Positions 1-64,000 of a stretch of 64,000 bases of DNA are shown here, piece after piece. Under the pieces are notes generated by a model. It worked only from the letters and a program-made list of their open reading frames with translations, ran no database searches and had not been told where the DNA came from. The first letter of the stretch is position 1; each line of letters starts with the position of its first letter. Made by a program: the position numbers and the translations under genes. Source of the stretch: Lysobacter silvisoli (GTDB taxonomy: Bacteria > Pseudomonadota > Gammaproteobacteria > Xanthomonadales > Xanthomonadaceae); the NCBI RefSeq assembly GCF_003382365.1, contig NZ_QTSU01000002.1:1-64000 (forward strand). Direction: 5' to 3'.

Positions 1-1886
1 TGGTAGGTGTGCACGATCGCCACCGTCACCGACGCGTTGCTCGGGGCGTTGCCGCTACGGCCGGAGACCGTGATCGGACTCTCCACCGTCGCGTTGTCGC
101 TGATGGTGTAGTCGGTGGTGTTGCTGTAGGTCTGGGTGCCGCCGCCACCGCCGGTGGTGAAGCTGCCGGTCAGGCTCAGGCCCGAGAACGCCGAATAACC
201 GCGCACCAGCACGTGGTAGGTGCCGGCCTGGGCCGTGGCGATGTTGCAGGTCTCGGCGTTGGTGCTGCCTTCGGACTTGCAGTCGTAGCTGGCGGTGGTC
301 GGCGCGCTGCCGAACTTCACGAACAGGTCGGCGTCGCCGCTGCCGCCGGTGGTGACGAACTTCAGGTTGCTGGCACCGGACGGGACCACCAGGGTGTAGC
401 GCAGCTCGGCGCCGGTCGCGCCGGACAGGCCGGTCACCGGAGTGCCGTTGGTCAGCGTGCCGGTCGGCGGCGGGGTGGTGCCGTTGACGGCATCGACGGC
501 GGCCTTGGCGTTGAGGATGCCCGGGCCGATGGTCTGCGACGGGGTCGACGGGAACGCGGTGACGTTGGCCTTGATGATCGACTCGATCTCAGCCGGAGTC
601 TTCGGGGTCGTGGCCGCGGCCTGCATCAGCGCCACCACGCCGGCGACGTGCGGGGTCGCCATCGAGGTGCCGTTATAGGAGGCGTAGGTTTCCGAACCCG
701 GCGTGGTCGAACCGCTGTTGAGGGTCGACAGGATGTTCGAACCCGGCGCGGCGATGTCGATCAGCGAACCGTAGTTGGAGAAGCTCGAGCGCGCGCCGGT
801 GCTGGTGGTCGAGGCCACCGCGATGACGTTGTTGCAGTTCGCCGGCGAGGCGTTGGAGACGTTGGTGTTGTCGTTGCCGGCGGCGATGACCAGGGTGGTG
901 CCGCGGCTGACGGCGCTGTTGATCGCGCTCTGGGTGGTGCTGCCGCACGCGCCCGAGCCGCCCAGCGACAGGTTGATGACCTCGGCCGGGTTGGCGTTGG
1001 CCGGCACACCGGAGACGGTGCCGCCCGACGCCCAGATGATCGCGTCGGCGATGTCGGAGTCGTAGCCGCCGCAGGTGCCCAGCACGCGCACCGGCACGAT
1101 CTTGGCGCCGTAAGCGACGCCGGCCACGCCCTTGGCGTTGTTGGTCACCGCGGCGATGGTGCCCGCCACGTGGGTGCCGTGCCAGCTCGAGCTCTGCGCG
1201 GCATGGGTGCCGCCGCACTGGTTGGCGCTGACCCAGTCGCCCGGATCGGACGGATCGCTGTCGCGGCCGTTGCCGTCGTTCGACACGGTGGTGTCGATGA
1301 TGAAGTCGTAGCCCGGCAGAATGTTGGCGCTGAGGTCGCTATGGCTGGTGATGCCGGTGTCGAGCACCGCGACCACCGAACCGGCGCCATTGGTGACGTC
1401 CCAAGCCTGGTTGGCCTTGATGCCGTAGGTGCCCGAGTAGCCCCACTGCTCGCTGTAGCGGGTGTCGTTCGGGGTCAGGTAGGGCTTGTTGAGCTTGTCG
1501 ACTTCCACGTACTCGACGTTTTCGTCGGCGGCGATCTGGCGCATCAGCGACTCGGCCTCGACGCGGTCCAGCGCGCGATCGCTGGTGACCACGTTGGCGC
1601 CCAGGGCGGTGCGGCGCAGCGAACGCACGGCCAGGCCCTTGCCGGCGCCCGAGGTCGAGGCGGCCGAGCTCAGGCGGCTCTGCAGGGTGGTGGCGCTGGT
1701 GGTCGGCGCGCTGCCGTCCTTGTACTTGACGATGAAGCGCTGGACCTTCTCGGAAGACTGCAGGCCGGCCAGGTTGACGCGGCCGGCGGCGAATGCCGGA
1801 GCGGCGACCATGGTGGTGGCCAGGACCGCGGCCGTGGCGGCGGCCAGGGCGTGCACGCGAATGCGACGCGAAGACAGCTGAGACAT
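1..1886 (-). CDS. Secreted S8 subtilisin-like serine protease with PPC and P domains (3' end outside window)
   Basis: This is a secreted endopeptidase precursor. Reading from the ATG at 1886, a signal peptide (hydrophobic to about residue 34, ending APAFA) is followed by an I9-type propeptide (about 45-130, with RFIVKYKDG) and the S8 catalytic domain. The triad is visible as Asp176 (VLDTG), His236 (WHGTHVAG) and Ser408 (GTSMATPH). A bacterial pre-peptidase C-terminal (PPC) domain lies at about 490-575. A P/Homo B domain then begins (SGRSGNAPSNA) and is cut by the window edge after 628 residues. A 197-base leader separates the start from a CRP-like palindrome. The three neighbouring proteases are related but differ in their C-terminal domains. 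The family assignment is secure; the substrate is unknown. Confidence 0.95.
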   Translation of the reverse strand, partial: MSQLSSRRIRVHALAAATAAVLATTMVAAPAFAAGRVNLAGLQSSEKVQRFIVKYKDGSAPTTSATTLQSRLSSAASTSGAGKGLAVRSLRRTALGANVVTSDRALDRVEAESLMRQIAADENVEYVEVDKLNKPYLTPNDTRYSEQWGYSGTYGIKANQAWDVTNGAGSVVAVLDTGITSHSDLSANILPGYDFIIDTTVSNDGNGRDSDPSDPGDWVSANQCGGTHAAQSSSWHGTHVAGTIAAVTNNAKGVAGVAYGAKIVPVRVLGTCGGYDSDIADAIIWASGGTVSGVPANANPAEVINLSLGGSGACGSTTQSAINSAVSRGTTLVIAAGNDNTNVSNASPANCNNVIAVASTTSTGARSSFSNYGSLIDIAAPGSNILSTLNSGSTTPGSETYASYNGTSMATPHVAGVVALMQAAATTPKTPAEIESIIKANVTAFPSTPSQTIGPGILNAKAAVDAVNGTTPPPTGTLTNGTPVTGLSGATGAELRYTLVVPSGASNLKFVTTGGSGDADLFVKFGSAPTTASYDCKSEGSTNAETCNIATAQAGTYHVLVRGYSAFSGLSLTGSFTTGGGGGTQTYSNTTDYTISDNATVESPITVSGRSGNAPSNASVTVAIVHTY

Positions 1887-2082
1887 CTAAAACCCCCGAA
1901 GCTGGAATAAGCCGCCTGAGGCGGCAAAAGACCGCAAGAGCCTCTCTCCGAACCCCGGCGTTGAGCCGCGGCCCTAACTCGAACGGTGGTGTACGGACGG
2001 GGTGACAAAAAACGTCCGCAAAGTGACGCTATGCGAGCCATCCAGGGGCGGCAACGGGTAAATCCACTCATACGGCAAAGAG

Positions 2083-2104
2083 ATTTGTGACTTACGTCAC
2101 AAAT
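2083..2104. promoter_or_regulatory. Perfect CRP/Clp-type operator
   Basis: ATTTGTGAC and GTCACAAAT form a perfect 9-base inverted repeat around a 4-base centre. This contains the exact CRP-family core TGTGA-N6-TCACA. Clp is the CRP homologue of xanthomonads and Lysobacter and is known to control secreted enzymes. The site lies 197 bases upstream of the ATG at 1886, so the protease gene is the likely target. Binding is inferred. Confidence 0.75.
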
Positions 2105-2119
2105 TCTCACGGTAACCGC

Positions 2120-2131
2120 TTTCACGTGAAA
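2120..2131. promoter_or_regulatory. Perfect 12-base palindrome, possible operator
   Basis: TTTCACGTGAAA is a perfect palindrome 15 bases from the CRP-like site, on the side away from the protease start at 1886. It could be a second operator. No regulator is assigned. Confidence 0.35.
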
Positions 2132-2406
2132 TCGACACAGAGACGTGCCGCAGTGCAACATAAAGTTGCGCCGCCAACTCAGGACACACCATTTAATTTA
2201 TTGATTTTACTTACGAATTTATCGGATCGGCAGCACTGATTGCCGTGTAGCGCGCGTCAAATTGCCACTCGATCCGTGCATGAGCATCAGTAGGGCCTTT
2301 TTCGCGGCAAATGCGTTGCACGCCACGCGTTCGCGCAGCCCGCCCCTGCCCTGCCCTGCTGTGTACACGCGGCCCGGCAGAAGGCCGTGGCCGCGCAAGC
2401 CGTGCG

Positions 2407-2823
2407 TCAGCGGATCTCGCTGCCGCCCACCGGCATGATCTTCATGATCCCGTCGATTTCGATGTATTCCACGTCGGGATCGGCGCCGAAGGCGCGCATC
2501 AGCTTTTCCGCCTCGGCCTTGCTCAACGCGCGATCGGCACGGAACACGTCGGCCGACACCGACAGGCGCAGCTTCTTTTCCAGTTTCAGCGGCGCACCGC
2601 CGCTCTTCAATCCGCTGCCGGCCGCGGTGCGGTCCAGACGCGCCTGCACCGCCGATTCCTGCGCGGGCGCGGTGCCGTCCTTGTACTTGACGATGAACTG
2701 CTGGTAGGGGCCCTCGCCCGACAGCGGCGCCACCTTGGCCGGGCCGGAGGCCATGCAGGCGGTCACGGCCAGGGACAGCAGGGCGGCGGCGGTTGCCAGC
2801 AAGAGGCGGCGAGTCTTGGCCAT
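2407..2823 (-). CDS. Stand-alone I9 propeptide-domain lipoprotein
   Basis: The product is a 138-residue precursor. It starts MAKTRRLLL at 2823, preceded by a GGAG ribosome site; a longer upstream reading is possible but has no signal peptide at its start. A lipobox (AVTAC) predicts lipidation at Cys23. The mature part is almost entirely an I9-type domain: QQFIVKYKDGTAP, then a region like the propeptides of the flanking S8 proteases (ADVFRADRALS..., DPDVEYIEID). There is no protease domain. In S8 proteases this domain acts as an intramolecular chaperone and inhibitor. Here it may protect the envelope from, or fold, the neighbouring proteases in trans; that role is inferred. Confidence 0.85.
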   Translation of the reverse strand: MAKTRRLLLATAAALLSLAVTACMASGPAKVAPLSGEGPYQQFIVKYKDGTAPAQESAVQARLDRTAAGSGLKSGGAPLKLEKKLRLSVSADVFRADRALSKAEAEKLMRAFGADPDVEYIEIDGIMKIMPVGGSEIR

Positions 2824-2915
2824 GGTCTGAACTCCATCATCGGGTATGAGATTGGAAACGCGCACAGGCGCCCGGCGGGGTTGCCGACACGCTACCCGCG
2901 CCGGCCTGAACGCAA

Positions 2916-2946
2916 CAAGACCCCGGCCGAACCGACCGGGGTCTTG
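2916..2946 (-). terminator. Intrinsic terminator-like hairpin after the S8 protease gene
   Basis: An 11-bp perfect stem (CAAGACCCCGG with CCGGGGTCTTG) encloses a 9-base loop, 70 bases past the stop codon at 3016. The following T tract on the minus strand is short, so termination may be partial. Confidence 0.65.
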
Positions 2947-3015
2947 CAACAGCGAGCGCCCGGCATGCCCGCCAGGGACTCAGGGGTGCGGGCATGCCGG
3001 ACAGGGGAAGCACGA

Positions 3016-4878
3016 TCAGAAGGTGATGCTCCAGCTGTCGATGCGGCCGACGTCCTGCGCGGCACGGTCGACCGCACGCAGCTTCCAGCTGCCGTTAAGC
3101 GCTTCGCTGCTCAGGTTGACCGCCTGGTTGCTGAAGGTGACGTTGTCGCCGCTGTCGTTGCCGACGCCGGTGAACAAGGCATAGACCGAACCGTCCGGCG
3201 CGATCAGGTCCACCTTCAGATCGCCGCGGTAGGGATGGACGATGCTGACCGAGACCTTGGCGTCGGCCGGCGCGTTGCCGCTGCGGCCCGCCACCGCGAT
3301 GCTGCTGCTCACGCCGGTGCTGTTGTTGTCCGGAATGTTGGCGTCGGTGCCGTTGCTGTAGGTCTGCGCGCCCGGGTTCGGGTTTGGATTGCCGCCGCCG
3401 CCCGCGGCCGCCACCGCCGCGGCCGCGTCGATCAGGCCGGGACCGCAGCCGCCGGGGCAGTTGGCGGCCGAGATCGGACGCGCGGTGTCGGCCAGGATCT
3501 GCTTGACCTGGGCCACGGTCTTGGGCGTGGCCGACGCGGCCTGAATCAGGGCGACCACGCCGGATACGTGCGGAGTGGCCATCGACGTGCCTTGATTGAA
3601 CGCGTAGCCGTTGCCGTTGACCGTGGACAAAATGCCCTGCGAGCTGTGACTGCGCGTGCAGGTGCCCTGCGGCGACTGACCCAACGGCAGGAACTCGTTG
3701 GTCGGCGAACAGGTCTCGCCGCCCGGCGCGGTGATGCTCACGGCGCCATAGGTCGAGTAGAACGCGCGCCTGCCGCCCTGGTCGCTGGCCGCGACGCTGA
3801 CCACGTTGGCGCAGCTGGCCGGGGTGGCGCCGCTGACGTTGATGTTGCTGTTGCCCGCCGCCGCGACCACGATCGAGCCGTTGGCCACGGCGGTGTTGAT
3901 CGCGGTCTGGTAAGCCGGCGTGTCCGAACACGGACGGTCGCCGCCCAGCGACATGTTGATCACTTCGGCCGGGTTGGCGTTGGCGGGCACGCCGCTGACC
4001 GCGCCGCCGGACGCCCAGACGATGGCGTCGGCGATGTCGGAGGTCGAACCCGAACCGTACTTGGCCAGGGCGCGGACCGGGACGATCCGTGCGCCGTAGG
4101 CCACACCGGCCACGCCGTTGGCGTTGTTGGTGACCGCGCCGATGGTGCCGGCCACGTGCGTACCGTGATAGCCGGTGGTGGCGCCGGAACTGTCGGTGGG
4201 GTCGTTGTCGCGTCCGTTGCCGTCTTCGGACGCGCCGCAACCGGTGGCGCTGCCGCAGGCCGCGCCCAAGCCCGTGGTGCTGGTCACGAAGTCGTAGCCC
4301 GGCAGCACATTGGCGTTTAGGTCGGTATGCGACACGATGCCGCTGTCGATCACCGCCACCACGACGCCGTTGCCGGTGGTGGTGTTCCACGCGGTCGGCG
4401 CGTTGATGCCCACCGCGCTGTCGGCGTAATGCCACTGCTCGCCGAAGCGGGTGTCGTTGGGCACCGCCAGCGCATGCATGACGTAGTCGGGCTGCACCCA
4501 CTCCACGTTCGGATCGGCGGCCAGCTGCTGGATCACCGCGCGCGCCTCGTCGCTGTTGAGCGCGCTGTCGTTGGTCACCACGTCGGCGCCCATGGCCATG
4601 CGGCGCAGGTGCTTCAGACCCAGCTTCTTGCCCCTGGACGCGGCCGGCAGCACCGTGCGAGCGCCGGCATTGCTCAGCGAGGAAGCGACCGAGGCGGTGC
4701 TGGCGGTCGGCGCGCTGCCGTTCTTGTACTTGACGATGAAGCGGTTGTAGGTCTCGCCGGACTTCAGGCCGGATACGACGGCTTGACCGGCGAAAGCCGG
4801 CGCTGCGACGGCGGCCAGCGCCAGCGCGGTGGCGGCGGTCAGGGCGCGGACGCGCAGCGGATTGCTCGAAATGGACAT
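3016..4878 (-). CDS. Secreted S8 subtilisin-like serine protease with C-terminal P domain
   Basis: This 620-residue precursor has a signal peptide to about residue 30 (APAFA), an I9 propeptide (about 45-135) and an S8 domain. The triad is Asp178 (VIDSG), His238 (YHGTHVAG) and Ser432 (GTSMATPH). A Gly/Pro/Asn-rich linker near 495-507 leads to a P/Homo B domain ending DSWSITF. The catalytic domain closely resembles those of the proteases at 1-1886 and 7888-9981, which argues for tandem duplication. Many Cys residues inside the catalytic domain suggest disulfides, as expected for an exported enzyme. The P domain is normally needed for folding or removed at maturation. The substrate is unknown. 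Confidence 0.96.
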   Translation of the reverse strand: MSISSNPLRVRALTAATALALAAVAAPAFAGQAVVSGLKSGETYNRFIVKYKNGSAPTASTASVASSLSNAGARTVLPAASRGKKLGLKHLRRMAMGADVVTNDSALNSDEARAVIQQLAADPNVEWVQPDYVMHALAVPNDTRFGEQWHYADSAVGINAPTAWNTTTGNGVVVAVIDSGIVSHTDLNANVLPGYDFVTSTTGLGAACGSATGCGASEDGNGRDNDPTDSSGATTGYHGTHVAGTIGAVTNNANGVAGVAYGARIVPVRALAKYGSGSTSDIADAIVWASGGAVSGVPANANPAEVINMSLGGDRPCSDTPAYQTAINTAVANGSIVVAAAGNSNINVSGATPASCANVVSVAASDQGGRRAFYSTYGAVSITAPGGETCSPTNEFLPLGQSPQGTCTRSHSSQGILSTVNGNGYAFNQGTSMATPHVSGVVALIQAASATPKTVAQVKQILADTARPISAANCPGGCGPGLIDAAAAVAAAGGGGNPNPNPGAQTYSNGTDANIPDNNSTGVSSSIAVAGRSGNAPADAKVSVSIVHPYRGDLKVDLIAPDGSVYALFTGVGNDSGDNVTFSNQAVNLSSEALNGSWKLRAVDRAAQDVGRIDSWSITF

Positions 4879-5078
4879 CGTGTTGGATCCCCTCGTTACA
4901 CCGTTGGTGGCCGCGAACGCGGCATCGGAAGTCCGGCGCCGCGTCGGCGAATCGCGCCGCGGGCCGGACGGTCGGCCGCTCTTCCGTAGCGGCCTTGGGG
5001 GACCAACCTACGGATTCGCATAGCCAGCGAACGCGGGAATCAACGCCACTGCGGGGGCAAAAAACCGACGCGCATCGC

Positions 5079-5097
5079 AATTTCAATAATTGAAATT
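5079..5097. promoter_or_regulatory. 19-base palindrome upstream of protease gene
   Basis: AATTTCAAT and ATTGAAATT form a perfect inverted repeat around a single A. It sits 201 bases upstream of the ATG at 4878, almost the same distance as the CRP-like sites of two sister genes, but it lacks the TGTGA core. It is a candidate operator for an unidentified regulator. Confidence 0.45.
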
Positions 5098-5324
5098 TCG
5101 CTTACACAACAAAGGCATAAGTACCGTGTAAGGGGCGCACATCGGCTGGAAAAGTGGCGCAACGCAGCGGCGAATCGACCACCCTACCGCTTATAAATCA
5201 TCTATTTGCATAAGCTCATGCGACACCCCGTCGCACTGCCCCGCCGGCTCCTGGCGGACACCCGCCGATTTGCCGAATCGGCAAACGCCACGGCAAAGGG
5301 GGCCGCGACCGCGAGCCGGCCCAC

Positions 5325-5351
5325 AAAAAAGCCCCGGCCGAAGCCGGGGCT
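5325..5351 (-). terminator. Strong intrinsic terminator of S8 protease gene
   Basis: On the minus strand AGCCCCGGC, a TTCG tetraloop and GCCGGGGCT are followed by six T residues. It lies 56 bases after the stop codon at 5407. Confidence 0.9.
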
Positions 5352-5406
5352 CGCTATCGCAAGACGGCGGCGGAGCGCCGGGGAGAGCGCCGCGCCGCAG
5401 GGGCGA

Positions 5407-7227
<1,821 letters not shown>

Positions 7228-7887
7228 GCTTTCTCTCCTTGAGTGTGAAGGGATGCAGCCGCACGGCGGATTGCGGACGGAGCGTGCGCCGGCGTCCCGC
7301 CGCACGTGGACGGCCCGCCGCGCTCGCGCAGCCACCGTCTTCGGACCGACCACAGCGCGCACGCGCGGACCGCGCTCTGTCCTAGGCGCGGCGCCGCAGG
7401 CGCCTCCACAGCACTGACCGTTTGTTGCTGCCCCGCAGGGCATGGAGCGTTGCCGCTGCTTGCGGCGGATACCGTCCTGGCTTGCGCGTCGTAATGCTTC
7501 GTAAGCTCGCGAACCGAACGGCGCTTACGGCCGCCCCTGCAGCCGCGAGGGCTAACTTAGGCAGCCGCGCCATCGCTCACCACCGCCTGAAAGCGATTGC
7601 CCGGTGCGCAAATCGTGAACCCGATCTTTATTTTCACAATCAGATAAAAATGCCGCGCACAACGCCGCAACACATACCAATGCGTGTGGTGAGAACGCGT
7701 ATCTGCATACGCGTTACAGCCACTCATTGCTGAGCGCTGCAGTACTTACAGCCAAGTTGTGCCAAGCGCCGGCGCGAACGCCCCCATGCGCGACAAAAAG
7801 AAAGGCCCCGGCCGAAGCCGGGGCCCAAGTCGCGACAGCGGTGGCGACGGGTCCGGGGAAAGGACGCGCCGGCGCCGCCGCGCGCGA
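7228..7887. other. Intergenic region between two protease genes
   Basis: Besides the terminator near 7793-7825, these 660 bases hold no gene that I can support. An A+T-rich segment at about 7614-7660 lies about 400 bases upstream of the start at 7227 and may contain promoter elements. No CRP-type site of the kind seen before two sister genes was found. Confidence 0.4.
7793..7825 (-). terminator. Intrinsic terminator of S8 protease gene
   Basis: On the minus strand GGCCCCGGC, a TTCG tetraloop and GCCGGGGCC are followed by TTTCTTTTTG. It lies about 60 bases past the stop codon at 7888 and has the same form as the 5325-5351 terminator. Confidence 0.9.
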
Positions 7888-9981
7888 TCAGAAGGTGATG
7901 CTCCAGCTGTTGATGTAGCCGGTGTCGATCGAGGCGCGGTCGGCCGCGCGCAGCTTCCAAGTGCCGTTGAGCGTTTCGCTGCTCAGGTTGACGACCTTGT
8001 CGGTGATGATGACGTTGTTGCTGCTGTTGCCCTGGCGGTTCCACAGGTTGTAGACCGTGCCGTCCGGCGCGATCAGATCCACGATCAGGTCCTGCTGGTA
8101 GGTGTGCTGGATATTGACCGACACCTTGGCGTTGCTCGGCGCATTGCCCGAGCGGCCGGAGACGGCGATGCTGCTGGTCACGCCGGTGGCGTTGTTGTCC
8201 GGGATGTTGACGTCGGCGGTGTTGCTGTAGGTCTGCACCGTGCTGGGCGAGCTCACCGTGACCGAGGCGGTCTTGGTGTGGGTGGCGCCGTCGTCGTCGG
8301 TGACGGTCAGGGTGACGGTGTAGGTGCCGGCCGCGGCATAGGTCTTGCTCGGGTTGGTGGCGGTGCTGGCCGGCGAACCGTCGCCGAAGTTCCAGCTGCG
8401 CGAGACGATGCTGCCGTCGCTGTCGCTGGAGCTGTCGGTGAAGCTGACCGTCAGGCCGCTGGCCGACGAGCTGAAGTTCGCCACCGGCGCGTTGTTGCCC
8501 GGCGTGCCGCCGCCGGCCGCGGCCACCGCGGCTGCGGCATCGATCAGGCCGGGACCGCAACCGCCGGGGCAGTTGGCCGCCGAGATCGGACGCGCGGTGT
8601 CGCTCAGGATCTGCTTCACTTGCGCCAGCGTCTTCGGCGTGCCCGCCGCCGCCTGGATCAGCGCGACCACGCCGGCCACATGCGGGGTGGCCATCGAGGT
8701 GCCCTGGTTGAACTCGTAGCCGTTGCCCGAGTAGGTCGACAGCACGCCCTTGGACGCATGGTTCTGGGTGCACTTGCCGGCGGTGGATTCGCCCAGGGCC
8801 AGGAACTCGGTGGCCGGCGAGCAGGTCTCGCCGCCCGGCGCGGTGATGCTCACGGCGCCGTAGGTCGAGTACCACGCGCGCTTGCCGCCCTGGTCGCTGG
8901 CGGCCACGCTGACCACGCCGTTGCAGCTGGCCGGAGTGGCGCCGCTGACGTCGATGTTGCTGTTGCCCGCGGCCACCACCACGATCGAGCCGTTGGCGTT
9001 GGCGGTATCGATGGCGGTCTGGTAGGCCGGCGTCGCGCTGCAGGCCTGGTCGCCGCCCAGCGACATGTTGATCACTTCGGCCGGGTTGGCGTTGGCCGGC
9101 ACGCCGGCGACGGTGCCGCCCGACGCCCAGACGATGGCGTCGGCGATGTCCGAGGTCACGCCCACGCCTTGATTGCCCAGCGCACGCACCGGCACGATCT
9201 TGGCGCCGTAAGCCACGCCGGCCACGCCGGCGCTGTTGTTGGTGACCGCGCCGATGGTGCCGGCCACGTGGGTGCCGTGCTTGATGTTGGACGAGTCGGT
9301 GGCGTTGGCGTCGCGGCCGTCGCCGTCGTTGGAGCCGCCGCACTTGGCGCTCAGGCCGGAGATCAGGCACTGGAAGTCGCTGAAGGGCGCCGTCGAGCTG
9401 ATGAAGTCGTAGCCCGGCAGGATGTTGGCGTCCAGGTCGGTGTGGGCCAGGATGCCGCTGTCGATCACCGCCACCACCACGCCGCTGCCGGTGCTGGTGT
9501 TCCACGCGGTCGGCGCATTGATGCCCACCGCGCTGTCGGCGTAGTGCCACTGCTCGTTGAAGCGGGTGTCGTTGGGCGTGGCCAGCGCGCGCACCATGTA
9601 GTCGGGCTGCACCCACTCCACGTCGCGGTCGGCGGCCATGTCCAGCAGCAGCTGCTTGGCCTGCGCGCTGTCCAGGCCGCGGTCGGCGATGACCACGTCG
9701 GCGCCGAACAGGGTCTTGCGCTTATGGCTCAGGCGCAGGGCCTTGCCGTTGAGCTTGAACGCCGGCTGCGCGCCCAGGCGATCGAGCGCAGCGGCCATGG
9801 ACGTGGCGCTGGCGCGCGGCGCGCTGCCGTTCTTGTACTTGATGATGAAGGCGTTGTAGGTCTCGCCCGAACGCAGGCCGGCGATGTGGGCCTTGCCGGC
9901 AAAGGCCGGGGCGGCGGCAGCGGTCAAGGCGACGGCGAGGGTGAGGGCGCTGAGGCGGAGGTGCTTGGACGAAGCGGACAT
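7888..9981 (-). CDS. Secreted S8 subtilisin-like protease with PKD and P domains
   Basis: The 697-residue precursor starts at 9981, preceded by a GGGAG site. It has a signal peptide to about residue 28, an I9 propeptide (about 40-130), a catalytic domain with Asp174 (VIDSG), His235 (KHGTHVAG) and Ser429 (GTSMATPH), a PKD domain (about 510-590) and a P domain (about 595-697, ending NSWSITF). The propeptide and catalytic part resemble the 3016-4878 product, while the C-terminal half resembles the 5407-7227 product. The gene therefore looks like a mosaic. A CRP-like palindrome lies 184 bases upstream and a tetraloop terminator lies downstream. Confidence 0.96.
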   Translation of the reverse strand: MSASSKHLRLSALTLAVALTAAAAPAFAGKAHIAGLRSGETYNAFIIKYKNGSAPRASATSMAAALDRLGAQPAFKLNGKALRLSHKRKTLFGADVVIADRGLDSAQAKQLLLDMAADRDVEWVQPDYMVRALATPNDTRFNEQWHYADSAVGINAPTAWNTSTGSGVVVAVIDSGILAHTDLDANILPGYDFISSTAPFSDFQCLISGLSAKCGGSNDGDGRDANATDSSNIKHGTHVAGTIGAVTNNSAGVAGVAYGAKIVPVRALGNQGVGVTSDIADAIVWASGGTVAGVPANANPAEVINMSLGGDQACSATPAYQTAIDTANANGSIVVVAAGNSNIDVSGATPASCNGVVSVAASDQGGKRAWYSTYGAVSITAPGGETCSPATEFLALGESTAGKCTQNHASKGVLSTYSGNGYEFNQGTSMATPHVAGVVALIQAAAGTPKTLAQVKQILSDTARPISAANCPGGCGPGLIDAAAAVAAAGGGTPGNNAPVANFSSSASGLTVSFTDSSSDSDGSIVSRSWNFGDGSPASTATNPSKTYAAAGTYTVTLTVTDDDGATHTKTASVTVSSPSTVQTYSNTADVNIPDNNATGVTSSIAVSGRSGNAPSNAKVSVNIQHTYQQDLIVDLIAPDGTVYNLWNRQGNSSNNVIITDKVVNLSSETLNGTWKLRAADRASIDTGYINSWSITF

Positions 9982-10164
9982 CGTGTCTGACTCCCAAGGG
10001 GTGGAACGCGTGGACCGCGGCGGCGATAGCGCGCGAGCAGTCCGTGCTGCGCGGAATCGCTTGGCGGCGTGGCGGTCGGAGCGGCGCCGTCCCGACGTGG
10101 GGCACACCTTAGGCAGCGGGAATGGGCGGGCGTAGCGGCTGGAAACGCTTCATCCAAATGAAAT

Positions 10165-10182
10165 ATGCGACTTGAATCGCAT
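10165..10182. promoter_or_regulatory. CRP/Clp-like palindrome upstream of protease gene
   Basis: ATGCGA and TCGCAT flank CTTGAA, giving a TGCGA-N6-TCGCA core with A+T-rich flanks as in CRP sites. The site is 184 bases upstream of the ATG at 9981. The inner bases are also self-complementary in part, so the whole 18 bases read as one palindrome-like site. Binding by Clp is inferred. Confidence 0.6.
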
Positions 10183-10290
10183 TTTCAAAAATAGACATCG
10201 TATGGTTTCCGTAGAAATTTATTGCTGCAAACGCACATCGACGGTGTCGTGATGCGGCCGCCCGGGCACCGGGCAAGCGCCAAAACGCGA

Positions 10291-10312
10291 CACCCCGGCC
10301 GGGGCCGGGGTG
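10291..10312 (-). terminator. Hairpin after sufT
   Basis: CACCCCGGCC pairs with GGCCGGGGTG with almost no loop, or forms a shorter stem with a CGGG loop. It lies about 40 bases past the sufT stop codon. On the minus strand the next bases are only weakly T-rich (TCGCGTTTTG), so its strength is uncertain. Confidence 0.6.
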
Positions 10313-10351
10313 GCTAGGTACGAACCGGTTCGGAGCGGCCGCTGGCGCGGC

Positions 10352-10927
10352 TCAGAACATGCCGGTTTCCAGGCGCGCGGCCTCGGACATCATGTGCCGG
10401 CCCCACGGCGGGTCGAACACCAGTTCGACGTCGGCCTCGGCCACGGTCGGGATCAGCTCCAGCTTGCTGCGCACGTCGTCGACCAGGATGTCGCCCATGC
10501 CGCAGGCCGGCGCGGTCAGGGTCATGCGCACTTCCACCGTGCGCTGGCCGTCGTCGCGGCGCTGCACCTGGGCTTCGTAGACCAGGCCCAGATCGACGAT
10601 GTTGATCGGGATTTCCGGGTCGAAGCAGGTGCGCAGCTGGCGCCAGACCAGCTGTTCCACGGCCTCATCGTCGGCGCCCTCGGGCAGCTCCAGCGGCTCG
10701 GGCGGTTCCTTGCCGATGGCGTCGGCGTCCTTGCCCGAGATCCGGAACAGGTTGCCTTCGACGAACACCGTATAGCTGCCGCCCAGGGCCTGGGTGATGT
10801 AGCCGACGCTGCCAGCGGGCAGGGTCACCTGCTCGCCCTGCGGGACGAGGACGACGGCGCAATCGCGCTCGAAACGGACGGGTTCGCTGCTGCGGGAGTA
10901 CATGCCGGAAAGATGGGGGTGCCGCAT
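10352..10927 (-). CDS. sufT: Fe-S cluster assembly protein SufT (DUF59 family)
   Basis: The product is up to 191 residues long. It carries an N-terminal region (VPQGEQVTLPAGSVGYITQALGG, given here only by its ends) typical of the SufT-type proteins, followed by a DUF59/MIP18-like domain (FDPEIPINIVDLGLVY, then TLTAPACGMGD with the conserved Cys). SufT proteins help mature Fe-S proteins, usually beside the SUF machinery; here the gene stands alone. A second start at 10903 (MYSRSSEP) would give 183 residues, closer to the usual size. Neither start has a clear ribosome site, so the N terminus is unsure. Confidence 0.85.
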   Translation of the reverse strand: MRHPHLSGMYSRSSEPVRFERDCAVVLVPQGEQVTLPAGSVGYITQALGGSYTVFVEGNLFRISGKDADAIGKEPPEPLELPEGADDEAVEQLVWRQLRTCFDPEIPINIVDLGLVYEAQVQRRDDGQRTVEVRMTLTAPACGMGDILVDDVRSKLELIPTVAEADVELVFDPPWGRHMMSEAARLETGMF

Positions 10928-11095
10928 TCCGGCACAAGGCGCGCAGTCTAGCAGGCGGGCCCGGCCGCACCGACCGCAAGGGTGGATCGCTGCGTCGCCA
11001 CCGCGGCCCGCCCACCCGGCGCAACGACTTCAGGCACTGCCCGCGCCGGCCCGGGCGGCTATGCTGTGCGGCTGATTCCCCCGCCCGAGCCGCCG

Positions 11096-11539
11096 ATGAC
11101 CGCACCCGCCCCGCCCGCCGCCGCGACTCCGCCGTCCAGGTCGCTGGCCTCGCGGGCGCTGGCGTGGAGCCTGCTGCTGCTGGGCACCCTGGGTTTCGCC
11201 GCGGTATGGCTGCTGCTGAGCCTGTACAGCTCACGCCAGAACAGCTGGATGGCGGTGATCGCCGCGCTGGACCTGGCCTGGATGCTGCGCCTGGGTGGCT
11301 GGCGTCCGGGCCCGCTGCGCGCCGGCCTGGGCGTGGCCGGCACCGCCGCCGCGATCGGCCTGTACAGCTGGGGCATCGCCGCGACCCAGATCGGCCTGTC
11401 GCTGGGCGTGGGCATGATCGATTCGATGGGCAAGCTGGGCGTGCACCACGCCTGGTTGCTGACCCAGTTGGCCAATGGGCCGATGGATTGGGCGTGGCTG
11501 ATCGTGGGGCTGGTGGTGGCGGCGGTCGCTTCGCGCTGA
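11096..11539 (+). CDS. Small membrane protein of unknown function
   Basis: I do not recognise this 147-residue protein. After an Ala/Pro-rich N-terminal tail it shows about four hydrophobic segments: residues 20-42, 51-62, 70-92 and 126-145. An alternative upstream start exists in frame but adds only low-complexity sequence. The gene is divergent from sufT and convergent with the MocR-type regulator. A perfect CGTCAT hairpin follows it. Confidence 0.6.
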   Translation: MTAPAPPAAATPPSRSLASRALAWSLLLLGTLGFAAVWLLLSLYSSRQNSWMAVIAALDLAWMLRLGGWRPGPLRAGLGVAGTAAAIGLYSWGIAATQIGLSLGVGMIDSMGKLGVHHAWLLTQLANGPMDWAWLIVGLVVAAVASR

Positions 11540-11570
11540 AGCACCTTCGCAGTTCGTCACAACGGCACAC

Positions 11571-11598
11571 CGTCATCCCCGCGAACGCGGGGATGACG
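11571..11598. repeat. CGTCATCCCC hairpin repeat between convergent genes
   Basis: CGTCATCCCCGCG and its complement are separated by two bases, forming a 13-bp perfect palindromic hairpin. A related hairpin with the same left flank (CACACCGTCAT) occurs at 36848-36869. Such short palindromes are dispersed in many xanthomonad genomes. This one may also terminate transcription from both sides. Confidence 0.7.
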
Positions 11599-11666
11599 AA
11601 TCCGGGAGCCGCTCAGATGTTGCACGCCGCGCCGATCGGTCGCGCCGATGCGGTTGTCGCCGCATC

Positions 11667-13106
11667 CTAGGGCGCCGTCTCGCGCAGACACTCGCCGAAC
11701 AGCTTGGCCGCCTCGCCGATCTCGGTCACCGACATGGCGCCGAAGCCCATGAGCAGGCCGGCGCGGTCCGGCGCGTGCAGGTAGTACGGCGCGATCGAAT
11801 ACAAACCCAAGGCGCGCCGCGACGCGTGCGCGATCAGCGCTTCGCCCTGGGCCGCATTGCGTCCGCGTAACCACACCAGCAGGTGCATGCCCGCGTGCGA
11901 ATCCTCGATCTCCAGGTATTCACCGCAGTGCTCGCGCAACCCCTCCAGCAGCGCGGTACGGCGCTGCTTCAGGGTCTTGCCGGTGCGGCGCAGGTGGCGC
12001 TCGAAGCTGCCGTCGGCCATGAACTGCGCCAACGCGGCCTGCTCGATCGCCGGCGAGCCGAAATCGTCCACCCATTTGGCGGAGATGAAATCGTCGCGCA
12101 GCGCAGGCGGCACCACGATGTAGCCCAGCCGCAGCGACGGGAACAGCACCTTGGAGAAGCTGCCCACGTAGATCACCCGGCCGCATTCGTCCAGCGAACG
12201 CAGCGCCGCGTGCGGCTGGGCGTCGTAGCGGAATTCGCCGTCGTAGTCGTCCTCGAAGATCCAGCAGTCGTGGCGGCGCGCGTAGTCCAGCAGCGCCAGG
12301 CGCCGCTGCAGCGACATCAGCCGGCCGGTCGGGAACTGGTGCGAAGGGGTCACGCAGATCAGCCGCGGCGGCGTGCGCGGCAGGCGGTCGGCGCGCAGGC
12401 CCTCGCGGTCGATCGGCACCGGCACCAGCCGCGCGCCGTGCGTGTACAGCGCCTCGCGCGTGGCGAAGTACTGCGGTTCCTCGATCACCGCCGCGTCGCC
12501 GGGATCCAGCAGCACGCGCGCGGTCAGGTTGATCGCCTGCTGGGTGCCGGCGACGATGATCACGTCATCGGGCGTGGCGATCACGCCGCGGCGATGGGCC
12601 ACGTACTCGCAGGCCGCCGCGCGCAGCGCCGGGTTGCCGTGCGCGGTGGGATAGGTCGGCGGCGTGTACAGCGCGGCGTGCGACAAGGCGCGCGCCCAGG
12701 CCGAGGTCAGCAGCGGATTGGTGAAGGGCACGCCGTACTGGAAACTGTAGCGCGTGCCCTCGATGCGCCGGCCGGGCATGCGCGTGTGATCGTGGCAGGC
12801 GCGCAGGCGGCGTATGTAGTCGCTGGTGGGTTCCAGGCGCTCGGGCGCGGCCGGCGCCGGCACGGCCGGCACGATCGGCGTGGCGACGTAACTGCCCGAG
12901 CCGACCCGGCCCTGCATGAAGCCTTCGGCGCGCAACTGCTCGTAGGCGGCCAGCACGGTATTGCGCGAGACCTGCAGTTGCTGCGCCAGTGCGCGCGTGG
13001 GCGGAAAGCGCACGCCCTGGGCGACGCGTCCCGACAACACGGCTTCCTTGAGCGCGCGGACCAGCTGCGACTGCAACGGCCCGCGGCCATCCAGCTCCAG
13101 ATGCAT
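11667..13106 (-). CDS. MocR/PdxR-family regulator (GntR HTH fused to aminotransferase-like domain)
   Basis: The 479-residue protein starts MHLELDGRG at 13106. A GntR-type winged helix (about 8-75, including FPPTRALAQQLQVSRNTVLAAYEQL) is followed by a fold-type I aminotransferase-like domain. The PLP-binding lysine region reads VGSFSKVLFPSLRLGY. Proteins of this class sense pyridoxal phosphate or an amino-compound adduct and often control PLP or amino-acid genes. The gene is divergent from the TonB-dependent receptor across 244 bases that contain two GACCAAT direct repeats. The effector cannot be read from the sequence. Confidence 0.92.
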   Translation of the reverse strand: MHLELDGRGPLQSQLVRALKEAVLSGRVAQGVRFPPTRALAQQLQVSRNTVLAAYEQLRAEGFMQGRVGSGSYVATPIVPAVPAPAAPERLEPTSDYIRRLRACHDHTRMPGRRIEGTRYSFQYGVPFTNPLLTSAWARALSHAALYTPPTYPTAHGNPALRAAACEYVAHRRGVIATPDDVIIVAGTQQAINLTARVLLDPGDAAVIEEPQYFATREALYTHGARLVPVPIDREGLRADRLPRTPPRLICVTPSHQFPTGRLMSLQRRLALLDYARRHDCWIFEDDYDGEFRYDAQPHAALRSLDECGRVIYVGSFSKVLFPSLRLGYIVVPPALRDDFISAKWVDDFGSPAIEQAALAQFMADGSFERHLRRTGKTLKQRRTALLEGLREHCGEYLEIEDSHAGMHLLVWLRGRNAAQGEALIAHASRRALGLYSIAPYYLHAPDRAGLLMGFGAMSVTEIGEAAKLFGECLRETAP

Positions 13107-13157
13107 GGGCGTTCCCGTTGGGCTACACGAGCGGCGCGCGGGCGGTGCGCGGCCGGC

Positions 13158-13201
13158 GACCAATCTATCGGCCGCGACGACGATGGCACAACATGACCAA
13201 T
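13158..13201. promoter_or_regulatory. GACCAAT direct repeats in divergent promoter region
   Basis: GACCAAT occurs at 13158-13164 and at 13195-13201, 37 bases apart, between the MocR-type regulator and the receptor gene. MocR-family proteins commonly bind direct repeats of this sort near their own start. This is a candidate site only; a 7-base repeat can occur by chance. Confidence 0.35.
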
Positions 13202-13350
13202 GGCCGTGACAAGGAAAATCGTCACATCGGCGCAACCGCCGCATGCGCGGCGCACAGCTTTTCGGTCGCGGCGCGCGCAACGCCGCACGTTAAGGATTCG
13301 TAATTTCGTTGGGCCGGCCGAGCCAGGCCTTATCTCAGCGGAGTTATGCA

Positions 13351-16300
13351 ATGCCCTCCTCGCACACCCTCAGTCATGCCATCCGACGAGCGCTGATCGC
13401 CAGCGCCGCCGTGTCCAGCGCCGCGCTGCCGATCGTGGCGCAGGCCCAGGCCGCGGAAGACACCCAGGCGACCACGCTGGATCGCATCGAGGTCACCGGT
13501 TCGCGGATCAAGCGCGCCGACATCGAAACCTCGCAGCCGATCTTCTCGATCAGCCGCGAGGACATCAGCGCCCAGGGCCTGACCTCGGTCGGCGACGTGA
13601 TCCAGAACCTCACCTCCAACGGCTCGGCGCTCAACAGCACGGTCAACAACGGCGGCGACGGCCAGACTCAGGTGGACCTGCGCAACCTCGGCGCCAACCG
13701 CACCCTGGTGCTGGTCAACGGCCGCCGCTGGGTCGGCGGCGCCGGCCTGGGCGGCGTGGTCGACCTCAACACCATTCCCACCGCGGCGGTGGAACGCATC
13801 GAGGTGCTGAAGGACGGCGCGTCCACCATCTACGGTTCCGACGCCATCGCCGGCGTGGTCAACGTGATCCTGCGCCAGAACTTCGAAGGCGCCGAAGCCA
13901 ACGCCTACGTGGGCACGTATTCGGACGGCGACGGCTTCCGCGAATCCTTCGACTTCACCGTGGGCGCCTCGTCCGAGCGCTGGAGCGCGATGTTCGGCAT
14001 CGGCTACGTCAAGGAAGAACCGGTGCTGGCCGGCGACCGCGCGATCTCCAAGGAGCCGGTGGCCGGCACCGGCGTGGCCTTCGGCAGCTCGACCACGCCC
14101 AACGGCCGCTTCGCCCTGTGCACCGGCACCTTCGATCCGATCTTCGGTACCTGCTCGGTGGCCGAAACCCGGCCCACCGTGGCCAACCCCAACGGCGCGC
14201 CTCCGGGCACGCAGACCCCGGGCGTGGTCGGTAACTTCACCTACAACGACGGCCTCAGCGGCGCCAGCTGGCGCAACCGCACCGGCGACGACCTGTACAA
14301 CTTCGCCCCCGACAACTACCTGCTCACGCCGCAGGAACGGCGCTCGGTGTTCGCCGCCGGCTCGCTGGACATCAGCGAGAACCTGCGCTTCAAGACCACG
14401 CTGACCTACAACAACCGCCGCTCCGAACAGCTGCTGGCGGCCATGCCCATCGTGCTGGGCAGCGGCCCGGGCGCGGGCGCGCAATCGCGCACCGTGACCA
14501 TCAGCCCCGACAGCATGTACAACCCCTTCGGCGCCACCGTCTCGCGCATCCAGCGCCGCGCGGTGGAGACCGGCGGGCGCTCGTTCCGCCAGGACATCGA
14601 CACCTTCGCCGCCAACCTGGGCCTGGAAGGCACGCTGGAGTTCGCCGACAAGCCCTTCGACTGGGAAGCCGGCTACTTCTACGGCGAGAACAAGCAGAAC
14701 ACCGTCACCGACGGCCTGTTCAACCTGATGGCGCTGAAGAACGCGCTGGGCCCGTCGATGATCGACACCGTGCCCGGCCGCTCCACCACCGGCCGGCCGA
14801 TCTGCGTGAGCCGCCCCGGCGACGCCACCTCGGTCATCCTGGGCTGCGTGCCGATGAACCTGCTCGGTGCGGCCGGCTCGATCACGCCGGAGATGCTGGC
14901 CTACTCGTCCTTCGTCGCCCACGACCAGGTCGGCTTCAAGCAAAAGACCTACTACGCCAACATCGGCGGCGACCTGTTCGACCTGCCCGGCGGCCCGCTG
15001 GCATTCTCCTTCGGCCTGGAACACCGCAGCGAAAGCGGCTTCTTCCAACCCGACGCGCTGATCGCTTCGGGCAACACCACCGGCAATGCGGCCGCGCCGA
15101 TCGCCGGCGGCTACAGCCTGGACGAGGCCTACCTGGAACTGGCGGTGCCGGTGCTGGCCGACGTGCCTTTCGCCAAGCTGCTGGATTTCTCGGTGGCCAC
15201 GCGCTATTCGGACTACAGCAACGTCGGCGACACCCTCAACAGCAAGTTCGGCTTCCGCTGGAAGCCCATCGACGACCTGCTGATCCGCGGCAACTGGTCC
15301 GAAGGCTTCCGCGCGCCGGCCATCGTCGAGCTGTTCGCCGGCATCGCCGACTCCTTCCCCACCATCACCGACCCCTGCAGCGACACCCGCTTCGGCACCC
15401 TGTCGCCGGCCGCGCGGGCGCGCTGCATCGGCCAGGGCGTGCCCAACGGCGGCTACGACCAGGGCAACCCGCAGATCCGCATCAATGTCGGCGGCAACCC
15501 GCTGCTGGAACCGGAGAGCAGCGAGTCCACCACCCTGGGCTTCGTCTACAGCCCGAGCTGGCTGGAAGGCTTCGACGTGACCCTGGACTGGTGGAAGATC
15601 GACATCGACAACGCCCTGGTCGCGCCCACCGGCCAGTTCATCCTGGACCAGTGCATCGTCGGCAACGTGCAGCGCTTCTGCAATTACGCCCGCGCGCCGG
15701 GCGGCGCGATCTCCAACCTGCTGTCGCAGCCGGTCAACATCGGCGGCCTGCGCACCGAGGGCTTCGACCTGACGGTGAACTACAAGCTGCCGGAAACCCG
15801 CTTCGGCCGCTTCAGCCTGAACTGGGACAGCACCTACATCGCCAAGTCCGAAAGCGACCTGGACGACGACGGCGTGTTCGGCGAGCGCCTCAACGACCTG
15901 CCCGGCCTGGGCCAGCGCGTGGAGGACTGGCCGATCGACGAGGCGGCCAACGAGCCGGGCGAATACATCACCGGCAGCAACGCCTGGCGCATCCGCTCCA
16001 ATCTGATGGCGCGCTGGGAGAAGGGCGATTTCGGCGCAACCTGGATGGTGCGCTACTTCTCGCACCAGGACGAGCGCTGCCAGTCCATCGTCGACAGCGG
16101 CTTCCCCGAGCTGTGCACCGATCCGGACCGCGTGATCGCCGTGCCCGAGGACCGCAACAACAACGGCGTATGGGACGGCGTGAGCGGCGGCGACGCGATC
16201 GTGTCGGTGGCCGAAGCCGAGAACCACATCGGCTCCACCACCTACCACGACGCCAGCGTGTACTGGTCCACGCCCTGGAACGCCAAGGTCACCCTGGGCC

Positions 16301-16419
16301 TGAACAACGTCTTCGACAAGAACCCGCCGCGCTCGGTGCAGGCCTTCGCCAACAGCTTCGACGCCGCGTACGAGGTGCCGGGGCGCTTCATCTACCTGCG
16401 CTACTCGCAGAAGTTCTGA
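13351..16419 (+). CDS. TonB-dependent outer membrane receptor
   Basis: The 1022-residue precursor starts at 13351 after a GGAG site and has a signal peptide ending near AQAQA. Next come a TonB-box-like segment (TLDRIEVTGSRIKR), a plug domain (about 55-185, with LVNGRRW and STIYGSDAIAGVVNVIL) and a large beta-barrel. The C terminus ends in aromatic YLRYSQKF, typical of Omp insertion. Receptors with this plug form in xanthomonads are often annotated for peptide or carbohydrate uptake, but the ligand cannot be assigned. The divergent MocR-type regulator may control it. A strong terminator follows. Confidence 0.95.
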   Translation: MPSSHTLSHAIRRALIASAAVSSAALPIVAQAQAAEDTQATTLDRIEVTGSRIKRADIETSQPIFSISREDISAQGLTSVGDVIQNLTSNGSALNSTVNNGGDGQTQVDLRNLGANRTLVLVNGRRWVGGAGLGGVVDLNTIPTAAVERIEVLKDGASTIYGSDAIAGVVNVILRQNFEGAEANAYVGTYSDGDGFRESFDFTVGASSERWSAMFGIGYVKEEPVLAGDRAISKEPVAGTGVAFGSSTTPNGRFALCTGTFDPIFGTCSVAETRPTVANPNGAPPGTQTPGVVGNFTYNDGLSGASWRNRTGDDLYNFAPDNYLLTPQERRSVFAAGSLDISENLRFKTTLTYNNRRSEQLLAAMPIVLGSGPGAGAQSRTVTISPDSMYNPFGATVSRIQRRAVETGGRSFRQDIDTFAANLGLEGTLEFADKPFDWEAGYFYGENKQNTVTDGLFNLMALKNALGPSMIDTVPGRSTTGRPICVSRPGDATSVILGCVPMNLLGAAGSITPEMLAYSSFVAHDQVGFKQKTYYANIGGDLFDLPGGPLAFSFGLEHRSESGFFQPDALIASGNTTGNAAAPIAGGYSLDEAYLELAVPVLADVPFAKLLDFSVATRYSDYSNVGDTLNSKFGFRWKPIDDLLIRGNWSEGFRAPAIVELFAGIADSFPTITDPCSDTRFGTLSPAARARCIGQGVPNGGYDQGNPQIRINVGGNPLLEPESSESTTLGFVYSPSWLEGFDVTLDWWKIDIDNALVAPTGQFILDQCIVGNVQRFCNYARAPGGAISNLLSQPVNIGGLRTEGFDLTVNYKLPETRFGRFSLNWDSTYIAKSESDLDDDGVFGERLNDLPGLGQRVEDWPIDEAANEPGEYITGSNAWRIRSNLMARWEKGDFGATWMVRYFSHQDERCQSIVDSGFPELCTDPDRVIAVPEDRNNNGVWDGVSGGDAIVSVAEAENHIGSTTYHDASVYWSTPWNAKVTLGLNNVFDKNPPRSVQAFANSFDAAYEVPGRFIYLRYSQKF

Positions 16420-16445
16420 GCCATCGCCCGATCGCGTCATCCGAG

Positions 16446-16476
16446 GCGGCCCCGCGAGGGGCCGCTTCTTTTTTCG
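16446..16476 (+). terminator. Strong terminator of TonB-dependent receptor gene
   Basis: GCGGCCCC, loop GCGA and GGGGCCGC are followed by TTCTTTTTT, 27 bases after the stop codon. Confidence 0.95.
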
Positions 16477-16664
16477 CGCCTCGCGCACAGCCGAACGGCA
16501 GGGGACGGCGATGTTGCGCGGCGGCCCGGGCACAGCGCGGCGAGCGCGGCAAGACCAGACTCTGCGGCGTCCGCGGTGCTCGTCCTCTCTCTCTCGCAGC
16601 AAGGTCGACGCTAGTTCCGGCGCGCAGGAAAACACGGGACAGCGCACCCTCCGTCCGCAGGCAT

Positions 16665-16692
16665 GCCCGGGCCACGCCCGGGCTCCTTTTTT
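16665..16692 (+). terminator. Orphan intrinsic terminator or attenuator
   Basis: GCCCGGGC, CAC and GCCCGGGC are followed by TCC and six T residues. It is 130 bases before the AraC gene and 190 bases after the preceding terminator, with no protein gene ending at it. Confidence 0.7.
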
Positions 16693-16819
16693 CCCACGGT
16701 CGCCGCGGCCGCCGATTGGCTCCATCGCGTCCGCGGAAATTGGTTCTCCAGCGCGCGCGCGTGGCTGGCTAGGGTGGCTGCAACGGCGCCGGACGCGCCA
16801 TCGCCCCACGAGCCCCGAC

Positions 16820-17689
16820 ATGAGCCTGCGCTACCACGCCCTGCGATTCGCCGAGAACCTGGACCTGCACGAGCACGGCGGCGACCGCCTGCATCTGGTC
16901 CGCGCCGCCGCCCGCGGCGCCCAATTGGAGCTGCCCGCGCAGTGGCTGTCGTACTGCCTGCCGCTGTCGGGCCGGCTGCGCTGCGAATCGCTGGACAGCA
17001 GTTGGGAGCTGGACGCCGGTCACGCCCAGCTCTGGCGCGAAGGCCCGCTGCGCATCGGCGCGCGCCAGCCCTGCGGCTGGCTGGTGCTGGCCGGCTCGGC
17101 GGCGGCCTGGGCGCCTTACCTGCGCCAGCGCCACGACGATGCGACCGAGCCGCTCAGCGCCGACCTGTTCCCCTGGGAGGGCCCGGCCGCGCGCGAACTG
17201 CGCCGCCTGACCGTGCGCCTGACCCGGCGCGCGCGCGATCGCGACCACGACCTGGCGCCGCTGCTGGAGGCACTGAGCGCGGCGTTGCTGGATCAGCAGC
17301 GCGACCTGCACGCGCGCCTGCACCGCTGCAGCGGCCGTACCCTGCGCCGCCGCCAGCAGACCCTGCTGCGGCTGCTGCGCGTGCAGCACCTGATCCGCCG
17401 CCACCCCGACGCGCGCCTGGACCTGGCGCGGCTGGCGCGCAGCGCCAGCTACTCGCCCTGCCACCTGATCCGCATCTACCGCGACGTGTTCGACGAGACC
17501 CCGACCGAATACGCCGCGCGCCTGCGCGCCGATCGCGCCTGGCGCATGGTGCGCGAGACCCGCATGCCGGTGTGCGAGATCACCGAGGCGCTGGGCTTCG
17601 AAAGCCAGAGCGCGTTCTGCCGCGCGTTCAAGCATTCCTTCGGCCTGACCGCCACCGAGGCGCGACGGCTGGACTGCCAGGCCGCCTGA
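16820..17689 (+). CDS. AraC-family transcriptional regulator
   Basis: The 289-residue protein has a C-terminal AraC-type double helix-turn-helix (about 190-285): LDLARLARSASYSPCHLIRIYRD for the first half, given in two parts here, and VCEITEALGFESQSAFCRAFKHSFG for the second. The N-terminal half is cupin-like with no obvious ligand motif. The start at 16820 is preferred because conservation-like composition begins there. The next genes encode a membrane protein and a cytochrome P460, 35 bases away and overlapping, so the three may form one unit with the regulator controlling it. Confidence 0.9.
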   Translation: MSLRYHALRFAENLDLHEHGGDRLHLVRAAARGAQLELPAQWLSYCLPLSGRLRCESLDSSWELDAGHAQLWREGPLRIGARQPCGWLVLAGSAAAWAPYLRQRHDDATEPLSADLFPWEGPAARELRRLTVRLTRRARDRDHDLAPLLEALSAALLDQQRDLHARLHRCSGRTLRRRQQTLLRLLRVQHLIRRHPDARLDLARLARSASYSPCHLIRIYRDVFDETPTEYAARLRADRAWRMVRETRMPVCEITEALGFESQSAFCRAFKHSFGLTATEARRLDCQAA

Positions 17690-17724
17690 CCCACCCATCG
17701 CCACGTTCCATCGAGGATCCACGC

Positions 17725-18240
17725 ATGCACCGCTCCGCACCACCCGTCCGCTCGCTGCCGCTTTACGTGTTCGCCGCCGGTGCCGTCGCCGGCAGTCTGG
17801 ACATCCTCTACGCCATCGGCTTCTGGTCGTTCAAAGGCGTGCCCGCTGCGCGCATCCTGCAGAGCATCGCCGCCGGCGTGCAGGGCAAGGACGCGTTTGC
17901 CGGCGGTGGCGGCAGCGCCGCGCTGGGACTGGCGCTGCACTACCTCATCGCCCTCGGCATGGCCGCGGCTTTCGCCCTGGTCGCGCGCTACCGCTGGCCG
18001 GGCCTGCTCGCGCGGCCGGTGCGTTACGGCCTGCTCTACGGCCTGCTGCTGTACGCGCTGATGACCTACGTGGTGGTGCCGCTGTCGGCCGCGCCCGGTG
18101 GCGGTGGCGGCAACGCGCTGTGGATCGGCTGCAGCCTCGTCGCCCACGCGGTGCTGGTGGGCCTGCCGATCGCGCTGATCGTGCGCCGCGCCTTCGGCGG
18201 CGGCACGCCCGTGCGCATGGAGGCCGTCGGTGCGCGCTGA
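17725..18240 (+). CDS. Four-helix inner membrane protein of unknown function
   Basis: The 171-residue protein starts at 17725 with an upstream GAGG. It has four hydrophobic segments (about 12-32, 65-90, 98-118 and 130-152) separated by short loops, and a Gly-rich stretch near residues 56-62 and 120-126. The layout resembles small YagU-like proteins, but I do not assign a function. It overlaps the cytochrome P460 gene by 11 bases, which suggests co-translation and a link to periplasmic redox or one-carbon/nitrogen chemistry. Confidence 0.7.
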   Translation: MHRSAPPVRSLPLYVFAAGAVAGSLDILYAIGFWSFKGVPAARILQSIAAGVQGKDAFAGGGGSAALGLALHYLIALGMAAAFALVARYRWPGLLARPVRYGLLYGLLLYALMTYVVVPLSAAPGGGGGNALWIGCSLVAHAVLVGLPIALIVRRAFGGGTPVRMEAVGAR

Positions 18241-18733
18241 TACTCGGTTGTTTGCCTGGGTGTTGGCCGCGGCCGCCGCGCTGCCGGCGCTGGCCGCCGC
18301 GCCGGAGTCCAAGCTGCCGGGGCCGGCCGAGATCCCGGCCGGCTACCGGCATTGGACCCACGTCAAAAGCGGCCTGATCCCGCCCGGCCACGCCGCCTAC
18401 GCCAGCTTCGGCGGCCTGCACCACATCTACGCCAACGATCGCGCCCTGGCCGGTTACCGCGACGGCCGCTACGCCGACGGCGCGGTGTTGGTCTACGACC
18501 TGTTCGACACCCGCGACACCGCCGACGGCAGCCTCGACCAGGGCCCGCGCCGCCACATCGACGTGATGGTCCGCGACGCCCGCCGCTACGCCGCCACCGG
18601 CGGCTGGGGCTATGCCGAATTCGCCGCCGGCGATACCCGCGACCGCCTCAGCGACCGCCAACGCAACGGCTGCGCCGCCTGCCACCGCAGTCGCGAGGCA
18701 CAGGGGCAGGTGTTCAGCGAGTGGAAGGACTGA
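18230..18733 (+). CDS. Cytochrome P460-family periplasmic haem protein
   Basis: Starting at a GTG inside the end of the preceding gene, the 167-residue precursor has a signal peptide to about residue 23. The mature part has the P460 pattern: an early YRHWTHVKSGLI segment, a central beta-rich region ending HIDVMVRD, and a C-terminal haem motif CAACH (residues about 149-153). P460 enzymes bind a cross-linked c-type haem and oxidise hydroxylamine or related compounds; many homologues have unknown roles. Whether the lysine cross-link is kept cannot be decided here. Confidence 0.85.
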   Translation: MRADTRLFAWVLAAAAALPALAAAPESKLPGPAEIPAGYRHWTHVKSGLIPPGHAAYASFGGLHHIYANDRALAGYRDGRYADGAVLVYDLFDTRDTADGSLDQGPRRHIDVMVRDARRYAATGGWGYAEFAAGDTRDRLSDRQRNGCAACHRSREAQGQVFSEWKD

Positions 18734-18780
18734 TCCCGAAGGCGGCCAGGGACGGCTGCCGGTTTTTGGAGTAACGGCTG

Positions 18781-19136
18781 CCCTCACCCCAACCCCTCTC
18801 CCGTAAACGGGAGAGGGGCTAAAGCGGCAGACGGCGTCGGATATGTCCCCTCTCCCGCCTGCGGGAGAGGGCTAGGGTGAGGGGGTGAGCGCAGCGAATG
18901 CTCTTGCTCCTCGCTCGGGCCCCGAACTCGCAGCCCAAATAGAGAATCCGGAGGGCGGCGCACAGGAGGTGCGCCGTTTTTCGCCGGCACAGGATGTGCC
19001 ATCGAAAAATCCCCGCGCCCACTCCGCTCTCGCACGGGAGCTCTGGCGTAGCGTTTTTCTTTGGTTACTTTCTTTTGACGCTTATCAAAAGAAAGTGACC
19101 CGGCCGCTTGCGGACGGAAGCTGTTGCTGTTGCTTC
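18781..19136 (+). repeat. Composite structured repeat, copy A
   Basis: The left part consists of CTCTCCCG...CGGGAGAGG hairpins bounded by CCCTCACCCC and GGGTGAGGGG. The right part (18948-19118) holds, in order: GGCGCAC-AGGAG-GTGCGCC (18957-18975), TTTTTCG..GGCAC-AGGAT-GTGCC..CGAAAAA (18977-19009), and a 16-bp stem around CTTTCTTTTGA/TCAAAAGAAAG (19063-19100). It ends with GCTT-GCGGACGG-AAGC. Loops carry CAGGAGG and CAGGATG. It lies between the convergent P460 and DUF2185 genes. Confidence 0.85.
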
Positions 19137-19172
19137 GACCAGCACACCCAAACACCTGCGCGAGTTCGGAGC

Positions 19173-19343
19173 TGGTCGCGGCTCACGCCGCTCCTACCCC
19201 AAGGCCGCAGAGCAGCCCCCCCGCCGACCGAGGGCTTGGTTGGAACTGTGGATTCGCGGTCGCAGCTTGCGCAGCTCCTACAGGGGCAAGCTTGGCGCTC
19301 GTAGGTGCGGATTCGCGGTCGCGGCTTAGGCCGCCCCTACCCC
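19173..19343. repeat. REP-like GTAGGAGC palindromes, cluster A
   Basis: Three related palindromic units (19173-19200, 19251-19286, 19301-19343) contain TCGCGGCTCACGCCGCTCC or variants, ending CTACCCC or CTACAGGGG. They resemble REP sequences of Pseudomonas and xanthomonads that are thought to be moved by REP-associated transposases. Together with copy A they fill the 627-base gap between genes. Confidence 0.75.
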
Positions 19344-19360
19344 AGAGCGCGCGGCGCGGA

Positions 19361-19708
19361 CTACGGGCACGGTTCGAAATCGGCGGTGCGACGCCATGGT
19401 GCGTCGCCCGTATCGCGTTCCCAGGCGCTGCCTATCGGGCCGGCCAGCACCTCGGCCAGGCTCGGATCCATCTGCAAGAAACTGCGTATGGGGCAGATCT
19501 TAGGCGGATGCGCATCCAGCCAGTCCTGGCTTTCCTCGCCGCTGAGGAACACCCAGCCCGAGTCGTGCTCGTTGTTCGGCGCCAACCGGTAGGCGAAACG
19601 CACCGGCCTGCGCTGCGGGCCCATCACTTCGTCCGAAGCCAGCACCAGCGGCGCGAACGCCGCGAACTTGTCCTGAGCCGCCGTTTGCCTCTTCTTGAAC
19701 GGCCACAT
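19361..19708 (-). CDS. DUF2185 (Imm33-like) domain protein
   Basis: The 115-residue protein carries the DUF2185 pattern: VRFAYRLAPNNEHDSGWVFLSGEE (given by family, seen at about 36-59), then DPSLAEVLAGPIGSAWERD. DUF2185 includes immunity proteins of polymorphic toxin systems (Imm33) but also stand-alone housekeeping-like members. No toxin gene is nearby. The gene begins 26 bases after the pntB stop on the same strand, so it may be the tail of that transcript. Confidence 0.75.
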   Translation of the reverse strand: MWPFKKRQTAAQDKFAAFAPLVLASDEVMGPQRRPVRFAYRLAPNNEHDSGWVFLSGEESQDWLDAHPPKICPIRSFLQMDPSLAEVLAGPIGSAWERDTGDAPWRRTADFEPCP

Positions 19709-19734
19709 ATCGCAGCACCGTCAAAGACGCGGAC

Positions 19735-21171
19735 TCAGTGCCCGCCGCCGTCCAGCGCCTTGAGCTCCGACACCAGCGCGCTGGCCATCTCGGCGCCATC
19801 GCCGAACAGCATGCGGGTGTTGTCGGCGTAGAACAGCGCATTCTCGATGCCGGCGAAACCGGTGCCCTTGCCGCGCTTGATCACGATGGTGTTCTTGGAG
19901 TTCACCACGTCCAGGATCGGCATGCCGTAGATCGGCGAGGACGGATCGGTCTTGGCCACCGGATTGACCACGTCGTTGGCGCCGATCACCAGCGACACGT
20001 CGGTGTTGGCGAACTCCGGGTTGATGTCGTCCATGTCCGCGATCATGTCGTAGGGCACGCCGGCCTCGGCCAGCAGCACGTTCATGTGGCCCGGCATGCG
20101 CCCGGCCACCGGGTGGATCGCGAACTTCACCTTGACTCCGCGCTCGGTGAGCTTCTGGGTCAGCTCCCAGATCTTGTGCTGCGCCTGCGCCACCGCCAGG
20201 CCGTAGCCCGGCACGATCACCACGCGTTCGGCGAAGGCCATCATCGCAGCCACGTCGCCGGCCTCGATCGGCTTCTGCGAGCCGGAGATTTCCTGGGCCT
20301 GGCCGCCTCCGCCGAAGTTGGAGAACAGCACGTTGCGGATCGGCCGGTTCATGGCCTTGGCCATCAAACGGGTCAGCAGCATGCCGGCCGCGCCGACCAT
20401 GGTGCCGGCGATGATCAGCGCCTCGTTGCCTAGCACATACCCTTCGAACGCCACCGCCAGACCGGTCAGGGCGTTGTACAGCGAGATCACCACCGGCATG
20501 TCGGCGCCGCCGATCGGCAGGGTCATCAGCACGCCCAGCGCCAGCGCGACCACGAAGAAGGCGATGATCGCCGGCACGTTGAGGGTCAGCACCACCACCA
20601 CGCCCAGCGCCACCAGCGCCAGCGCCACGGCGGCGTTGAACAGCTGCTGGCCCGGAAACACCACGCGCCTGTCCAGGCGCCCGTCCAGCTTGGCCCAGGC
20701 GATGATCGAGCCCGACAGCGACACCGCGCCGATGGCCGCGCCGATCACCGCCAGCACCACCGTGGCGCTGGGCTGGTGCAGTTCGACCATGCCGGCCTGC
20801 AGCTGCGCCAGCAGCGGGTCGGAGGATTGGGTCGAGGCGAAGCGCAGCAGCTCGACCGCGCCGATCGCCGCCGCCGAACCGCCGCCCATGCCGTTGTACA
20901 GCGCCACCATCTGCGGCATATCGGTGATGGCGACCTTCTTGCCCGAGATCCAGGCCAGCGCGGTGCCGATCACCAGCGCCAGCACGATCAGGCCCAGGTT
21001 GTGCAGGTCCGGCAACAGGAAGGTCGCCGCCGTGGCGATCACCATGCCCATGCCGGCCCAGCGGATGCCGCTGCGCGCGGTGACCGGAGAAGCCATGCGC
21101 TGCAGGCCCAGCAGGAACAAGGTGGCGGCGACGAAGTAACTGGCCGACGCCAGCAGCACCTGCGCGCTCAT
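19735..21171 (-). CDS. pntB: NAD(P) transhydrogenase subunit beta
   Basis: The 478-residue membrane protein is the beta subunit of the proton-translocating nicotinamide nucleotide transhydrogenase, which makes NADPH from NADH using the proton gradient. The N-terminal half has about eight or nine hydrophobic helices. The C-terminal third is the NADP-binding domain III (VIVPGYGLAVAQAQH, then GANDVVNPVA and KRGKGTGFAGIEN). The start at 21171 overlaps the pntAB stop in ATGA, indicating coupling. The partner pntAA is not directly upstream but 2.5 kb away. Confidence 0.97.
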   Translation of the reverse strand: MSAQVLLASASYFVAATLFLLGLQRMASPVTARSGIRWAGMGMVIATAATFLLPDLHNLGLIVLALVIGTALAWISGKKVAITDMPQMVALYNGMGGGSAAAIGAVELLRFASTQSSDPLLAQLQAGMVELHQPSATVVLAVIGAAIGAVSLSGSIIAWAKLDGRLDRRVVFPGQQLFNAAVALALVALGVVVVLTLNVPAIIAFFVVALALGVLMTLPIGGADMPVVISLYNALTGLAVAFEGYVLGNEALIIAGTMVGAAGMLLTRLMAKAMNRPIRNVLFSNFGGGGQAQEISGSQKPIEAGDVAAMMAFAERVVIVPGYGLAVAQAQHKIWELTQKLTERGVKVKFAIHPVAGRMPGHMNVLLAEAGVPYDMIADMDDINPEFANTDVSLVIGANDVVNPVAKTDPSSPIYGMPILDVVNSKNTIVIKRGKGTGFAGIENALFYADNTRMLFGDGAEMASALVSELKALDGGGH

Positions 21172-21479
21172 GCCGCGCCTCCGGACTTGCCGGCCGGCTT
21201 CTTGCTGGCCTTGAACATCTCCAGCATGCGTTCGGTGACCACGTAGCCGCCGGCCGCGTTGCCCGCGCCCAGCAGCACCGCGACGAAGCCGATGGCCTTC
21301 TCCAGGGTCGTGTCGGCATGGCCCAGCACCACCATCGCGCCGATCAGCACGATGCCGTGGATGAAGTTGGACCCCGACATCAGCGGCGTATGCAGGATCA
21401 CCGGCACTCGCGAGATGATCACGTGGCCGGCGATGGCCGCCAGCATGAAGATGTACAGCGCCACGAACCCGTCGCCCAT
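21168..21479 (-). CDS. pntAB: NAD(P) transhydrogenase subunit alpha, membrane part
   Basis: This 103-residue protein is the short membrane part of the alpha subunit, with three hydrophobic helices (about 4-24, 37-54, 61-82). The start MGDGFVAL at 21479 follows a GGGGAAG site and matches the usual N terminus; an ATG five codons earlier is possible. It overlaps pntB by four bases. In most bacteria with a split alpha subunit pntAA precedes it directly; here the next gene upstream is on the other strand. Confidence 0.95.
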   Translation of the reverse strand: MGDGFVALYIFMLAAIAGHVIISRVPVILHTPLMSGSNFIHGIVLIGAMVVLGHADTTLEKAIGFVAVLLGAGNAAGGYVVTERMLEMFKASKKPAGKSGGAA

Positions 21480-21613
21480 CTTTAGCTTCCCCATGCGATG
21501 TCTGGCGCATCATAACGTTCCATGAACCGGGCGCCAGCGTTGTCAACCGTGACCGCGCCCGGGCGTTTGCCATCTCGCAGGGCCCGCCGCGGCCCCACCG
21601 CGAGGAATCCCCG

Positions 21614-21958
21614 ATGAAGCACGCACTGCACGCCGCCGCCCTGGCCTGCCTGACTGTGGGCCTGGGCCTGGCCGGCAACGCCGCCGCCGGCGACCACGGC
21701 GACCGGGTCGAACGCCGCATGGAGCGCCACGGCGAGCGCATCGACCAGCGCCTGGACCGCCGCGGCGACCGCATCGAGGCCCATAGCGACCGCCGTGCCG
21801 CGGCGCTGGCCGCTCACGGCCACGAGCGCGCGGCCGCGCGCGTGGACCGCCACGGCGAACGCACCGAGGCCCGCCTGGACCGCCGTGGCGACCTGGCGCA
21901 AGCGCGCTGGGAGCGCCGCGGCGAGCGCTACGACCGCCGCTGGGACCGCCGGCATTAA
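21614..21958 (+). CDS. Arg-rich secreted repeat protein of unknown function
   Basis: A signal peptide (to about residue 26, GNAAAG) precedes a mature part of about 88 residues made of imperfect units such as MERHGERIDQRLDRRGDRIE. Arg, Glu, Asp and His dominate and hydrophobic residues recur only at wide spacing. It may form a long charged helix. No family is recognised. It is divergent from pntAB and just upstream of the sigma factor gene, so it may belong to that regulon. Confidence 0.7.
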   Translation: MKHALHAAALACLTVGLGLAGNAAAGDHGDRVERRMERHGERIDQRLDRRGDRIEAHSDRRAAALAAHGHERAAARVDRHGERTEARLDRRGDLAQARWERRGERYDRRWDRRH

Positions 21959-21970
21959 GCCTTGACGCGT

Positions 21971-22552
21971 ATGCTGCAAGCCGTGTCCATCGACGCCGAC
22001 GACCTGGCCCTGGCCGCGCCGCCCGACGGCATGGCCGCGCGGCCGCCCGCCACGCTGGAGGAATTCCTCGCCGGCATCGGCACGCGTGCGTTCCGCTTCG
22101 CCGAACTCGGCCTGCGCCAGCGCGACGACGCCCTGGACGCGGTCCAGGACGCGATGGTCAAGATGCTGGGCTACCGCGAACGGCCGGCGGCCGAATGGAC
22201 GCCGCTGTTCTGGAGCATCCTGCGCAGCCGCATCGTCGACCTGCAGCGGCGCCGTACCTTCCGCCTGCGCTGGCTGCTGCCGGCCGCGCGCGAGGACGAG
22301 ACGCCGCTGGACTGGGCCGACGATGGACCCGACCCGGCCCGCACCCACGACGGCCGCGAGGCCTATGCGCGGCTGGCCGACGCCCTGGGCGCGCTGCCGC
22401 GCCGCCAGCGCGAGGCCTTCAGCCTGCGCGTACTGGAAGAACTCGACGTCGCCACGACCGCGCGGGCGATGGGCTGCAGCGAAGGCGCGGTAAAGACACA
22501 CCTGTCGCGCGCGCGCGAAGCGCTGCAGCGGCACTTGGAGGACTGGCGATGA
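21971..22552 (+). CDS. ECF-type RNA polymerase sigma factor
   Basis: The 193-residue protein has a sigma region 2 (about 27-85; DDALDAVQDAMVKML, then FWSILRSRIVDLQRR) and a region 4 helix-turn-helix (about 135-190; LPRRQREAFSLRVLEELDVA and CSEGAVKTHLSRARE). The ATG at 21971 is chosen over an in-frame TTG nine bases earlier. Its stop overlaps the next gene in ATGA, a common sigma/anti-sigma arrangement. The stimulus is unknown. Confidence 0.93.
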   Translation: MLQAVSIDADDLALAAPPDGMAARPPATLEEFLAGIGTRAFRFAELGLRQRDDALDAVQDAMVKMLGYRERPAAEWTPLFWSILRSRIVDLQRRRTFRLRWLLPAAREDETPLDWADDGPDPARTHDGREAYARLADALGALPRRQREAFSLRVLEELDVATTARAMGCSEGAVKTHLSRAREALQRHLEDWR

Positions 22553-22947
22553 ATTCCGAACACCCCCGCTCCGGCGGCAACGACCACGACGACGCGCGCT
22601 TCGACGCCGCAATGCGCGCCCTGCACCGGCGCGCCGTCGACCGGGTCGCCCCGGCCACGCGCGCGCGCCTGCGCGACGCCCGCTTCGAGGCCACCGCGCG
22701 CGTGCCGCGCCGCGGCCTGGGCTGGGCCCTGGCCAGCGGCACCGCGGCGGTGTTCGCGCTGGCGATCGGCCTGCAGCAGCAGCGCGACCCGCAGGCTGCA
22801 GCCCCGCCGGCCACGGCGCCCCTGGCCGCGCACCTGCCCGCGCCCGAGGCCGCCTACGACAGCAGCACCGCCCTGGCCTCGCTGGACGAGAATCCCGATT
22901 TCTACCTGTGGCTGGCGTCGGCCGACGACCTGCCCGCAACGGAGTAA
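22549..22947 (+). CDS. Putative anti-sigma factor, single-pass membrane protein
   Basis: The 132-residue protein has a cytoplasmic-like N-terminal region of about 55 residues rich in Arg, one hydrophobic segment (about 56-75) and an Ala/Pro-rich outer part ending with acidic residues. It lacks a clear ZAS motif. Its assignment as anti-sigma rests on position (coupled by ATGA to the sigma gene) and topology. No sequence family is recognised. Confidence 0.65.
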   Translation: MNSEHPRSGGNDHDDARFDAAMRALHRRAVDRVAPATRARLRDARFEATARVPRRGLGWALASGTAAVFALAIGLQQQRDPQAAAPPATAPLAAHLPAPEAAYDSSTALASLDENPDFYLWLASADDLPATE

Positions 22948-22952
22948 GCGCC

Positions 22953-23441
22953 ATGTTCCGCCTTCCCTCCCGCTCCGCTCTGGCCGTGCTGCTCGGCGCG
23001 GCCCTGCTGGCCGCGGCCCCGGCCTACGCCGGCGGCCCGAAACCGCCCGCACCCAACGGCGCCGCGCCGCTGCCGGCCTGGGAGCAGCTCAGCCCGCAGC
23101 AGCGCGAGCAACTGATCGCGCCGATGCGCGAGCGCTGGAACGCCGAGCCCAACGAGCGCCAGCGCATGCTCGACCATGCGCGCCGCTGGCAGCAGATGAC
23201 GCCCGAGGAACGCAAGCGCGCGCGCCACGGCATGCGCCGCTGGGACGGCATGGGCCCGGAGCAGCGCGAAGAGGCGCGCGCGCTGTTCGGCCGCATGCGC
23301 AACCTCAGCGAACCCGAACGCGAGGCCCTGCGCGAGCGCTGGCGCGCGATGACGCCCGAGCAGCGGCGCGAGTGGATGGACGCCAACGCGCCGAAGCTAC
23401 GCGAACGTGGGCCGAAGGATGAGGCGCGGCCGCAGAGGTAG
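22953..23441 (+). CDS. DUF3106 domain secreted protein
   Basis: After a signal peptide (to about residue 26) the 162-residue precursor shows repeated LSPQQRE / MTPEERK / MGPEQRE / LSEPERE / MTPEQRRE units every 20-25 residues, the DUF3106 pattern. This gives a helical Arg/Glu-rich periplasmic protein that resembles Spy/CpxP-type repeats in style, but homology to them is not claimed. It is last in the sigma factor cassette, five bases after the putative anti-sigma gene. Confidence 0.85.
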   Translation: MFRLPSRSALAVLLGAALLAAAPAYAGGPKPPAPNGAAPLPAWEQLSPQQREQLIAPMRERWNAEPNERQRMLDHARRWQQMTPEERKRARHGMRRWDGMGPEQREEARALFGRMRNLSEPEREALRERWRAMTPEQRREWMDANAPKLRERGPKDEARPQR

Positions 23442-23513
23442 CGATTGCTTTGCGCCTCGCCTTTGATTGAGGGATTTACTCTTCGGCTCGCCGTAAAGTC
23501 GAAAGCAACGGCA

Positions 23514-23649
23514 CCCCCCCTAGCCCCTCCTTTTTTCAGCGGGGGAACCGCGACGAAGGGGAATCGCATTCGGCGAGGGACCGCAGGCAGATCTGCCTGC
23601 CACGGCATCACTGCCGCCCCCTGCTTTGAGCCCCCCTTTGCTGAGGGGG
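23514..23649. repeat. Intergenic CCCCC..GGGGG hairpins and an 18-base palindrome
   Basis: The gap holds CCCCTCC-TTTTTTCAGC-GGGGG near 23524-23545, the perfect palindrome GCAGGCAGATCTGCCTGC at 23583-23600, and CCCCC-TTTGCTGA-GGGGG at 23632-23649. The last one recurs in inverted orientation at 62493-62510. No gene is seen here. Confidence 0.65.
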
Positions 23650-23689
23650 AATTGCTCTTGGACTCTTGGGCTCTTGCCCACGCCAAGCC

Positions 23690-23956
23690 CTACTCCGCCT
23701 CCACATCCACCCGCGGCGCATCCGGCCGCTGCCGGTCCAGCGACTGCCGATAACGCACGCAGCCGCGCAGGAACGCCGGCCACTCGGGCACGGCTATGTC
23801 CGGCGCGGTGCGCTCGGGCAACAAGTCCCACAGCTGCGGATGGTGCCAGCACAATTCGTGCAGGCTGCTGTCGCGATGTGCGCGTATGCCGGCGCGCAGG
23901 CGCCGCACTTCCTCGCGCAAGGCCTGCGCGGTCATCGCTTCCAGATCGTCGTCCAT
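23690..23956 (-). CDS. Small coiled-coil-like protein of unknown function
   Basis: This 88-residue protein begins with an acidic, helix-prone segment (MDDDLEAMTAQALREEVRRL) followed by HRDSSLHELCWHHPQLWDLLPE, a pattern I have seen in short conserved proteobacterial proteins of unknown role. No signal peptide or membrane segment. It is 86 bases downstream of pntAA on the same strand and could be co-transcribed with it. Confidence 0.65.
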   Translation of the reverse strand: MDDDLEAMTAQALREEVRRLRAGIRAHRDSSLHELCWHHPQLWDLLPERTAPDIAVPEWPAFLRGCVRYRQSLDRQRPDAPRVDVEAE

Positions 23957-24041
23957 AGCGCGCTCCGCCGCCCGTAGAGCGGCAGGATGCGCAGCGACCG
24001 GTTAAGCGCGTGCGTGGAAGGGGTGAACGTGCGGCCCGGGT

Positions 24042-25142
<1,101 letters not shown>

Positions 25143-25258
25143 GCTTCGCTCCGTGCCCGGTGATGGGTGACTCGTCGCATCCTAGCCGAATCCTGGCCGG
25201 GAACGAGCGGTAGCGAACAGGCAAGAGCGGCGGGCGCATGGGCCCGCCGCGAGACGCG

Positions 25259-27562
25259 TCAGCGATGGCCCGCTGCGCGATCCAAATGCCGGCGCACTTG
25301 GCGCATGGCTTCGTCGAAGGCGTTGCGCTCGGCGCCGATGGTAAGCCGGCCTTCGGCGGCCAGGATCGCCAGTTCCTCGGCCGAGGCGGCCAGCACGCGC
25401 AGGCCGCGGCGGTTGACCAGCAAAAAACGCGTGGTCAGCGGGCTGACCCAGGCGACCTTGGCGGCGATCTGCTCGCCCTGCAGGTCGGTCAGGCGCAGCC
25501 AGTCGCCCGGGTCCAGGCTGCGCATGCGCTCGGCCAGCACCGGATCGTGCTGGGCCGGATCCTTGCCCGGCGGCAGGTAGCGGCGCGATTCCTCCACCGC
25601 TTCGTCCTCGGCCGCGGGCAGCGGCGAGGCCGGGCGCGTGCGCCGCGCCGAATCCGGCGTGGCCAGCGCGCGCACCAGGCCGGCCATGCCGTGCTGGGCG
25701 GCGCTGTCGTCCAGGCCGGAACTGGCCAGGCACTGCACGATCAGCGGTTGCAGTTCGATCAGGCGGTCGGCCAGTTCACGGCCGCGCTGTTCGGCGGCCA
25801 GGCGATCGGCTTCGATCAGCGCATCGCCCAGCGACAAGGCTTCGTCGCGCTTGGCTTCGCCGCCTTCGCGCAGCAGCACCTGGACCAGGTGATGGCGCCA
25901 GGGCATGGCCAGGAAGTCGGCCACGGCCTGGGTCAGCGGCGGCTCGGCCAGGCGTTCGCGCAGGGCGCTGTCGGCCTGGTTGCGCGCGGCGCCCAGGCGC
26001 TCGCGGCCGTAGGTGGACTTGGCCGCGCGCTGCTCCTGCAGCTCGACCCGGCGGCGCTGCTGCGCCAGCAGGGCGTCGAGCTCGGCATGCGCCATCTCGA
26101 ACACGGCCACGTCTTCGTTGTACTCGGCGACGATGCGCTGCGAGATCTCGGTGGCGCGATCCAGCAGTTCGCGGTCCTGCGGGGTCTCGCCGTCGTTGCC
26201 TTCGCAGGCCTCGGTGATCGCGTCGAGCAGGCGCCGCGCGGGGTGCTCGCGCTTGACGAAGACTTCGTTGTCGGTGAGCGCGACCTTGACGTAAGGCAGC
26301 ACCAGGCGCGCATACAAACGACGCGCGCGGTCCTGCAACGCGTGGTTGCGGAACAGCGAGTCGAACAGCAGCGCGACCAGGTCGATCGCGTCGTCCTCTT
26401 CGGCGCTGAAGCAGGTCTGATCGGGATTCAGGCCGATCCGGCGCGCGCCGTCGTGCAGGTGGTCGCGGATGCTCTCGCCCAGGCGGCCGGACACGGCCAG
26501 GGCGCGCGCGAACGCGTCCGGCGGTTCGGGCTGCAGCATGGACGCCACGCTGACGACTTCGTCGACGCGCAGTTCGCGGCGGGGCGCCATCGAGCGCTGT
26601 GGGGCATACGTCGGGGGAACGGCGCCGGACCGGGACAGTCCTTCGCGCCAGGCATGCAATTGGCTGCGCAAATCGGCGAGCTCGCTGGCCATGGCCGCGA
26701 TGTCGGCTTGCGACATCGGCGGGCGTGGGGGTTCGTGTTGGCCGGCGTATCCGCCGGGCGGCGCAGAACCGGGCGCGCCGCCGTAAGCGCCGTAAGCGGC
26801 GCCCGGCGCAGGCCCCCCAAAGCCCGCGCCGTAGGGTTCGTGGGGCACGTCGCCGAAACCGGACGGACGCATGGCTTCGCGCTCGCGCGGCGGCTTGACC
26901 GGCGCGCCCAGGCCGGCACCCGCCGCCACCCCGTAGCCGTTGCTGGCCAGCAGGGTGTTGACGCGGCCGTACAGGTCGCCGAGCAGACGCGCCAGTTCGT
27001 GTTCGTACTGGCGGAACAGCCGGGCGCGCAGCGCCTCGGGCAGTTGCGCTTCGACGAAGGTTTCGACGAAGGCCGTGACCAGCCGCTGCGGGCCGATCGG
27101 ATTGGCGCCGGCGGGCAGGTTCATGGCCTCGGAGACCGCGGCCAGACGGCTTTGCACCATGTCCAGCGGGCGCGCGTAGCGGCCGCACAGGGACTCGGTC
27201 AGGCGCTCGCCGGCCAGGTCGAATTCCAGTTGGTTCTCGTCCACCAGCCGCATCGGCACATCGCCGCCGCTGCGGATGCGCAGGGCGCGGAACTCGTCGA
27301 AGCCCTTGGCGATCTGCTGCCGGTAGGCCATCACATGGCTGGCCTGATGCTGCCGCAGGACCCACAATGCGGCCTGGTCCTCGTACTGGTGGTGGCGCCC
27401 GTCGCCCTTGAGCGAGTCCACCTTCATGGCGTCCTCGATCGGCCCGTACAGGGTGCCGGGCAAGCCGCCCAGCACTTCCAGCGCCAGCCGCTTGATTTCC
27501 TCAAGCATGCGCAAGGGATCGGTACGCGTAGCGCTGGCGACGCCGTGCAGGTGGCCGGACAC
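25259..27562 (-). CDS. DUF1631 family protein
   Basis: The 767-residue cytoplasmic protein matches the DUF1631 family by its overall pattern: an N-terminal helical domain (MVQSRLAAVSEAMNLP), a low-complexity Gly/Pro/Tyr-rich linker (about 215-290), and a long helical C-terminal half (LFNSLFRNHAL-like LFDSLFRNHAL, then AKVAWVSPLTTRFLLVNRRG near 690-710, which looks like a small beta domain). The family is of unknown function and is sometimes mislabelled thymidine phosphorylase. The gene is divergent from the nitroreductase. Confidence 0.85.
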   Translation of the reverse strand: MSGHLHGVASATRTDPLRMLEEIKRLALEVLGGLPGTLYGPIEDAMKVDSLKGDGRHHQYEDQAALWVLRQHQASHVMAYRQQIAKGFDEFRALRIRSGGDVPMRLVDENQLEFDLAGERLTESLCGRYARPLDMVQSRLAAVSEAMNLPAGANPIGPQRLVTAFVETFVEAQLPEALRARLFRQYEHELARLLGDLYGRVNTLLASNGYGVAAGAGLGAPVKPPREREAMRPSGFGDVPHEPYGAGFGGPAPGAAYGAYGGAPGSAPPGGYAGQHEPPRPPMSQADIAAMASELADLRSQLHAWREGLSRSGAVPPTYAPQRSMAPRRELRVDEVVSVASMLQPEPPDAFARALAVSGRLGESIRDHLHDGARRIGLNPDQTCFSAEEDDAIDLVALLFDSLFRNHALQDRARRLYARLVLPYVKVALTDNEVFVKREHPARRLLDAITEACEGNDGETPQDRELLDRATEISQRIVAEYNEDVAVFEMAHAELDALLAQQRRRVELQEQRAAKSTYGRERLGAARNQADSALRERLAEPPLTQAVADFLAMPWRHHLVQVLLREGGEAKRDEALSLGDALIEADRLAAEQRGRELADRLIELQPLIVQCLASSGLDDSAAQHGMAGLVRALATPDSARRTRPASPLPAAEDEAVEESRRYLPPGKDPAQHDPVLAERMRSLDPGDWLRLTDLQGEQIAAKVAWVSPLTTRFLLVNRRGLRVLAASAEELAILAAEGRLTIGAERNAFDEAMRQVRRHLDRAAGHR

Positions 27563-27690
27563 TGCGATTTCCCCTGTTGCCGTGTAAGCGTTTGCTGTGT
27601 GGACTGAACGTGCCGTTTTTAGGCAGTTCGCGTCAGCATAGTGGCAAGATACGACAGCGAATGCACACCAAAACTGAGCTTTTGTGACTG

Positions 27691-28299
27691 ATGTCCCGAA
27701 TCGACCCTGACCTCCGCCTAGATTCCGAAAAAGCGTTAGCGGCTTTGGACGCTCGCCGTTCCGTGCCCGCCAAGCAGCTCACCGAACCCGGCCCGGACCC
27801 GGCCCAGCTGCGGCGCATGCTGCGCTCGGCGGTGCGCGTGCCCGACCACGGCAAGCGGGTGCCGTTCCGCTTCCTCAGCATCGAAGGCGAGGCCCGCCAC
27901 GCCCTGGGCCGCCGGGTCGCCGAGCGCGGCCAAGCGCTGGACCCCAACGCCGGCGAAGCCGCGCGCGACAAGGACCTGGGCCGTTTCGCCTACGCCCCGC
28001 TGGTGGTGGTGGTGGTGGCTCAACTCGGCCCGGACGAGAAGATCCCCGAGCAGGAGCGCCTGCTGACCGCCGGCTGCGTCTGCTTCGCCCTGCTCCAGGC
28101 CGCGCAGGCGCTGGGCTACGGCGGCTGCTGGCTGACCGGCTGGCCGGCCTACGACCGCCAGGTCGCGTCCTGGCTGGGCCTGGGCGAGCACGAGCACGTG
28201 GCCGGCTTCATCCATATCGGTACGCCCAAGCTGGACCCGCCGGAACGCGACCGCCCCGATCCCGAGGCCCTGCTCAGCGCCTGGACGCCGGCGGCGTGA
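27691..28299 (+). CDS. Nitroreductase-family oxidoreductase (YdjA-like)
   Basis: The 202-residue protein has the FMN-binding nitroreductase pattern: ALDARRSVPAKQL near the N terminus (phosphate/flavin contacts), LRSAVRVPDHGKRVPFRF, and GGCWLTGWPAY with AGFIHIGTPK near the C terminus. It is the short YdjA-like type. The substrate is unknown. Its stop codon overlaps the GTG start of the exonuclease gene, so the two are translationally coupled. Confidence 0.92.
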   Translation: MSRIDPDLRLDSEKALAALDARRSVPAKQLTEPGPDPAQLRRMLRSAVRVPDHGKRVPFRFLSIEGEARHALGRRVAERGQALDPNAGEAARDKDLGRFAYAPLVVVVVAQLGPDEKIPEQERLLTAGCVCFALLQAAQALGYGGCWLTGWPAYDRQVASWLGLGEHEHVAGFIHIGTPKLDPPERDRPDPEALLSAWTPAA

Positions 28300-29222
28300 G
28301 CGCCGCGCACACGCCGCTGTACCTGGTCGATGCCAGCCTGTACGTGTTCCGGGCCTGGCATTCCATGCCCGACGAGTTCCAGGACGCCGAGGGCTGGCCG
28401 ACCAATGCGGTGCACGGTTTCGCCCGCTTCCTGGTCGAACTGATCGAACGCGAGCGGCCGCGCCACATCGCCATCGCCTTCGACGAAGCCCTGGATTCCT
28501 GTTTCCGCAACGCGCTCTACCCGGCCTACAAGGCCAACCGCGACCCGGCCCCGGAGCAGCTCAAACGCCAGTTCGCGCACTGCAAGTCGCTGTGCCGGGC
28601 ACTCGGCCTGGCAGTGCTGGCGCACACCGAATACGAGGCCGACGACCTGATCGGCAGCGCGCTGCACGCGATGCGCGGCCACGGCTACCGCGGCGTGATC
28701 GTCTCGGCCGACAAGGACCTGTCGCAGCTGCTGGAAGAGGCCGACCAGCAGTGGGACTACGCGCGCGGCCTGCGCTGGAACGCGGCCGGCGTGCCCGAGC
28801 GCCACGGCGTGCAGGCCAGGCAGATCGCCGACTATCTGGCCCTGACCGGCGACGCGGTCGACAACATCCCCGGCGTGCCCGGCATCGGCGCCAAGACCGC
28901 CGCCGCGCTGCTGGGCCACTTCGGCAGCCTGGACGCGCTGCTGGCGCGGGTGGAGGAAGTGCCCTACCTGCGCCTGCGCGGCGCCGCCAGCGCCGCCGCC
29001 AAGCTGCGCGAGCATCGCGAGCTCGCCCTGCTCTACCGCCGGCTCACCACCATCGCCCTGGACGCGCCGCTGGGACCGGGCGCGTCGCCGTTCGCGCGCG
29101 GCGCCGGCCTGGCGCCGGAACTGTCGGCGCTGTGCGAATCGCTGCGTTTCGGTCCGATGACCCGGCGCCGCCTGCACGAGGCCGCGGGCCTGGACTTCGC
29201 CACGTCACAGCTTCCGTCGTAG
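28296..29222 (+). CDS. 5'-3' exonuclease (PIN/H3TH domain, Xni/Pol I N-domain type)
   Basis: The 308-residue protein matches the nuclease domain of DNA polymerase I without a polymerase. Metal-binding acidic residues are visible in YLVDASLYVFRAW, IAFDEALDS, EYEADDLIG and VSADKDLSQL. The H3TH DNA-binding part reads DNIPGVPGIGAKTAAALL. Such proteins act as flap or 5'-3' exonucleases in repair. It starts at a GTG overlapping the nitroreductase stop. Confidence 0.92.
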   Translation: MSAAHTPLYLVDASLYVFRAWHSMPDEFQDAEGWPTNAVHGFARFLVELIERERPRHIAIAFDEALDSCFRNALYPAYKANRDPAPEQLKRQFAHCKSLCRALGLAVLAHTEYEADDLIGSALHAMRGHGYRGVIVSADKDLSQLLEEADQQWDYARGLRWNAAGVPERHGVQARQIADYLALTGDAVDNIPGVPGIGAKTAAALLGHFGSLDALLARVEEVPYLRLRGAASAAAKLREHRELALLYRRLTTIALDAPLGPGASPFARGAGLAPELSALCESLRFGPMTRRRLHEAAGLDFATSQLPS

Positions 29223-29251
29223 CATCGGCACACAGGCTACGCGGGGACACG

Positions 29252-29794
29252 ATGAACGATCCGGTCGAAACGCTGTACGACGGCCAGTGGCTGCGCATGA
29301 TGCGCCGCGGCCGCTGGGAATACGCCGAGCGCACCCACGGCAACGGCATGGCGGTGATCATCGTCGCCGTCACGCCCGAGGATAAGGTGCTGTTCGTCGA
29401 GCAGTACCGCGTGCCGCTCAACGCCCGCACCATCGAAATGCCGGCCGGCCTGGTCGGCGACGACCACGACACCGACACCCTGGAAAGCGCCGCGCGCCGC
29501 GAGCTGATCGAGGAAACCGGCTGGCAGGCCGAGCGCGTCGAAGTGCTGCTGACCGGCCCCACGTCCTCGGGCATGAGCAGCGAGCGCATCGCCTTCGTCC
29601 GCGCCAGCCGCCTGCGCAAGGTCGGCGACGGCGGCGGCGTGGACGGCGAGGACATCGTGGTGCACGAAGTCGCGCGCGCCGACGCCCCCGCCTGGCTGAT
29701 GCGCAAGCACGCCGAAGGCTACGAGCTGGACCTCAAGCTCTGGGCCGGGTTGTGGATGATCGAGCGCAATCCGGATGGGTCGGACGCGGGCTGA
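29252..29794 (+). CDS. NUDIX hydrolase (ADP-ribose pyrophosphatase-like)
   Basis: The 180-residue protein contains the NUDIX box, seen from GLVGDD through the core ARRELIEETGW to the following strand. The upstream segment VLFVEQYRVPL and the insertion length are typical of ADP-ribose pyrophosphatases of the NudF/NudE group. It likely hydrolyses ADP-ribose or a related nucleoside diphosphate. It starts 29 bases after the exonuclease gene on the same strand. Confidence 0.9.
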   Translation: MNDPVETLYDGQWLRMMRRGRWEYAERTHGNGMAVIIVAVTPEDKVLFVEQYRVPLNARTIEMPAGLVGDDHDTDTLESAARRELIEETGWQAERVEVLLTGPTSSGMSSERIAFVRASRLRKVGDGGGVDGEDIVVHEVARADAPAWLMRKHAEGYELDLKLWAGLWMIERNPDGSDAG

Positions 29795-30056
29795 GCCGGC
29801 GCCCCCCAAGGCCGCTCGCAAGATTGACGCCTCGCATCAGACAGCAGCTTTCAGCTCGCGTTGAGCACCTGGAGCAGGCGCAGTCATCGAGCACCGCTCC
29901 ATATGTCCGAAGCGGGAATCGCATGTGCTATCGACCTATTCCGACGGCTACCGCCATGTCGTCGTGCACGCCGCCCCTTAACGCGCACGGCCGGCGGATC
30001 GCTCCGCAGGCCGTGCCGGTCGTCTCTCGATGTGCGGCCTGGGCGGCCGCCAGCGC

Positions 30057-31004
30057 TCAGCCCGCCGCGTAGCGGTCGGTCGCGCGCACCAGGGCGTCGA
30101 CGTTCTCGGCCTCGAAGGCCGAATGGCCGGAGGCCGGGGTGATGCTCAGTTCGGCGCCGGGCCAGGCCTGCTTGAGATCCCAGGCGTTCTGCACCGGGCA
30201 GACCACGTCGTAGCGGCCGTGGACGATGGTGCCGGGGATGCCGGCCAGGCGGTGGGCGTCGCGCAGCAACTGGTCTTCGACTTCGAAGAAGCCGCCGTTG
30301 ACGAAGTAGTGGTTTTCGATGCGGGCGAACGCCAGGGCGAAGCGCGCGTCCTCATGGCCGCTGACGAAGTCCTCGTCCACGTGCAGGAAGCTGGTCGCGC
30401 CCTCCCACACGCTCCAGGCGCGCGCGGCGGCCAGGCGCACGGCCTCGTCGTCGCTGGTCAGGCGGCGGTGATAGGCGCTGATCAGGTCGTGGCGTTCCAC
30501 CGCCGGAATCGCATGGAGGTAGTGCTGCCAGGCATCGGGGAACAGGCGCGAGGCGCCTTCCTGGTAGAACCATTCCAGCTCCCAGCGCCGCAGCATGAAG
30601 ATGCCGCGCAGCACCAGCTCGGTGACGCGCTGCGGATGGGTTTCGGCGTAGGCCAGCGCCAGGGTCGAGCCCCAGGAGCCGCCGAACACCTGCCAGCGCG
30701 CGATGCCCAGGCGCTCGCGCAGGCGCTCGATGTCGGCCACCAGCTCCCAGGTGCCGTTATCGGTGAGGTCGGCGTGCGGCGTGGAGCGGCCGCTGCCGCG
30801 CTGGTCGAACAGCACGATGCGGTACTGGGCCGGGTCGTGGAAGCGGCGCATCTTCGGGCTGCAGCCGGCGCCGGGGCCGCCGTGCAGCAGCACCACCGGC
30901 TTGCCGTCGGGGTTGCCGCACTGCTCGTAGTAGAGCGTGTGGCGGTCGTCCACCTGCAGGGTGCCGGTGTCGTAGGGTTCGATCTCGGGATAGAGCGTGC
31001 GCAT
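30057..31004 (-). CDS. pip: Proline iminopeptidase
   Basis: The 315-residue alpha/beta hydrolase matches the S33 family. The oxyanion region HGGPGAGC is at 41-48, the nucleophile is Ser110 in GGSWGS, and the acid and base follow in GRYDVVCP and ASGHSAFE. These enzymes release N-terminal proline from peptides in the cytoplasm, which fits an organism living on secreted-protease products. The 262 bases between it and the NUDIX gene hold nothing I can identify. Confidence 0.95.
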   Translation of the reverse strand: MRTLYPEIEPYDTGTLQVDDRHTLYYEQCGNPDGKPVVLLHGGPGAGCSPKMRRFHDPAQYRIVLFDQRGSGRSTPHADLTDNGTWELVADIERLRERLGIARWQVFGGSWGSTLALAYAETHPQRVTELVLRGIFMLRRWELEWFYQEGASRLFPDAWQHYLHAIPAVERHDLISAYHRRLTSDDEAVRLAAARAWSVWEGATSFLHVDEDFVSGHEDARFALAFARIENHYFVNGGFFEVEDQLLRDAHRLAGIPGTIVHGRYDVVCPVQNAWDLKQAWPGAELSITPASGHSAFEAENVDALVRATDRYAAG

Positions 31005-31092
31005 CGCGGAATCTCGTGGCCCAGCGTGGCCCAGCGGGGAATGGGACGCCTAGTCTAAAAGGCGACGCGCGCGAGCGAAATCGCGGACCGCG

Positions 31093-31923
31093 CTATCCGG
31101 CCGGCGCGCGGCCCAGGGTCACGCGGTCGCGGCCTTCCAGGTCGCGCTCGGTCGCCACTTCCACCAGGCCGGCGTCGCGGAGCAGGCCGCGCACGGCGTC
31201 GCCCTGATTCCAGCCGTGTTCGATCAGCAGCCAGCCGCCGCGTTGCAGGTGAGCCGACGCTCCGGCAGCCAACACCCGGATCGCGTCCAGGCCGTCGGCA
31301 CCCGACGCCAGCGCGCCGCGCGGCTCGTGTCGCAGGTCGCCCTGTTCCAGGTGCGCATCGTCTTCGGCGATATACGGCGGGTTGCTGGCGATGAGTTCGT
31401 AACGCTCGCCTTGCAGCGGCGCGTACCAATCGCCTTCGCGGAAGGCCACGTTGGCCAGCGCCAGCGCGCGCGCGTTGTCCTGCGCCACCGCCAGGGCGGC
31501 GGCGCTGACGTCGGTGGCCAGCACCTGCGCGGCCGGGCGTTCGCGCGCCAGCGCCAGCGCGATGGCGCCGCTGCCGGTGCCCAGGTCGGCAATGCGCGCG
31601 GCGCGCCCCGCGGGCACGCGCGCCAAGGCCAGTTCCACCAGCAATTCGGTTTCGGCGCGCGGAATCAGGGTCGCGGGCGTGACCCGCAGGTCGAAACTCC
31701 AGAAACCGCGCTGGCCGAGCAGATAGGCGACGGGTTCTCCGTCGGCGCGGCGCGCGACCAGGGCGCGGTAACGCTGCGCCAGTTCGTCGGCCACGGCCGC
31801 ATCGGAGTACGCGAACAGCCACGAGCGCGGCTGGCCCAGCACGTAGGCCAGCATCAGCTCGGCCTCGGCGCCGTCGGCCAGTCGGCCTCGGGCCTCGCGC
31901 AGCAGCAGGTCGATGCGGTTCAT
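31093..31923 (-). CDS. prmC: Peptide chain release factor N5-glutamine methyltransferase
   Basis: The 276-residue protein has an N-terminal helical domain that holds release factors and a Rossmann SAM-binding domain ([15 protein letters not shown], about 112-126). The catalytic NPPY motif is present ([12 protein letters not shown]). It methylates the GGQ glutamine of RF1 and RF2. No prfA gene lies next to it in this window. Confidence 0.96.
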
Positions 31924-32510
31924 GGTCGGTGTCCTTTCCGCGCGGTTCCGCCAGCGCGCTCCGCGCCCGGCGAATCAGCCGCACATGCTACGCGAGCGCG
32001 GGCTGTCCGCGCACGCCGCCACGCTCGAATGCATTCGTTGCGGCCGATCGAACCGCCGTTCGGCTAGACATGGGACGCCCGACGCGGCCCCGCCACGGCG
32101 GTGAGCAGCATCCCGCCGCGTCGGCCGAGATGCCCCGCACCACCCTGCACAGTTAGTGCAGCACATATACACAACTATGACGCACCGACCCATCGACGCA
32201 TGCGAAGCGGCCCGCGGCGCGTTCCGCGCAGCGTCGTGCTGCGCCGCAGCGGCCGCGACGCTACAAGTCTCAATCGCCCGCAACCCTGGCTCTCCACGAC
32301 GGCGCGCATAGCGCATTGATCGCATGGGAAAAACTGCTGGCCGGGTCCGATCGCACGTTTTGACCGAATATAAATCGATCTAAATTCGTTGACAGCACAA
32401 AATCCCCGCCCGCAGTGTCGGCGCCGTTGCCACGACGGCAACAGATGGACGCGATCAAGCACGCCCCATCCCTCCGCCTCGCAGATGCGTACCTCCAGGA
32501 GAACCGCACC
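31924..32510. other. Long leader region before the GH18-like gene
   Basis: No gene is supported in these 587 bases. Most of it is G+C rich; the stretch 32330-32400 is A+T rich and holds a 22-base imperfect palindrome at 32366-32387 and a TTGACA at 32389-32394 without a matching -10 box. It probably contains the promoter of the secreted protein gene at 32511. Confidence 0.45.
32366..32387. promoter_or_regulatory. Imperfect palindrome upstream of GH18-like gene
   Basis: The 22 bases read the same on both strands at 18 positions, centred on ATCGAT, with outer GAAT and ATTC. It lies 124 bases upstream of the ATG at 32511 in an A+T-rich island. It could be an operator. Confidence 0.4.
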
Positions 32511-34118
32511 ATGTTCGAGCCGACTCCCAACCGCACCGCCCCTGGTCGCCGCCGGCGATATCTCAGCGCCGTGGCGCTGTCGTTGGCCACCCTCGCCGCA
32601 CCCGCATTCGGCGCCGAATCCGCTATTTTCGGCGGCGGCCCGTTCTATTCCGGCGGCCAGGCCGTCATCAACGACCTTAAAGCGTCCGGCTTCACCACGG
32701 TATTCCTGTGGAGCATCCATATCGAGGACAACGGCGACCTGGTCTACAACGACATTCCCATCGTCAGGAACGGCGCATACGTAGGCGGCGACGGCAACTG
32801 GCCAGCGCGCCTGGCCTCGTTGAAGACCGCGCCGACTTCCGTCAAGCGCGTGGAAGTGTCGATCGGTGCCTGGGGCGTGCCCGACTTCGAGCGCATGGCC
32901 AGGCTGGCGAACGGCACGGCCGCCGGCTGCGGCACCAGCATCGTCTGCGGCACCGGCAGCAACAGCATCCTTTACCGCAATTTCCAAGCGCTCAAGACCA
33001 TTACCGGCGCCGACGCGGTCAACTTCGACGACGAGAGCTACTACAACGTCGCCGACACCACGACATTCGGCCAAATGCTGGTCGGACAGGGCTACAAGAT
33101 CACTTTCGCTCCCTATACCAACCAAAGTTTCTGGAGGGCGGTGAAGGACAATCTCGGCGCCTCGGTCGACCGCATCTACCTGCAGGTCTACGACGGCGGC
33201 GCCAGCAACAATCCGGCGAACTGGAACACGGCGATGGGCATGACCGTCATGCCGGGCCTGTGGACCCGGCACGGTACCGGCTGCAGCGCCGGCGACAGCC
33301 CTGCGTCCGTGCAAAGTCGCATGGCCGGCTGGAAGACCAGCGCCGGCATCACTGGCGGCTTCCTGTGGCTGTACGACGACATCCAGCTATGTTCGTCGCT
33401 GGGCACCGCGGCGCAATACGCAGCGGCGGTCAACAACGCGCTCGGCGGCAACGCGGCCCCTACCGCCAACTTCGGCGCCACGGTCAACGGCATGACGGCG
33501 ACCTTCAGCGATTCGTCCAGCGACACCGACGGCAGCATCGCCTCGCGCAGCTGGAACTTCGGCGACGGCACCACGTCGACCGCGACCAATCCCACGCGCA
33601 CCTACGCCGCCGCCGGCAGCTACAACGTCAGCCTGACCGTCACCGACAACGGCGGCGCGACCGGCACCAAGACCGCGACCGTATCGGTGGGCTCGGGCAG
33701 CGCCAATCTCGCGCTTAACAAGCCCACCACCAGCTCGGCGACCTGCAACGCCAGCGAAACCGGCGCCAAGGCGGTCAACGGCAGCGTGTCCGGCGGCACC
33801 ACCGACAAGTTCTGTTCGCTGTCCTCGCCAGCATGGCTGCAAGTCGACCTGGGTTCGGCGCAGACGGTGAGCAGCTTCACGGTTAGGCACGCGGGTGCCG
33901 GCGGCGAATCGGCGAGCTGGAACAGCAAATCCTTCACCATCCAGACCTCGACCAACGGCAGCAACTGGAGCACGCCGGTGTCGGTGACCGCGAACAACGG
34001 CAATACCTCGACCCACGCGATCACCGCGACATCGGCACGCTACATCAGGCTCAACGTGACCACGCCGACTCAGAACGGCGACCCGGCCACGCGCGTCTAC
34101 GAGTTCGAAGTGCGCTGA
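32511..34118 (+). CDS. Secreted GH18-like protein with PKD and F5/8 type C domains
   Basis: The start at 32511 follows AGGAG and leads into a signal peptide (to about residue 35). The first domain (about 37-310) has a barrel-like pattern and DAVNFDDE at 168-175, close to the GH18 signature DxxDxDxE with Asn in place of the second Asp and Glu175 as the likely acid. A PKD domain (about 313-393) and an F5/8 type C (discoidin-like, carbohydrate-binding) domain (about 396-535) follow. The PKD domain resembles those of two proteases in this window. A chitinase- or endoglycosidase-like role on cell-wall or mucin-type glycans is inferred; activity is unproven. Confidence 0.8.
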   Translation: MFEPTPNRTAPGRRRRYLSAVALSLATLAAPAFGAESAIFGGGPFYSGGQAVINDLKASGFTTVFLWSIHIEDNGDLVYNDIPIVRNGAYVGGDGNWPARLASLKTAPTSVKRVEVSIGAWGVPDFERMARLANGTAAGCGTSIVCGTGSNSILYRNFQALKTITGADAVNFDDESYYNVADTTTFGQMLVGQGYKITFAPYTNQSFWRAVKDNLGASVDRIYLQVYDGGASNNPANWNTAMGMTVMPGLWTRHGTGCSAGDSPASVQSRMAGWKTSAGITGGFLWLYDDIQLCSSLGTAAQYAAAVNNALGGNAAPTANFGATVNGMTATFSDSSSDTDGSIASRSWNFGDGTTSTATNPTRTYAAAGSYNVSLTVTDNGGATGTKTATVSVGSGSANLALNKPTTSSATCNASETGAKAVNGSVSGGTTDKFCSLSSPAWLQVDLGSAQTVSSFTVRHAGAGGESASWNSKSFTIQTSTNGSNWSTPVSVTANNGNTSTHAITATSARYIRLNVTTPTQNGDPATRVYEFEVR

Positions 34119-34241
34119 GTTTGCTGCTTGCGCGCTGTCGGGGCGCCCCCGGCAGCGCGGTGTCGGCAACAACGACGATCGCCGGCGTCAAAGCCGGCGA
34201 TCTGTTGCAATTCGGAGTTGCCGTACCGCCTCAGGCGCCGC

Positions 34242-34769
34242 TCACGCCTGTTCCAGCGTCACCGCCACGGCGTGCAGCACCGCGGCGATCTTCAGCGCGC
34301 TCTGCACCGCCGCCGCGCTGACCTCGTGCTTGCGCAGCACGCGCTCGTGCGAGTCCATGCAGGCGCCGCAGCCGTTGATCGCCGACACCGCCAGCGAGGC
34401 CAGTTCGAAGGTCATCTTGTCCACGCCCGGATTGGCCATGACGTTCATGCGCAGGCCGGCGCGCATCTGGCCGTATTCCTGGTTCTGGATCAGGTGGGTG
34501 GCGCGGTAGTAGATGTTGTTCATCGCCATGATCGCGGCGGCGGCCTTGGCGCCGGCGATCTGCTCGGCCGACAGTTGCTCGGCGGCGAAGGCTTCCACCG
34601 CGGCGGTCAGCGGCGGGTGGCGCGAGGCGATCGCGCAGGCCAGGGCGATGGCGCGGATCTGCTTGCCGTCCAGGCCCTGCGCGCCGGATTCGCCGAGCAC
34701 GCTGTCTAGGTTGAGCTTGAGGTCCTTGGCATAGTCGGGCAGCGCGTTGCGAAGATCGGTGAGGCTCAT
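34242..34769 (-). CDS. ahpD: Alkyl hydroperoxidase AhpD
   Basis: The 175-residue protein starts at 34769 after an AGGAG site. It has the AhpD active site: Glu122, Cys134 and Cys137 (CGAC) and His141, with the same spacing as in the well-studied mycobacterial enzyme. AhpD passes electrons from lipoyl proteins to AhpC. ahpC lies 345 bases upstream on the same strand, but a strong terminator sits between them, so ahpD may have its own promoter or depend on read-through. Confidence 0.95.
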   Translation of the reverse strand: MSLTDLRNALPDYAKDLKLNLDSVLGESGAQGLDGKQIRAIALACAIASRHPPLTAAVEAFAAEQLSAEQIAGAKAAAAIMAMNNIYYRATHLIQNQEYGQMRAGLRMNVMANPGVDKMTFELASLAVSAINGCGACMDSHERVLRKHEVSAAAVQSALKIAAVLHAVAVTLEQA

Positions 34770-34894
34770 CGGAAACTCCTGGATGCTCATGCGAATGCCG
34801 GCGGGCTCACGTCGCGGGCTGGCATGCGGCGCGCTGCGCCTGCGGCTGGCGGACGACGGGCCTGGCGGCCGAAAGGAACGGCGCGGGTGGCCGC

Positions 34895-34927
34895 AAATAA
34901 AAACAGCCGGGGCATGGGCCCCGGCTG
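34895..34927 (-). terminator. Strong intrinsic terminator between ahpC and ahpD
   Basis: On the minus strand CAGCCGGGGC, a four-base loop and GCCCCGGCTG are followed by TTTTTATTT. It lies 188 bases past the ahpC stop and 126 bases before the ahpD start. The rest of the 345-base gap holds no other feature that I can see. Confidence 0.9.
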
Positions 34928-35114
34928 TGGGCATCCCGCACGGGAGGGAGGGGGTTGGGCCGGAGGGTGGGCCGGCCCGCGTGCGGGGGTGTTGCCTAAA
35001 GGTCTGCGCCGCCGGCCGAAACCGGCGACGCAGGTGAAACCGGTGAGTGGCGTAAGGCTGGCGCCGGGCCGCGATCCACGGAAATCGCGGCCGGCGCGCA
35101 AAGCGACTGACGAA

Positions 35115-35654
35115 TCAGGCGACCTTCAGCGTGTTCTCGCCCTGGTTCCAGTTGCACGGGCACAGTTCGTCGGTCTGCAGCGCGTCGAGCACGCGCAGGA
35201 CTTCCTGCGGGTTGCGGCCGACCGAACCGTCGGTGACGTAGACGAAGCGGATGATGCCTTCCGGGTCGACCAGGAAGGTCGCGCGCTGGGCCACGCCGTC
35301 GTCGGTCAGGATGCCCAGGGCCGAGGTCAGGTCCTTCTTGATGTCCGCCAGCATGGGGAACGGCAGGTCGCGCAGGTCCTTGTGGTCCTTGCGCCAGGCC
35401 AGGTGCACGAACTCGCTGTCGGTGGAGGCGGCCAGCACCTGGCAGTCGCGGTCCAGGAACTGCTGGTTCAGGTCGCCGAAGCCCTTGATCTCGGTCGGGC
35501 AGACGAAGGTGAAATCCTTCGGATAGAAGAACACCAGCAGCCACTTGCCCTTGTAGGTGTCGTTGTCGATGTCGGCGAAGGCGCTGTCGAGGCTCTCGAT
35601 GCCGACGGTGGCCTTGACCTTGAATTTCGGGAACTTTTCGCCGATGGAAAGCAT
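35115..35654 (-). CDS. ahpC: Alkyl hydroperoxide reductase AhpC (AhpD-dependent type)
   Basis: The 179-residue peroxiredoxin has the peroxidatic Cys52 in FVCPTE and two resolving-type cysteines at 165 and 167 (LCPCNW). The CxC tail is the form seen in mycobacterial AhpC, which is reduced by AhpD instead of AhpF. The neighbouring ahpD fits this. Transcription is divergent from oxyR, with an OxyR operator between them, so induction by peroxide is expected. Confidence 0.96.
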   Translation of the reverse strand: MLSIGEKFPKFKVKATVGIESLDSAFADIDNDTYKGKWLLVFFYPKDFTFVCPTEIKGFGDLNQQFLDRDCQVLAASTDSEFVHLAWRKDHKDLRDLPFPMLADIKKDLTSALGILTDDGVAQRATFLVDPEGIIRFVYVTDGSVGRNPQEVLRVLDALQTDELCPCNWNQGENTLKVA

Positions 35655-35760
35655 GCTTTCGACTCCTAACTGATGGATGGGAAAGGGAAAATAAGAGGAT
35701 GGGCGAGCGCTGGGGTCACCCTATGGCGCTTATGTTGCAGGACAGCAATTGATTACTGAA

Positions 35761-35797
35761 ATGAATTGTTCCTATGATGGCAATAGCCTACCTCAAT
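35761..35797. promoter_or_regulatory. OxyR operator between ahpC and oxyR
   Basis: Four tetrads ATGA, CTAT, ATAG and CAAT are spaced by seven bases each. Against the OxyR pattern ATAG-N7-CTAT-N7-ATAG-N7-CTAT this is 13 of 16 matches, with the two central tetrads perfect. It lies 107 bases from the ahpC start and 34 bases from the oxyR start, as expected for activation of one gene and self-repression of the other. Confidence 0.85.
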
Positions 35798-35830
35798 GAA
35801 TCATTCTTCTGAACCCCTGCCCGGCGCCGC

Positions 35831-36775
35831 ATGAACCTACGTGACCTCAAATATCTGGTCGCTTTGGCCGATCACAAGCACTTCGGCCGCGCCGCGGCCG
35901 CCAGTTTCGTCAGCCAGCCCACCCTGTCGACCCAGATCAAGAAGCTGGAAGACGAACTGGGCGTGTCGCTGGTGGAGCGCGCGCCGCGCCGGGTGATGCT
36001 CACGCCGGTGGGCCGCGACATCGCCGAGCGCGCGCGCAAGGTCATCGCCGATGTCGAGCAGATGAGCGAGATCGCGCGCCGCAGCCAGGATCCGGAAGCC
36101 GGCACGGTGCGGCTGGGCCTGTTCCCCACCTTGGGCCCCTACCTGTTGCCGCACGTGGTGCCGGGCCTGCGCAAGCGCTTCCCGCGTTTGGAGCTGCTGC
36201 TGGTGGAGGAGAAGACCGACCAGATCCTGGCGCGCCTGCGCGACGGCCGCCTGGACGCCGGCCTGCTCGCGCTGCCGGTGCACGACGACCAGCTGCACGT
36301 GGAGCCGCTGTTCGACGAGCCCTTCCTGCTCGCGGTGCCGCAGCAGCACCCGATGGCGATGCGCGATTCGCTGGAACTGCACGACCTGGACGATCAGCAC
36401 CTGCTGTTGCTGGAAGAAGGCCACTGCCTGCGCGACCAGGCCCTGGACGTGTGCCGCCTGGCCGGCGCCGACGAGCGCGACGGTTTCCGCGCCACCAGCC
36501 TGGAAACGCTGCGGCAGATGGTCGCCGCGGGCGTCGGCATCACCCTGCTGCCGGTGCTGTCGGTGCAGCCGCCGGTGCCGGCCTCGCCGGACATTCAGCT
36601 GCTGCGCTTCCAAGGCAATGCGCCGCACCGCCGCATCGGCATGCTGTGGCGGCGCAGCTCGGCCATGTCGGGGTTTTTGAGCGAACTGGCCGCCGAATTG
36701 CGCAAGCTGCCGCAGGCGCTGCTGCAGCCGCCCGCGCCGCCAAAACCTGCGCGCCGCAACGCAGCGCGCGGCTGA
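35831..36775 (+). CDS. oxyR: Hydrogen peroxide-sensing LysR regulator OxyR
   Basis: The 314-residue protein has an N-terminal LysR helix-turn-helix (about 1-60) and a substrate-domain with redox cysteines exactly at 199 and 208 (GHCLRDQALDVC), the numbering of E. coli OxyR. Peroxide forms a disulfide between them and turns on antioxidant genes. The neighbours ahpC, ahpD and msrA form a coherent oxidative-stress group. Confidence 0.98.
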   Translation: MNLRDLKYLVALADHKHFGRAAAASFVSQPTLSTQIKKLEDELGVSLVERAPRRVMLTPVGRDIAERARKVIADVEQMSEIARRSQDPEAGTVRLGLFPTLGPYLLPHVVPGLRKRFPRLELLLVEEKTDQILARLRDGRLDAGLLALPVHDDQLHVEPLFDEPFLLAVPQQHPMAMRDSLELHDLDDQHLLLLEEGHCLRDQALDVCRLAGADERDGFRATSLETLRQMVAAGVGITLLPVLSVQPPVPASPDIQLLRFQGNAPHRRIGMLWRRSSAMSGFLSELAAELRKLPQALLQPPAPPKPARRNAARG

Positions 36776-36847
36776 GCGCGCGACGTAGCCAGGAATCGGT
36801 ACGTACGCGGGCGCGAACGGTGCGCTGGGCACGGTCGCCACCACACC

Positions 36848-36869
36848 GTCATTCCGGCGGAAGCCGGAA
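36848..36869. repeat. CGTCATTCCGGC hairpin repeat
   Basis: TTCCGGC, loop GGAA and GCCGGAA follow CACACCGTCA, the same left flank as the hairpin at 11571-11598. It lies between convergent oxyR and msrA and is followed by CCCATTTTG, so it may act as a weak terminator for oxyR. Confidence 0.6.
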
Positions 36870-36924
36870 CCCATTTTGACGAACCCGGCCAAAGCGCCCG
36901 GACGCTTTGGCTACCGCAGCCCGC

Positions 36925-37584
<660 letters not shown>

Positions 37585-37692
37585 CTGCGACTCCTGCTCC
37601 GCCACGGGGATTCCGTGGGAATCAGATGCGGGTGATGGGGCGGGTTTCAAGGTGGATTGGGGTGTTTGGAGGGGAGGCCGCCAGCTTGCGTG

Positions 37693-38119
37693 CCCCCACC
37701 CCAACCCGCACCCCGGCCCGCCCGCAAAGCGGTCGGGCGTTCGGTGCAGCGCGAGCCAGTGGCCCGCAAACGCTGCCCCTCACCCCGCAAGCGGGAGAGG
37801 GGCTAAAAGCGGCGACGTCGGATCTGTCCTCTCTCCCGTTTACGGGAGAGGGCTAGGGTGAGGGGGTGAGCGCAACGCGCGAATGCTCTTGATTCTCGCT
37901 CGGGCCCTGAACTCGCCATTCCAATAGAAGACCCGGAGGGCGGCGCACAGGAGGTGCGCCGTTTTTCGCTGGCACAGGATGTGCCATCGAAAAATCCCCG
38001 CGCCAACTCCGCTCTCGCACGGGAGCTCTGGTGTAGCGTTTTTCTTTGGTTACTTTCTTTTGACGCTTATCAAAAGAAAGTGACCCGGCCGCTTGCGGTC
38101 GGAAGCTGTTGTTGTTGCT
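37693..38119 (+). repeat. Composite structured repeat, copy B
   Basis: This has an extra left module (CCCGCCCGC..GCGGTCGGG and GCGAGCC..GGCCCGC hairpins) before the CTCTCCCG hairpins. The right module repeats copy A: GGCGCAC-AGGAG-GTGCGCC (37942-37960), TTTTTCG..GGCAC-AGGAT-GTGCC..CGAAAAA (37962-37994) and the CTTTCTTTTGA stem (about 38051-38082). It lies upstream of msrA and downstream of apt and runs opposite to both. Confidence 0.85.
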
Positions 38120-38158
38120 TCAACCAGCACACCCACACACCTTCGCGAGTTCGGAGCG

Positions 38159-38330
38159 GATCGCGGCTCACGCCGCTCCTACCCCAAGGCGTCAGAGCAG
38201 ACCCCACGCCGACCGGGGGCTTGGTCGTAGGTGGGGATTCGCGGTCGCAGCTTGCGCAGCTCCTACAGGGGTGGGCGCGGCGTTCGTCGTAGCTGTGGGA
38301 CGCCGTCGCGGCTTACGCAGCTCCTACCCC
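38159..38330. repeat. REP-like GTAGGAGC palindromes, cluster B
   Basis: Three units at 38159-38185, 38226-38271 and about 38289-38330 match the cluster after copy A. The sequence between the first two units is also similar, so copies A and B share homology over more than 400 bases beyond the structured core. Confidence 0.75.
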
Positions 38331-38336
38331 AGCGGG

Positions 38337-38855
38337 TCAGTAGCGCAGCAACGAACGCAGCGGCGCCTCACCCTGCCAGCGAGCGCGGCCGCCCAGGCCC
38401 TCCAACTCGATCAGCACCGAGGCGCCCACCAGCTCCGCGCCCAGCTGCGCCACCAGCGACCGCGCCGCTTCCAGCGTGCCGCCCGTGGCCAGCACGTCGT
38501 CCACGATCAGCGTGCGCTCGCCCGGCCGCAACGCGTCGCTGCGCGCCTGCAGGCGGTCGCTGCCGTATTCCAACTCGTAGTCCACCGACACCAGCGGCGG
38601 CGGCAGCTTGCCCGGCTTGCGCAGCGGCACGAAGCCGGCGTGCAGCTTCTGCGCCAGCGCCGCGCCGAAGATGAAGCCGCGCGACTCGATCCCGCACACC
38701 GCCTGCACCGCGCTGCCCTGCCAGGGCTCGGCCAGCGCATCGATGCAGCGGGCGAAGCCGCCGGCGTCGGCCAGCAGCGGGGTCACGTCGCGGAAGGTCA
38801 CGCCGGGCTTGGGGAAGTCGGCGACGGCGCGGATCAGGGGTTCGAAAGCGCTCAT
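38337..38855 (-). CDS. apt: Adenine phosphoribosyltransferase
   Basis: The 172-residue protein has the type I phosphoribosyltransferase fold: GVTFRDVTPLL near the N terminus, ESRGFIFGAALA, and the PRPP-binding loop LIVDDVLATGGT (about 118-129). It salvages adenine to AMP. The stop codon abuts a REP unit, so the repeat cluster lies directly at the 3' end of the transcript. Confidence 0.97.
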   Translation of the reverse strand: MSAFEPLIRAVADFPKPGVTFRDVTPLLADAGGFARCIDALAEPWQGSAVQAVCGIESRGFIFGAALAQKLHAGFVPLRKPGKLPPPLVSVDYELEYGSDRLQARSDALRPGERTLIVDDVLATGGTLEAARSLVAQLGAELVGASVLIELEGLGGRARWQGEAPLRSLLRY

Positions 38856-38939
38856 GCGGGTCCTGCGGAAAGGGAAACGGCAGACCGGCGCCGCAGGCGG
38901 CGCGGCCGTGTGTGAAACAGGGAAACGCCGGCCGCCGGC

Positions 38940-39209
38940 TCAGGCCGGCAGCCAGCCCACCGCGTCGGGGTCGTCGTCCTCGAGCGCGTCGGCGCGCGGC
39001 TCGCCCAGCGACAGCTGTTCGACGGTGGCGCGCGCCTGCGGCCAGGCCGCCTCGGGCACGCAGACCTGGACCATGCCGAACACCGGCAGCTCGCCGATGC
39101 CGCCCAGCAGGGCCTCGCCCTTGAGGAACACCGGGATCTGCGCCGCTTCCAGCGCGTGCCGCACCAGGTGGGCGTCGATCAGGTTGGCGGCTTCGTAAAC
39201 GACCTTCAT
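38940..39209 (-). CDS. DUF2007 small protein
   Basis: The 89-residue protein starts MKVVYEAANLIDAHLV at 39209 after AAGGA. This N terminus and the LVRHALEAAQIPVFLKGE segment match the DUF2007 family, short proteins of unknown role thought to relate to PII-like or ACT-type folds. It precedes apt on the same strand by 84 bases. Confidence 0.85.
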   Translation of the reverse strand: MKVVYEAANLIDAHLVRHALEAAQIPVFLKGEALLGGIGELPVFGMVQVCVPEAAWPQARATVEQLSLGEPRADALEDDDPDAVGWLPA

Positions 39210-39376
39210 CGTCGCGATCCTTCGGCCCGGCGGGCCCTGGGAGTCCGCGGCCAGCATACGCCAGCGGCCGCGCGGGCGGCGTCGCGCCGGCCGTTTCGCC
39301 CGAATGCGCACGCGCGCCGGGCAGGGACTTGCGCCAGCGGCTAAACTTGGCGTTCTCCCCAGCCCGTAGCCGCCGC

Positions 39377-41134
<1,758 letters not shown>

Positions 41135-41138
41135 TCCC

Positions 41139-41606
41139 ATGAATCTGCGACCCGCCCTGCGCCGCACCGCCCTGTTGCTGGCCCCGTTGCTGCTGAGCCT
41201 GCTGGCGGCGTGCTCGCCGGCCACCACCGAGCCGGCGGCCAACGCGCCCGCCGCGTCCGAGCCGGCAGCCGCCACCGCCGCGCAACCCGCGGCGCCGGCC
41301 GAGCCTGCGCCCGCGGCCGCCTTCCCGGTGCCCGGCCAGGCCTCGCCTACGCTGGAGCCGGTGGCCATCGACATGGACCTGAGCTGCAAGAGCGACGACG
41401 ACTGCGTGGTCAAGAACGTCGGCAACTGCTGCGGCCAGTTCAACGCCTGCGTCAACCGCGGCAGCCCCGCCGACCCGTCGGCGGTGATGGCGCAGTGCGC
41501 GAAGGAAGGCAAGATGTCGATGTGCGGCTCGCCGGTGATCGCCGGCTGCGCCTGCGTGCAGGGCCAGTGCCGCGGCATCGCCAGCCAGCAAGAGGCGGCG
41601 ATGTGA
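41139..41606 (+). CDS. Cys-rich lipoprotein of unknown function
   Basis: The 155-residue precursor has a lipobox LLAAC (Cys25), then a long Ala/Pro/Glu linker to about residue 75. The C-terminal 70 residues hold eleven cysteines (LSCKSDDDC, GNCCGQFNAC, MAQCAKEG, MCGSP, GCACVQGQC), probably all in disulfides. No family is recognised with confidence. It starts four bases after glnS and overlaps the deaminase gene, so it is in one transcript with both. Confidence 0.75.
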   Translation: MNLRPALRRTALLLAPLLLSLLAACSPATTEPAANAPAASEPAAATAAQPAAPAEPAPAAAFPVPGQASPTLEPVAIDMDLSCKSDDDCVVKNVGNCCGQFNACVNRGSPADPSAVMAQCAKEGKMSMCGSPVIAGCACVQGQCRGIASQQEAAM

Positions 41607-42166
41607 GCGCGCCGCTGACCGACCGCATCGAACTGCGGCTGCCCGACTGGATCGCCGAAGCGGTGGACCTGCAGCGCGTCTACGCCAGCGACGAGGACAA
41701 GGTGGCGCTGGCGGTGGAGCTGTCGCGGCGCAATATCGACGCCGGCAGCGGCGGGCCCTTCGGCGCGGCGATCTTCGACGCCGACGGCCACGTGGTCGGC
41801 GTCGGCGTGAACCGGGTGGTGCCGCAGACCTGTTCGGTCGCGCACGCCGAAATGATGGCCTTCATGGCCGCGCAGGCCGCCACCGGCCGCTACCGCCTCA
41901 ACGAGACCGGCGCCATGACCTTGGCGACCTCCTCGCAGCCGTGCTGCATGTGTTACGGCGCCAGCTTCTGGGCCGGCATCGACACTCTGCTGATCGGTGC
42001 GCGCTCGCAGGACGTGATGGAGCTGACCGAGTTCGACGAAGGACCGCTGCCGGCGGACTGGGTCGGCGAACTCGAACGCCGCGGCATCGCCGTGCGCCGC
42101 GACCTGCACCGCGACGCCGCGCGCGAGGTGCTGCGGCGCTATGGCGAGAGCGGCGAGGCCTATTGA
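41603..42166 (+). CDS. Nucleoside/guanine deaminase of the cytidine deaminase fold
   Basis: Starting at a GTG that overlaps the previous stop, the 187-residue protein has the zinc motifs HAEMMA (HAE) and PCCMC (PCxxC) of the CMP/dCMP deaminase superfamily. SGGPFGAAI and length suggest guanine deaminase or a TadA-like free-base deaminase, not the tRNA enzyme. Substrate is not determined. Confidence 0.88.
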   Translation: MSAPLTDRIELRLPDWIAEAVDLQRVYASDEDKVALAVELSRRNIDAGSGGPFGAAIFDADGHVVGVGVNRVVPQTCSVAHAEMMAFMAAQAATGRYRLNETGAMTLATSSQPCCMCYGASFWAGIDTLLIGARSQDVMELTEFDEGPLPADWVGELERRGIAVRRDLHRDAAREVLRRYGESGEAY

Positions 42167-42176
42167 GCAGAAGATG

Positions 42177-42276
42177 GCGGTTAGAAGTTAGGAAATAGAG
42201 GGGCTTCCCCGTGTCTCCTACCCGCCGCGCGCTCCTGCTTCTCTATTTCCTAACTCCTAGCCGCTAACTCCTAGCC
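42177..42276. repeat. 24-bp inverted repeat with 12-base direct repeats before rlmM
   Basis: Arms at 42177-42200 and 42241-42264 match at 22 of 24 positions, and both differences are compatible with G-U pairing. A 40-base loop separates them. TAACTCCTAGCC occurs twice in tandem (42251-42262 and 42265-42276). The second arm ends 14 bases before the rlmM start. Confidence 0.8.
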
Positions 42277-42278
42277 CC

Positions 42279-43349
42279 ATGACCTCATCCGCCCTGTTCT
42301 GCTGGTGCCGCGCCGGCTTCGAGCCCGAGCTGGCCGCCGAGCTGGGCGAGCGCGCGGCCGTGGCCGGACACCCCGGCTATGCGCGCACCGAGCGCGGCAG
42401 CGGCTATGTCGAGTTCCTGTGCGAAGACGCGGCCGCGCTCAACCGCGCGCTGCCGTATTCGCGCCTGATCTTCGCGCGGCAGAAGCTGCTGCGCATCGCC
42501 GACCTGCGCGGGCTGGACCCGCGCGACCGCATCACCCCGATTTTGGCCGCGCTGGATGCCAGCGCCGACGCTGGCGACATCCCGGCGCTGTACGGCGAGC
42601 TGTGGGTGGAACATCCCGACTCCGACGCGGGCAAGCCGCTGGCCGGCCTGGCGCGCAGTTTCGCCAACGCGCTGCGCCCCACGCTGCGCAAGGCCGGTCG
42701 CCTCACCCACCAGGAAGACCCAGGCCGGCCACGCCTGCACGTGATCTTCCTCGAAGGCGACCACGCCCTGGTCGCTGTGGCCGATACCCGCGACGCCTCG
42801 CCCTGGCCCTTGGGCATTGCGCGCCTGCGCATGCACCCGGATGCGCCCAGCCGTTCGGCGCTGAAACTGGAAGAAGCGCTGCTGACCCTGCTGGACGACG
42901 AGGAGCGCGAGCGCCTGGTGCGCGACAACATGCAGGCCGCCGACCTGGGCGCCGCGCCCGGCGGTTGGACCTGGGTGCTGATGCGCAACGGCATGAAGGT
43001 GACCTCGGTCGACAACGGTCCGCTGCGCCAGGCCTTGCTGGACAGCGGCCGCGTCGATCACCTGCGCGCCGACGGTTTCCAGTGGCAGCCCCGGCGCACC
43101 CTGGACTGGATGGTCTGCGACATGGTCGAACAGCCCAGCCGCGTGGCCGAACGCATGGCCACCTGGCTGCGCGAGGGCTGGTGCAGGCAGACCATCTTCA
43201 ACCTCAAGCTGCCGATGAAGAAGCGCTGGGAGGAAACCCGCGTGTGCCTGGAGCTGTTCGAGCACCAGACCCATCGCCCGCTGATCGTGCGCGCACGGCA
43301 GCTGTATCACGATCGCGAAGAAATCACCGTCTACGCCCGCCCGCGCTGA
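42279..43349 (+). CDS. rlmM: 23S rRNA 2'-O-ribose C2498 methyltransferase RlmM
   Basis: The 356-residue protein has an N-terminal THUMP-like region and a Rossmann methyltransferase domain (AADLGAAPGGWTWVLMRNG, about 221-239). The K-D-K-E-type residues fit DWMVCDMVE and KLPMKKRWEE. It methylates C2498 in 23S rRNA. No ribosome site is obvious right before the ATG because the inverted-repeat arm occupies that region. Confidence 0.95.
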   Translation: MTSSALFCWCRAGFEPELAAELGERAAVAGHPGYARTERGSGYVEFLCEDAAALNRALPYSRLIFARQKLLRIADLRGLDPRDRITPILAALDASADAGDIPALYGELWVEHPDSDAGKPLAGLARSFANALRPTLRKAGRLTHQEDPGRPRLHVIFLEGDHALVAVADTRDASPWPLGIARLRMHPDAPSRSALKLEEALLTLLDDEERERLVRDNMQAADLGAAPGGWTWVLMRNGMKVTSVDNGPLRQALLDSGRVDHLRADGFQWQPRRTLDWMVCDMVEQPSRVAERMATWLREGWCRQTIFNLKLPMKKRWEETRVCLELFEHQTHRPLIVRARQLYHDREEITVYARPR

Positions 43350-43461
43350 ACGCCGGCTGGCGCACACTGGGCGTTCAGCCGCCGTTGCCGCCCGTATACG
43401 CGCGATTGACCGGTGCCGGTTTAGGGTCGCCTCGCCCCTAACCCCCGACGAGGGTGATCGC

Positions 43462-44259
43462 ATGAAACGCTATGCCCAGACCTACGCGCCGCCCCGCGGC
43501 GCCGTCGCGGCGCGCGCCGCGCTGCTGACCCTGGCGCTCGCCGCCGCTTGCGGATTGAGCGCCCAGGCCCATGCCCAGGCCCAATCCAAGGTCGGCGCGC
43601 AAGTCGGCGCCAACGCCGAAGCGCGCACCGCCGTGAACGATGCGCGCGGCGCCCGCGAAGATGCGCGCGCCGCGCAGGACGCGGCGCAGGCGGCCGCGGC
43701 CGCACGCGACGGCGGCGCGGCCAGCGAACACGGCGCGGCGACCGCGGCGGCCACCGCCTACCAAGCGCGGCAGTCGTCGATCGACGCGCAAGCCGCCGCG
43801 CATCGCGCGGTGAGCGCCGCGCAGGAGGCGCAGGCGGCGCAGACCGCCGCGCAGACCGGCGCCAATCCGGTCGCCGCCGCCGCGGAGGCCGGCCAGGCCG
43901 CCGCCGCCGCGCGCGATGCCAGCGCTGCGGCCGCCGACGCCAGCCTGCGCGCGCAAGCCGCGGCCGAAGCGACCAGCCAAGCCACGGTCGCGCCGCCTCC
44001 GCCGCCTCCCGCTCCGGCGCCGGCGGCGCCGGTGAGCGTGGTGCCCGTGCAACCGCAGGTGACCTTCACTTCGGGTCCGTCGAATTCGGTGGTCGGCGAT
44101 TACCGCATCGACTTCGCCGCGATGGACGCCAACCGCGACGGCAGCATCAGCCGCAGCGAGGCGCGCGGCAACGCGACGCTGACGGCGGAGTTCCGCGCGG
44201 TGGACGCGAACAACGATGGGCGGCTCAGCAGGCAGGAGTTGGCGGGGTGGACGCGCTGA
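43462..44259 (+). CDS. Ala-rich secreted protein with C-terminal EF-hand pair
   Basis: After a signal peptide (to about residue 38) the 265-residue precursor has about 140 residues dominated by Ala, Gln, Arg and Asp in coiled-coil-like order, a Pro-rich linker (about 175-190), and two EF-hand loops: DANRDGSISRSE and DANNDGRLSRQE. The protein probably binds calcium outside the cytoplasm. Its role is unknown. Confidence 0.8.
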   Translation: MKRYAQTYAPPRGAVAARAALLTLALAAACGLSAQAHAQAQSKVGAQVGANAEARTAVNDARGAREDARAAQDAAQAAAAARDGGAASEHGAATAAATAYQARQSSIDAQAAAHRAVSAAQEAQAAQTAAQTGANPVAAAAEAGQAAAAARDASAAAADASLRAQAAAEATSQATVAPPPPPPAPAPAAPVSVVPVQPQVTFTSGPSNSVVGDYRIDFAAMDANRDGSISRSEARGNATLTAEFRAVDANNDGRLSRQELAGWTR

Positions 44260-44319
44260 GGGCGTTGGTTTGGAAACGTTTGTAGCGTAGTTGTCGGCGC
44301 GAGTTCGATTCTTCGCGCG

Positions 44320-44581
44320 CCCTCACCCCAACCCCTCTCCCGCAAGCGGGAGAGGGGCTAAGAGCAAACATCATCACCACTCACTGCAACCCGCACCCCG
44401 GCCCGACCGCCTAGCGGTCGGGCGTTCGGTGCAGCGCGAGCCAGTGGCTCGCAAGCGCTGCCCCTCACCCCGCAAGCGGGGGCTAACGCAGCGGCGACGC
44501 CGGATAGATTCCCTCTCCCGCTTGCGGGAGAGGGCTAGGGTGAGGGGATGAGCGCAACGCGCGAATGCTGTTGCTGTTGCT
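44320..44581 (+). repeat. Composite repeat, copy C, lacking the hairpin core
   Basis: The left module (CCCGACCGC..GCGGTCGGG, GCGAGCC..GGCTCGC and CTCTCCCG hairpins) is present, but the sequence passes straight from GCGAATGCT to GTTGCTGTTGCT. The AGGA-loop hairpins and the CTTTCTTTTGA stem are missing. The deletion ends lie in short direct repeats of the GCTNTTGCT type. It fills the gap before the zincin gene. Confidence 0.8.
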
Positions 44582-44636
44582 CAAAACACCCAACACCGCA
44601 CTGCTAGACTGCGCTCGCCCCTTTCGAGAGCGCAGC

Positions 44637-45590
44637 ATGCCGGCCCACCTTTCCGCCGCCGAACGCCCTCGCGCGCAGCCCTTGCGCGCCCGGCTCGGCG
44701 TAGCCGCCCTGACCCTGGCCTTGACCCTGACCGCCGCGCAGGCCGCGCCGCCGAACGAGCCGGTCATCGAGACCGACGACGTGCAGCGCTTCTACGCGCT
44801 CTACGACGCCAACGGCGGCAAACCCAGCGCCGATCAGCTGCAGCACTACCTCGACACCGGCTCGCCCGGCCTGCGCCTGTTCGCCGAAAAGCGCCGCACC
44901 ACCGGTACGCGCATCGCCGAGGCCATCGCCACTCAGCCGCAGGTCTACACCGACGCCCGCGCCTGCGCGCAGGCCCTCCCGCGCGTGCGTGCGCGGCTGC
45001 GCGCGGCGATGGACAAGCTCGGTGAGCTCTATCCGCAAGCCCAGTTCCCGCCGGTCACCATCGCCGTCGGCCGGGCCAAGCCGGTGGGTATCGGCAGCCC
45101 CGACAGCGGCGTGCAGATCGGCCTGGAGGCGCTGTGCGCCGCGCGCGTGCTCAACCCGGATATCGAAGACCGCTTCGTCTACGTGATCGCGCACGAGTTC
45201 GTGCACGTGCAACAGCCCGCATCCATGACCGACGCCGAAGGCCTGACGGTGCTGGAGACGTCGCTGGTGGAAGGCTCGGCCGAGTTCGTCACCGAACTCA
45301 TCGCCGGCGAAGTCGCCTACGCCTACCTGGCCGGCGCGGTGGCCGGGCGCGAGCGAGAGATCGAAACCGCCTTTGCCGCCGACATGGACAAGACCGATCT
45401 GTCGGCCTGGCTGTACAACACCACGCCGGACAAGCCCGGCGACCTGGGTTACTGGGTCGGCTACCGTATCGCCAAGGCGTACTACCGAAACGCGCCGGAC
45501 AAGCAGGCGGCGTTGAAGCGGATACTGACCATGACCGACGCCAAGGCCTTCCTGGCTGAAAGCGGCTGGACCCCGGGCATGAAGCTGTAA
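44637..45590 (+). CDS. Secreted DUF2268-type zinc metallopeptidase
   Basis: The 317-residue precursor starts at 44637 and has a hydrophobic signal segment (about 23-39). HEFVH (about 191-195) and a downstream Glu (SAEFVTE, about 220-226) form a zincin site like that of the DUF2268 group. Export is predicted, so it should act in the periplasm or outside. The promoter must lie in or just after repeat copy C. Confidence 0.85.
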   Translation: MPAHLSAAERPRAQPLRARLGVAALTLALTLTAAQAAPPNEPVIETDDVQRFYALYDANGGKPSADQLQHYLDTGSPGLRLFAEKRRTTGTRIAEAIATQPQVYTDARACAQALPRVRARLRAAMDKLGELYPQAQFPPVTIAVGRAKPVGIGSPDSGVQIGLEALCAARVLNPDIEDRFVYVIAHEFVHVQQPASMTDAEGLTVLETSLVEGSAEFVTELIAGEVAYAYLAGAVAGREREIETAFAADMDKTDLSAWLYNTTPDKPGDLGYWVGYRIAKAYYRNAPDKQAALKRILTMTDAKAFLAESGWTPGMKL

Positions 45591-45670
45591 GGCCGAAACG
45601 CCAGGCGCGGCGCACGCGTCGCGCGGCCTTTGCCTTACATTGCAGGTCCCGCCCGCACACCGACCCCACG

Positions 45671-46984
45671 ATGATCGCCACTCCCGCGACGACCGCCGCG
45701 CCCACCGCCCGCGCCCTGGGCCGCAAGGACCTGCGCACGCTGATGCTGGCCGCGCTGGGCGGCGCGCTGGAGTTCTACGACTTCGTGATCTTCGTGTTCC
45801 TCACCGAGAGCCTGCGCCAGCTGTTCTTCCCGCCGGACATGCCCGGCTGGCTGTCCACGCTGCAGGTCTACGGCATCTTCGCCGCCGGCTACCTGGTGCG
45901 GCCGATCGGCGGCATCGTGATGGCGCACTTCGGCGACCGCTCCGGGCGCAAGCGCATGTTCACCCTGAGCGTGTTCCTGATGGCGGTGCCGACGCTGGCC
46001 ATCGGCCTGCTGCCGGTGTACGCGCAGATCGGCATCGCAGCGCCCTTGCTGCTGCTGGCGCTGCGCATCGTCCAGGGCATCGCCATCGGCGGCGAAGTGC
46101 CCGGCGCCTGGACCTTCGTCGCCGAGCACGTGCCGCCGCAGCGGGTCGGCTTCGCCTGCGCCAGCCTGTCGGCGGGGCTCACCGCCGGCATCCTGATCGG
46201 CTCGCTGATCTCGGCCGCGGTCAACACCTGGTTCGCGCCGCAGCAGGTGCTGGACTGGGCCTGGCGCCTGCCGTTCCTGATCGGCGGCGTGTTCGGTTTC
46301 TTCGCCGTATACCTGCGCCGCTGGCTCAGCGAAACGCCGGTGTTCGTGGCCATGCGCGAGAGCCGCCAGCTGGCGCAGGAGCTGCCGCTGAAACAGGTGC
46401 TGCGCCGCCACGGCGGCGCGGTGGCGCTGTCGATGCTGGTGACCTGGCTGCTGACCGCGGCGATCGTGGTGATCATCCTGATGACGCCGACCATCGTGCA
46501 GCAGCGTTTCGGCATCGCCCCGGCGCAGGCCTTCCTGGGCAACAGCCTGGCCGCGTTCTGCCTGACCCTGAGCGCGGTGGCCGCCGGCCTGCTCGCCGAC
46601 AAGCTGGGGCGCGGTCGCGCGCTGCTGATCGGCGCGATCGGCGTGCTGCTGAGCAGCTATGCGCTGTACTACGACCTCAACCACGGCGCCGAGCATTTCC
46701 TGCTGATGTACGCGCTGGCCGGCACCTTCGTCGGCGTGGTCGGGGTGATCCCCACGGTGATGGTGGCCGCGTTCCCGCCGCCGGTGCGCTTCTCCGGACT
46801 GTCGTTCTCGTACAACGTGGCCTATGCGGTGTTCGGCGCGACCACGCCGACCTTGCTGGCCTCGCCGTGGATGCGCGGGTTGGGCGGCATGGCGCCGGCC
46901 TACTACGTGATGGCGGTGGCGCTGATCGGGGTGGCGGTGGCGTTGTATCTGATCGTGAAGCGGCCGCCCGACTACGTGGGCTGA
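45671..46984 (+). CDS. MFS transporter of the metabolite:H+ symporter type
   Basis: The 437-residue protein has about 12 hydrophobic helices and the MFS loop motif GDRSGRKR between helices 2 and 3, with RPIGG before it, as in the metabolite:H+ symporter (ProP/ShiA-like) group. An acid or betaine substrate is likely but unassigned. It stands 81 bases after the zincin gene. Confidence 0.9.
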   Translation: MIATPATTAAPTARALGRKDLRTLMLAALGGALEFYDFVIFVFLTESLRQLFFPPDMPGWLSTLQVYGIFAAGYLVRPIGGIVMAHFGDRSGRKRMFTLSVFLMAVPTLAIGLLPVYAQIGIAAPLLLLALRIVQGIAIGGEVPGAWTFVAEHVPPQRVGFACASLSAGLTAGILIGSLISAAVNTWFAPQQVLDWAWRLPFLIGGVFGFFAVYLRRWLSETPVFVAMRESRQLAQELPLKQVLRRHGGAVALSMLVTWLLTAAIVVIILMTPTIVQQRFGIAPAQAFLGNSLAAFCLTLSAVAAGLLADKLGRGRALLIGAIGVLLSSYALYYDLNHGAEHFLLMYALAGTFVGVVGVIPTVMVAAFPPPVRFSGLSFSYNVAYAVFGATTPTLLASPWMRGLGGMAPAYYVMAVALIGVAVALYLIVKRPPDYVG

Positions 46985-47025
46985 GTCGGTCACCGCGACA
47001 CGCAGGTTCGTGTCGCGCGATGCCG

Positions 47026-47274
47026 CTAGAAGGTCGCGCAGGTCAGCACGAAGAAAACGAAGAAGATCCACAGCCCCAGCAGCCACACGGCCAACATCCC
47101 CAGCAATCCCAGCAGCAGCCTCCACAGACGCTTTAGCCGTTGTCTGCCGGCACTGGCACGAAAGCTCACGACAGGTATCGCCAGACCGCCCAATCCGAAC
47201 GCCAACAGCGTCAGCCAGGCCAGCGCGGTCGCGCCCCAGGAGGGTCCGTCGGGATTCGGCGGGCATTGCTGCAT
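47026..47274 (-). CDS. Small two-helix membrane protein
   Basis: I do not recognise this 82-residue protein. It has two hydrophobic segments (about 14-36 and 49-75), the second ending in FFVFFVLTC. The ATG at 47274 is chosen because earlier codons in frame overlap the next gene's end region without membrane or signal character. It lies 85 bases downstream of the UbiH-like gene on the same strand. Confidence 0.5.
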   Translation of the reverse strand: MQQCPPNPDGPSWGATALAWLTLLAFGLGGLAIPVVSFRASAGRQRLKRLWRLLLGLLGMLAVWLLGLWIFFVFFVLTCATF

Positions 47275-47359
47275 CGCCCAGACCCATGTCGGCCAGGGAT
47301 AAGCGAGCGCAGCAAGACGGCGCACGACGCGCTGGCGCTTGGCCTGGGCCAAGACGCCG

Positions 47360-48553
47360 TTACACTCCCGCCGCGCGGCGCCAAAACGCATGCGTGACCG
47401 GCGGCAAACGGCCGGCCAGGCCGAGCAGCGGGCCGCGCAGCAAGGTCGCGGCGACCGCGTCGTTGGAGAACAGACGGTTGAGGCCGTCGAAACCGTAGGC
47501 GGCCAGCGCGTTCTCGCTGCGGCGTTCGCGCTCCCAGCGTTGCAGCCGCGCGGCGCCGCCGATGTCGGCGCCGCGCAAACGCGCAGCGGCGAGCACCCCG
47601 CGCAGGGCGGACACGTCGCGCAGGCCCAGGTTGACGCCCTGCCCCGCCAGCGGATGGACCACGTGCGCGGCGTCGCCGACCACGGCCACGCGGCCGCCCA
47701 CGTAGGTCTGCGCCAGCTGCCGGCGCAACGGGAACGCGGCGCGGCGCGAAACCGCCGTCAGCGCGCCCAGGCGCTGGCCGAAGGCGTGGCCGAGCTCGCG
47801 CAGGAAATCGGCATCTTCGGCCTGCAGCAAACGTTCCGCCTCGGCCTCGGGCAAGGTCCAGACGATGGAACTGCGCCGGTCGTGCGCGCCCGCGTACGGC
47901 AGGAACGCGATCGGTCCGCTGGGCAGGAAGCGTTGCCAGCACGTGGCCTGGTGCGGCCGTTCGTGATCGATGTAGGCGACCAGGCCGCGCTGGCCGTAGT
48001 CGTGCGCGGGTGCTTGGATGCCGGCCAGCGCGCGCAGGCGCGAATCGGCGCCGTCGGCGGCCAGCACCAGGCGCGCGCGCAGGCGGCTGCCGCTGTCCAG
48101 CAGCACCTCGGCACTGTCGCCATCGTCGGGCTGTTCCAGGCCGGTCACCTGTTCCGGGCAATGCAGGCGCACGCCAGCCGCGGGCAGCGCCGCCCACAAG
48201 CGGTCCACCAGCAGGCCGTGTTCGACGATCCAGCCCAGCTCGCGACGGCCGAAGGCATCGGCCTCGAACGCCAGCTCGCCGCCGCCGGCCGCATCCCACA
48301 CCCGCATCGCGCGGTAAGGCTGGGCGCGCGCGGCCAACACGCCGCGCCACACGCCCAGGTCGTCGAGCAGGGCGCCGTTGTCGGGCGCGAAAGCGTACAC
48401 GCGCAAGTCCGGCGCGTCCTCGCGCCAGCGCGGCGGCTCGCGGCTTTCGACCAGGGCGACGTCCAGGCCGTCGCGCGCGAACGCGAGCGCGGCCGCGGCG
48501 CCGACCACGCCGGCGCCGACCACCACCACGTCCAGCGGGCCACGCCGGCTCAT
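47360..48553 (-). CDS. UbiH/UbiF/UbiI-family FAD-dependent hydroxylase
   Basis: The 397-residue monooxygenase has the FAD motifs VGAGVVGAAAALAF near the N terminus, ADGADSRLRAL (DG motif) and GDAAHVVHPLAGQGVNLGLRD. These are the ubiquinone ring hydroxylases. Which ring carbon it modifies cannot be read from the sequence. It overlaps ubiH by four bases in ATGA, so the two are made together. Confidence 0.93.
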   Translation of the reverse strand: MSRRGPLDVVVVGAGVVGAAAALAFARDGLDVALVESREPPRWREDAPDLRVYAFAPDNGALLDDLGVWRGVLAARAQPYRAMRVWDAAGGGELAFEADAFGRRELGWIVEHGLLVDRLWAALPAAGVRLHCPEQVTGLEQPDDGDSAEVLLDSGSRLRARLVLAADGADSRLRALAGIQAPAHDYGQRGLVAYIDHERPHQATCWQRFLPSGPIAFLPYAGAHDRRSSIVWTLPEAEAERLLQAEDADFLRELGHAFGQRLGALTAVSRRAAFPLRRQLAQTYVGGRVAVVGDAAHVVHPLAGQGVNLGLRDVSALRGVLAAARLRGADIGGAARLQRWERERRSENALAAYGFDGLNRLFSNDAVAATLLRGPLLGLAGRLPPVTHAFWRRAAGV

Positions 48554-49812
48554 GCGCGCGCTCCGCGGCAGAGCGCCGGCACGTCGCCGCGATACCCCAT
48601 GGCGCCGCCCACCAGCCAGGCCTGCGCCGAGGGCAGGCGGTCGGCCGCGAACAGGCCCAGGCTGCGCAGCGGCCGCAGCAGCGGCGATTCGTTCGAAGTC
48701 ACCCGCGCCAGGCCGTCGGAGAAGGCGATGGTGCGCTCGCGGTCTTGCGCACGGCGACGCTGGTAATCGGCCAGCAGGCCGGCGCCGCCGCAATCGGCCG
48801 CGGCATCGTCGGCGCGCGCGGCGGCGATCAGTTCGGCCAGGGTCAAGGCGTCGCGCAGGCCCAGGTTGAAACCCTGCGCGCCGATCGGATGGATGGTCTG
48901 CGCGGCATTGCCGACCAGCACCGCGCGCGCGGCGGTGCAGCGCTGCGCGAGCACGCGCTGGGCCGGATAGGCGCTGCGGGCGCCGCAGGCCAGGAAGCGT
49001 CCCGCGCGCCAGCCGAAGGCGTCCTGCGCATGCGCCAGGAACGCCGCTTCGTCCATCGCAGAGACGGCGTCGGCGCGCTCGCGCAGCACGCCGTGGACCA
49101 GACCGTAATGGCCGTCGCCGCGCGGCAGCAGCGCGGTCGGGCCGCCTTCGTCCAGGCGTTCGTAGGCGGTGCCGTCGGGTGCGCGCTCGGCGCGCAGCCG
49201 GGTCACGAACAGGGTCTGGCCGTAATCGTGTTCGTCGGCGGCGATGCCCAGCGCCTCGCGCACGCCGCTGCGGGTACCGTCGGCGGCCACCAGCAGGCGC
49301 GCGCGCAGCACGCGCTCGCCGCCGGCATCGGCCACCCGGATCGCACGCGCGCCGTCGTCGTCCTCGGCCAGGCCGACGAAACGCACCGGCCGGTAGCGCA
49401 GCAGCTGCGGCAGCTCGGCCAGGCGCGCTTCCAGGGCGTCGCCGAAATCGCGCGCCACCACCACCCGGCCGAATTCGTCGCGGCCGTAGCGCTGCGCGTC
49501 CAGCAGGCTGCGGCCGAAGTCGCCACGGCGGCTGATGTGGATGCGGCGGATCGCCCCGGCCGGCGCGCGCAGCTTCTGCAGCACGCCCAGGGCGCCGAGC
49601 GCGTTGACCGTGGCCTCGGCGAAGCTGAGGTTGCGCTCGTCGAACACCGCCGGCAGCGCGCCGGGCGGCGCGGCCTCGACCAGGCCCACCTGCAGGCCCT
49701 GGCCCTGCAGGGCGATCGCCAGGCTGGCGCCGACCAGGCCGCCGCCGACGATCAGCACGTCGTGCAGGATCTGCGCGGGGTCGCCGGCGGGTGCGGAAGC
49801 ATCGTGATTCAT
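48550..49812 (-). CDS. ubiH: 2-octaprenyl-6-methoxyphenol hydroxylase
   Basis: The 420-residue protein has VGGGLVGASLAIAL near residue 22-35, ADGTRSGVREAL and GNAAQTIHPIGAQGFNLGLRD, the FAD-binding motifs of the UbiH group. The substitution of GN for GD before the His-Pro motif is the usual UbiH form. It hydroxylates the ubiquinone precursor ring at the membrane. The partner hydroxylase follows by overlap. Its promoter region is shared with the divergent btuM-like gene. Confidence 0.92.
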   Translation of the reverse strand: MNHDASAPAGDPAQILHDVLIVGGGLVGASLAIALQGQGLQVGLVEAAPPGALPAVFDERNLSFAEATVNALGALGVLQKLRAPAGAIRRIHISRRGDFGRSLLDAQRYGRDEFGRVVVARDFGDALEARLAELPQLLRYRPVRFVGLAEDDDGARAIRVADAGGERVLRARLLVAADGTRSGVREALGIAADEHDYGQTLFVTRLRAERAPDGTAYERLDEGGPTALLPRGDGHYGLVHGVLRERADAVSAMDEAAFLAHAQDAFGWRAGRFLACGARSAYPAQRVLAQRCTAARAVLVGNAAQTIHPIGAQGFNLGLRDALTLAELIAAARADDAAADCGGAGLLADYQRRRAQDRERTIAFSDGLARVTSNESPLLRPLRSLGLFAADRLPSAQAWLVGGAMGYRGDVPALCRGARA

Positions 49813-49965
49813 GCGTTCATGATACGGCGGCCAGCGCTACGAGGGCGTTTCCAGGCCACCGATCCGGCGCCGGAATCGAGCCCCGGGCCACGAATCGGGC
49901 GTTTTGCCCGCAGGTTCCTTAGAATGTGCGGATCGACGCGCCAGCCCGGCGTCCGGAGCCCCGCC

Positions 49966-50550
49966 ATGAAGCCCAACACCCAACGCAGTCTGATCCTCGC
50001 CCTGCTCGCCGCGCTGATGCTGGCCACGCGCGTGAACCATTGGGCGCCGATCCCGGATGCGTCCTGGGCGGTGTTCTTCCTCGGCGGCTTCTACCTGCGC
50101 GGCTGGACGCGCTGGGCCTTCCCGCTGCTGATGGCGCTGGCGGTGGCCGTGGACTACGCCGTGATTACCCGCCAGGGCCTGAGCTTCTGGCAGCACTACT
50201 GCGTGTCGGCCGCTTACTGGTTCCTGGTGCCGGCCTATTTCGCCATGTGGGCCGGCGGCCTGTGGGTCGCGCGCGGCTACAGCCGCCGCTGGAACGACCT
50301 GGGCCGCGCGGTGGTCGCGCTGCTCGCCTCGGTGCTGATCTGCCAGCTGCTGAGCCAGGGCAGCTTCTACTGGCTGTCGGACTCGGTCGCCAACAAGACC
50401 GTGGCCGGCTGGGCCGCCAACTACGCCCAGTGGCTGCTGCCTTACCTGCAGACCGCCGCCACCTACGTCGGCCTGGCCGCGCTCGCGCATGCGATCGCGG
50501 TGGCCGCGAGCAAGAGCGGCGCCGACGTCCGCGACGTCTCCAAGCGCTAA
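49966..50550 (+). CDS. btuM: BtuM-like solitary cobalamin transporter
   Basis: The 194-residue protein has about six hydrophobic helices. Near the N terminus it reads TRVNHWAPIPDASWAVFFLGGFYL, seen in two parts, and then YCVSAAYWFLVPAYFAMWAGG with Cys79. This matches my recollection of the BtuM family, S-component-like B12 importers in Proteobacteria in which one cysteine (Cys80 in the Thiobacillus protein) binds cobalt. The next gene, 19 bases away, is a cobalamin adenosyltransferase, which strongly supports the role. No B12 riboswitch motif was found upstream. Confidence 0.78.
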   Translation: MKPNTQRSLILALLAALMLATRVNHWAPIPDASWAVFFLGGFYLRGWTRWAFPLLMALAVAVDYAVITRQGLSFWQHYCVSAAYWFLVPAYFAMWAGGLWVARGYSRRWNDLGRAVVALLASVLICQLLSQGSFYWLSDSVANKTVAGWAANYAQWLLPYLQTAATYVGLAALAHAIAVAASKSGADVRDVSKR

Positions 50551-50569
50551 GCGCACGCCGCGCGACGCG

Positions 50570-51124
50570 ATGGGCAACCGCCTCTCCAAGATCTACACCC
50601 GCACCGGCGACGACGGCAGCACCGGCCTGGGCGACGGCAGCCGCGTGGCCAAGGACTCGGCGCGCGTCGACGCCTACGGCACGGTGGACGAAGCCAATTC
50701 CTGCATCGGCCTGATCCTGGCCAGCGAATTGCCGCAGGCCGTGCGCGACCAGCTGGTCGCGATCCAGCACCAGATGTTCGACCTGGGCGGCGAGCTGTGC
50801 ATCCCCGGCCACGCCGCCATCTTCGACGCCGACATCGACCGCCTGGAGCAGTGGCTGGACGGCCACAACGACGACCTGCCGGCGCTGAAGGATTTCATCC
50901 TGCCCGGTGGCGGCGAAGCCGCCGCGCGCTGCCACATCGCCCGCACCGTGGTCCGCCGCGCCGAGCGCGAGACGGTGGCGCTGTCGCGCATCGAAACCGT
51001 GCGGCCCGAAGCCGTGCGTTATCTCAACCGCCTCTCCGACCTGCTGTTCGTGCTGGCCCGCGTGCTCGCCCGCGCCAGCGGACACGGCGAGGTGCTGTGG
51101 AACCACGAGCGCCGCAAGGGCTAG
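50570..51124 (+). CDS. Cob(I)alamin adenosyltransferase, PduO type
   Basis: The 184-residue protein begins with the ATP-binding motif IYTRTGDDGSTGL and continues with YGTVDEANSCIGL, FILPGGGEAAARCHIARTVVRRAER (seen in parts) and LNRLSDLLFVLAR. It converts cob(I)alamin to adenosylcobalamin. It follows the BtuM-like transporter and the pair forms an import-and-activate unit for B12. Confidence 0.95.
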   Translation: MGNRLSKIYTRTGDDGSTGLGDGSRVAKDSARVDAYGTVDEANSCIGLILASELPQAVRDQLVAIQHQMFDLGGELCIPGHAAIFDADIDRLEQWLDGHNDDLPALKDFILPGGGEAAARCHIARTVVRRAERETVALSRIETVRPEAVRYLNRLSDLLFVLARVLARASGHGEVLWNHERRKG

Positions 51125-51126
51125 CC

Positions 51127-52035
51127 GTGCGCGTCTACACGCATCCGGCCTGCACGCGCCACGACCCGGGTCCGGGCCATGCCGAGCGGCCGCTGCGCCT
51201 GGTGGCGGTGACCGAGGCCCTGCGCGAGGCCTACACCGGCCTGGAATGGTTCGAGGCGCCCAGCGCCAGCCGCGGCCAGCTGCTGCGCGCCCACGACGAC
51301 GCCCTGCTTGCCCTGGTGCTGGACACCGCGGTCGACGGCCCCATGCACCTGGACCCCGACACCGTGCTCGCGCCCGGCTCGGCCGAGGCCGCGCTGCGCG
51401 CCGCCGGCGCCGGCGTGGCCGCGGTGGACGCGGTGCTCAAGGGCGAAGACCGGCGCGCGTTCTGCGCGGTGCGCCCGCCCGGCCACCACGCCACCGGCTC
51501 GGTGGCCATGGGCTTCTGCCTGTTCAACAACATCGCCGTGGCCGCCGCCCACGCCTGCGACAAGCACGGCCTGGCGCGGGTGGCGGTGATCGATTTCGAC
51601 GTGCACCACGGCAACGGCACCCAGGCGATCTTCGACACCGACCCGCGGGTGATGTACGTCAGCTCGCACCAGATGCCGCTGTACCCCGACACCGGCTACG
51701 CCGACGAGCGCGGCGTGGGCAACATCGTCAACGCGCCGCTGCCGCCGGGCGCGGGCAGCGAGACCTTCCGCAAGGTCTGGCGCGAGCGCCTGCTGCCGGC
51801 CATCGACTCCTTCCGCCCGCAGCTGGTGCTGATCTCGGCCGGCTTCGACGCCCACCGCCGCGACCCGCTGGCGCAGCTGGAACTGGACGGCGACGACTAC
51901 CGCTGGATCACCGCCGAACTGGTCGCCATCGCCGACAAGCACGCCCAGGGGCGGGTGGTGTCGATGCTGGAAGGCGGCTACGACCTGGCCGCGCTGCGCG
52001 AATGCGCGGTCGCGCACGTGGGCGCCCTGCTGTAG
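51127..52035 (+). CDS. Histone deacetylase-like amidohydrolase
   Basis: The 302-residue protein starts at a GTG two bases after the previous stop. The class II HDAC-like motifs are present: RPPGHHA (active-site His pair), DFDVHHGNGT (zinc Asp and His) and AGFDAH (zinc Asp). Bacterial members hydrolyse acetylated polyamines, acetyl-lysine or other amides. The link to B12 genes may be only transcriptional. Confidence 0.93.
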   Translation: MRVYTHPACTRHDPGPGHAERPLRLVAVTEALREAYTGLEWFEAPSASRGQLLRAHDDALLALVLDTAVDGPMHLDPDTVLAPGSAEAALRAAGAGVAAVDAVLKGEDRRAFCAVRPPGHHATGSVAMGFCLFNNIAVAAAHACDKHGLARVAVIDFDVHHGNGTQAIFDTDPRVMYVSSHQMPLYPDTGYADERGVGNIVNAPLPPGAGSETFRKVWRERLLPAIDSFRPQLVLISAGFDAHRRDPLAQLELDGDDYRWITAELVAIADKHAQGRVVSMLEGGYDLAALRECAVAHVGALL

Positions 52036-52144
52036 GACGCGATCGTCGCGGTAGGATGCGGCGACAACCGCATCGCCGCGAATGCCCGGCAATCGGGATC
52101 GTGCGGTCGCGCCCCGCCTCTGTCGCCACTACAAGGACCGTCCC

Positions 52145-54097
<1,953 letters not shown>

Positions 54098-54117
54098 TCC
54101 ACAGGCGAGCGATGCCC

Positions 54118-54146
54118 CAGCGCCCGGCCGCAGCGGCCGGGCGCTG
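54118..54146 (+). terminator. Hairpin terminator after S9 peptidase gene
   Basis: A perfect 14-bp stem (CAGCGCCCGGCCGC with its complement) around one base is followed by TCGTTTCGG. It lies 20 bases past the stop codon. The T tract is modest, but the stem is very stable. Confidence 0.8.
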
Positions 54147-54289
54147 TCGTTTCGGGCCGCGCAGGCCTTCCGGGCGCGCGGGCGCGAGCGCGCAAGATGA
54201 ACAAGGCGGGCCCGCGGACCGCTTTCGCGTTGCCCGTCCGCGGGGGATGGGGCAAGCTAACGGCCGATTTTCTGCCCTCGGATGGCCGC

Positions 54290-56797
54290 GTGCGCAAACC
54301 CCTACGCCTGCTCCCGTTGTCGCTGTGCATCGCCATCGCGCTGCCCGCCCAGGCCGCCGGCGAGGACGACGAGAACTGGGGCCTGTGCCCCATCGAGGAC
54401 GTGGTGCCGGCCTTCACCGACGCGCCCACGCCCACCGGCACCGCCGACCAGCGCACCGCGGCGCCCACCGACATCGACGGCGGCACCCTGGAACGCGCCG
54501 GCACCGACGAGAACATCGTGGTCCAGGACAACGTGCGCCTGAGCCGCGGCGACCAGTTCCTGGGCACCGACAAGCTTTCCTACAACGAAGGCAGCGGCAA
54601 GTACACCGCCGAGGGCAACGTGCGCTACCAGGACGGCGGCATGCGCATGACCGCGCAGCGCGCCTCCGGCGACCAGAACGCCGACACCCACCGCATCGAG
54701 GACGTGCAGTACCAGCTCACCCAGCGTCGCGGCAACGGCGGCGCCGAACGCATCGACCTGGCCGGCGCCCGGGGCAAGCTGGTGGGCTCCACCTATTCCA
54801 CCTGCCCGCCCAAGCAGCGCGTCTGGGAACTGCGCGCGCGCCAGATCGACCTGAACACCGACGAAGGCATGGGCGTGGCCCACAACGCCACCCTGCACAT
54901 CGGCAAGGTGCCGGTGCTGTACGTGCCCTGGTTCAAGTTCCCGATCGACGACCGCCGCCGCACCGGCCTGCTGTACCCGGCCATTTCCATGTCGGGCAAG
55001 AACGGCTTCGACTACAAGCAGCCGATCTACCTGAACCTGGCGCCGAACTACGACGCCACCCTGTACCCGCGCATCATGGCCAAGCGCGGCGGCGCGTTCG
55101 GCGGCGAGTTCCGCTGGCTGTACCCGGAGGGCAAGGGCGAGCTGTACGCCAACTTCATGCCCAGCGACAACCTGCCCGGCGACCGGCCCTCGCGCTATTT
55201 CGACTACGCCAACGTGCCGCTGCGCCCGGAAGAACTGCCCGACAAGAACCGCGGCCAGTTCTCGCTCAAGGCCAGCCACAGCCTGGACGCCAACTGGTAC
55301 GCCGCCACCAACCTGGCCTGGGTCAGCGACAAGTACTACCTGCAGGACTTCAGCAACAGCCTGTACGGCGTGTCGGCCTATTCGATCCGCAGCGACATCG
55401 GCCTGTACGGCCGCGGCCGCCACTGGGAGGCCTCGGTGATGGCCGACCGCTACCAACTGGCCGACTACACCCTGACCGAACGCAGCCTGCCCTACGACCG
55501 CCTGCCGCGCGCGACCTTCCGCTGGGCGCAGCCGTTCGGCAACTGGTTCGAGGCCGGCGTGGACTCGGAGCTGGTGCGCTTCCAGCACGCCGACGAGATC
55601 CTGCGTTTCGCCCAATCCGACGGCAAGCGCGTCTCGCGCGACGTGGCCATGCCCGGCGGCAGCCGCTTCGACGTAAAGCCCTACATCTCGTTGCCCCTGG
55701 AAGGCGCGAGCTGGTTCATCCGGCCCAAGCTGGCCTGGCGCTACACCGCTTACGAGCTGGAAACCTCCAAGGCGCGCGAGCTGGCGACCGTCAACGCCCA
55801 GGCCTACGCCGCCCAGCAGGGCATCCCCTACACCCCGGCCCTGGACGCGCGGTTCTACGACAAGTCGCCCAACCGCAGCCTGCCGATCACCTCGGTTGAC
55901 GCCGGCCTGTACTTCGACCGAGACACCACCATCGGCGGCGACCGCTACCTGCACACCCTGGAGCCGCGCGTGTTCTACCTGCGCGCGCCCTACCGCGACC
56001 AGAGCGCGCTGCCGATCTTCGACACCGACCCCATGACCTTCTCCTGGGGCCAGCTGTTCCGCGACAACCGCTACACCGGCGCCGACCGCCAAGCCGACGC
56101 CAACCAGCTGACCGTGGCCCTGACCTCGCGCCTGATCAGCGAGGACGACGGCCGCGAACGCCTGTCGGCCAGCATCGGCCAGATCCAGTACTTCGACGAC
56201 AGCCGGGTGACCGTGCCGGGCGAAAGCCCGATCGAACAGGGCAAGTCGGCCTGGGTCGCCGACGTCAGCGTTTCGCCCAACGACCGCTGGACCATCAACG
56301 GCACCTACCAGTACAACCCCAAGTTCCGCGGCCAGGACCTGGCCAGCATCCGCGCGCGCTACCTGTTCGGCGACGCCGGCATCGTCAACCTGGCCTACCG
56401 CTACCGCCGCAATCCGGTGGACCGCAAGAAGGACCTGCTGGAGCAGGCCGACCTGTCGTTCCTGTACCCGATCAACGAGAACTGGAGCGTGGTCGGCCGC
56501 TACTACTACTCGCTGCTGGACAAGAAGGCGCTGGAACAGATCGCCGGCGTGCAGTGGGAAAGCTGCTGTCTGGCCGTGCGCGTGGTGGCGCGCCGCTACC
56601 TGCGCGACCGCACCGGCGATCTCAATAATTCGCTTCAGGTGGAGTTCGAGCTCAAGGGCCTAGGCTCCGCCGGACAGAACACGGAGCGGGTCTTGCGCCG
56701 TGCTATCCTCGGCTACGATCGCGACGATCTCTATCTGGTCCCGCCCTCGTCCGTGACCCGCGGCCAGACCGATCCCACCCCCGACCCGACCCTATGA
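54290..56797 (+). CDS. lptD: LPS-assembly outer membrane protein LptD
   Basis: The 835-residue protein (from the GTG at 54290, where the signal peptide begins; an ATG at 54197 is possible) has an OstA/LptA-like N-terminal domain and a C-terminal beta-barrel. Four cysteines fit the conserved inter-domain disulfide system: one in GLCPIED, one in YSTCPPKQ, and the pair in ESCCLAV near the C terminus. LptD with LptE inserts LPS at the cell surface. It overlaps surA by four bases; SurA is the chaperone that helps fold it. Confidence 0.96.
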   Translation: MRKPLRLLPLSLCIAIALPAQAAGEDDENWGLCPIEDVVPAFTDAPTPTGTADQRTAAPTDIDGGTLERAGTDENIVVQDNVRLSRGDQFLGTDKLSYNEGSGKYTAEGNVRYQDGGMRMTAQRASGDQNADTHRIEDVQYQLTQRRGNGGAERIDLAGARGKLVGSTYSTCPPKQRVWELRARQIDLNTDEGMGVAHNATLHIGKVPVLYVPWFKFPIDDRRRTGLLYPAISMSGKNGFDYKQPIYLNLAPNYDATLYPRIMAKRGGAFGGEFRWLYPEGKGELYANFMPSDNLPGDRPSRYFDYANVPLRPEELPDKNRGQFSLKASHSLDANWYAATNLAWVSDKYYLQDFSNSLYGVSAYSIRSDIGLYGRGRHWEASVMADRYQLADYTLTERSLPYDRLPRATFRWAQPFGNWFEAGVDSELVRFQHADEILRFAQSDGKRVSRDVAMPGGSRFDVKPYISLPLEGASWFIRPKLAWRYTAYELETSKARELATVNAQAYAAQQGIPYTPALDARFYDKSPNRSLPITSVDAGLYFDRDTTIGGDRYLHTLEPRVFYLRAPYRDQSALPIFDTDPMTFSWGQLFRDNRYTGADRQADANQLTVALTSRLISEDDGRERLSASIGQIQYFDDSRVTVPGESPIEQGKSAWVADVSVSPNDRWTINGTYQYNPKFRGQDLASIRARYLFGDAGIVNLAYRYRRNPVDRKKDLLEQADLSFLYPINENWSVVGRYYYSLLDKKALEQIAGVQWESCCLAVRVVARRYLRDRTGDLNNSLQVEFELKGLGSAGQNTERVLRRAILGYDRDDLYLVPPSSVTRGQTDPTPDPTL

Positions 56798-58152
56798 AGA
56801 AACTATTCGCGTGTGTCCTGGCCGCTGGCCTGTCCAGCGGGCTGTTGCTGCCTGTCGGCGCGGCGTCCGCCCAGGAAGTTCAGCCGATCGACCGCATCGC
56901 CGCGGTGGTGGACGAGAACGTGGTCCTGAAGACCGAGCTGGACCGTGCCGTGGCCAACATCCTGGCCCAGTACGCCGGCCGCGAAAACCAGCTGCCGCCG
57001 CGCGACGTGCTCGAGCGCCAGGTGCTGGAGCGCCTGATCCTGTTGAAGATCCAGGTCGCCTACGCCCAGGGTTCGGGCATCCGGGTCACCGACCAGGAAA
57101 TCGACCAGGCCATCGGCAACATCGCCCAGCAGAACCGCATCAGCGTCGAGCAGCTGCGCCAGCAGCTGGCCCGCGACGGCGGCACCTACGCCGACTTCCG
57201 CACCTCGATCCGCGACGAACTGCTGACCCAGCGCCTGCGCCAGCGTTTCGCCCAGACCCGGGTCGCGGTCAGCGACGCCGAAATCGACGCCGCCTTGGCC
57301 GCCCAGGCCAACTCCGGCACCCAGTACCACCTGGCCCACATCCTGGTCGGCCTGCCCGAAGGCGCCACCGCCGAGCAGATCGCCACCGCGCAGAAGAAGA
57401 TCGAGGGCGTGAAGGCCCTGATCGACAAGGGCGAGATGGACTTCGCTGCCGCCGCGGTGCGCTACTCCGACAGCCCCAACGCCCTGGAAGGCGGCGACCT
57501 GGGCTGGCGCAGCCTGGACGAAATCCCCAACGCCTTCGCCGACCTCATGCGCGGCATGAGCGCCGGCCAGGTGACCGCGCCGATCCGCGGCCCCAGCGGC
57601 TTCCAGCTGCTGAAGCTGGTGGAAACCCGCGACGCCTCGCAGGCCGCGCCGAGCATGGTCACCCAGTACAAGGCCCGCCACATCCTGATCCGCACCAGCG
57701 ACACGGTGACCGACGCCCAGGCCAAGGCCAAGGCCGACACCCTGCGCGCGCGCCTGGCCGGCGGCGCCGACTTCGCCGAGGTGGTCAAGGAAAGCGAAGA
57801 CCTGAACTCGCGCGGCAAGGGCGGCGACCTGGGCTGGTTCACCCAGGACGAGTTCGGCCCCGAATTCGGCGGCGCGGTCGCCGCGCTGCAGGACAACCAG
57901 ATCTCGCAGCCGATCCGCACCCCGGCCGGCTGGCACATCGTCGAGCGCACCGGCAGCCGCCAGACCGACGTGGGCGACCGCAACCGCCGCGCCCAGGTCC
58001 AGGAGACCATCGGCCGGCGCAAGCTCGAGGAAGAGTGGAACCGCTTCCTGCGCGAGCAGCGCGGCGAAGCCTTCGTCGACGTGCGCATCGGCAAGGCCGC
58101 GGCCGCCGACGCTCCCGCCGCACCCGCCACCCCCGCTCCCAGCGGCGGCTGA
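56794..58152 (+). CDS. surA: Periplasmic chaperone and peptidylprolyl isomerase SurA
   Basis: The 452-residue precursor has a signal peptide (to about residue 26), a SurA N-terminal chaperone domain (about 28-165) and two parvulin domains (about 177-275, from YHLAHILVG, and 292-390, from KARHILIRT). A short Ala/Pro tail ends it. It escorts outer membrane proteins such as LptD. It overlaps lptD and is followed after one base by pdxA. Confidence 0.97.
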   Translation: MKKLFACVLAAGLSSGLLLPVGAASAQEVQPIDRIAAVVDENVVLKTELDRAVANILAQYAGRENQLPPRDVLERQVLERLILLKIQVAYAQGSGIRVTDQEIDQAIGNIAQQNRISVEQLRQQLARDGGTYADFRTSIRDELLTQRLRQRFAQTRVAVSDAEIDAALAAQANSGTQYHLAHILVGLPEGATAEQIATAQKKIEGVKALIDKGEMDFAAAAVRYSDSPNALEGGDLGWRSLDEIPNAFADLMRGMSAGQVTAPIRGPSGFQLLKLVETRDASQAAPSMVTQYKARHILIRTSDTVTDAQAKAKADTLRARLAGGADFAEVVKESEDLNSRGKGGDLGWFTQDEFGPEFGGAVAALQDNQISQPIRTPAGWHIVERTGSRQTDVGDRNRRAQVQETIGRRKLEEEWNRFLREQRGEAFVDVRIGKAAAADAPAAPATPAPSGG

Positions 58153-58153
58153 G

Positions 58154-59143
58154 GTGACCCCGCCCCGGCTCGCGCTGGTGCCGGGCGAGCCGGCCGGCGT
58201 CGGGCCGGAGCTGTGCCTGCGGCTGATCCAGCGGCCGCGCGATTACGCCCTGACCGCCTACGCCGACCCGCGCAGCCTGCAGGCCGCGGCCCAGGCCCTG
58301 AACCTGCCGCTGAAGCTGCTGCCGCCGGACCAGCCGGCGCTGCGGCCGGGCGAGCTGTCGCTGGTCGAAGTGACCCAGGCCAGCGTCCCCGACTGGGGCC
58401 AGCCCGACCCCGCCAACGCCGCGGCCGTGATCGGCGCCCTGCGCCAGGCCGCCCAAGCCTGCCTGGACGGCGAACTGGAAGGCCTGGTCACCGGCCCCGT
58501 GCACAAGGCCGCGATCAACGCCGGCGGCATCCCCTACACCGGCACCACCGAACTGCTGGCCCAGCAGGCCGGCTGCGAGGTGGTGATGATGCTGGCCAAC
58601 GACATCGTGCGCGTGGCCCTGGCCACCACCCACCTGCCGCTGCGCGCGGTCGCCGACGCGATCGCGCCCGAGCCGCTGGCGCGCACCCTGGGCATCGTCG
58701 CCGCGGCCCTGCGCGCCGACTTCGGCGTGGCCGAGCCGGCCATCGCCGTGCTCGGCCTGAACCCGCACGCCGGCGAGTCCGGCCACCTGGGGCGCGAGGA
58801 GATCGAGGTCATCGAACCGGTGCTGGCCGCGCTGCGCGCCCAGGGCCTGAACCTGATCGGCCCGCTGCCCGCCGACACCGCCTTCCTGCCGGCCAAGCTG
58901 CGCGGCTACGACGCGGTGCTGGCCATGTACCACGACCAGGGCCTGCCCGTGCTCAAATACAGCGGTTTCGAGCGCGCGGTGAACCTGACCCTGGGCCTGC
59001 CCTACCCACGCGTGGCCGTGGACCACGGCACCGCCCTGGACCTGGCCGGCAGCGGCCGCGCCGACCCGTCCAGCCTGATCGCCGCAGCCGACACCTGCGC
59101 CCGCATCGCCCGCAACCGCCGCCCGCAGGGAGCACCGCCATGA
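58154..59143 (+). CDS. pdxA: 4-hydroxythreonine-4-phosphate dehydrogenase
   Basis: Beginning at a GTG one base after the surA stop, the 329-residue enzyme has GEPAGVGPEL near the N terminus, GLVTGPVHKAAIN, and the metal-binding MYHDQGLPVLKY. It works in the DXP-dependent pyridoxal phosphate pathway. Its stop overlaps rsmA. Confidence 0.97.
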   Translation: MTPPRLALVPGEPAGVGPELCLRLIQRPRDYALTAYADPRSLQAAAQALNLPLKLLPPDQPALRPGELSLVEVTQASVPDWGQPDPANAAAVIGALRQAAQACLDGELEGLVTGPVHKAAINAGGIPYTGTTELLAQQAGCEVVMMLANDIVRVALATTHLPLRAVADAIAPEPLARTLGIVAAALRADFGVAEPAIAVLGLNPHAGESGHLGREEIEVIEPVLAALRAQGLNLIGPLPADTAFLPAKLRGYDAVLAMYHDQGLPVLKYSGFERAVNLTLGLPYPRVAVDHGTALDLAGSGRADPSSLIAAADTCARIARNRRPQGAPP

Positions 59144-59967
59144 CCGGCACGGCCAAGGCCCACGCCAAAGGTTTCACCGCCGAGGCCAAGAAGCACCTCG
59201 GTCAGCACTTCCTGCACGACCGCGGCATCATCGCCATGATCGTGCAGGCGGTGGATCCGCAGCCCGGCGACCGCCTGGTCGAGATCGGCCCCGGCCAGGG
59301 CGCGATCACCTTCCCGCTGCTGGACCGCCACGGCGAGCTGACCGTGATCGAGTTCGACCGCGACCTGATCTTCCCGCTGACCGAGGGCGCGCGCGCCCAT
59401 GGCACCCTGGAAGTGATCCACCGCGACGTGCTGACCGTGGATTTCGGCGCCCTGGCGCATAACGGCGGGCCGATCCGCCTGGTCGGCAACCTGCCCTACA
59501 ACCTGTCCTCGCCGATCCTGTTCCATGCCCTGGAACACGCGCCGGCGATCGTGGACATGCACTTCATGCTGCAGAAGGAGGTGGTGGACCGCATGGCCGC
59601 CGGCCCCGGCAGCAAGGTCTACGGCCGGCTCGGGGTGATGCTGCAGGCCTATTGCCAGGTCACCGCGCTGTTCGATGTGCCGCCGGCCGCGTTCCGGCCG
59701 CCGCCGAAGGTGGATTCGGCCGTGGTCCGGCTGGTGCCGCGCGCGCCCGAATCCATCGGCATCGACGATCACCCGCGCTTCGCCCGCGTGGTCCGCGACG
59801 CCTTCGGCCAGCGCCGCAAGACCCTGCGCAACGCCCTGTCGCAGCTGTGCGACGCGGCCGCGATCGAGGCTGCGGGCCTGCGCCCGGACGCGCGCGCCGA
59901 GCAGATCGAGGTGGCGGATTTCGTGCGCCTGGCCAACTCGCTGAAGCAGCTCCCGCCCGAAGCCTGA
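59140..59967 (+). CDS. rsmA: 16S rRNA dimethyladenosine methyltransferase
   Basis: The 275-residue protein has the SAM site VEIGPGQGAITFPL (about 46-59) and the catalytic NLPYNLSSPI. It dimethylates the two adenines in the last helix of 16S rRNA. The start overlaps pdxA in ATGA. Confidence 0.97.
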   Translation: MTGTAKAHAKGFTAEAKKHLGQHFLHDRGIIAMIVQAVDPQPGDRLVEIGPGQGAITFPLLDRHGELTVIEFDRDLIFPLTEGARAHGTLEVIHRDVLTVDFGALAHNGGPIRLVGNLPYNLSSPILFHALEHAPAIVDMHFMLQKEVVDRMAAGPGSKVYGRLGVMLQAYCQVTALFDVPPAAFRPPPKVDSAVVRLVPRAPESIGIDDHPRFARVVRDAFGQRRKTLRNALSQLCDAAAIEAAGLRPDARAEQIEVADFVRLANSLKQLPPEA

Positions 59968-60036
59968 GCGCCGCCGCGCACCTGTGGCGGTTGCGCTCAT
60001 TCCCGCTTCATGCCCGCATTGCTTACACTGCCGGGC

Positions 60037-60420
60037 ATGGAACACCGCCACGACTACGCCATCGACATCGCCGTCGCCACCCGCTACCTCGACGACCAGT
60101 CCGAGCCGGGCCGCGACCGCTATGTGTTCGCCTACACCATCAGCATCCGCAACGCCGGGCGCGTGCCCGCGCGCCTGCTCTCGCGCCACTGGGTCATCAC
60201 CGACGCCAACGGCAAGGTGCAGGAGATCGAGGGCGAAGGCGTGGTCGGCGAGCAGCCCTGGCTGCGCCCGGGCGAGGACTTCGAATACACCTCCGGTGCG
60301 GTGCTGGAAACCAGCCTGGGCACCATGGAGGGCAGCTACGCGATGGTCGCCGACGACGGCACCCGCTTCGAGGCGCCCATTCCGGCCTTCACCCTGACCG
60401 TGCCGCGCACTTTGCACTGA
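60037..60420 (+). CDS. apaG: ApaG domain protein
   Basis: The 127-residue protein starts [11 protein letters not shown] at 60037; an ATG 27 bases earlier would add nine residues. The ApaG fold shows as [26 protein letters not shown] and [15 protein letters not shown], seen in parts, a fibronectin III-like beta sandwich. Function is poorly known. It sits between rsmA and apaH as in E. coli. Confidence 0.95.
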
Positions 60421-60439
60421 CGGCAGGGAAGATCAGGAC

Positions 60440-61303
60440 ATGAGCGTCTGGGCCATCGGCGACCTGCAAGGCTGCTACGACCCCACCCAACGGTTGCTGG
60501 AGCGGATCGGTTTCGATCCCGCCCGCGACACCCTGTGGTTCTGCGGCGACCTGGTCAACCGCGGCGGCCAGTCGCTGGAAACCCTGCGCCTGGTCCACTC
60601 GCTGCGGGCCAACAGCGTAGTGGTGCTGGGCAACCACGACCTGTCGCTGCTGGCCATCGGCGAGCGCCGCGAGGAAGAGCAGCGCAAGGTCAATCCCGAC
60701 CTGCAGCGCATCGTGCTGGCCGAGGACCGCGACGAACTGCTGGGCTGGCTGCGCATGCAGAAGCTGGTGCACACCGACCGCAAGCTGGGCTGGATGATGG
60801 TGCACGCCGGCCTGGCGCCGAAGTGGACCACCCAGCTGGCCGAGCGCCACGCGCGCGAAGTCGAGGAGCGCCTGCACAGCGACCAGTACCCGCGCCTGCT
60901 CAAGAACATGTACGGCGACCGCCCGGCCTGGAACCCCAAGCTGGCCGGGATCGACCGTCACCGCGCGATCATCAACATCTTCACCCGCCTGCGCTATTGC
61001 ACCCCGCGCGGCCGCATCGCGTTCGAGGACAAGGGCAGCCCCGGCACCCAGCCGGCCGGCCTCTACCCCTGGTACGAAGTGCCCGGCCGGGTCGAGCGCG
61101 ACCTCAAGATCGTCTGCGGCCACTGGTCCACCCTGGGCCTGTTCGTCGGCCACGGCGTGCACGCCATCGACACCGGCGCGGTCTGGGGCGGCAAGCTCAC
61201 CGCGCTGCAGTTGGACACCGACGAGCTGCGCATCGTCCAGGTGCCCGGCCGCGACGTGCCGGCCAACCCGCCCAAACCGCGGCCGACCCGGCCCAGCGCA
61301 TGA
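60440..61303 (+). CDS. apaH: Symmetrical bis(5'-nucleosyl)-tetraphosphatase
   Basis: The 287-residue metallophosphatase has GDLQGCYD, GDLVNRGGQS and LGNHDLSLL, the metal-binding motifs of PPP-type phosphatases. It cleaves Ap4A to two ADP. It overlaps the DUF1287 gene in ATGA. Confidence 0.97.
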   Translation: MSVWAIGDLQGCYDPTQRLLERIGFDPARDTLWFCGDLVNRGGQSLETLRLVHSLRANSVVVLGNHDLSLLAIGERREEEQRKVNPDLQRIVLAEDRDELLGWLRMQKLVHTDRKLGWMMVHAGLAPKWTTQLAERHAREVEERLHSDQYPRLLKNMYGDRPAWNPKLAGIDRHRAIINIFTRLRYCTPRGRIAFEDKGSPGTQPAGLYPWYEVPGRVERDLKIVCGHWSTLGLFVGHGVHAIDTGAVWGGKLTALQLDTDELRIVQVPGRDVPANPPKPRPTRPSA

Positions 61304-61983
61304 GCCGGGCGGCGGCCGCGTGGCAACGCGCAGTCGCCGTGCTGGCGCTGGCCGCGGCGTGCAGCGCCTGCGGCGAGCGTGCGCCCACCGCGCAGGCGCC
61401 GGCGACCGCGCCGACGGCCGCAAAGCGGGCGCCGCCCGCGCCCGCGGTCCCCACCCATCCGCTGGTACGCGCCGCGCGCGCGCAGGTCGGCGTGGTGAAC
61501 TACTACGATCCGACTTACGTGCGCCTGGACTACCCCGGCGGCGACGTCGCCGCCGACCGCGGCGTATGCACCGACGTGGTCATCCGCGCGCTGCGCACCC
61601 AGGGCCTGGACCTGCAGCAGGCGCTGCACGAAGACATGCGCGCGAACTTCGCCCGCTACCCGCAAAGCTGGGGCGCGCGCGGCACCGACCGCAACATCGA
61701 CCACCGCCGCGTGCCCAACCTGCGCCGCTGGTTCGAACGCCAGCGCTGGCAACTGCCCGCCAGCGAACGCGCCGCCGACTACCAGCCCGGCGACTTCGTC
61801 ACCTGGGACCTGGGCAACGGCGTCCCCCACATCGGCATCGTCTCCGACCGCAAATCCTGGGAAGGCGACCCGCTGATCCTGCACAACATGTCGCGCGGGA
61901 CGGAGGAAGGAGATTTGTTGTTCGTGTATCCGATCACCGGGCATTACCGACCGAAGTTGGAGACGGTGGCTAGCGTTCGGTAG
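61300..61983 (+). CDS. DUF1287 lipoprotein
   Basis: The 227-residue precursor has a hydrophobic N terminus with a lipobox-like AACSAC and an Ala/Pro-rich linker. The DUF1287 domain (about 55-220) shows YYDPTYVRLDYPGGDV, GVCTDVVIRALR and DYQPGDFVTWDL. The last parts with Cys and His (VPHIGIVSD) suggest an NlpC/P60-like cysteine hydrolase, possibly acting on cell wall; this is inferred. It is coupled to apaH. Confidence 0.85.
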   Translation: MSRAAAAWQRAVAVLALAAACSACGERAPTAQAPATAPTAAKRAPPAPAVPTHPLVRAARAQVGVVNYYDPTYVRLDYPGGDVAADRGVCTDVVIRALRTQGLDLQQALHEDMRANFARYPQSWGARGTDRNIDHRRVPNLRRWFERQRWQLPASERAADYQPGDFVTWDLGNGVPHIGIVSDRKSWEGDPLILHNMSRGTEEGDLLFVYPITGHYRPKLETVASVR

Positions 61984-62024
61984 CGGCATGACTAGGCGGG
62001 CGTCGCGAGCTGCGGCTGCGCGCG

Positions 62025-62460
62025 CCCTCACCCCAACCCGCACCCCGGCCCGACCGCACAGCGGTCGGGCGTTCAGTGCAGCGCGAGCCCATGGCTCGCA
62101 AGCGCTGCCCCTCACCCCGTGAACGGGAGAGGGGCTAAAGCACAAGCGGCGCCGGATGCATCCCCTCTCCCGTTTACGGGAGAGGGTTAGGGTGAGGGGG
62201 TGAGCGCGCGGCGCGAATGCTCTTGACCCTCGCTCGGGCCCCGAACTCGCCGTCCCAACAGCAGACCCGGAGGGCGGCGCACAGGAAGTGCGCCGTTTTC
62301 CGCTCGGGCAGGAGGCCCGATCGGAAAATCCCCGCGCACGCATCGCTCTCGCAGGGGAGCTCTGTCCAAGGACAGCGTTTTTCTTTGGTGACTTTCTTTT
62401 GACGCTTATCAAAAGAAAGTGACCCGGCCGCTTGCGGACGGAAGCGGTTGCTGTTGCTCC
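62025..62460 (+). repeat. Composite structured repeat, copy D, with compensatory stem changes
   Basis: The left module is as in copies B and C. In the right module, stem 1 is GGCGCAC-AGGAA-GTGCGCC (62276-62294). Stem 2 is TTTTCCG..CGGGC-AGGAG-GCCCG..CGGAAAA (62296-62328), differing from copies A and B on both sides so that pairing is kept. An extra CTGTCC-AA-GGACAG hairpin lies near 62361-62374 and the CTTTCTTTTGA stem follows. It lies between convergent genes. Confidence 0.85.
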
Positions 62461-62492
62461 TGAGCAAAGGCGAAGAGCAAATCCCCCTCAAT

Positions 62493-62510
62493 CCCCCTCA
62501 ACAAAGGGGG
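62493..62510. repeat. CCCCC..GGGGG hairpin repeat
   Basis: CCCCC, TCAACAAA and GGGGG form a hairpin that is the reverse complement, but for one loop base, of the unit at 23632-23649. Confidence 0.6.
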
Positions 62511-62552
62511 AAGACAAGCAAAGGCGGAAGCAGGGGAAATGAGGGTTGCGAC

Positions 62553-62655
62553 GTAGGTGCGGATTCGCGGTCGCAGCTTGCGCAGCTCCTACAGGGAGCT
62601 CGAAAGGCTTGTCGCAGATGTGGACTCGCGGTCGCGGCTTACGCCGCTCCTACCC
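62553..62655. repeat. REP-like GTAGGAGC palindromes, cluster D
   Basis: Two units (62553-62596 and 62621-62655) match those after copies A and B. With copy D they fill the 736 bases between the DUF1287 gene and folA; no gene is seen there. Confidence 0.75.
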
Positions 62656-62719
62656 CAAAGCGAACGGCGCTGTGGGGTGTGGGACTCAGCTCTACCGCAG
62701 GGTAGCCAAGGCTGTGCGC

Positions 62720-63226
62720 CTATGCGTCCATCCCCAGCCGCGCGTAGTCCACGAACTCGAACGCATGTGCATGGCGCTCGTCCGCCGCATGCGCCTGACG
62801 CCCCAGCACCCGCCATTCCTGCTCGTCGAAACGCGGGAAGTACGCGTCCGCCCCTGCGACTTCCGTGTCCACATAAGTCAGATGCAGATGCGTCGCCACC
62901 GGCAGGCACAGCGCATAGATCTCGCCGCCGCCGATCACGCACAGCTCCGTAGCGCCCTCGGCGCGGGCCAGGTCCAGCGCCTGCGCCACCGACTCCAGCG
63001 CCTGCATGCCCTCGAACGGCACCTGGCCCGAACGCGTGAGCACTAGGTTGCGCCGGCCCGGCAGCGCACGGCCCAGCGACTGCGCGGTCTTGCGGCCCAT
63101 CAGCACCGGCTTGCCCAGGGTCAGCGCCTTGAAGCGCTTGAGATCGTTCGGCAGCCGCCAGGGCAGTTCGTTGCCGCGGCCGATGCCGCGCGCGCGGTCC
63201 AGCGCCGCGATCAGCGATACGCGCAT
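62720..63226 (-). CDS. folA: Dihydrofolate reductase
   Basis: The 168-residue enzyme starts at the ATG 63226, overlapping the DoxX gene stop; a GTG one codon earlier is possible. LIAALDRARGIGRGNELPWRLPNDL, seen in parts, and VLMGRKTAQSLGR plus VIGGGEIY are the substrate- and NADPH-binding motifs. It makes tetrahydrofolate. In E. coli folA follows apaH on the same strand; here it is nearby but convergent. Confidence 0.97.
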   Translation of the reverse strand: MRVSLIAALDRARGIGRGNELPWRLPNDLKRFKALTLGKPVLMGRKTAQSLGRALPGRRNLVLTRSGQVPFEGMQALESVAQALDLARAEGATELCVIGGGEIYALCLPVATHLHLTYVDTEVAGADAYFPRFDEQEWRVLGRQAHAADERHAHAFEFVDYARLGMDA

Positions 63227-63663
63227 CACGGCCTACGCCGCCAGACGCGGTCCAGCGAATAGCGGCCCGGGCCTGCGAACATCAGGCACAGACCCGAAGC
63301 GACCAGGATCAAGGCCGGGAACGCGCCGGGGTACGGCAGCTTGGAATCCACCATCCACACCGCGACGGTGAAATTGATCGCCACCACCAGGCCGGCGAAA
63401 CGCGTGCACAGGCCCAACACCAGGGCCAGGCCGCCGAAGAACTGACCGATCACCGACAGCACCGCACAGAACAGCGGGAACGGAAAACCGTGGTGGACCA
63501 TGAAGTCGCGGAACTCCAGCATCCGCGCCCACGAGAACACGTTGTCCTGGGTCATTAACATCAGATGCGCGCCCACCGCCACACGCAGGATCAGCAGGCC
63601 CAGGTCGGCGCGGCGCGCGCAGGCGTCCTCGACCGCGTTGTGCCACTTGGCTATCGCCAGCAT
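63226..63663 (-). CDS. DoxX-family membrane protein
   Basis: The 145-residue protein has four hydrophobic helices (about 20-40, 60-80, 85-105, 112-132). The first is LGLLILRVAVGAHLML and the second contains FGGLALVLGLCTRFAGL, typical of DoxX/DoxD-like quinone-associated proteins. The role is unknown. It overlaps folA by one base and likely shares its transcript. Confidence 0.9.
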   Translation of the reverse strand: MLAIAKWHNAVEDACARRADLGLLILRVAVGAHLMLMTQDNVFSWARMLEFRDFMVHHGFPFPLFCAVLSVIGQFFGGLALVLGLCTRFAGLVVAINFTVAVWMVDSKLPYPGAFPALILVASGLCLMFAGPGRYSLDRVWRRRP

Positions 63664-63683
63664 TCGGCCACCTCGCTAAGGAA

Positions 63684-63710
63684 GGCGCCGCCGCATGCGG
63701 CAGCGGCGCC
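63684..63710 (-). terminator. Hairpin terminator of the DUF2059-like gene
   Basis: GGCGCCGC and GCGGCGCC form an 8-bp stem (with inner alternatives) nine bases past the stop codon at 63719. On the minus strand TTCCTTA follows. The DoxX gene starts just after, so read-through may be common. Confidence 0.55.
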
Positions 63711-63718
63711 GGGCAGGC

Positions 63719-64000
63719 TTACTTCTTCTTGCAGGTCAGCATGACCGGTACCAGCTTGGTGACCATGTCGGTCATCATCGCCTGGAACGCCGGCGCCTGG
63801 TCCATCTTGTCGGTCATCTGGTCGATCGCGCGCTCCACGTCCACGTTCGCGGCCTGGCTGTGTTCCAGGAAGGACTTGCCGGCCGGCGTGGCGACGAAGG
63901 CCAGGAACGCGTCCAGGTCGGCCTGGCTCAGGCGCTTGCGCATCGCGTCCTTGATTTCCGCTTCCAGCTCGGGCGAGTGGAAGTACTCGCTGATCGCCTT
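63719..64000 (-). CDS. DUF2059-like protein (5' end outside window)
   Basis: The last 93 residues are seen, from KAISEYFHSPELEAE to the Lys-rich end VMLTCKKK. The helical pattern LSQADLDAFLAFVATPAGKSFLE fits DUF2059, a family of mostly exported helical proteins of unknown function. The start, and any signal peptide, lie beyond the window. Confidence 0.7.
   Translation of the reverse strand, partial: KAISEYFHSPELEAEIKDAMRKRLSQADLDAFLAFVATPAGKSFLEHSQAANVDVERAIDQMTDKMDQAPAFQAMMTDMVTKLVPVMLTCKKK

Follow-up and report, generated by a model that had tools for sequence, protein, structure and literature searches.

A dispersed repeat carries two neighbouring hairpins whose loops keep the motif CA(N)GGA(N)G, while the stems that hold these loops change compensatingly. 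It was found in a stretch of 64,000 nucleotides from Lysobacter silvisoli, which we call the window. An initial annotation had read the loops as CsrA/RsmA motifs, a reading that is supported by this persistence of the loops through stem replacement. As a prediction, the assignment of the loops as RsmA/CsrA sites is strongly supported by sequence evolution, and selection for RNA binding of the RsmA/CsrA type is likely to explain them. The element is probably an RNA-level docking element for RsmA, with a putative role as a distributed decoy.

Architecture and copies of the repeat

Within the window covariance model R1 finds three copies (Table 1), at 18948, 37932 and 62266, whose loops match those of copies A, B and D in the initial annotation, with which we equate them. 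The model comprises 25 diverse units out of 27 that were picked; the loci L119 and L180 were excluded as probable chance matches. For copy A, loops reading CAGGAGG and CAGGATG inside successive strong stems had been described, and both the sequence and the fold confirm them. The further claim that copies B and D keep this loop type on the same strand agrees with the model matches at 37932 and 62266. Copy D differs in the stem of hairpin 2 (CGGGC/GCCCG), its loop type being unchanged. Altogether the plus strand of the window has 27 hairpins in which a stem of at least 7 pairs carries a loop of 5-6 bases closed by C-G. Three of these have an A(N)GGAN loop, and the three are hairpin 1 of the three copies.

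Table 1. Coordinates of the repeat, its parts, its copies and the adjoining repeats in the window
Feature	Positions	Strand	Description	Basis or remark
Core, copy A	18948..19118	+	171 bases	R1 covariance model match starts at 18947
Hairpin 1	18956..18976	+	stem CGGCGCAC/GTGCGCCG, loop AGGAG, GGA at 18965-18967	RNA fold
Hairpin 2	18977..19009	+	outer stem TTTTTCG/CGAAAAA, inner stem GGCAC/GTGCC, loop AGGAT, GGA at 18992-18994	
Small variable hairpin	19026..19041	+	GCTCTC..GGGAGC, between hairpins 2 and 3	fold
Hairpin 3	19063..19100	+	GGTTACTTTCTTTTGA..TCAAAAGAAAGTGACC, second conserved module of the element	inverted repeat
Tail	19101..19121	+	CGGCCGCTTGCGGACGGAAGC, short hairpin, GGA variable	
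Copy B	37932..38103	+	98% identity to copy A over 37933-38103	model R1, 85.6 bits at 37932-38001
Copy D	62266..62335	+	unit of hairpins 1 and 2, loops CAGGAAG and CAGGAGG	model R1, 86.8 bits
Palindromic repeat, separate family	18781..18883		CCCTCACCCC..GGGAGAGGG	inverted repeats; flanks of first 30 copies
REP-type repeats, separate family	19163..19340		GTAGGAGCGGCG..GCCGCGACC, follow many core copies	direct repeat family

Folded as RNA, the plus strand of the core reaches a minimum free energy of -79 kcal/mol (z -4.0), which none of 200 shuffled sequences equalled; the minus strand folds nearly as well (z -3.8). The loops are closed by the pairs C18963-G18969 (AGGAG) and C18990-G18996 (AGGAT), and in the second loop the fold also pairs the A and the U such that a GGA triloop results. 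Six units of hairpins 1 and 2 from several lineages, each 71-72 nt long, gave fold z values of -3.3 to -5.6, and in all six both hairpins lie within a closing helix. A conserved C-G pair encloses each loop of five or six bases, and the fold often extends the pairing to the A and U that come next.

Several GGA triplets had also been pointed out in copy A. Six are indeed present on the plus strand of the core, but only two of them are conserved hairpin-loop sites. In many of the other copies GAA, GTA, CGA, GCA or GGG stands in place of the GGA of CCGGAGGG, the GGA in CGGGAGC is paired in the fold, and the GGA of GCGGACGGAAGC is lost in some relatives (e.g. CGAAAGC at locus L278). With two conserved sites per copy, the original comparison of six or seven GGA motifs with sponge RNAs is less supported. 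As for the remaining parts of the core, the small hairpin at 19026..19041 lacks conservation in the diverged copies inspected by eye. Hairpin 3, which has no GGA loop, is visible by eye in most of the diverged copies inspected, including those of other genera. The outline of the tail is likewise conserved by eye, its GGA being lost in some relatives.

The host genome (4.54 Mb, 7 contigs) contains many further copies, so that the repeat is more widely dispersed than the initial annotation could see. A DNA search found at least 40 places with 95-100% identity to the core, itself included, and a pattern search returned 34 exact matches of the hairpin-2 palindrome with an extra base before GGA and 31 without. 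After fetching of the loci, 68 copies carrying both hairpins were retained (69 rows, from which one false match on the plus strand of L086 was removed). These home copies were chosen by hairpin 2 at no more than one mismatch, hairpin 1 being unselected. Model R1 detects at least 117 copies in the genome at E <= 1e-4 (150 candidates scored); in some of them the stem of hairpin 2 is a different one, for example CGGGCA..GCCCG or AGGCCA..TGGCCT. The 15 home loci examined for unit number contained one unit each.

Neither the neighbouring palindromes nor hairpin 3 have a conserved GGA loop. The palindrome CCCTCACCCCAACCCCTCTCCCG..GGGAGAGGG, which precedes many core copies, is also present at 44340-44541 and 62170; its inner part recurs at 44340 and 44518, where model R1 finds no core. 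At L014, L022, L026, L084 and other home copies the stretch before hairpin 1 is replaced or extended by the GC-rich palindrome GCCTGCCCCCGCGAAGGCGGGGGGC. The REP-type repeat GTAGGAGCGGCG..GCCGCGACC lies on both sides of the single Y1_Tnp (RAYT-like) gene of the genome (C5:81067; L256 at about 5068). An origin of the core from this RAYT was rejected, since the GGA core does not flank the single Y1 transposase.

Conservation of the loops and covariation of the stems

Conservation among home copies alone is weak evidence, since at least 40 copies in the genome are 95-100% identical, and for hairpin 2 it is partly a selection effect because the copies were chosen via this hairpin. The unselected hairpin 1 keeps CAGGA in 67 of the 68 home copies. 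Across the core the mean column variation amounts to 3.1 of 68 copies, and the strongly variable hairpin columns are the N after GGA in hairpin 1 (24/68) and the N before GGA in hairpin 2 (33/68). Loops varying freely among copies, an observation that had been named beforehand as speaking against the CsrA/RsmA reading, were not found: only the N slots vary strongly.

Other genomes were covered by a scan of named genomes in which the outer bases CCGTTTTTCG and CGAAAAATCCC were fixed with 12-26 free bases between them and neither stem nor loop was demanded. It listed 121 matches, and the 118 in Lysobacterales or in unassigned records enter the loop counts; the other three (L158, L172 and L174) are not from Lysobacterales, and none of them has the loop motif. 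Among these 118 matches listed, 114 carry CA(N)GGA(N)G in hairpin 2, corresponding to 48 of 52 distinct sequences, with GGA present in 50 of the 52. For the unselected hairpin 1 the motif was found in 105 of the 118 matches listed and in 32 of 43 distinct strings. Random strings of equal length and composition contain the motif anywhere in about 1.4% of cases. The base before GGA may be missing or be A, C, G or T, and the slot after GGA is filled by T, C, G or A.

The exceptions in hairpin 1 comprise CACGA or GGG loops, single changes of flanking bases and three loci without a recognisable hairpin 1. GGA is lost to CACGA in L157 (twice), L228, L247, L290 and L292 and to GGG in L011 and L150. 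The CACGA change recurs across different genomes, and the GGA of hairpin 2 stays in place there. The distance between the two GGA triplets, measured without a distance limit in the search pattern, is 26-29 nt in each of the 102 listed matches (out of 118) that have both motifs. When all fetched loci are taken together, distinct motif hairpins that neighbour each other within 120 nt number 168, and 145 of these are spaced by 27-29 nt.

The stems, in turn, are different sequences in different species and yet remain paired. In the alignment of the 25 diverse units 88.1% of the cells are paired, changes on both sides occur in 16 of 22 pairs, and the covariation of 0.411 compares with 0.139 for shuffled alignments and at most 0.168 for slid controls. 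Alignment A4 holds 28 further distinct sequences and gave a covariation of 0.686 versus 0.209 shuffled with changes on both sides in 18 of 22 pairs, values that lean towards model R1 because the alignment was fitted to it; further pair types showed no excess (31 versus 31.6 in shuffles). The 8 stem pairs of hairpin 1 form in 100% of the A4 cells, and 7 of the 8 changed on both sides. Hairpin 2 is paired in 93.6% of cells with 11 of 14 pairs changed on both sides. At least one loop motif is present in all 28 sequences and both are present in 25.

Wobble pairs were counted as an indicator of the strand on which pairing occurs. For the unbiased hairpin-2 set 4 G-U pairs stand against 2 A-C pairs, without a significant strand signal, and for 75 aligned sequences the ratio is 12 to 4 (p 0.08, not significant). 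Strand-specific RNA pairing is thus not proven, since G-U hardly exceeds A-C. A tandem G-A mismatch (CGAG opposite CGAG) occurs in the hairpin-2 stem of L128, L133 and L248-L250, in Luteimonas and in some other genomes; tandem GAs in a stem are mentioned for the TwoAYGGAY RNA in a passage of PMC4333381.

Distribution, gene context and transcription signals

DNA matches to the core were found in 29 of 60 related genomes. Within the family, model R1 detected the repeat in 85 of 149 genomes, representing 41 of 54 genera (E <= 0.001), and in an order sample it did so in 30 of 121 genomes (E <= 1e-4), some of them from further families (labelled f12, f3 and f7). One genome from these further families has at least 41 matches. 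The per-genome copy counts in both surveys are lower bounds (at least 33 and at least 41 at the highest), and at the same settings many family genomes and most of the order sample gave no R1 match. Named carriers among the matches listed are Lysobacter, including L. antibioticus (loci L162 and L223), Luteimonas, Stenotrophomonas acidaminiphila, S. mori and [Pseudomonas] boreopolis. Plasmid and phage collections contained no match to the 171-base core.

Of 14 relatives inspected around the orthologue of the gene to the left of copy A, 2 have a unit within the fetched 1.5 kb on either side, from which it follows that element positions turn over between relatives. Inverted unit pairs were present in 7 of 13 loci of relatives that were checked. 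Pairs about 330-475 nt apart face each other in the genomes G025 and G071 (L278-L286) and diverge in G237 (L287-L290), these loci having been chosen partly since model matches already showed pairs there; their gene contexts are mixed without a clear pattern. Tandem repeats of units or of hairpin 2 were seen at L294, L157, L122, L179 and L193. L294 has three tandem units about 395 nt apart, and at some Root76 loci hairpin 2 occurs twice at a distance of 77-99 nt.

Neighbouring genes were called with a small codon-usage gene finder trained on the window, which missed a 115-aa frame to the right of copy A (19361-19708). Among the 66 home copies with both neighbours called, 47 lie between convergent genes, 19 between tandem genes and none between divergent genes. 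The other two, at contig ends and without a left gene, were left out of these counts, and one of the 68 home copies overlaps a called gene. In other species 72 of 118 copies could be classified, 4 overlapping called genes and 42 being near locus ends or without a neighbour. Here 40 copies are convergent, 29 tandem and 3 divergent, compared with 21, 98 and 32 background gaps. Since the contexts are mostly convergent and rarely or never divergent, the copies avoid promoters. REP-type repeats avoid promoters as well.

A preference for the sense strand is absent from the tandem contexts, with 7 sense versus 12 antisense copies at home and 12 versus 17 in other species. An element between convergent genes necessarily has one neighbour that is directed towards it in sense orientation. 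The orientation data give no support to obligatory sense read-through. The promoter scan found no sigma-70-like promoter in 18730-19360. An exact Gac box is absent from the genome, and with 1-2 mismatches 24 rows (12 palindromic places) were obtained on both strands versus 32 for the reversed control. By eye, the single place with one mismatch seems to lie within respiratory-chain coding sequence. Given the lack of a promoter-like site and of a sense-strand bias in tandem contexts, action as a sponge, which had also been proposed initially, is now less supported.

Relation to known RNAs and interpretation

For CsrA, SELEX provided the consensus RUACARGGAUGU with invariant ACA and GGA (PMC7652899). 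The CsrB repeats read CAGGA(U/A/C)G, the loops of CsrA sites mostly have six bases with AC and GU paired, and CsrA bridges pairs of sites at distances of 10-63 nt, optimally at more than 18 nt (PMC7652899). As predicted sites, loops 26-29 nt apart fit both this consensus and bridging by one dimer. Most SELEX hairpins have four or fewer contiguous pairs (PMC7652899), such that the long and stable stems of the element might weaken the predicted RsmA binding. The host genome has one csrA/rsmA gene, and its product carries leucine 4 (L4) and arginine 44 (R44).

At gathering scores Rfam returned nothing for the whole window. A relaxed search of 11 loci gave 18 matches, all below the gathering score: five to TwoAYGGAY and two to RsmW (both of clan CL00106), nine to microRNA models, one to PhotoRC-I and one to Chloroflexus-1. 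The matches to microRNA models had the lowest E-values of the 18 and were taken as chance. In a whole-genome search PrrB_RsmZ exceeded the Rfam cut-off in none of 37 genomes; for the other Rsm families the search covered the window and the 11 loci.

The element resembles CsrB/CsrC and RsmX/RsmY/RsmZ in the placement of GGA in the loops of hairpins and in the consensus CAGGA(U/A/C)G (PMC7652899). It differs from them in that RNAs of the CsrB/RsmZ type bear many sites on one molecule, about 18 in CsrB (PMC7652899), and are encoded by one or few genes, whereas the element has two conserved loop sites per unit and more than 100 dispersed copies, with no promoter or Gac box seen and no Rfam match over the cut-off. 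Two GGA motifs can accompany CsrA binding, as in McaS and GadY, CsrA-binding sRNAs that act by base pairing and contain at least two GGA (PMC7652899); these are E. coli sRNA genes, however, and the element is a repeat. A tandem pair of GGA-loop hairpins is also present in TwoAYGGAY (RF01731), a family proposed as CsrA-binding and discussed for Clostridia (PMC4333381). The best match to it scored 30.9 bits (E 0.25), short of the gathering score of 43. The loops of this family read A-Y-GGA-Y; those of the element follow A(N)GGAN, the N before GGA often being G or absent. The element differs in having hairpin 3 as an additional module and in being a high-copy repeat.

L119 was considered as a dedicated two-hairpin locus and set aside, as it adjoins tRNA-like sequence and by eye resembles a tRNA terminator on the other strand. 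The hairpin CGCACATGGATGTGCG, seen at L119 2000-2040 and in L258 at about 1939, has its GGA loops on the strand opposite the tRNA-like sequence; it was found once in an apparent rRNA-operon spacer and resembles a tRNA terminator or spacer hairpin. REP/BIME elements with RAYT are short intergenic palindromes that occur in many copies at gene 3' ends, sometimes as inverted pairs. The repeat is likewise a dispersed intergenic palindrome of many copies (at least 117 in the host), but its loops are conserved through stem turnover and the Y1 transposase is flanked by another repeat.

How the element may work can be outlined as follows. The transcribed plus strand would form two adjacent hairpins, whose CA(N)GGA(N)G loops would stand 26-29 nt apart and together make up a compact dock for one RsmA/CsrA dimer. 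Since the 3' flanks of convergent gene pairs harbour most of the home copies, transcription of the copies would chiefly come from read-through out of one adjacent gene. With at least 117 copies, the read-through RNAs would jointly offer more than 200 RsmA sites and may buffer free RsmA, in a lineage in which no CsrB/RsmZ-type sRNA was found (PrrB_RsmZ, 37 genomes). That such a distributed decoy is the main outcome of the element we regard as a serious possibility, a little short of probable.

The placement at gene 3' ends, which is biased in the same way in the host and in other species, could also reflect a function in cis, in which bound RsmA would act on the adjacent genes, through decay, termination or antisense read-through, with hardly any effect on the total amount of RsmA. 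Of the 68 home copies, 65 have a TTTTT run directly behind hairpin 1, which points in the same direction. The run is missing in L041, L042, L044, L278 and others while the loops stay, so that the T run in all members by which we would class the element as a terminator is not seen. As the tandem contexts also lack a sense bias and the position is not conserved among relatives, we consider such a cis role unlikely. Even simpler, the repeat could be an ordinary intergenic palindrome or terminator with CsrA-like loops that arose by chance or recent copying. This would agree with the near-identity of at least 40 genome copies and with the terminator-like appearance of hairpin 1 plus TTTTT, though the terminator scan did not list it. 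It is largely refuted by loops that outlast complete stem replacement across genera and in a second family, as well as by the rarity of the motif in composition-matched random strings, and is highly improbable.

The few wobble pairs and the dispersing behaviour of the copies keep a DNA-level explanation in consideration. In this case the hairpins would be extruded as single-stranded DNA and serve as the target of a protein for mobilisation or chromosome organisation, and the likeness to CsrA sites would be convergent. Such a role is in agreement with more than 100 dispersed copies, many of them near-identical, with species-specific stems and with inverted pairs, tandem arrays, locations that vary among relatives and the missing sense bias. 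It is at odds with the Y1 transposase, the mobilising protein that the search covered, next to which a different REP is found, and with the neighbouring palindromes and hairpin 3, where no GGA loop is conserved. Furthermore, on one strand A, GGA and the closing C-G pair are conserved while the N slots are free, which is the pattern of CsrA sites. Taken together we hold a DNA-level role to be quite unlikely. Returning to RsmA docking at the RNA level, a more far-reaching version can be formulated for the Lysobacterales: a dedicated RsmA-sequestering sRNA would have been replaced or supplemented by a proliferating repeat, which with more than 100 two-site docks per genome, transcribed by read-through, would set the free RsmA pool. 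The copies together would then represent a distributed post-transcriptional buffer based on copy number, and the repeat may owe its spread to an element that benefits when RsmA binds. This version is tentative and rather doubtful.

Xanthomonas, Lysobacter and Stenotrophomonas are absent from the main text of a study predicting sRNAs of the RsmA pathway (PMC5568370), and the terms 'repeat' and 'palindrom' are absent from a study of Legionella CsrA targets (PMC5338858). Within open-licence PubMed Central, a scope outside which most subscription journals and bioRxiv lie, we found no report of this repeat or of any repeat family with CsrA sites. In Xanthomonas RsmA is present, and to our knowledge an RsmB-type antagonist has not been identified there. 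An order-wide repeat with conserved paired loops of the RsmA type is a concrete candidate for an antagonist in the order of Xanthomonas. If the proposed reading is true, a REP-like repeat would carry a conserved protein-binding RNA motif, such that repeat proliferation would be tied to global regulation.
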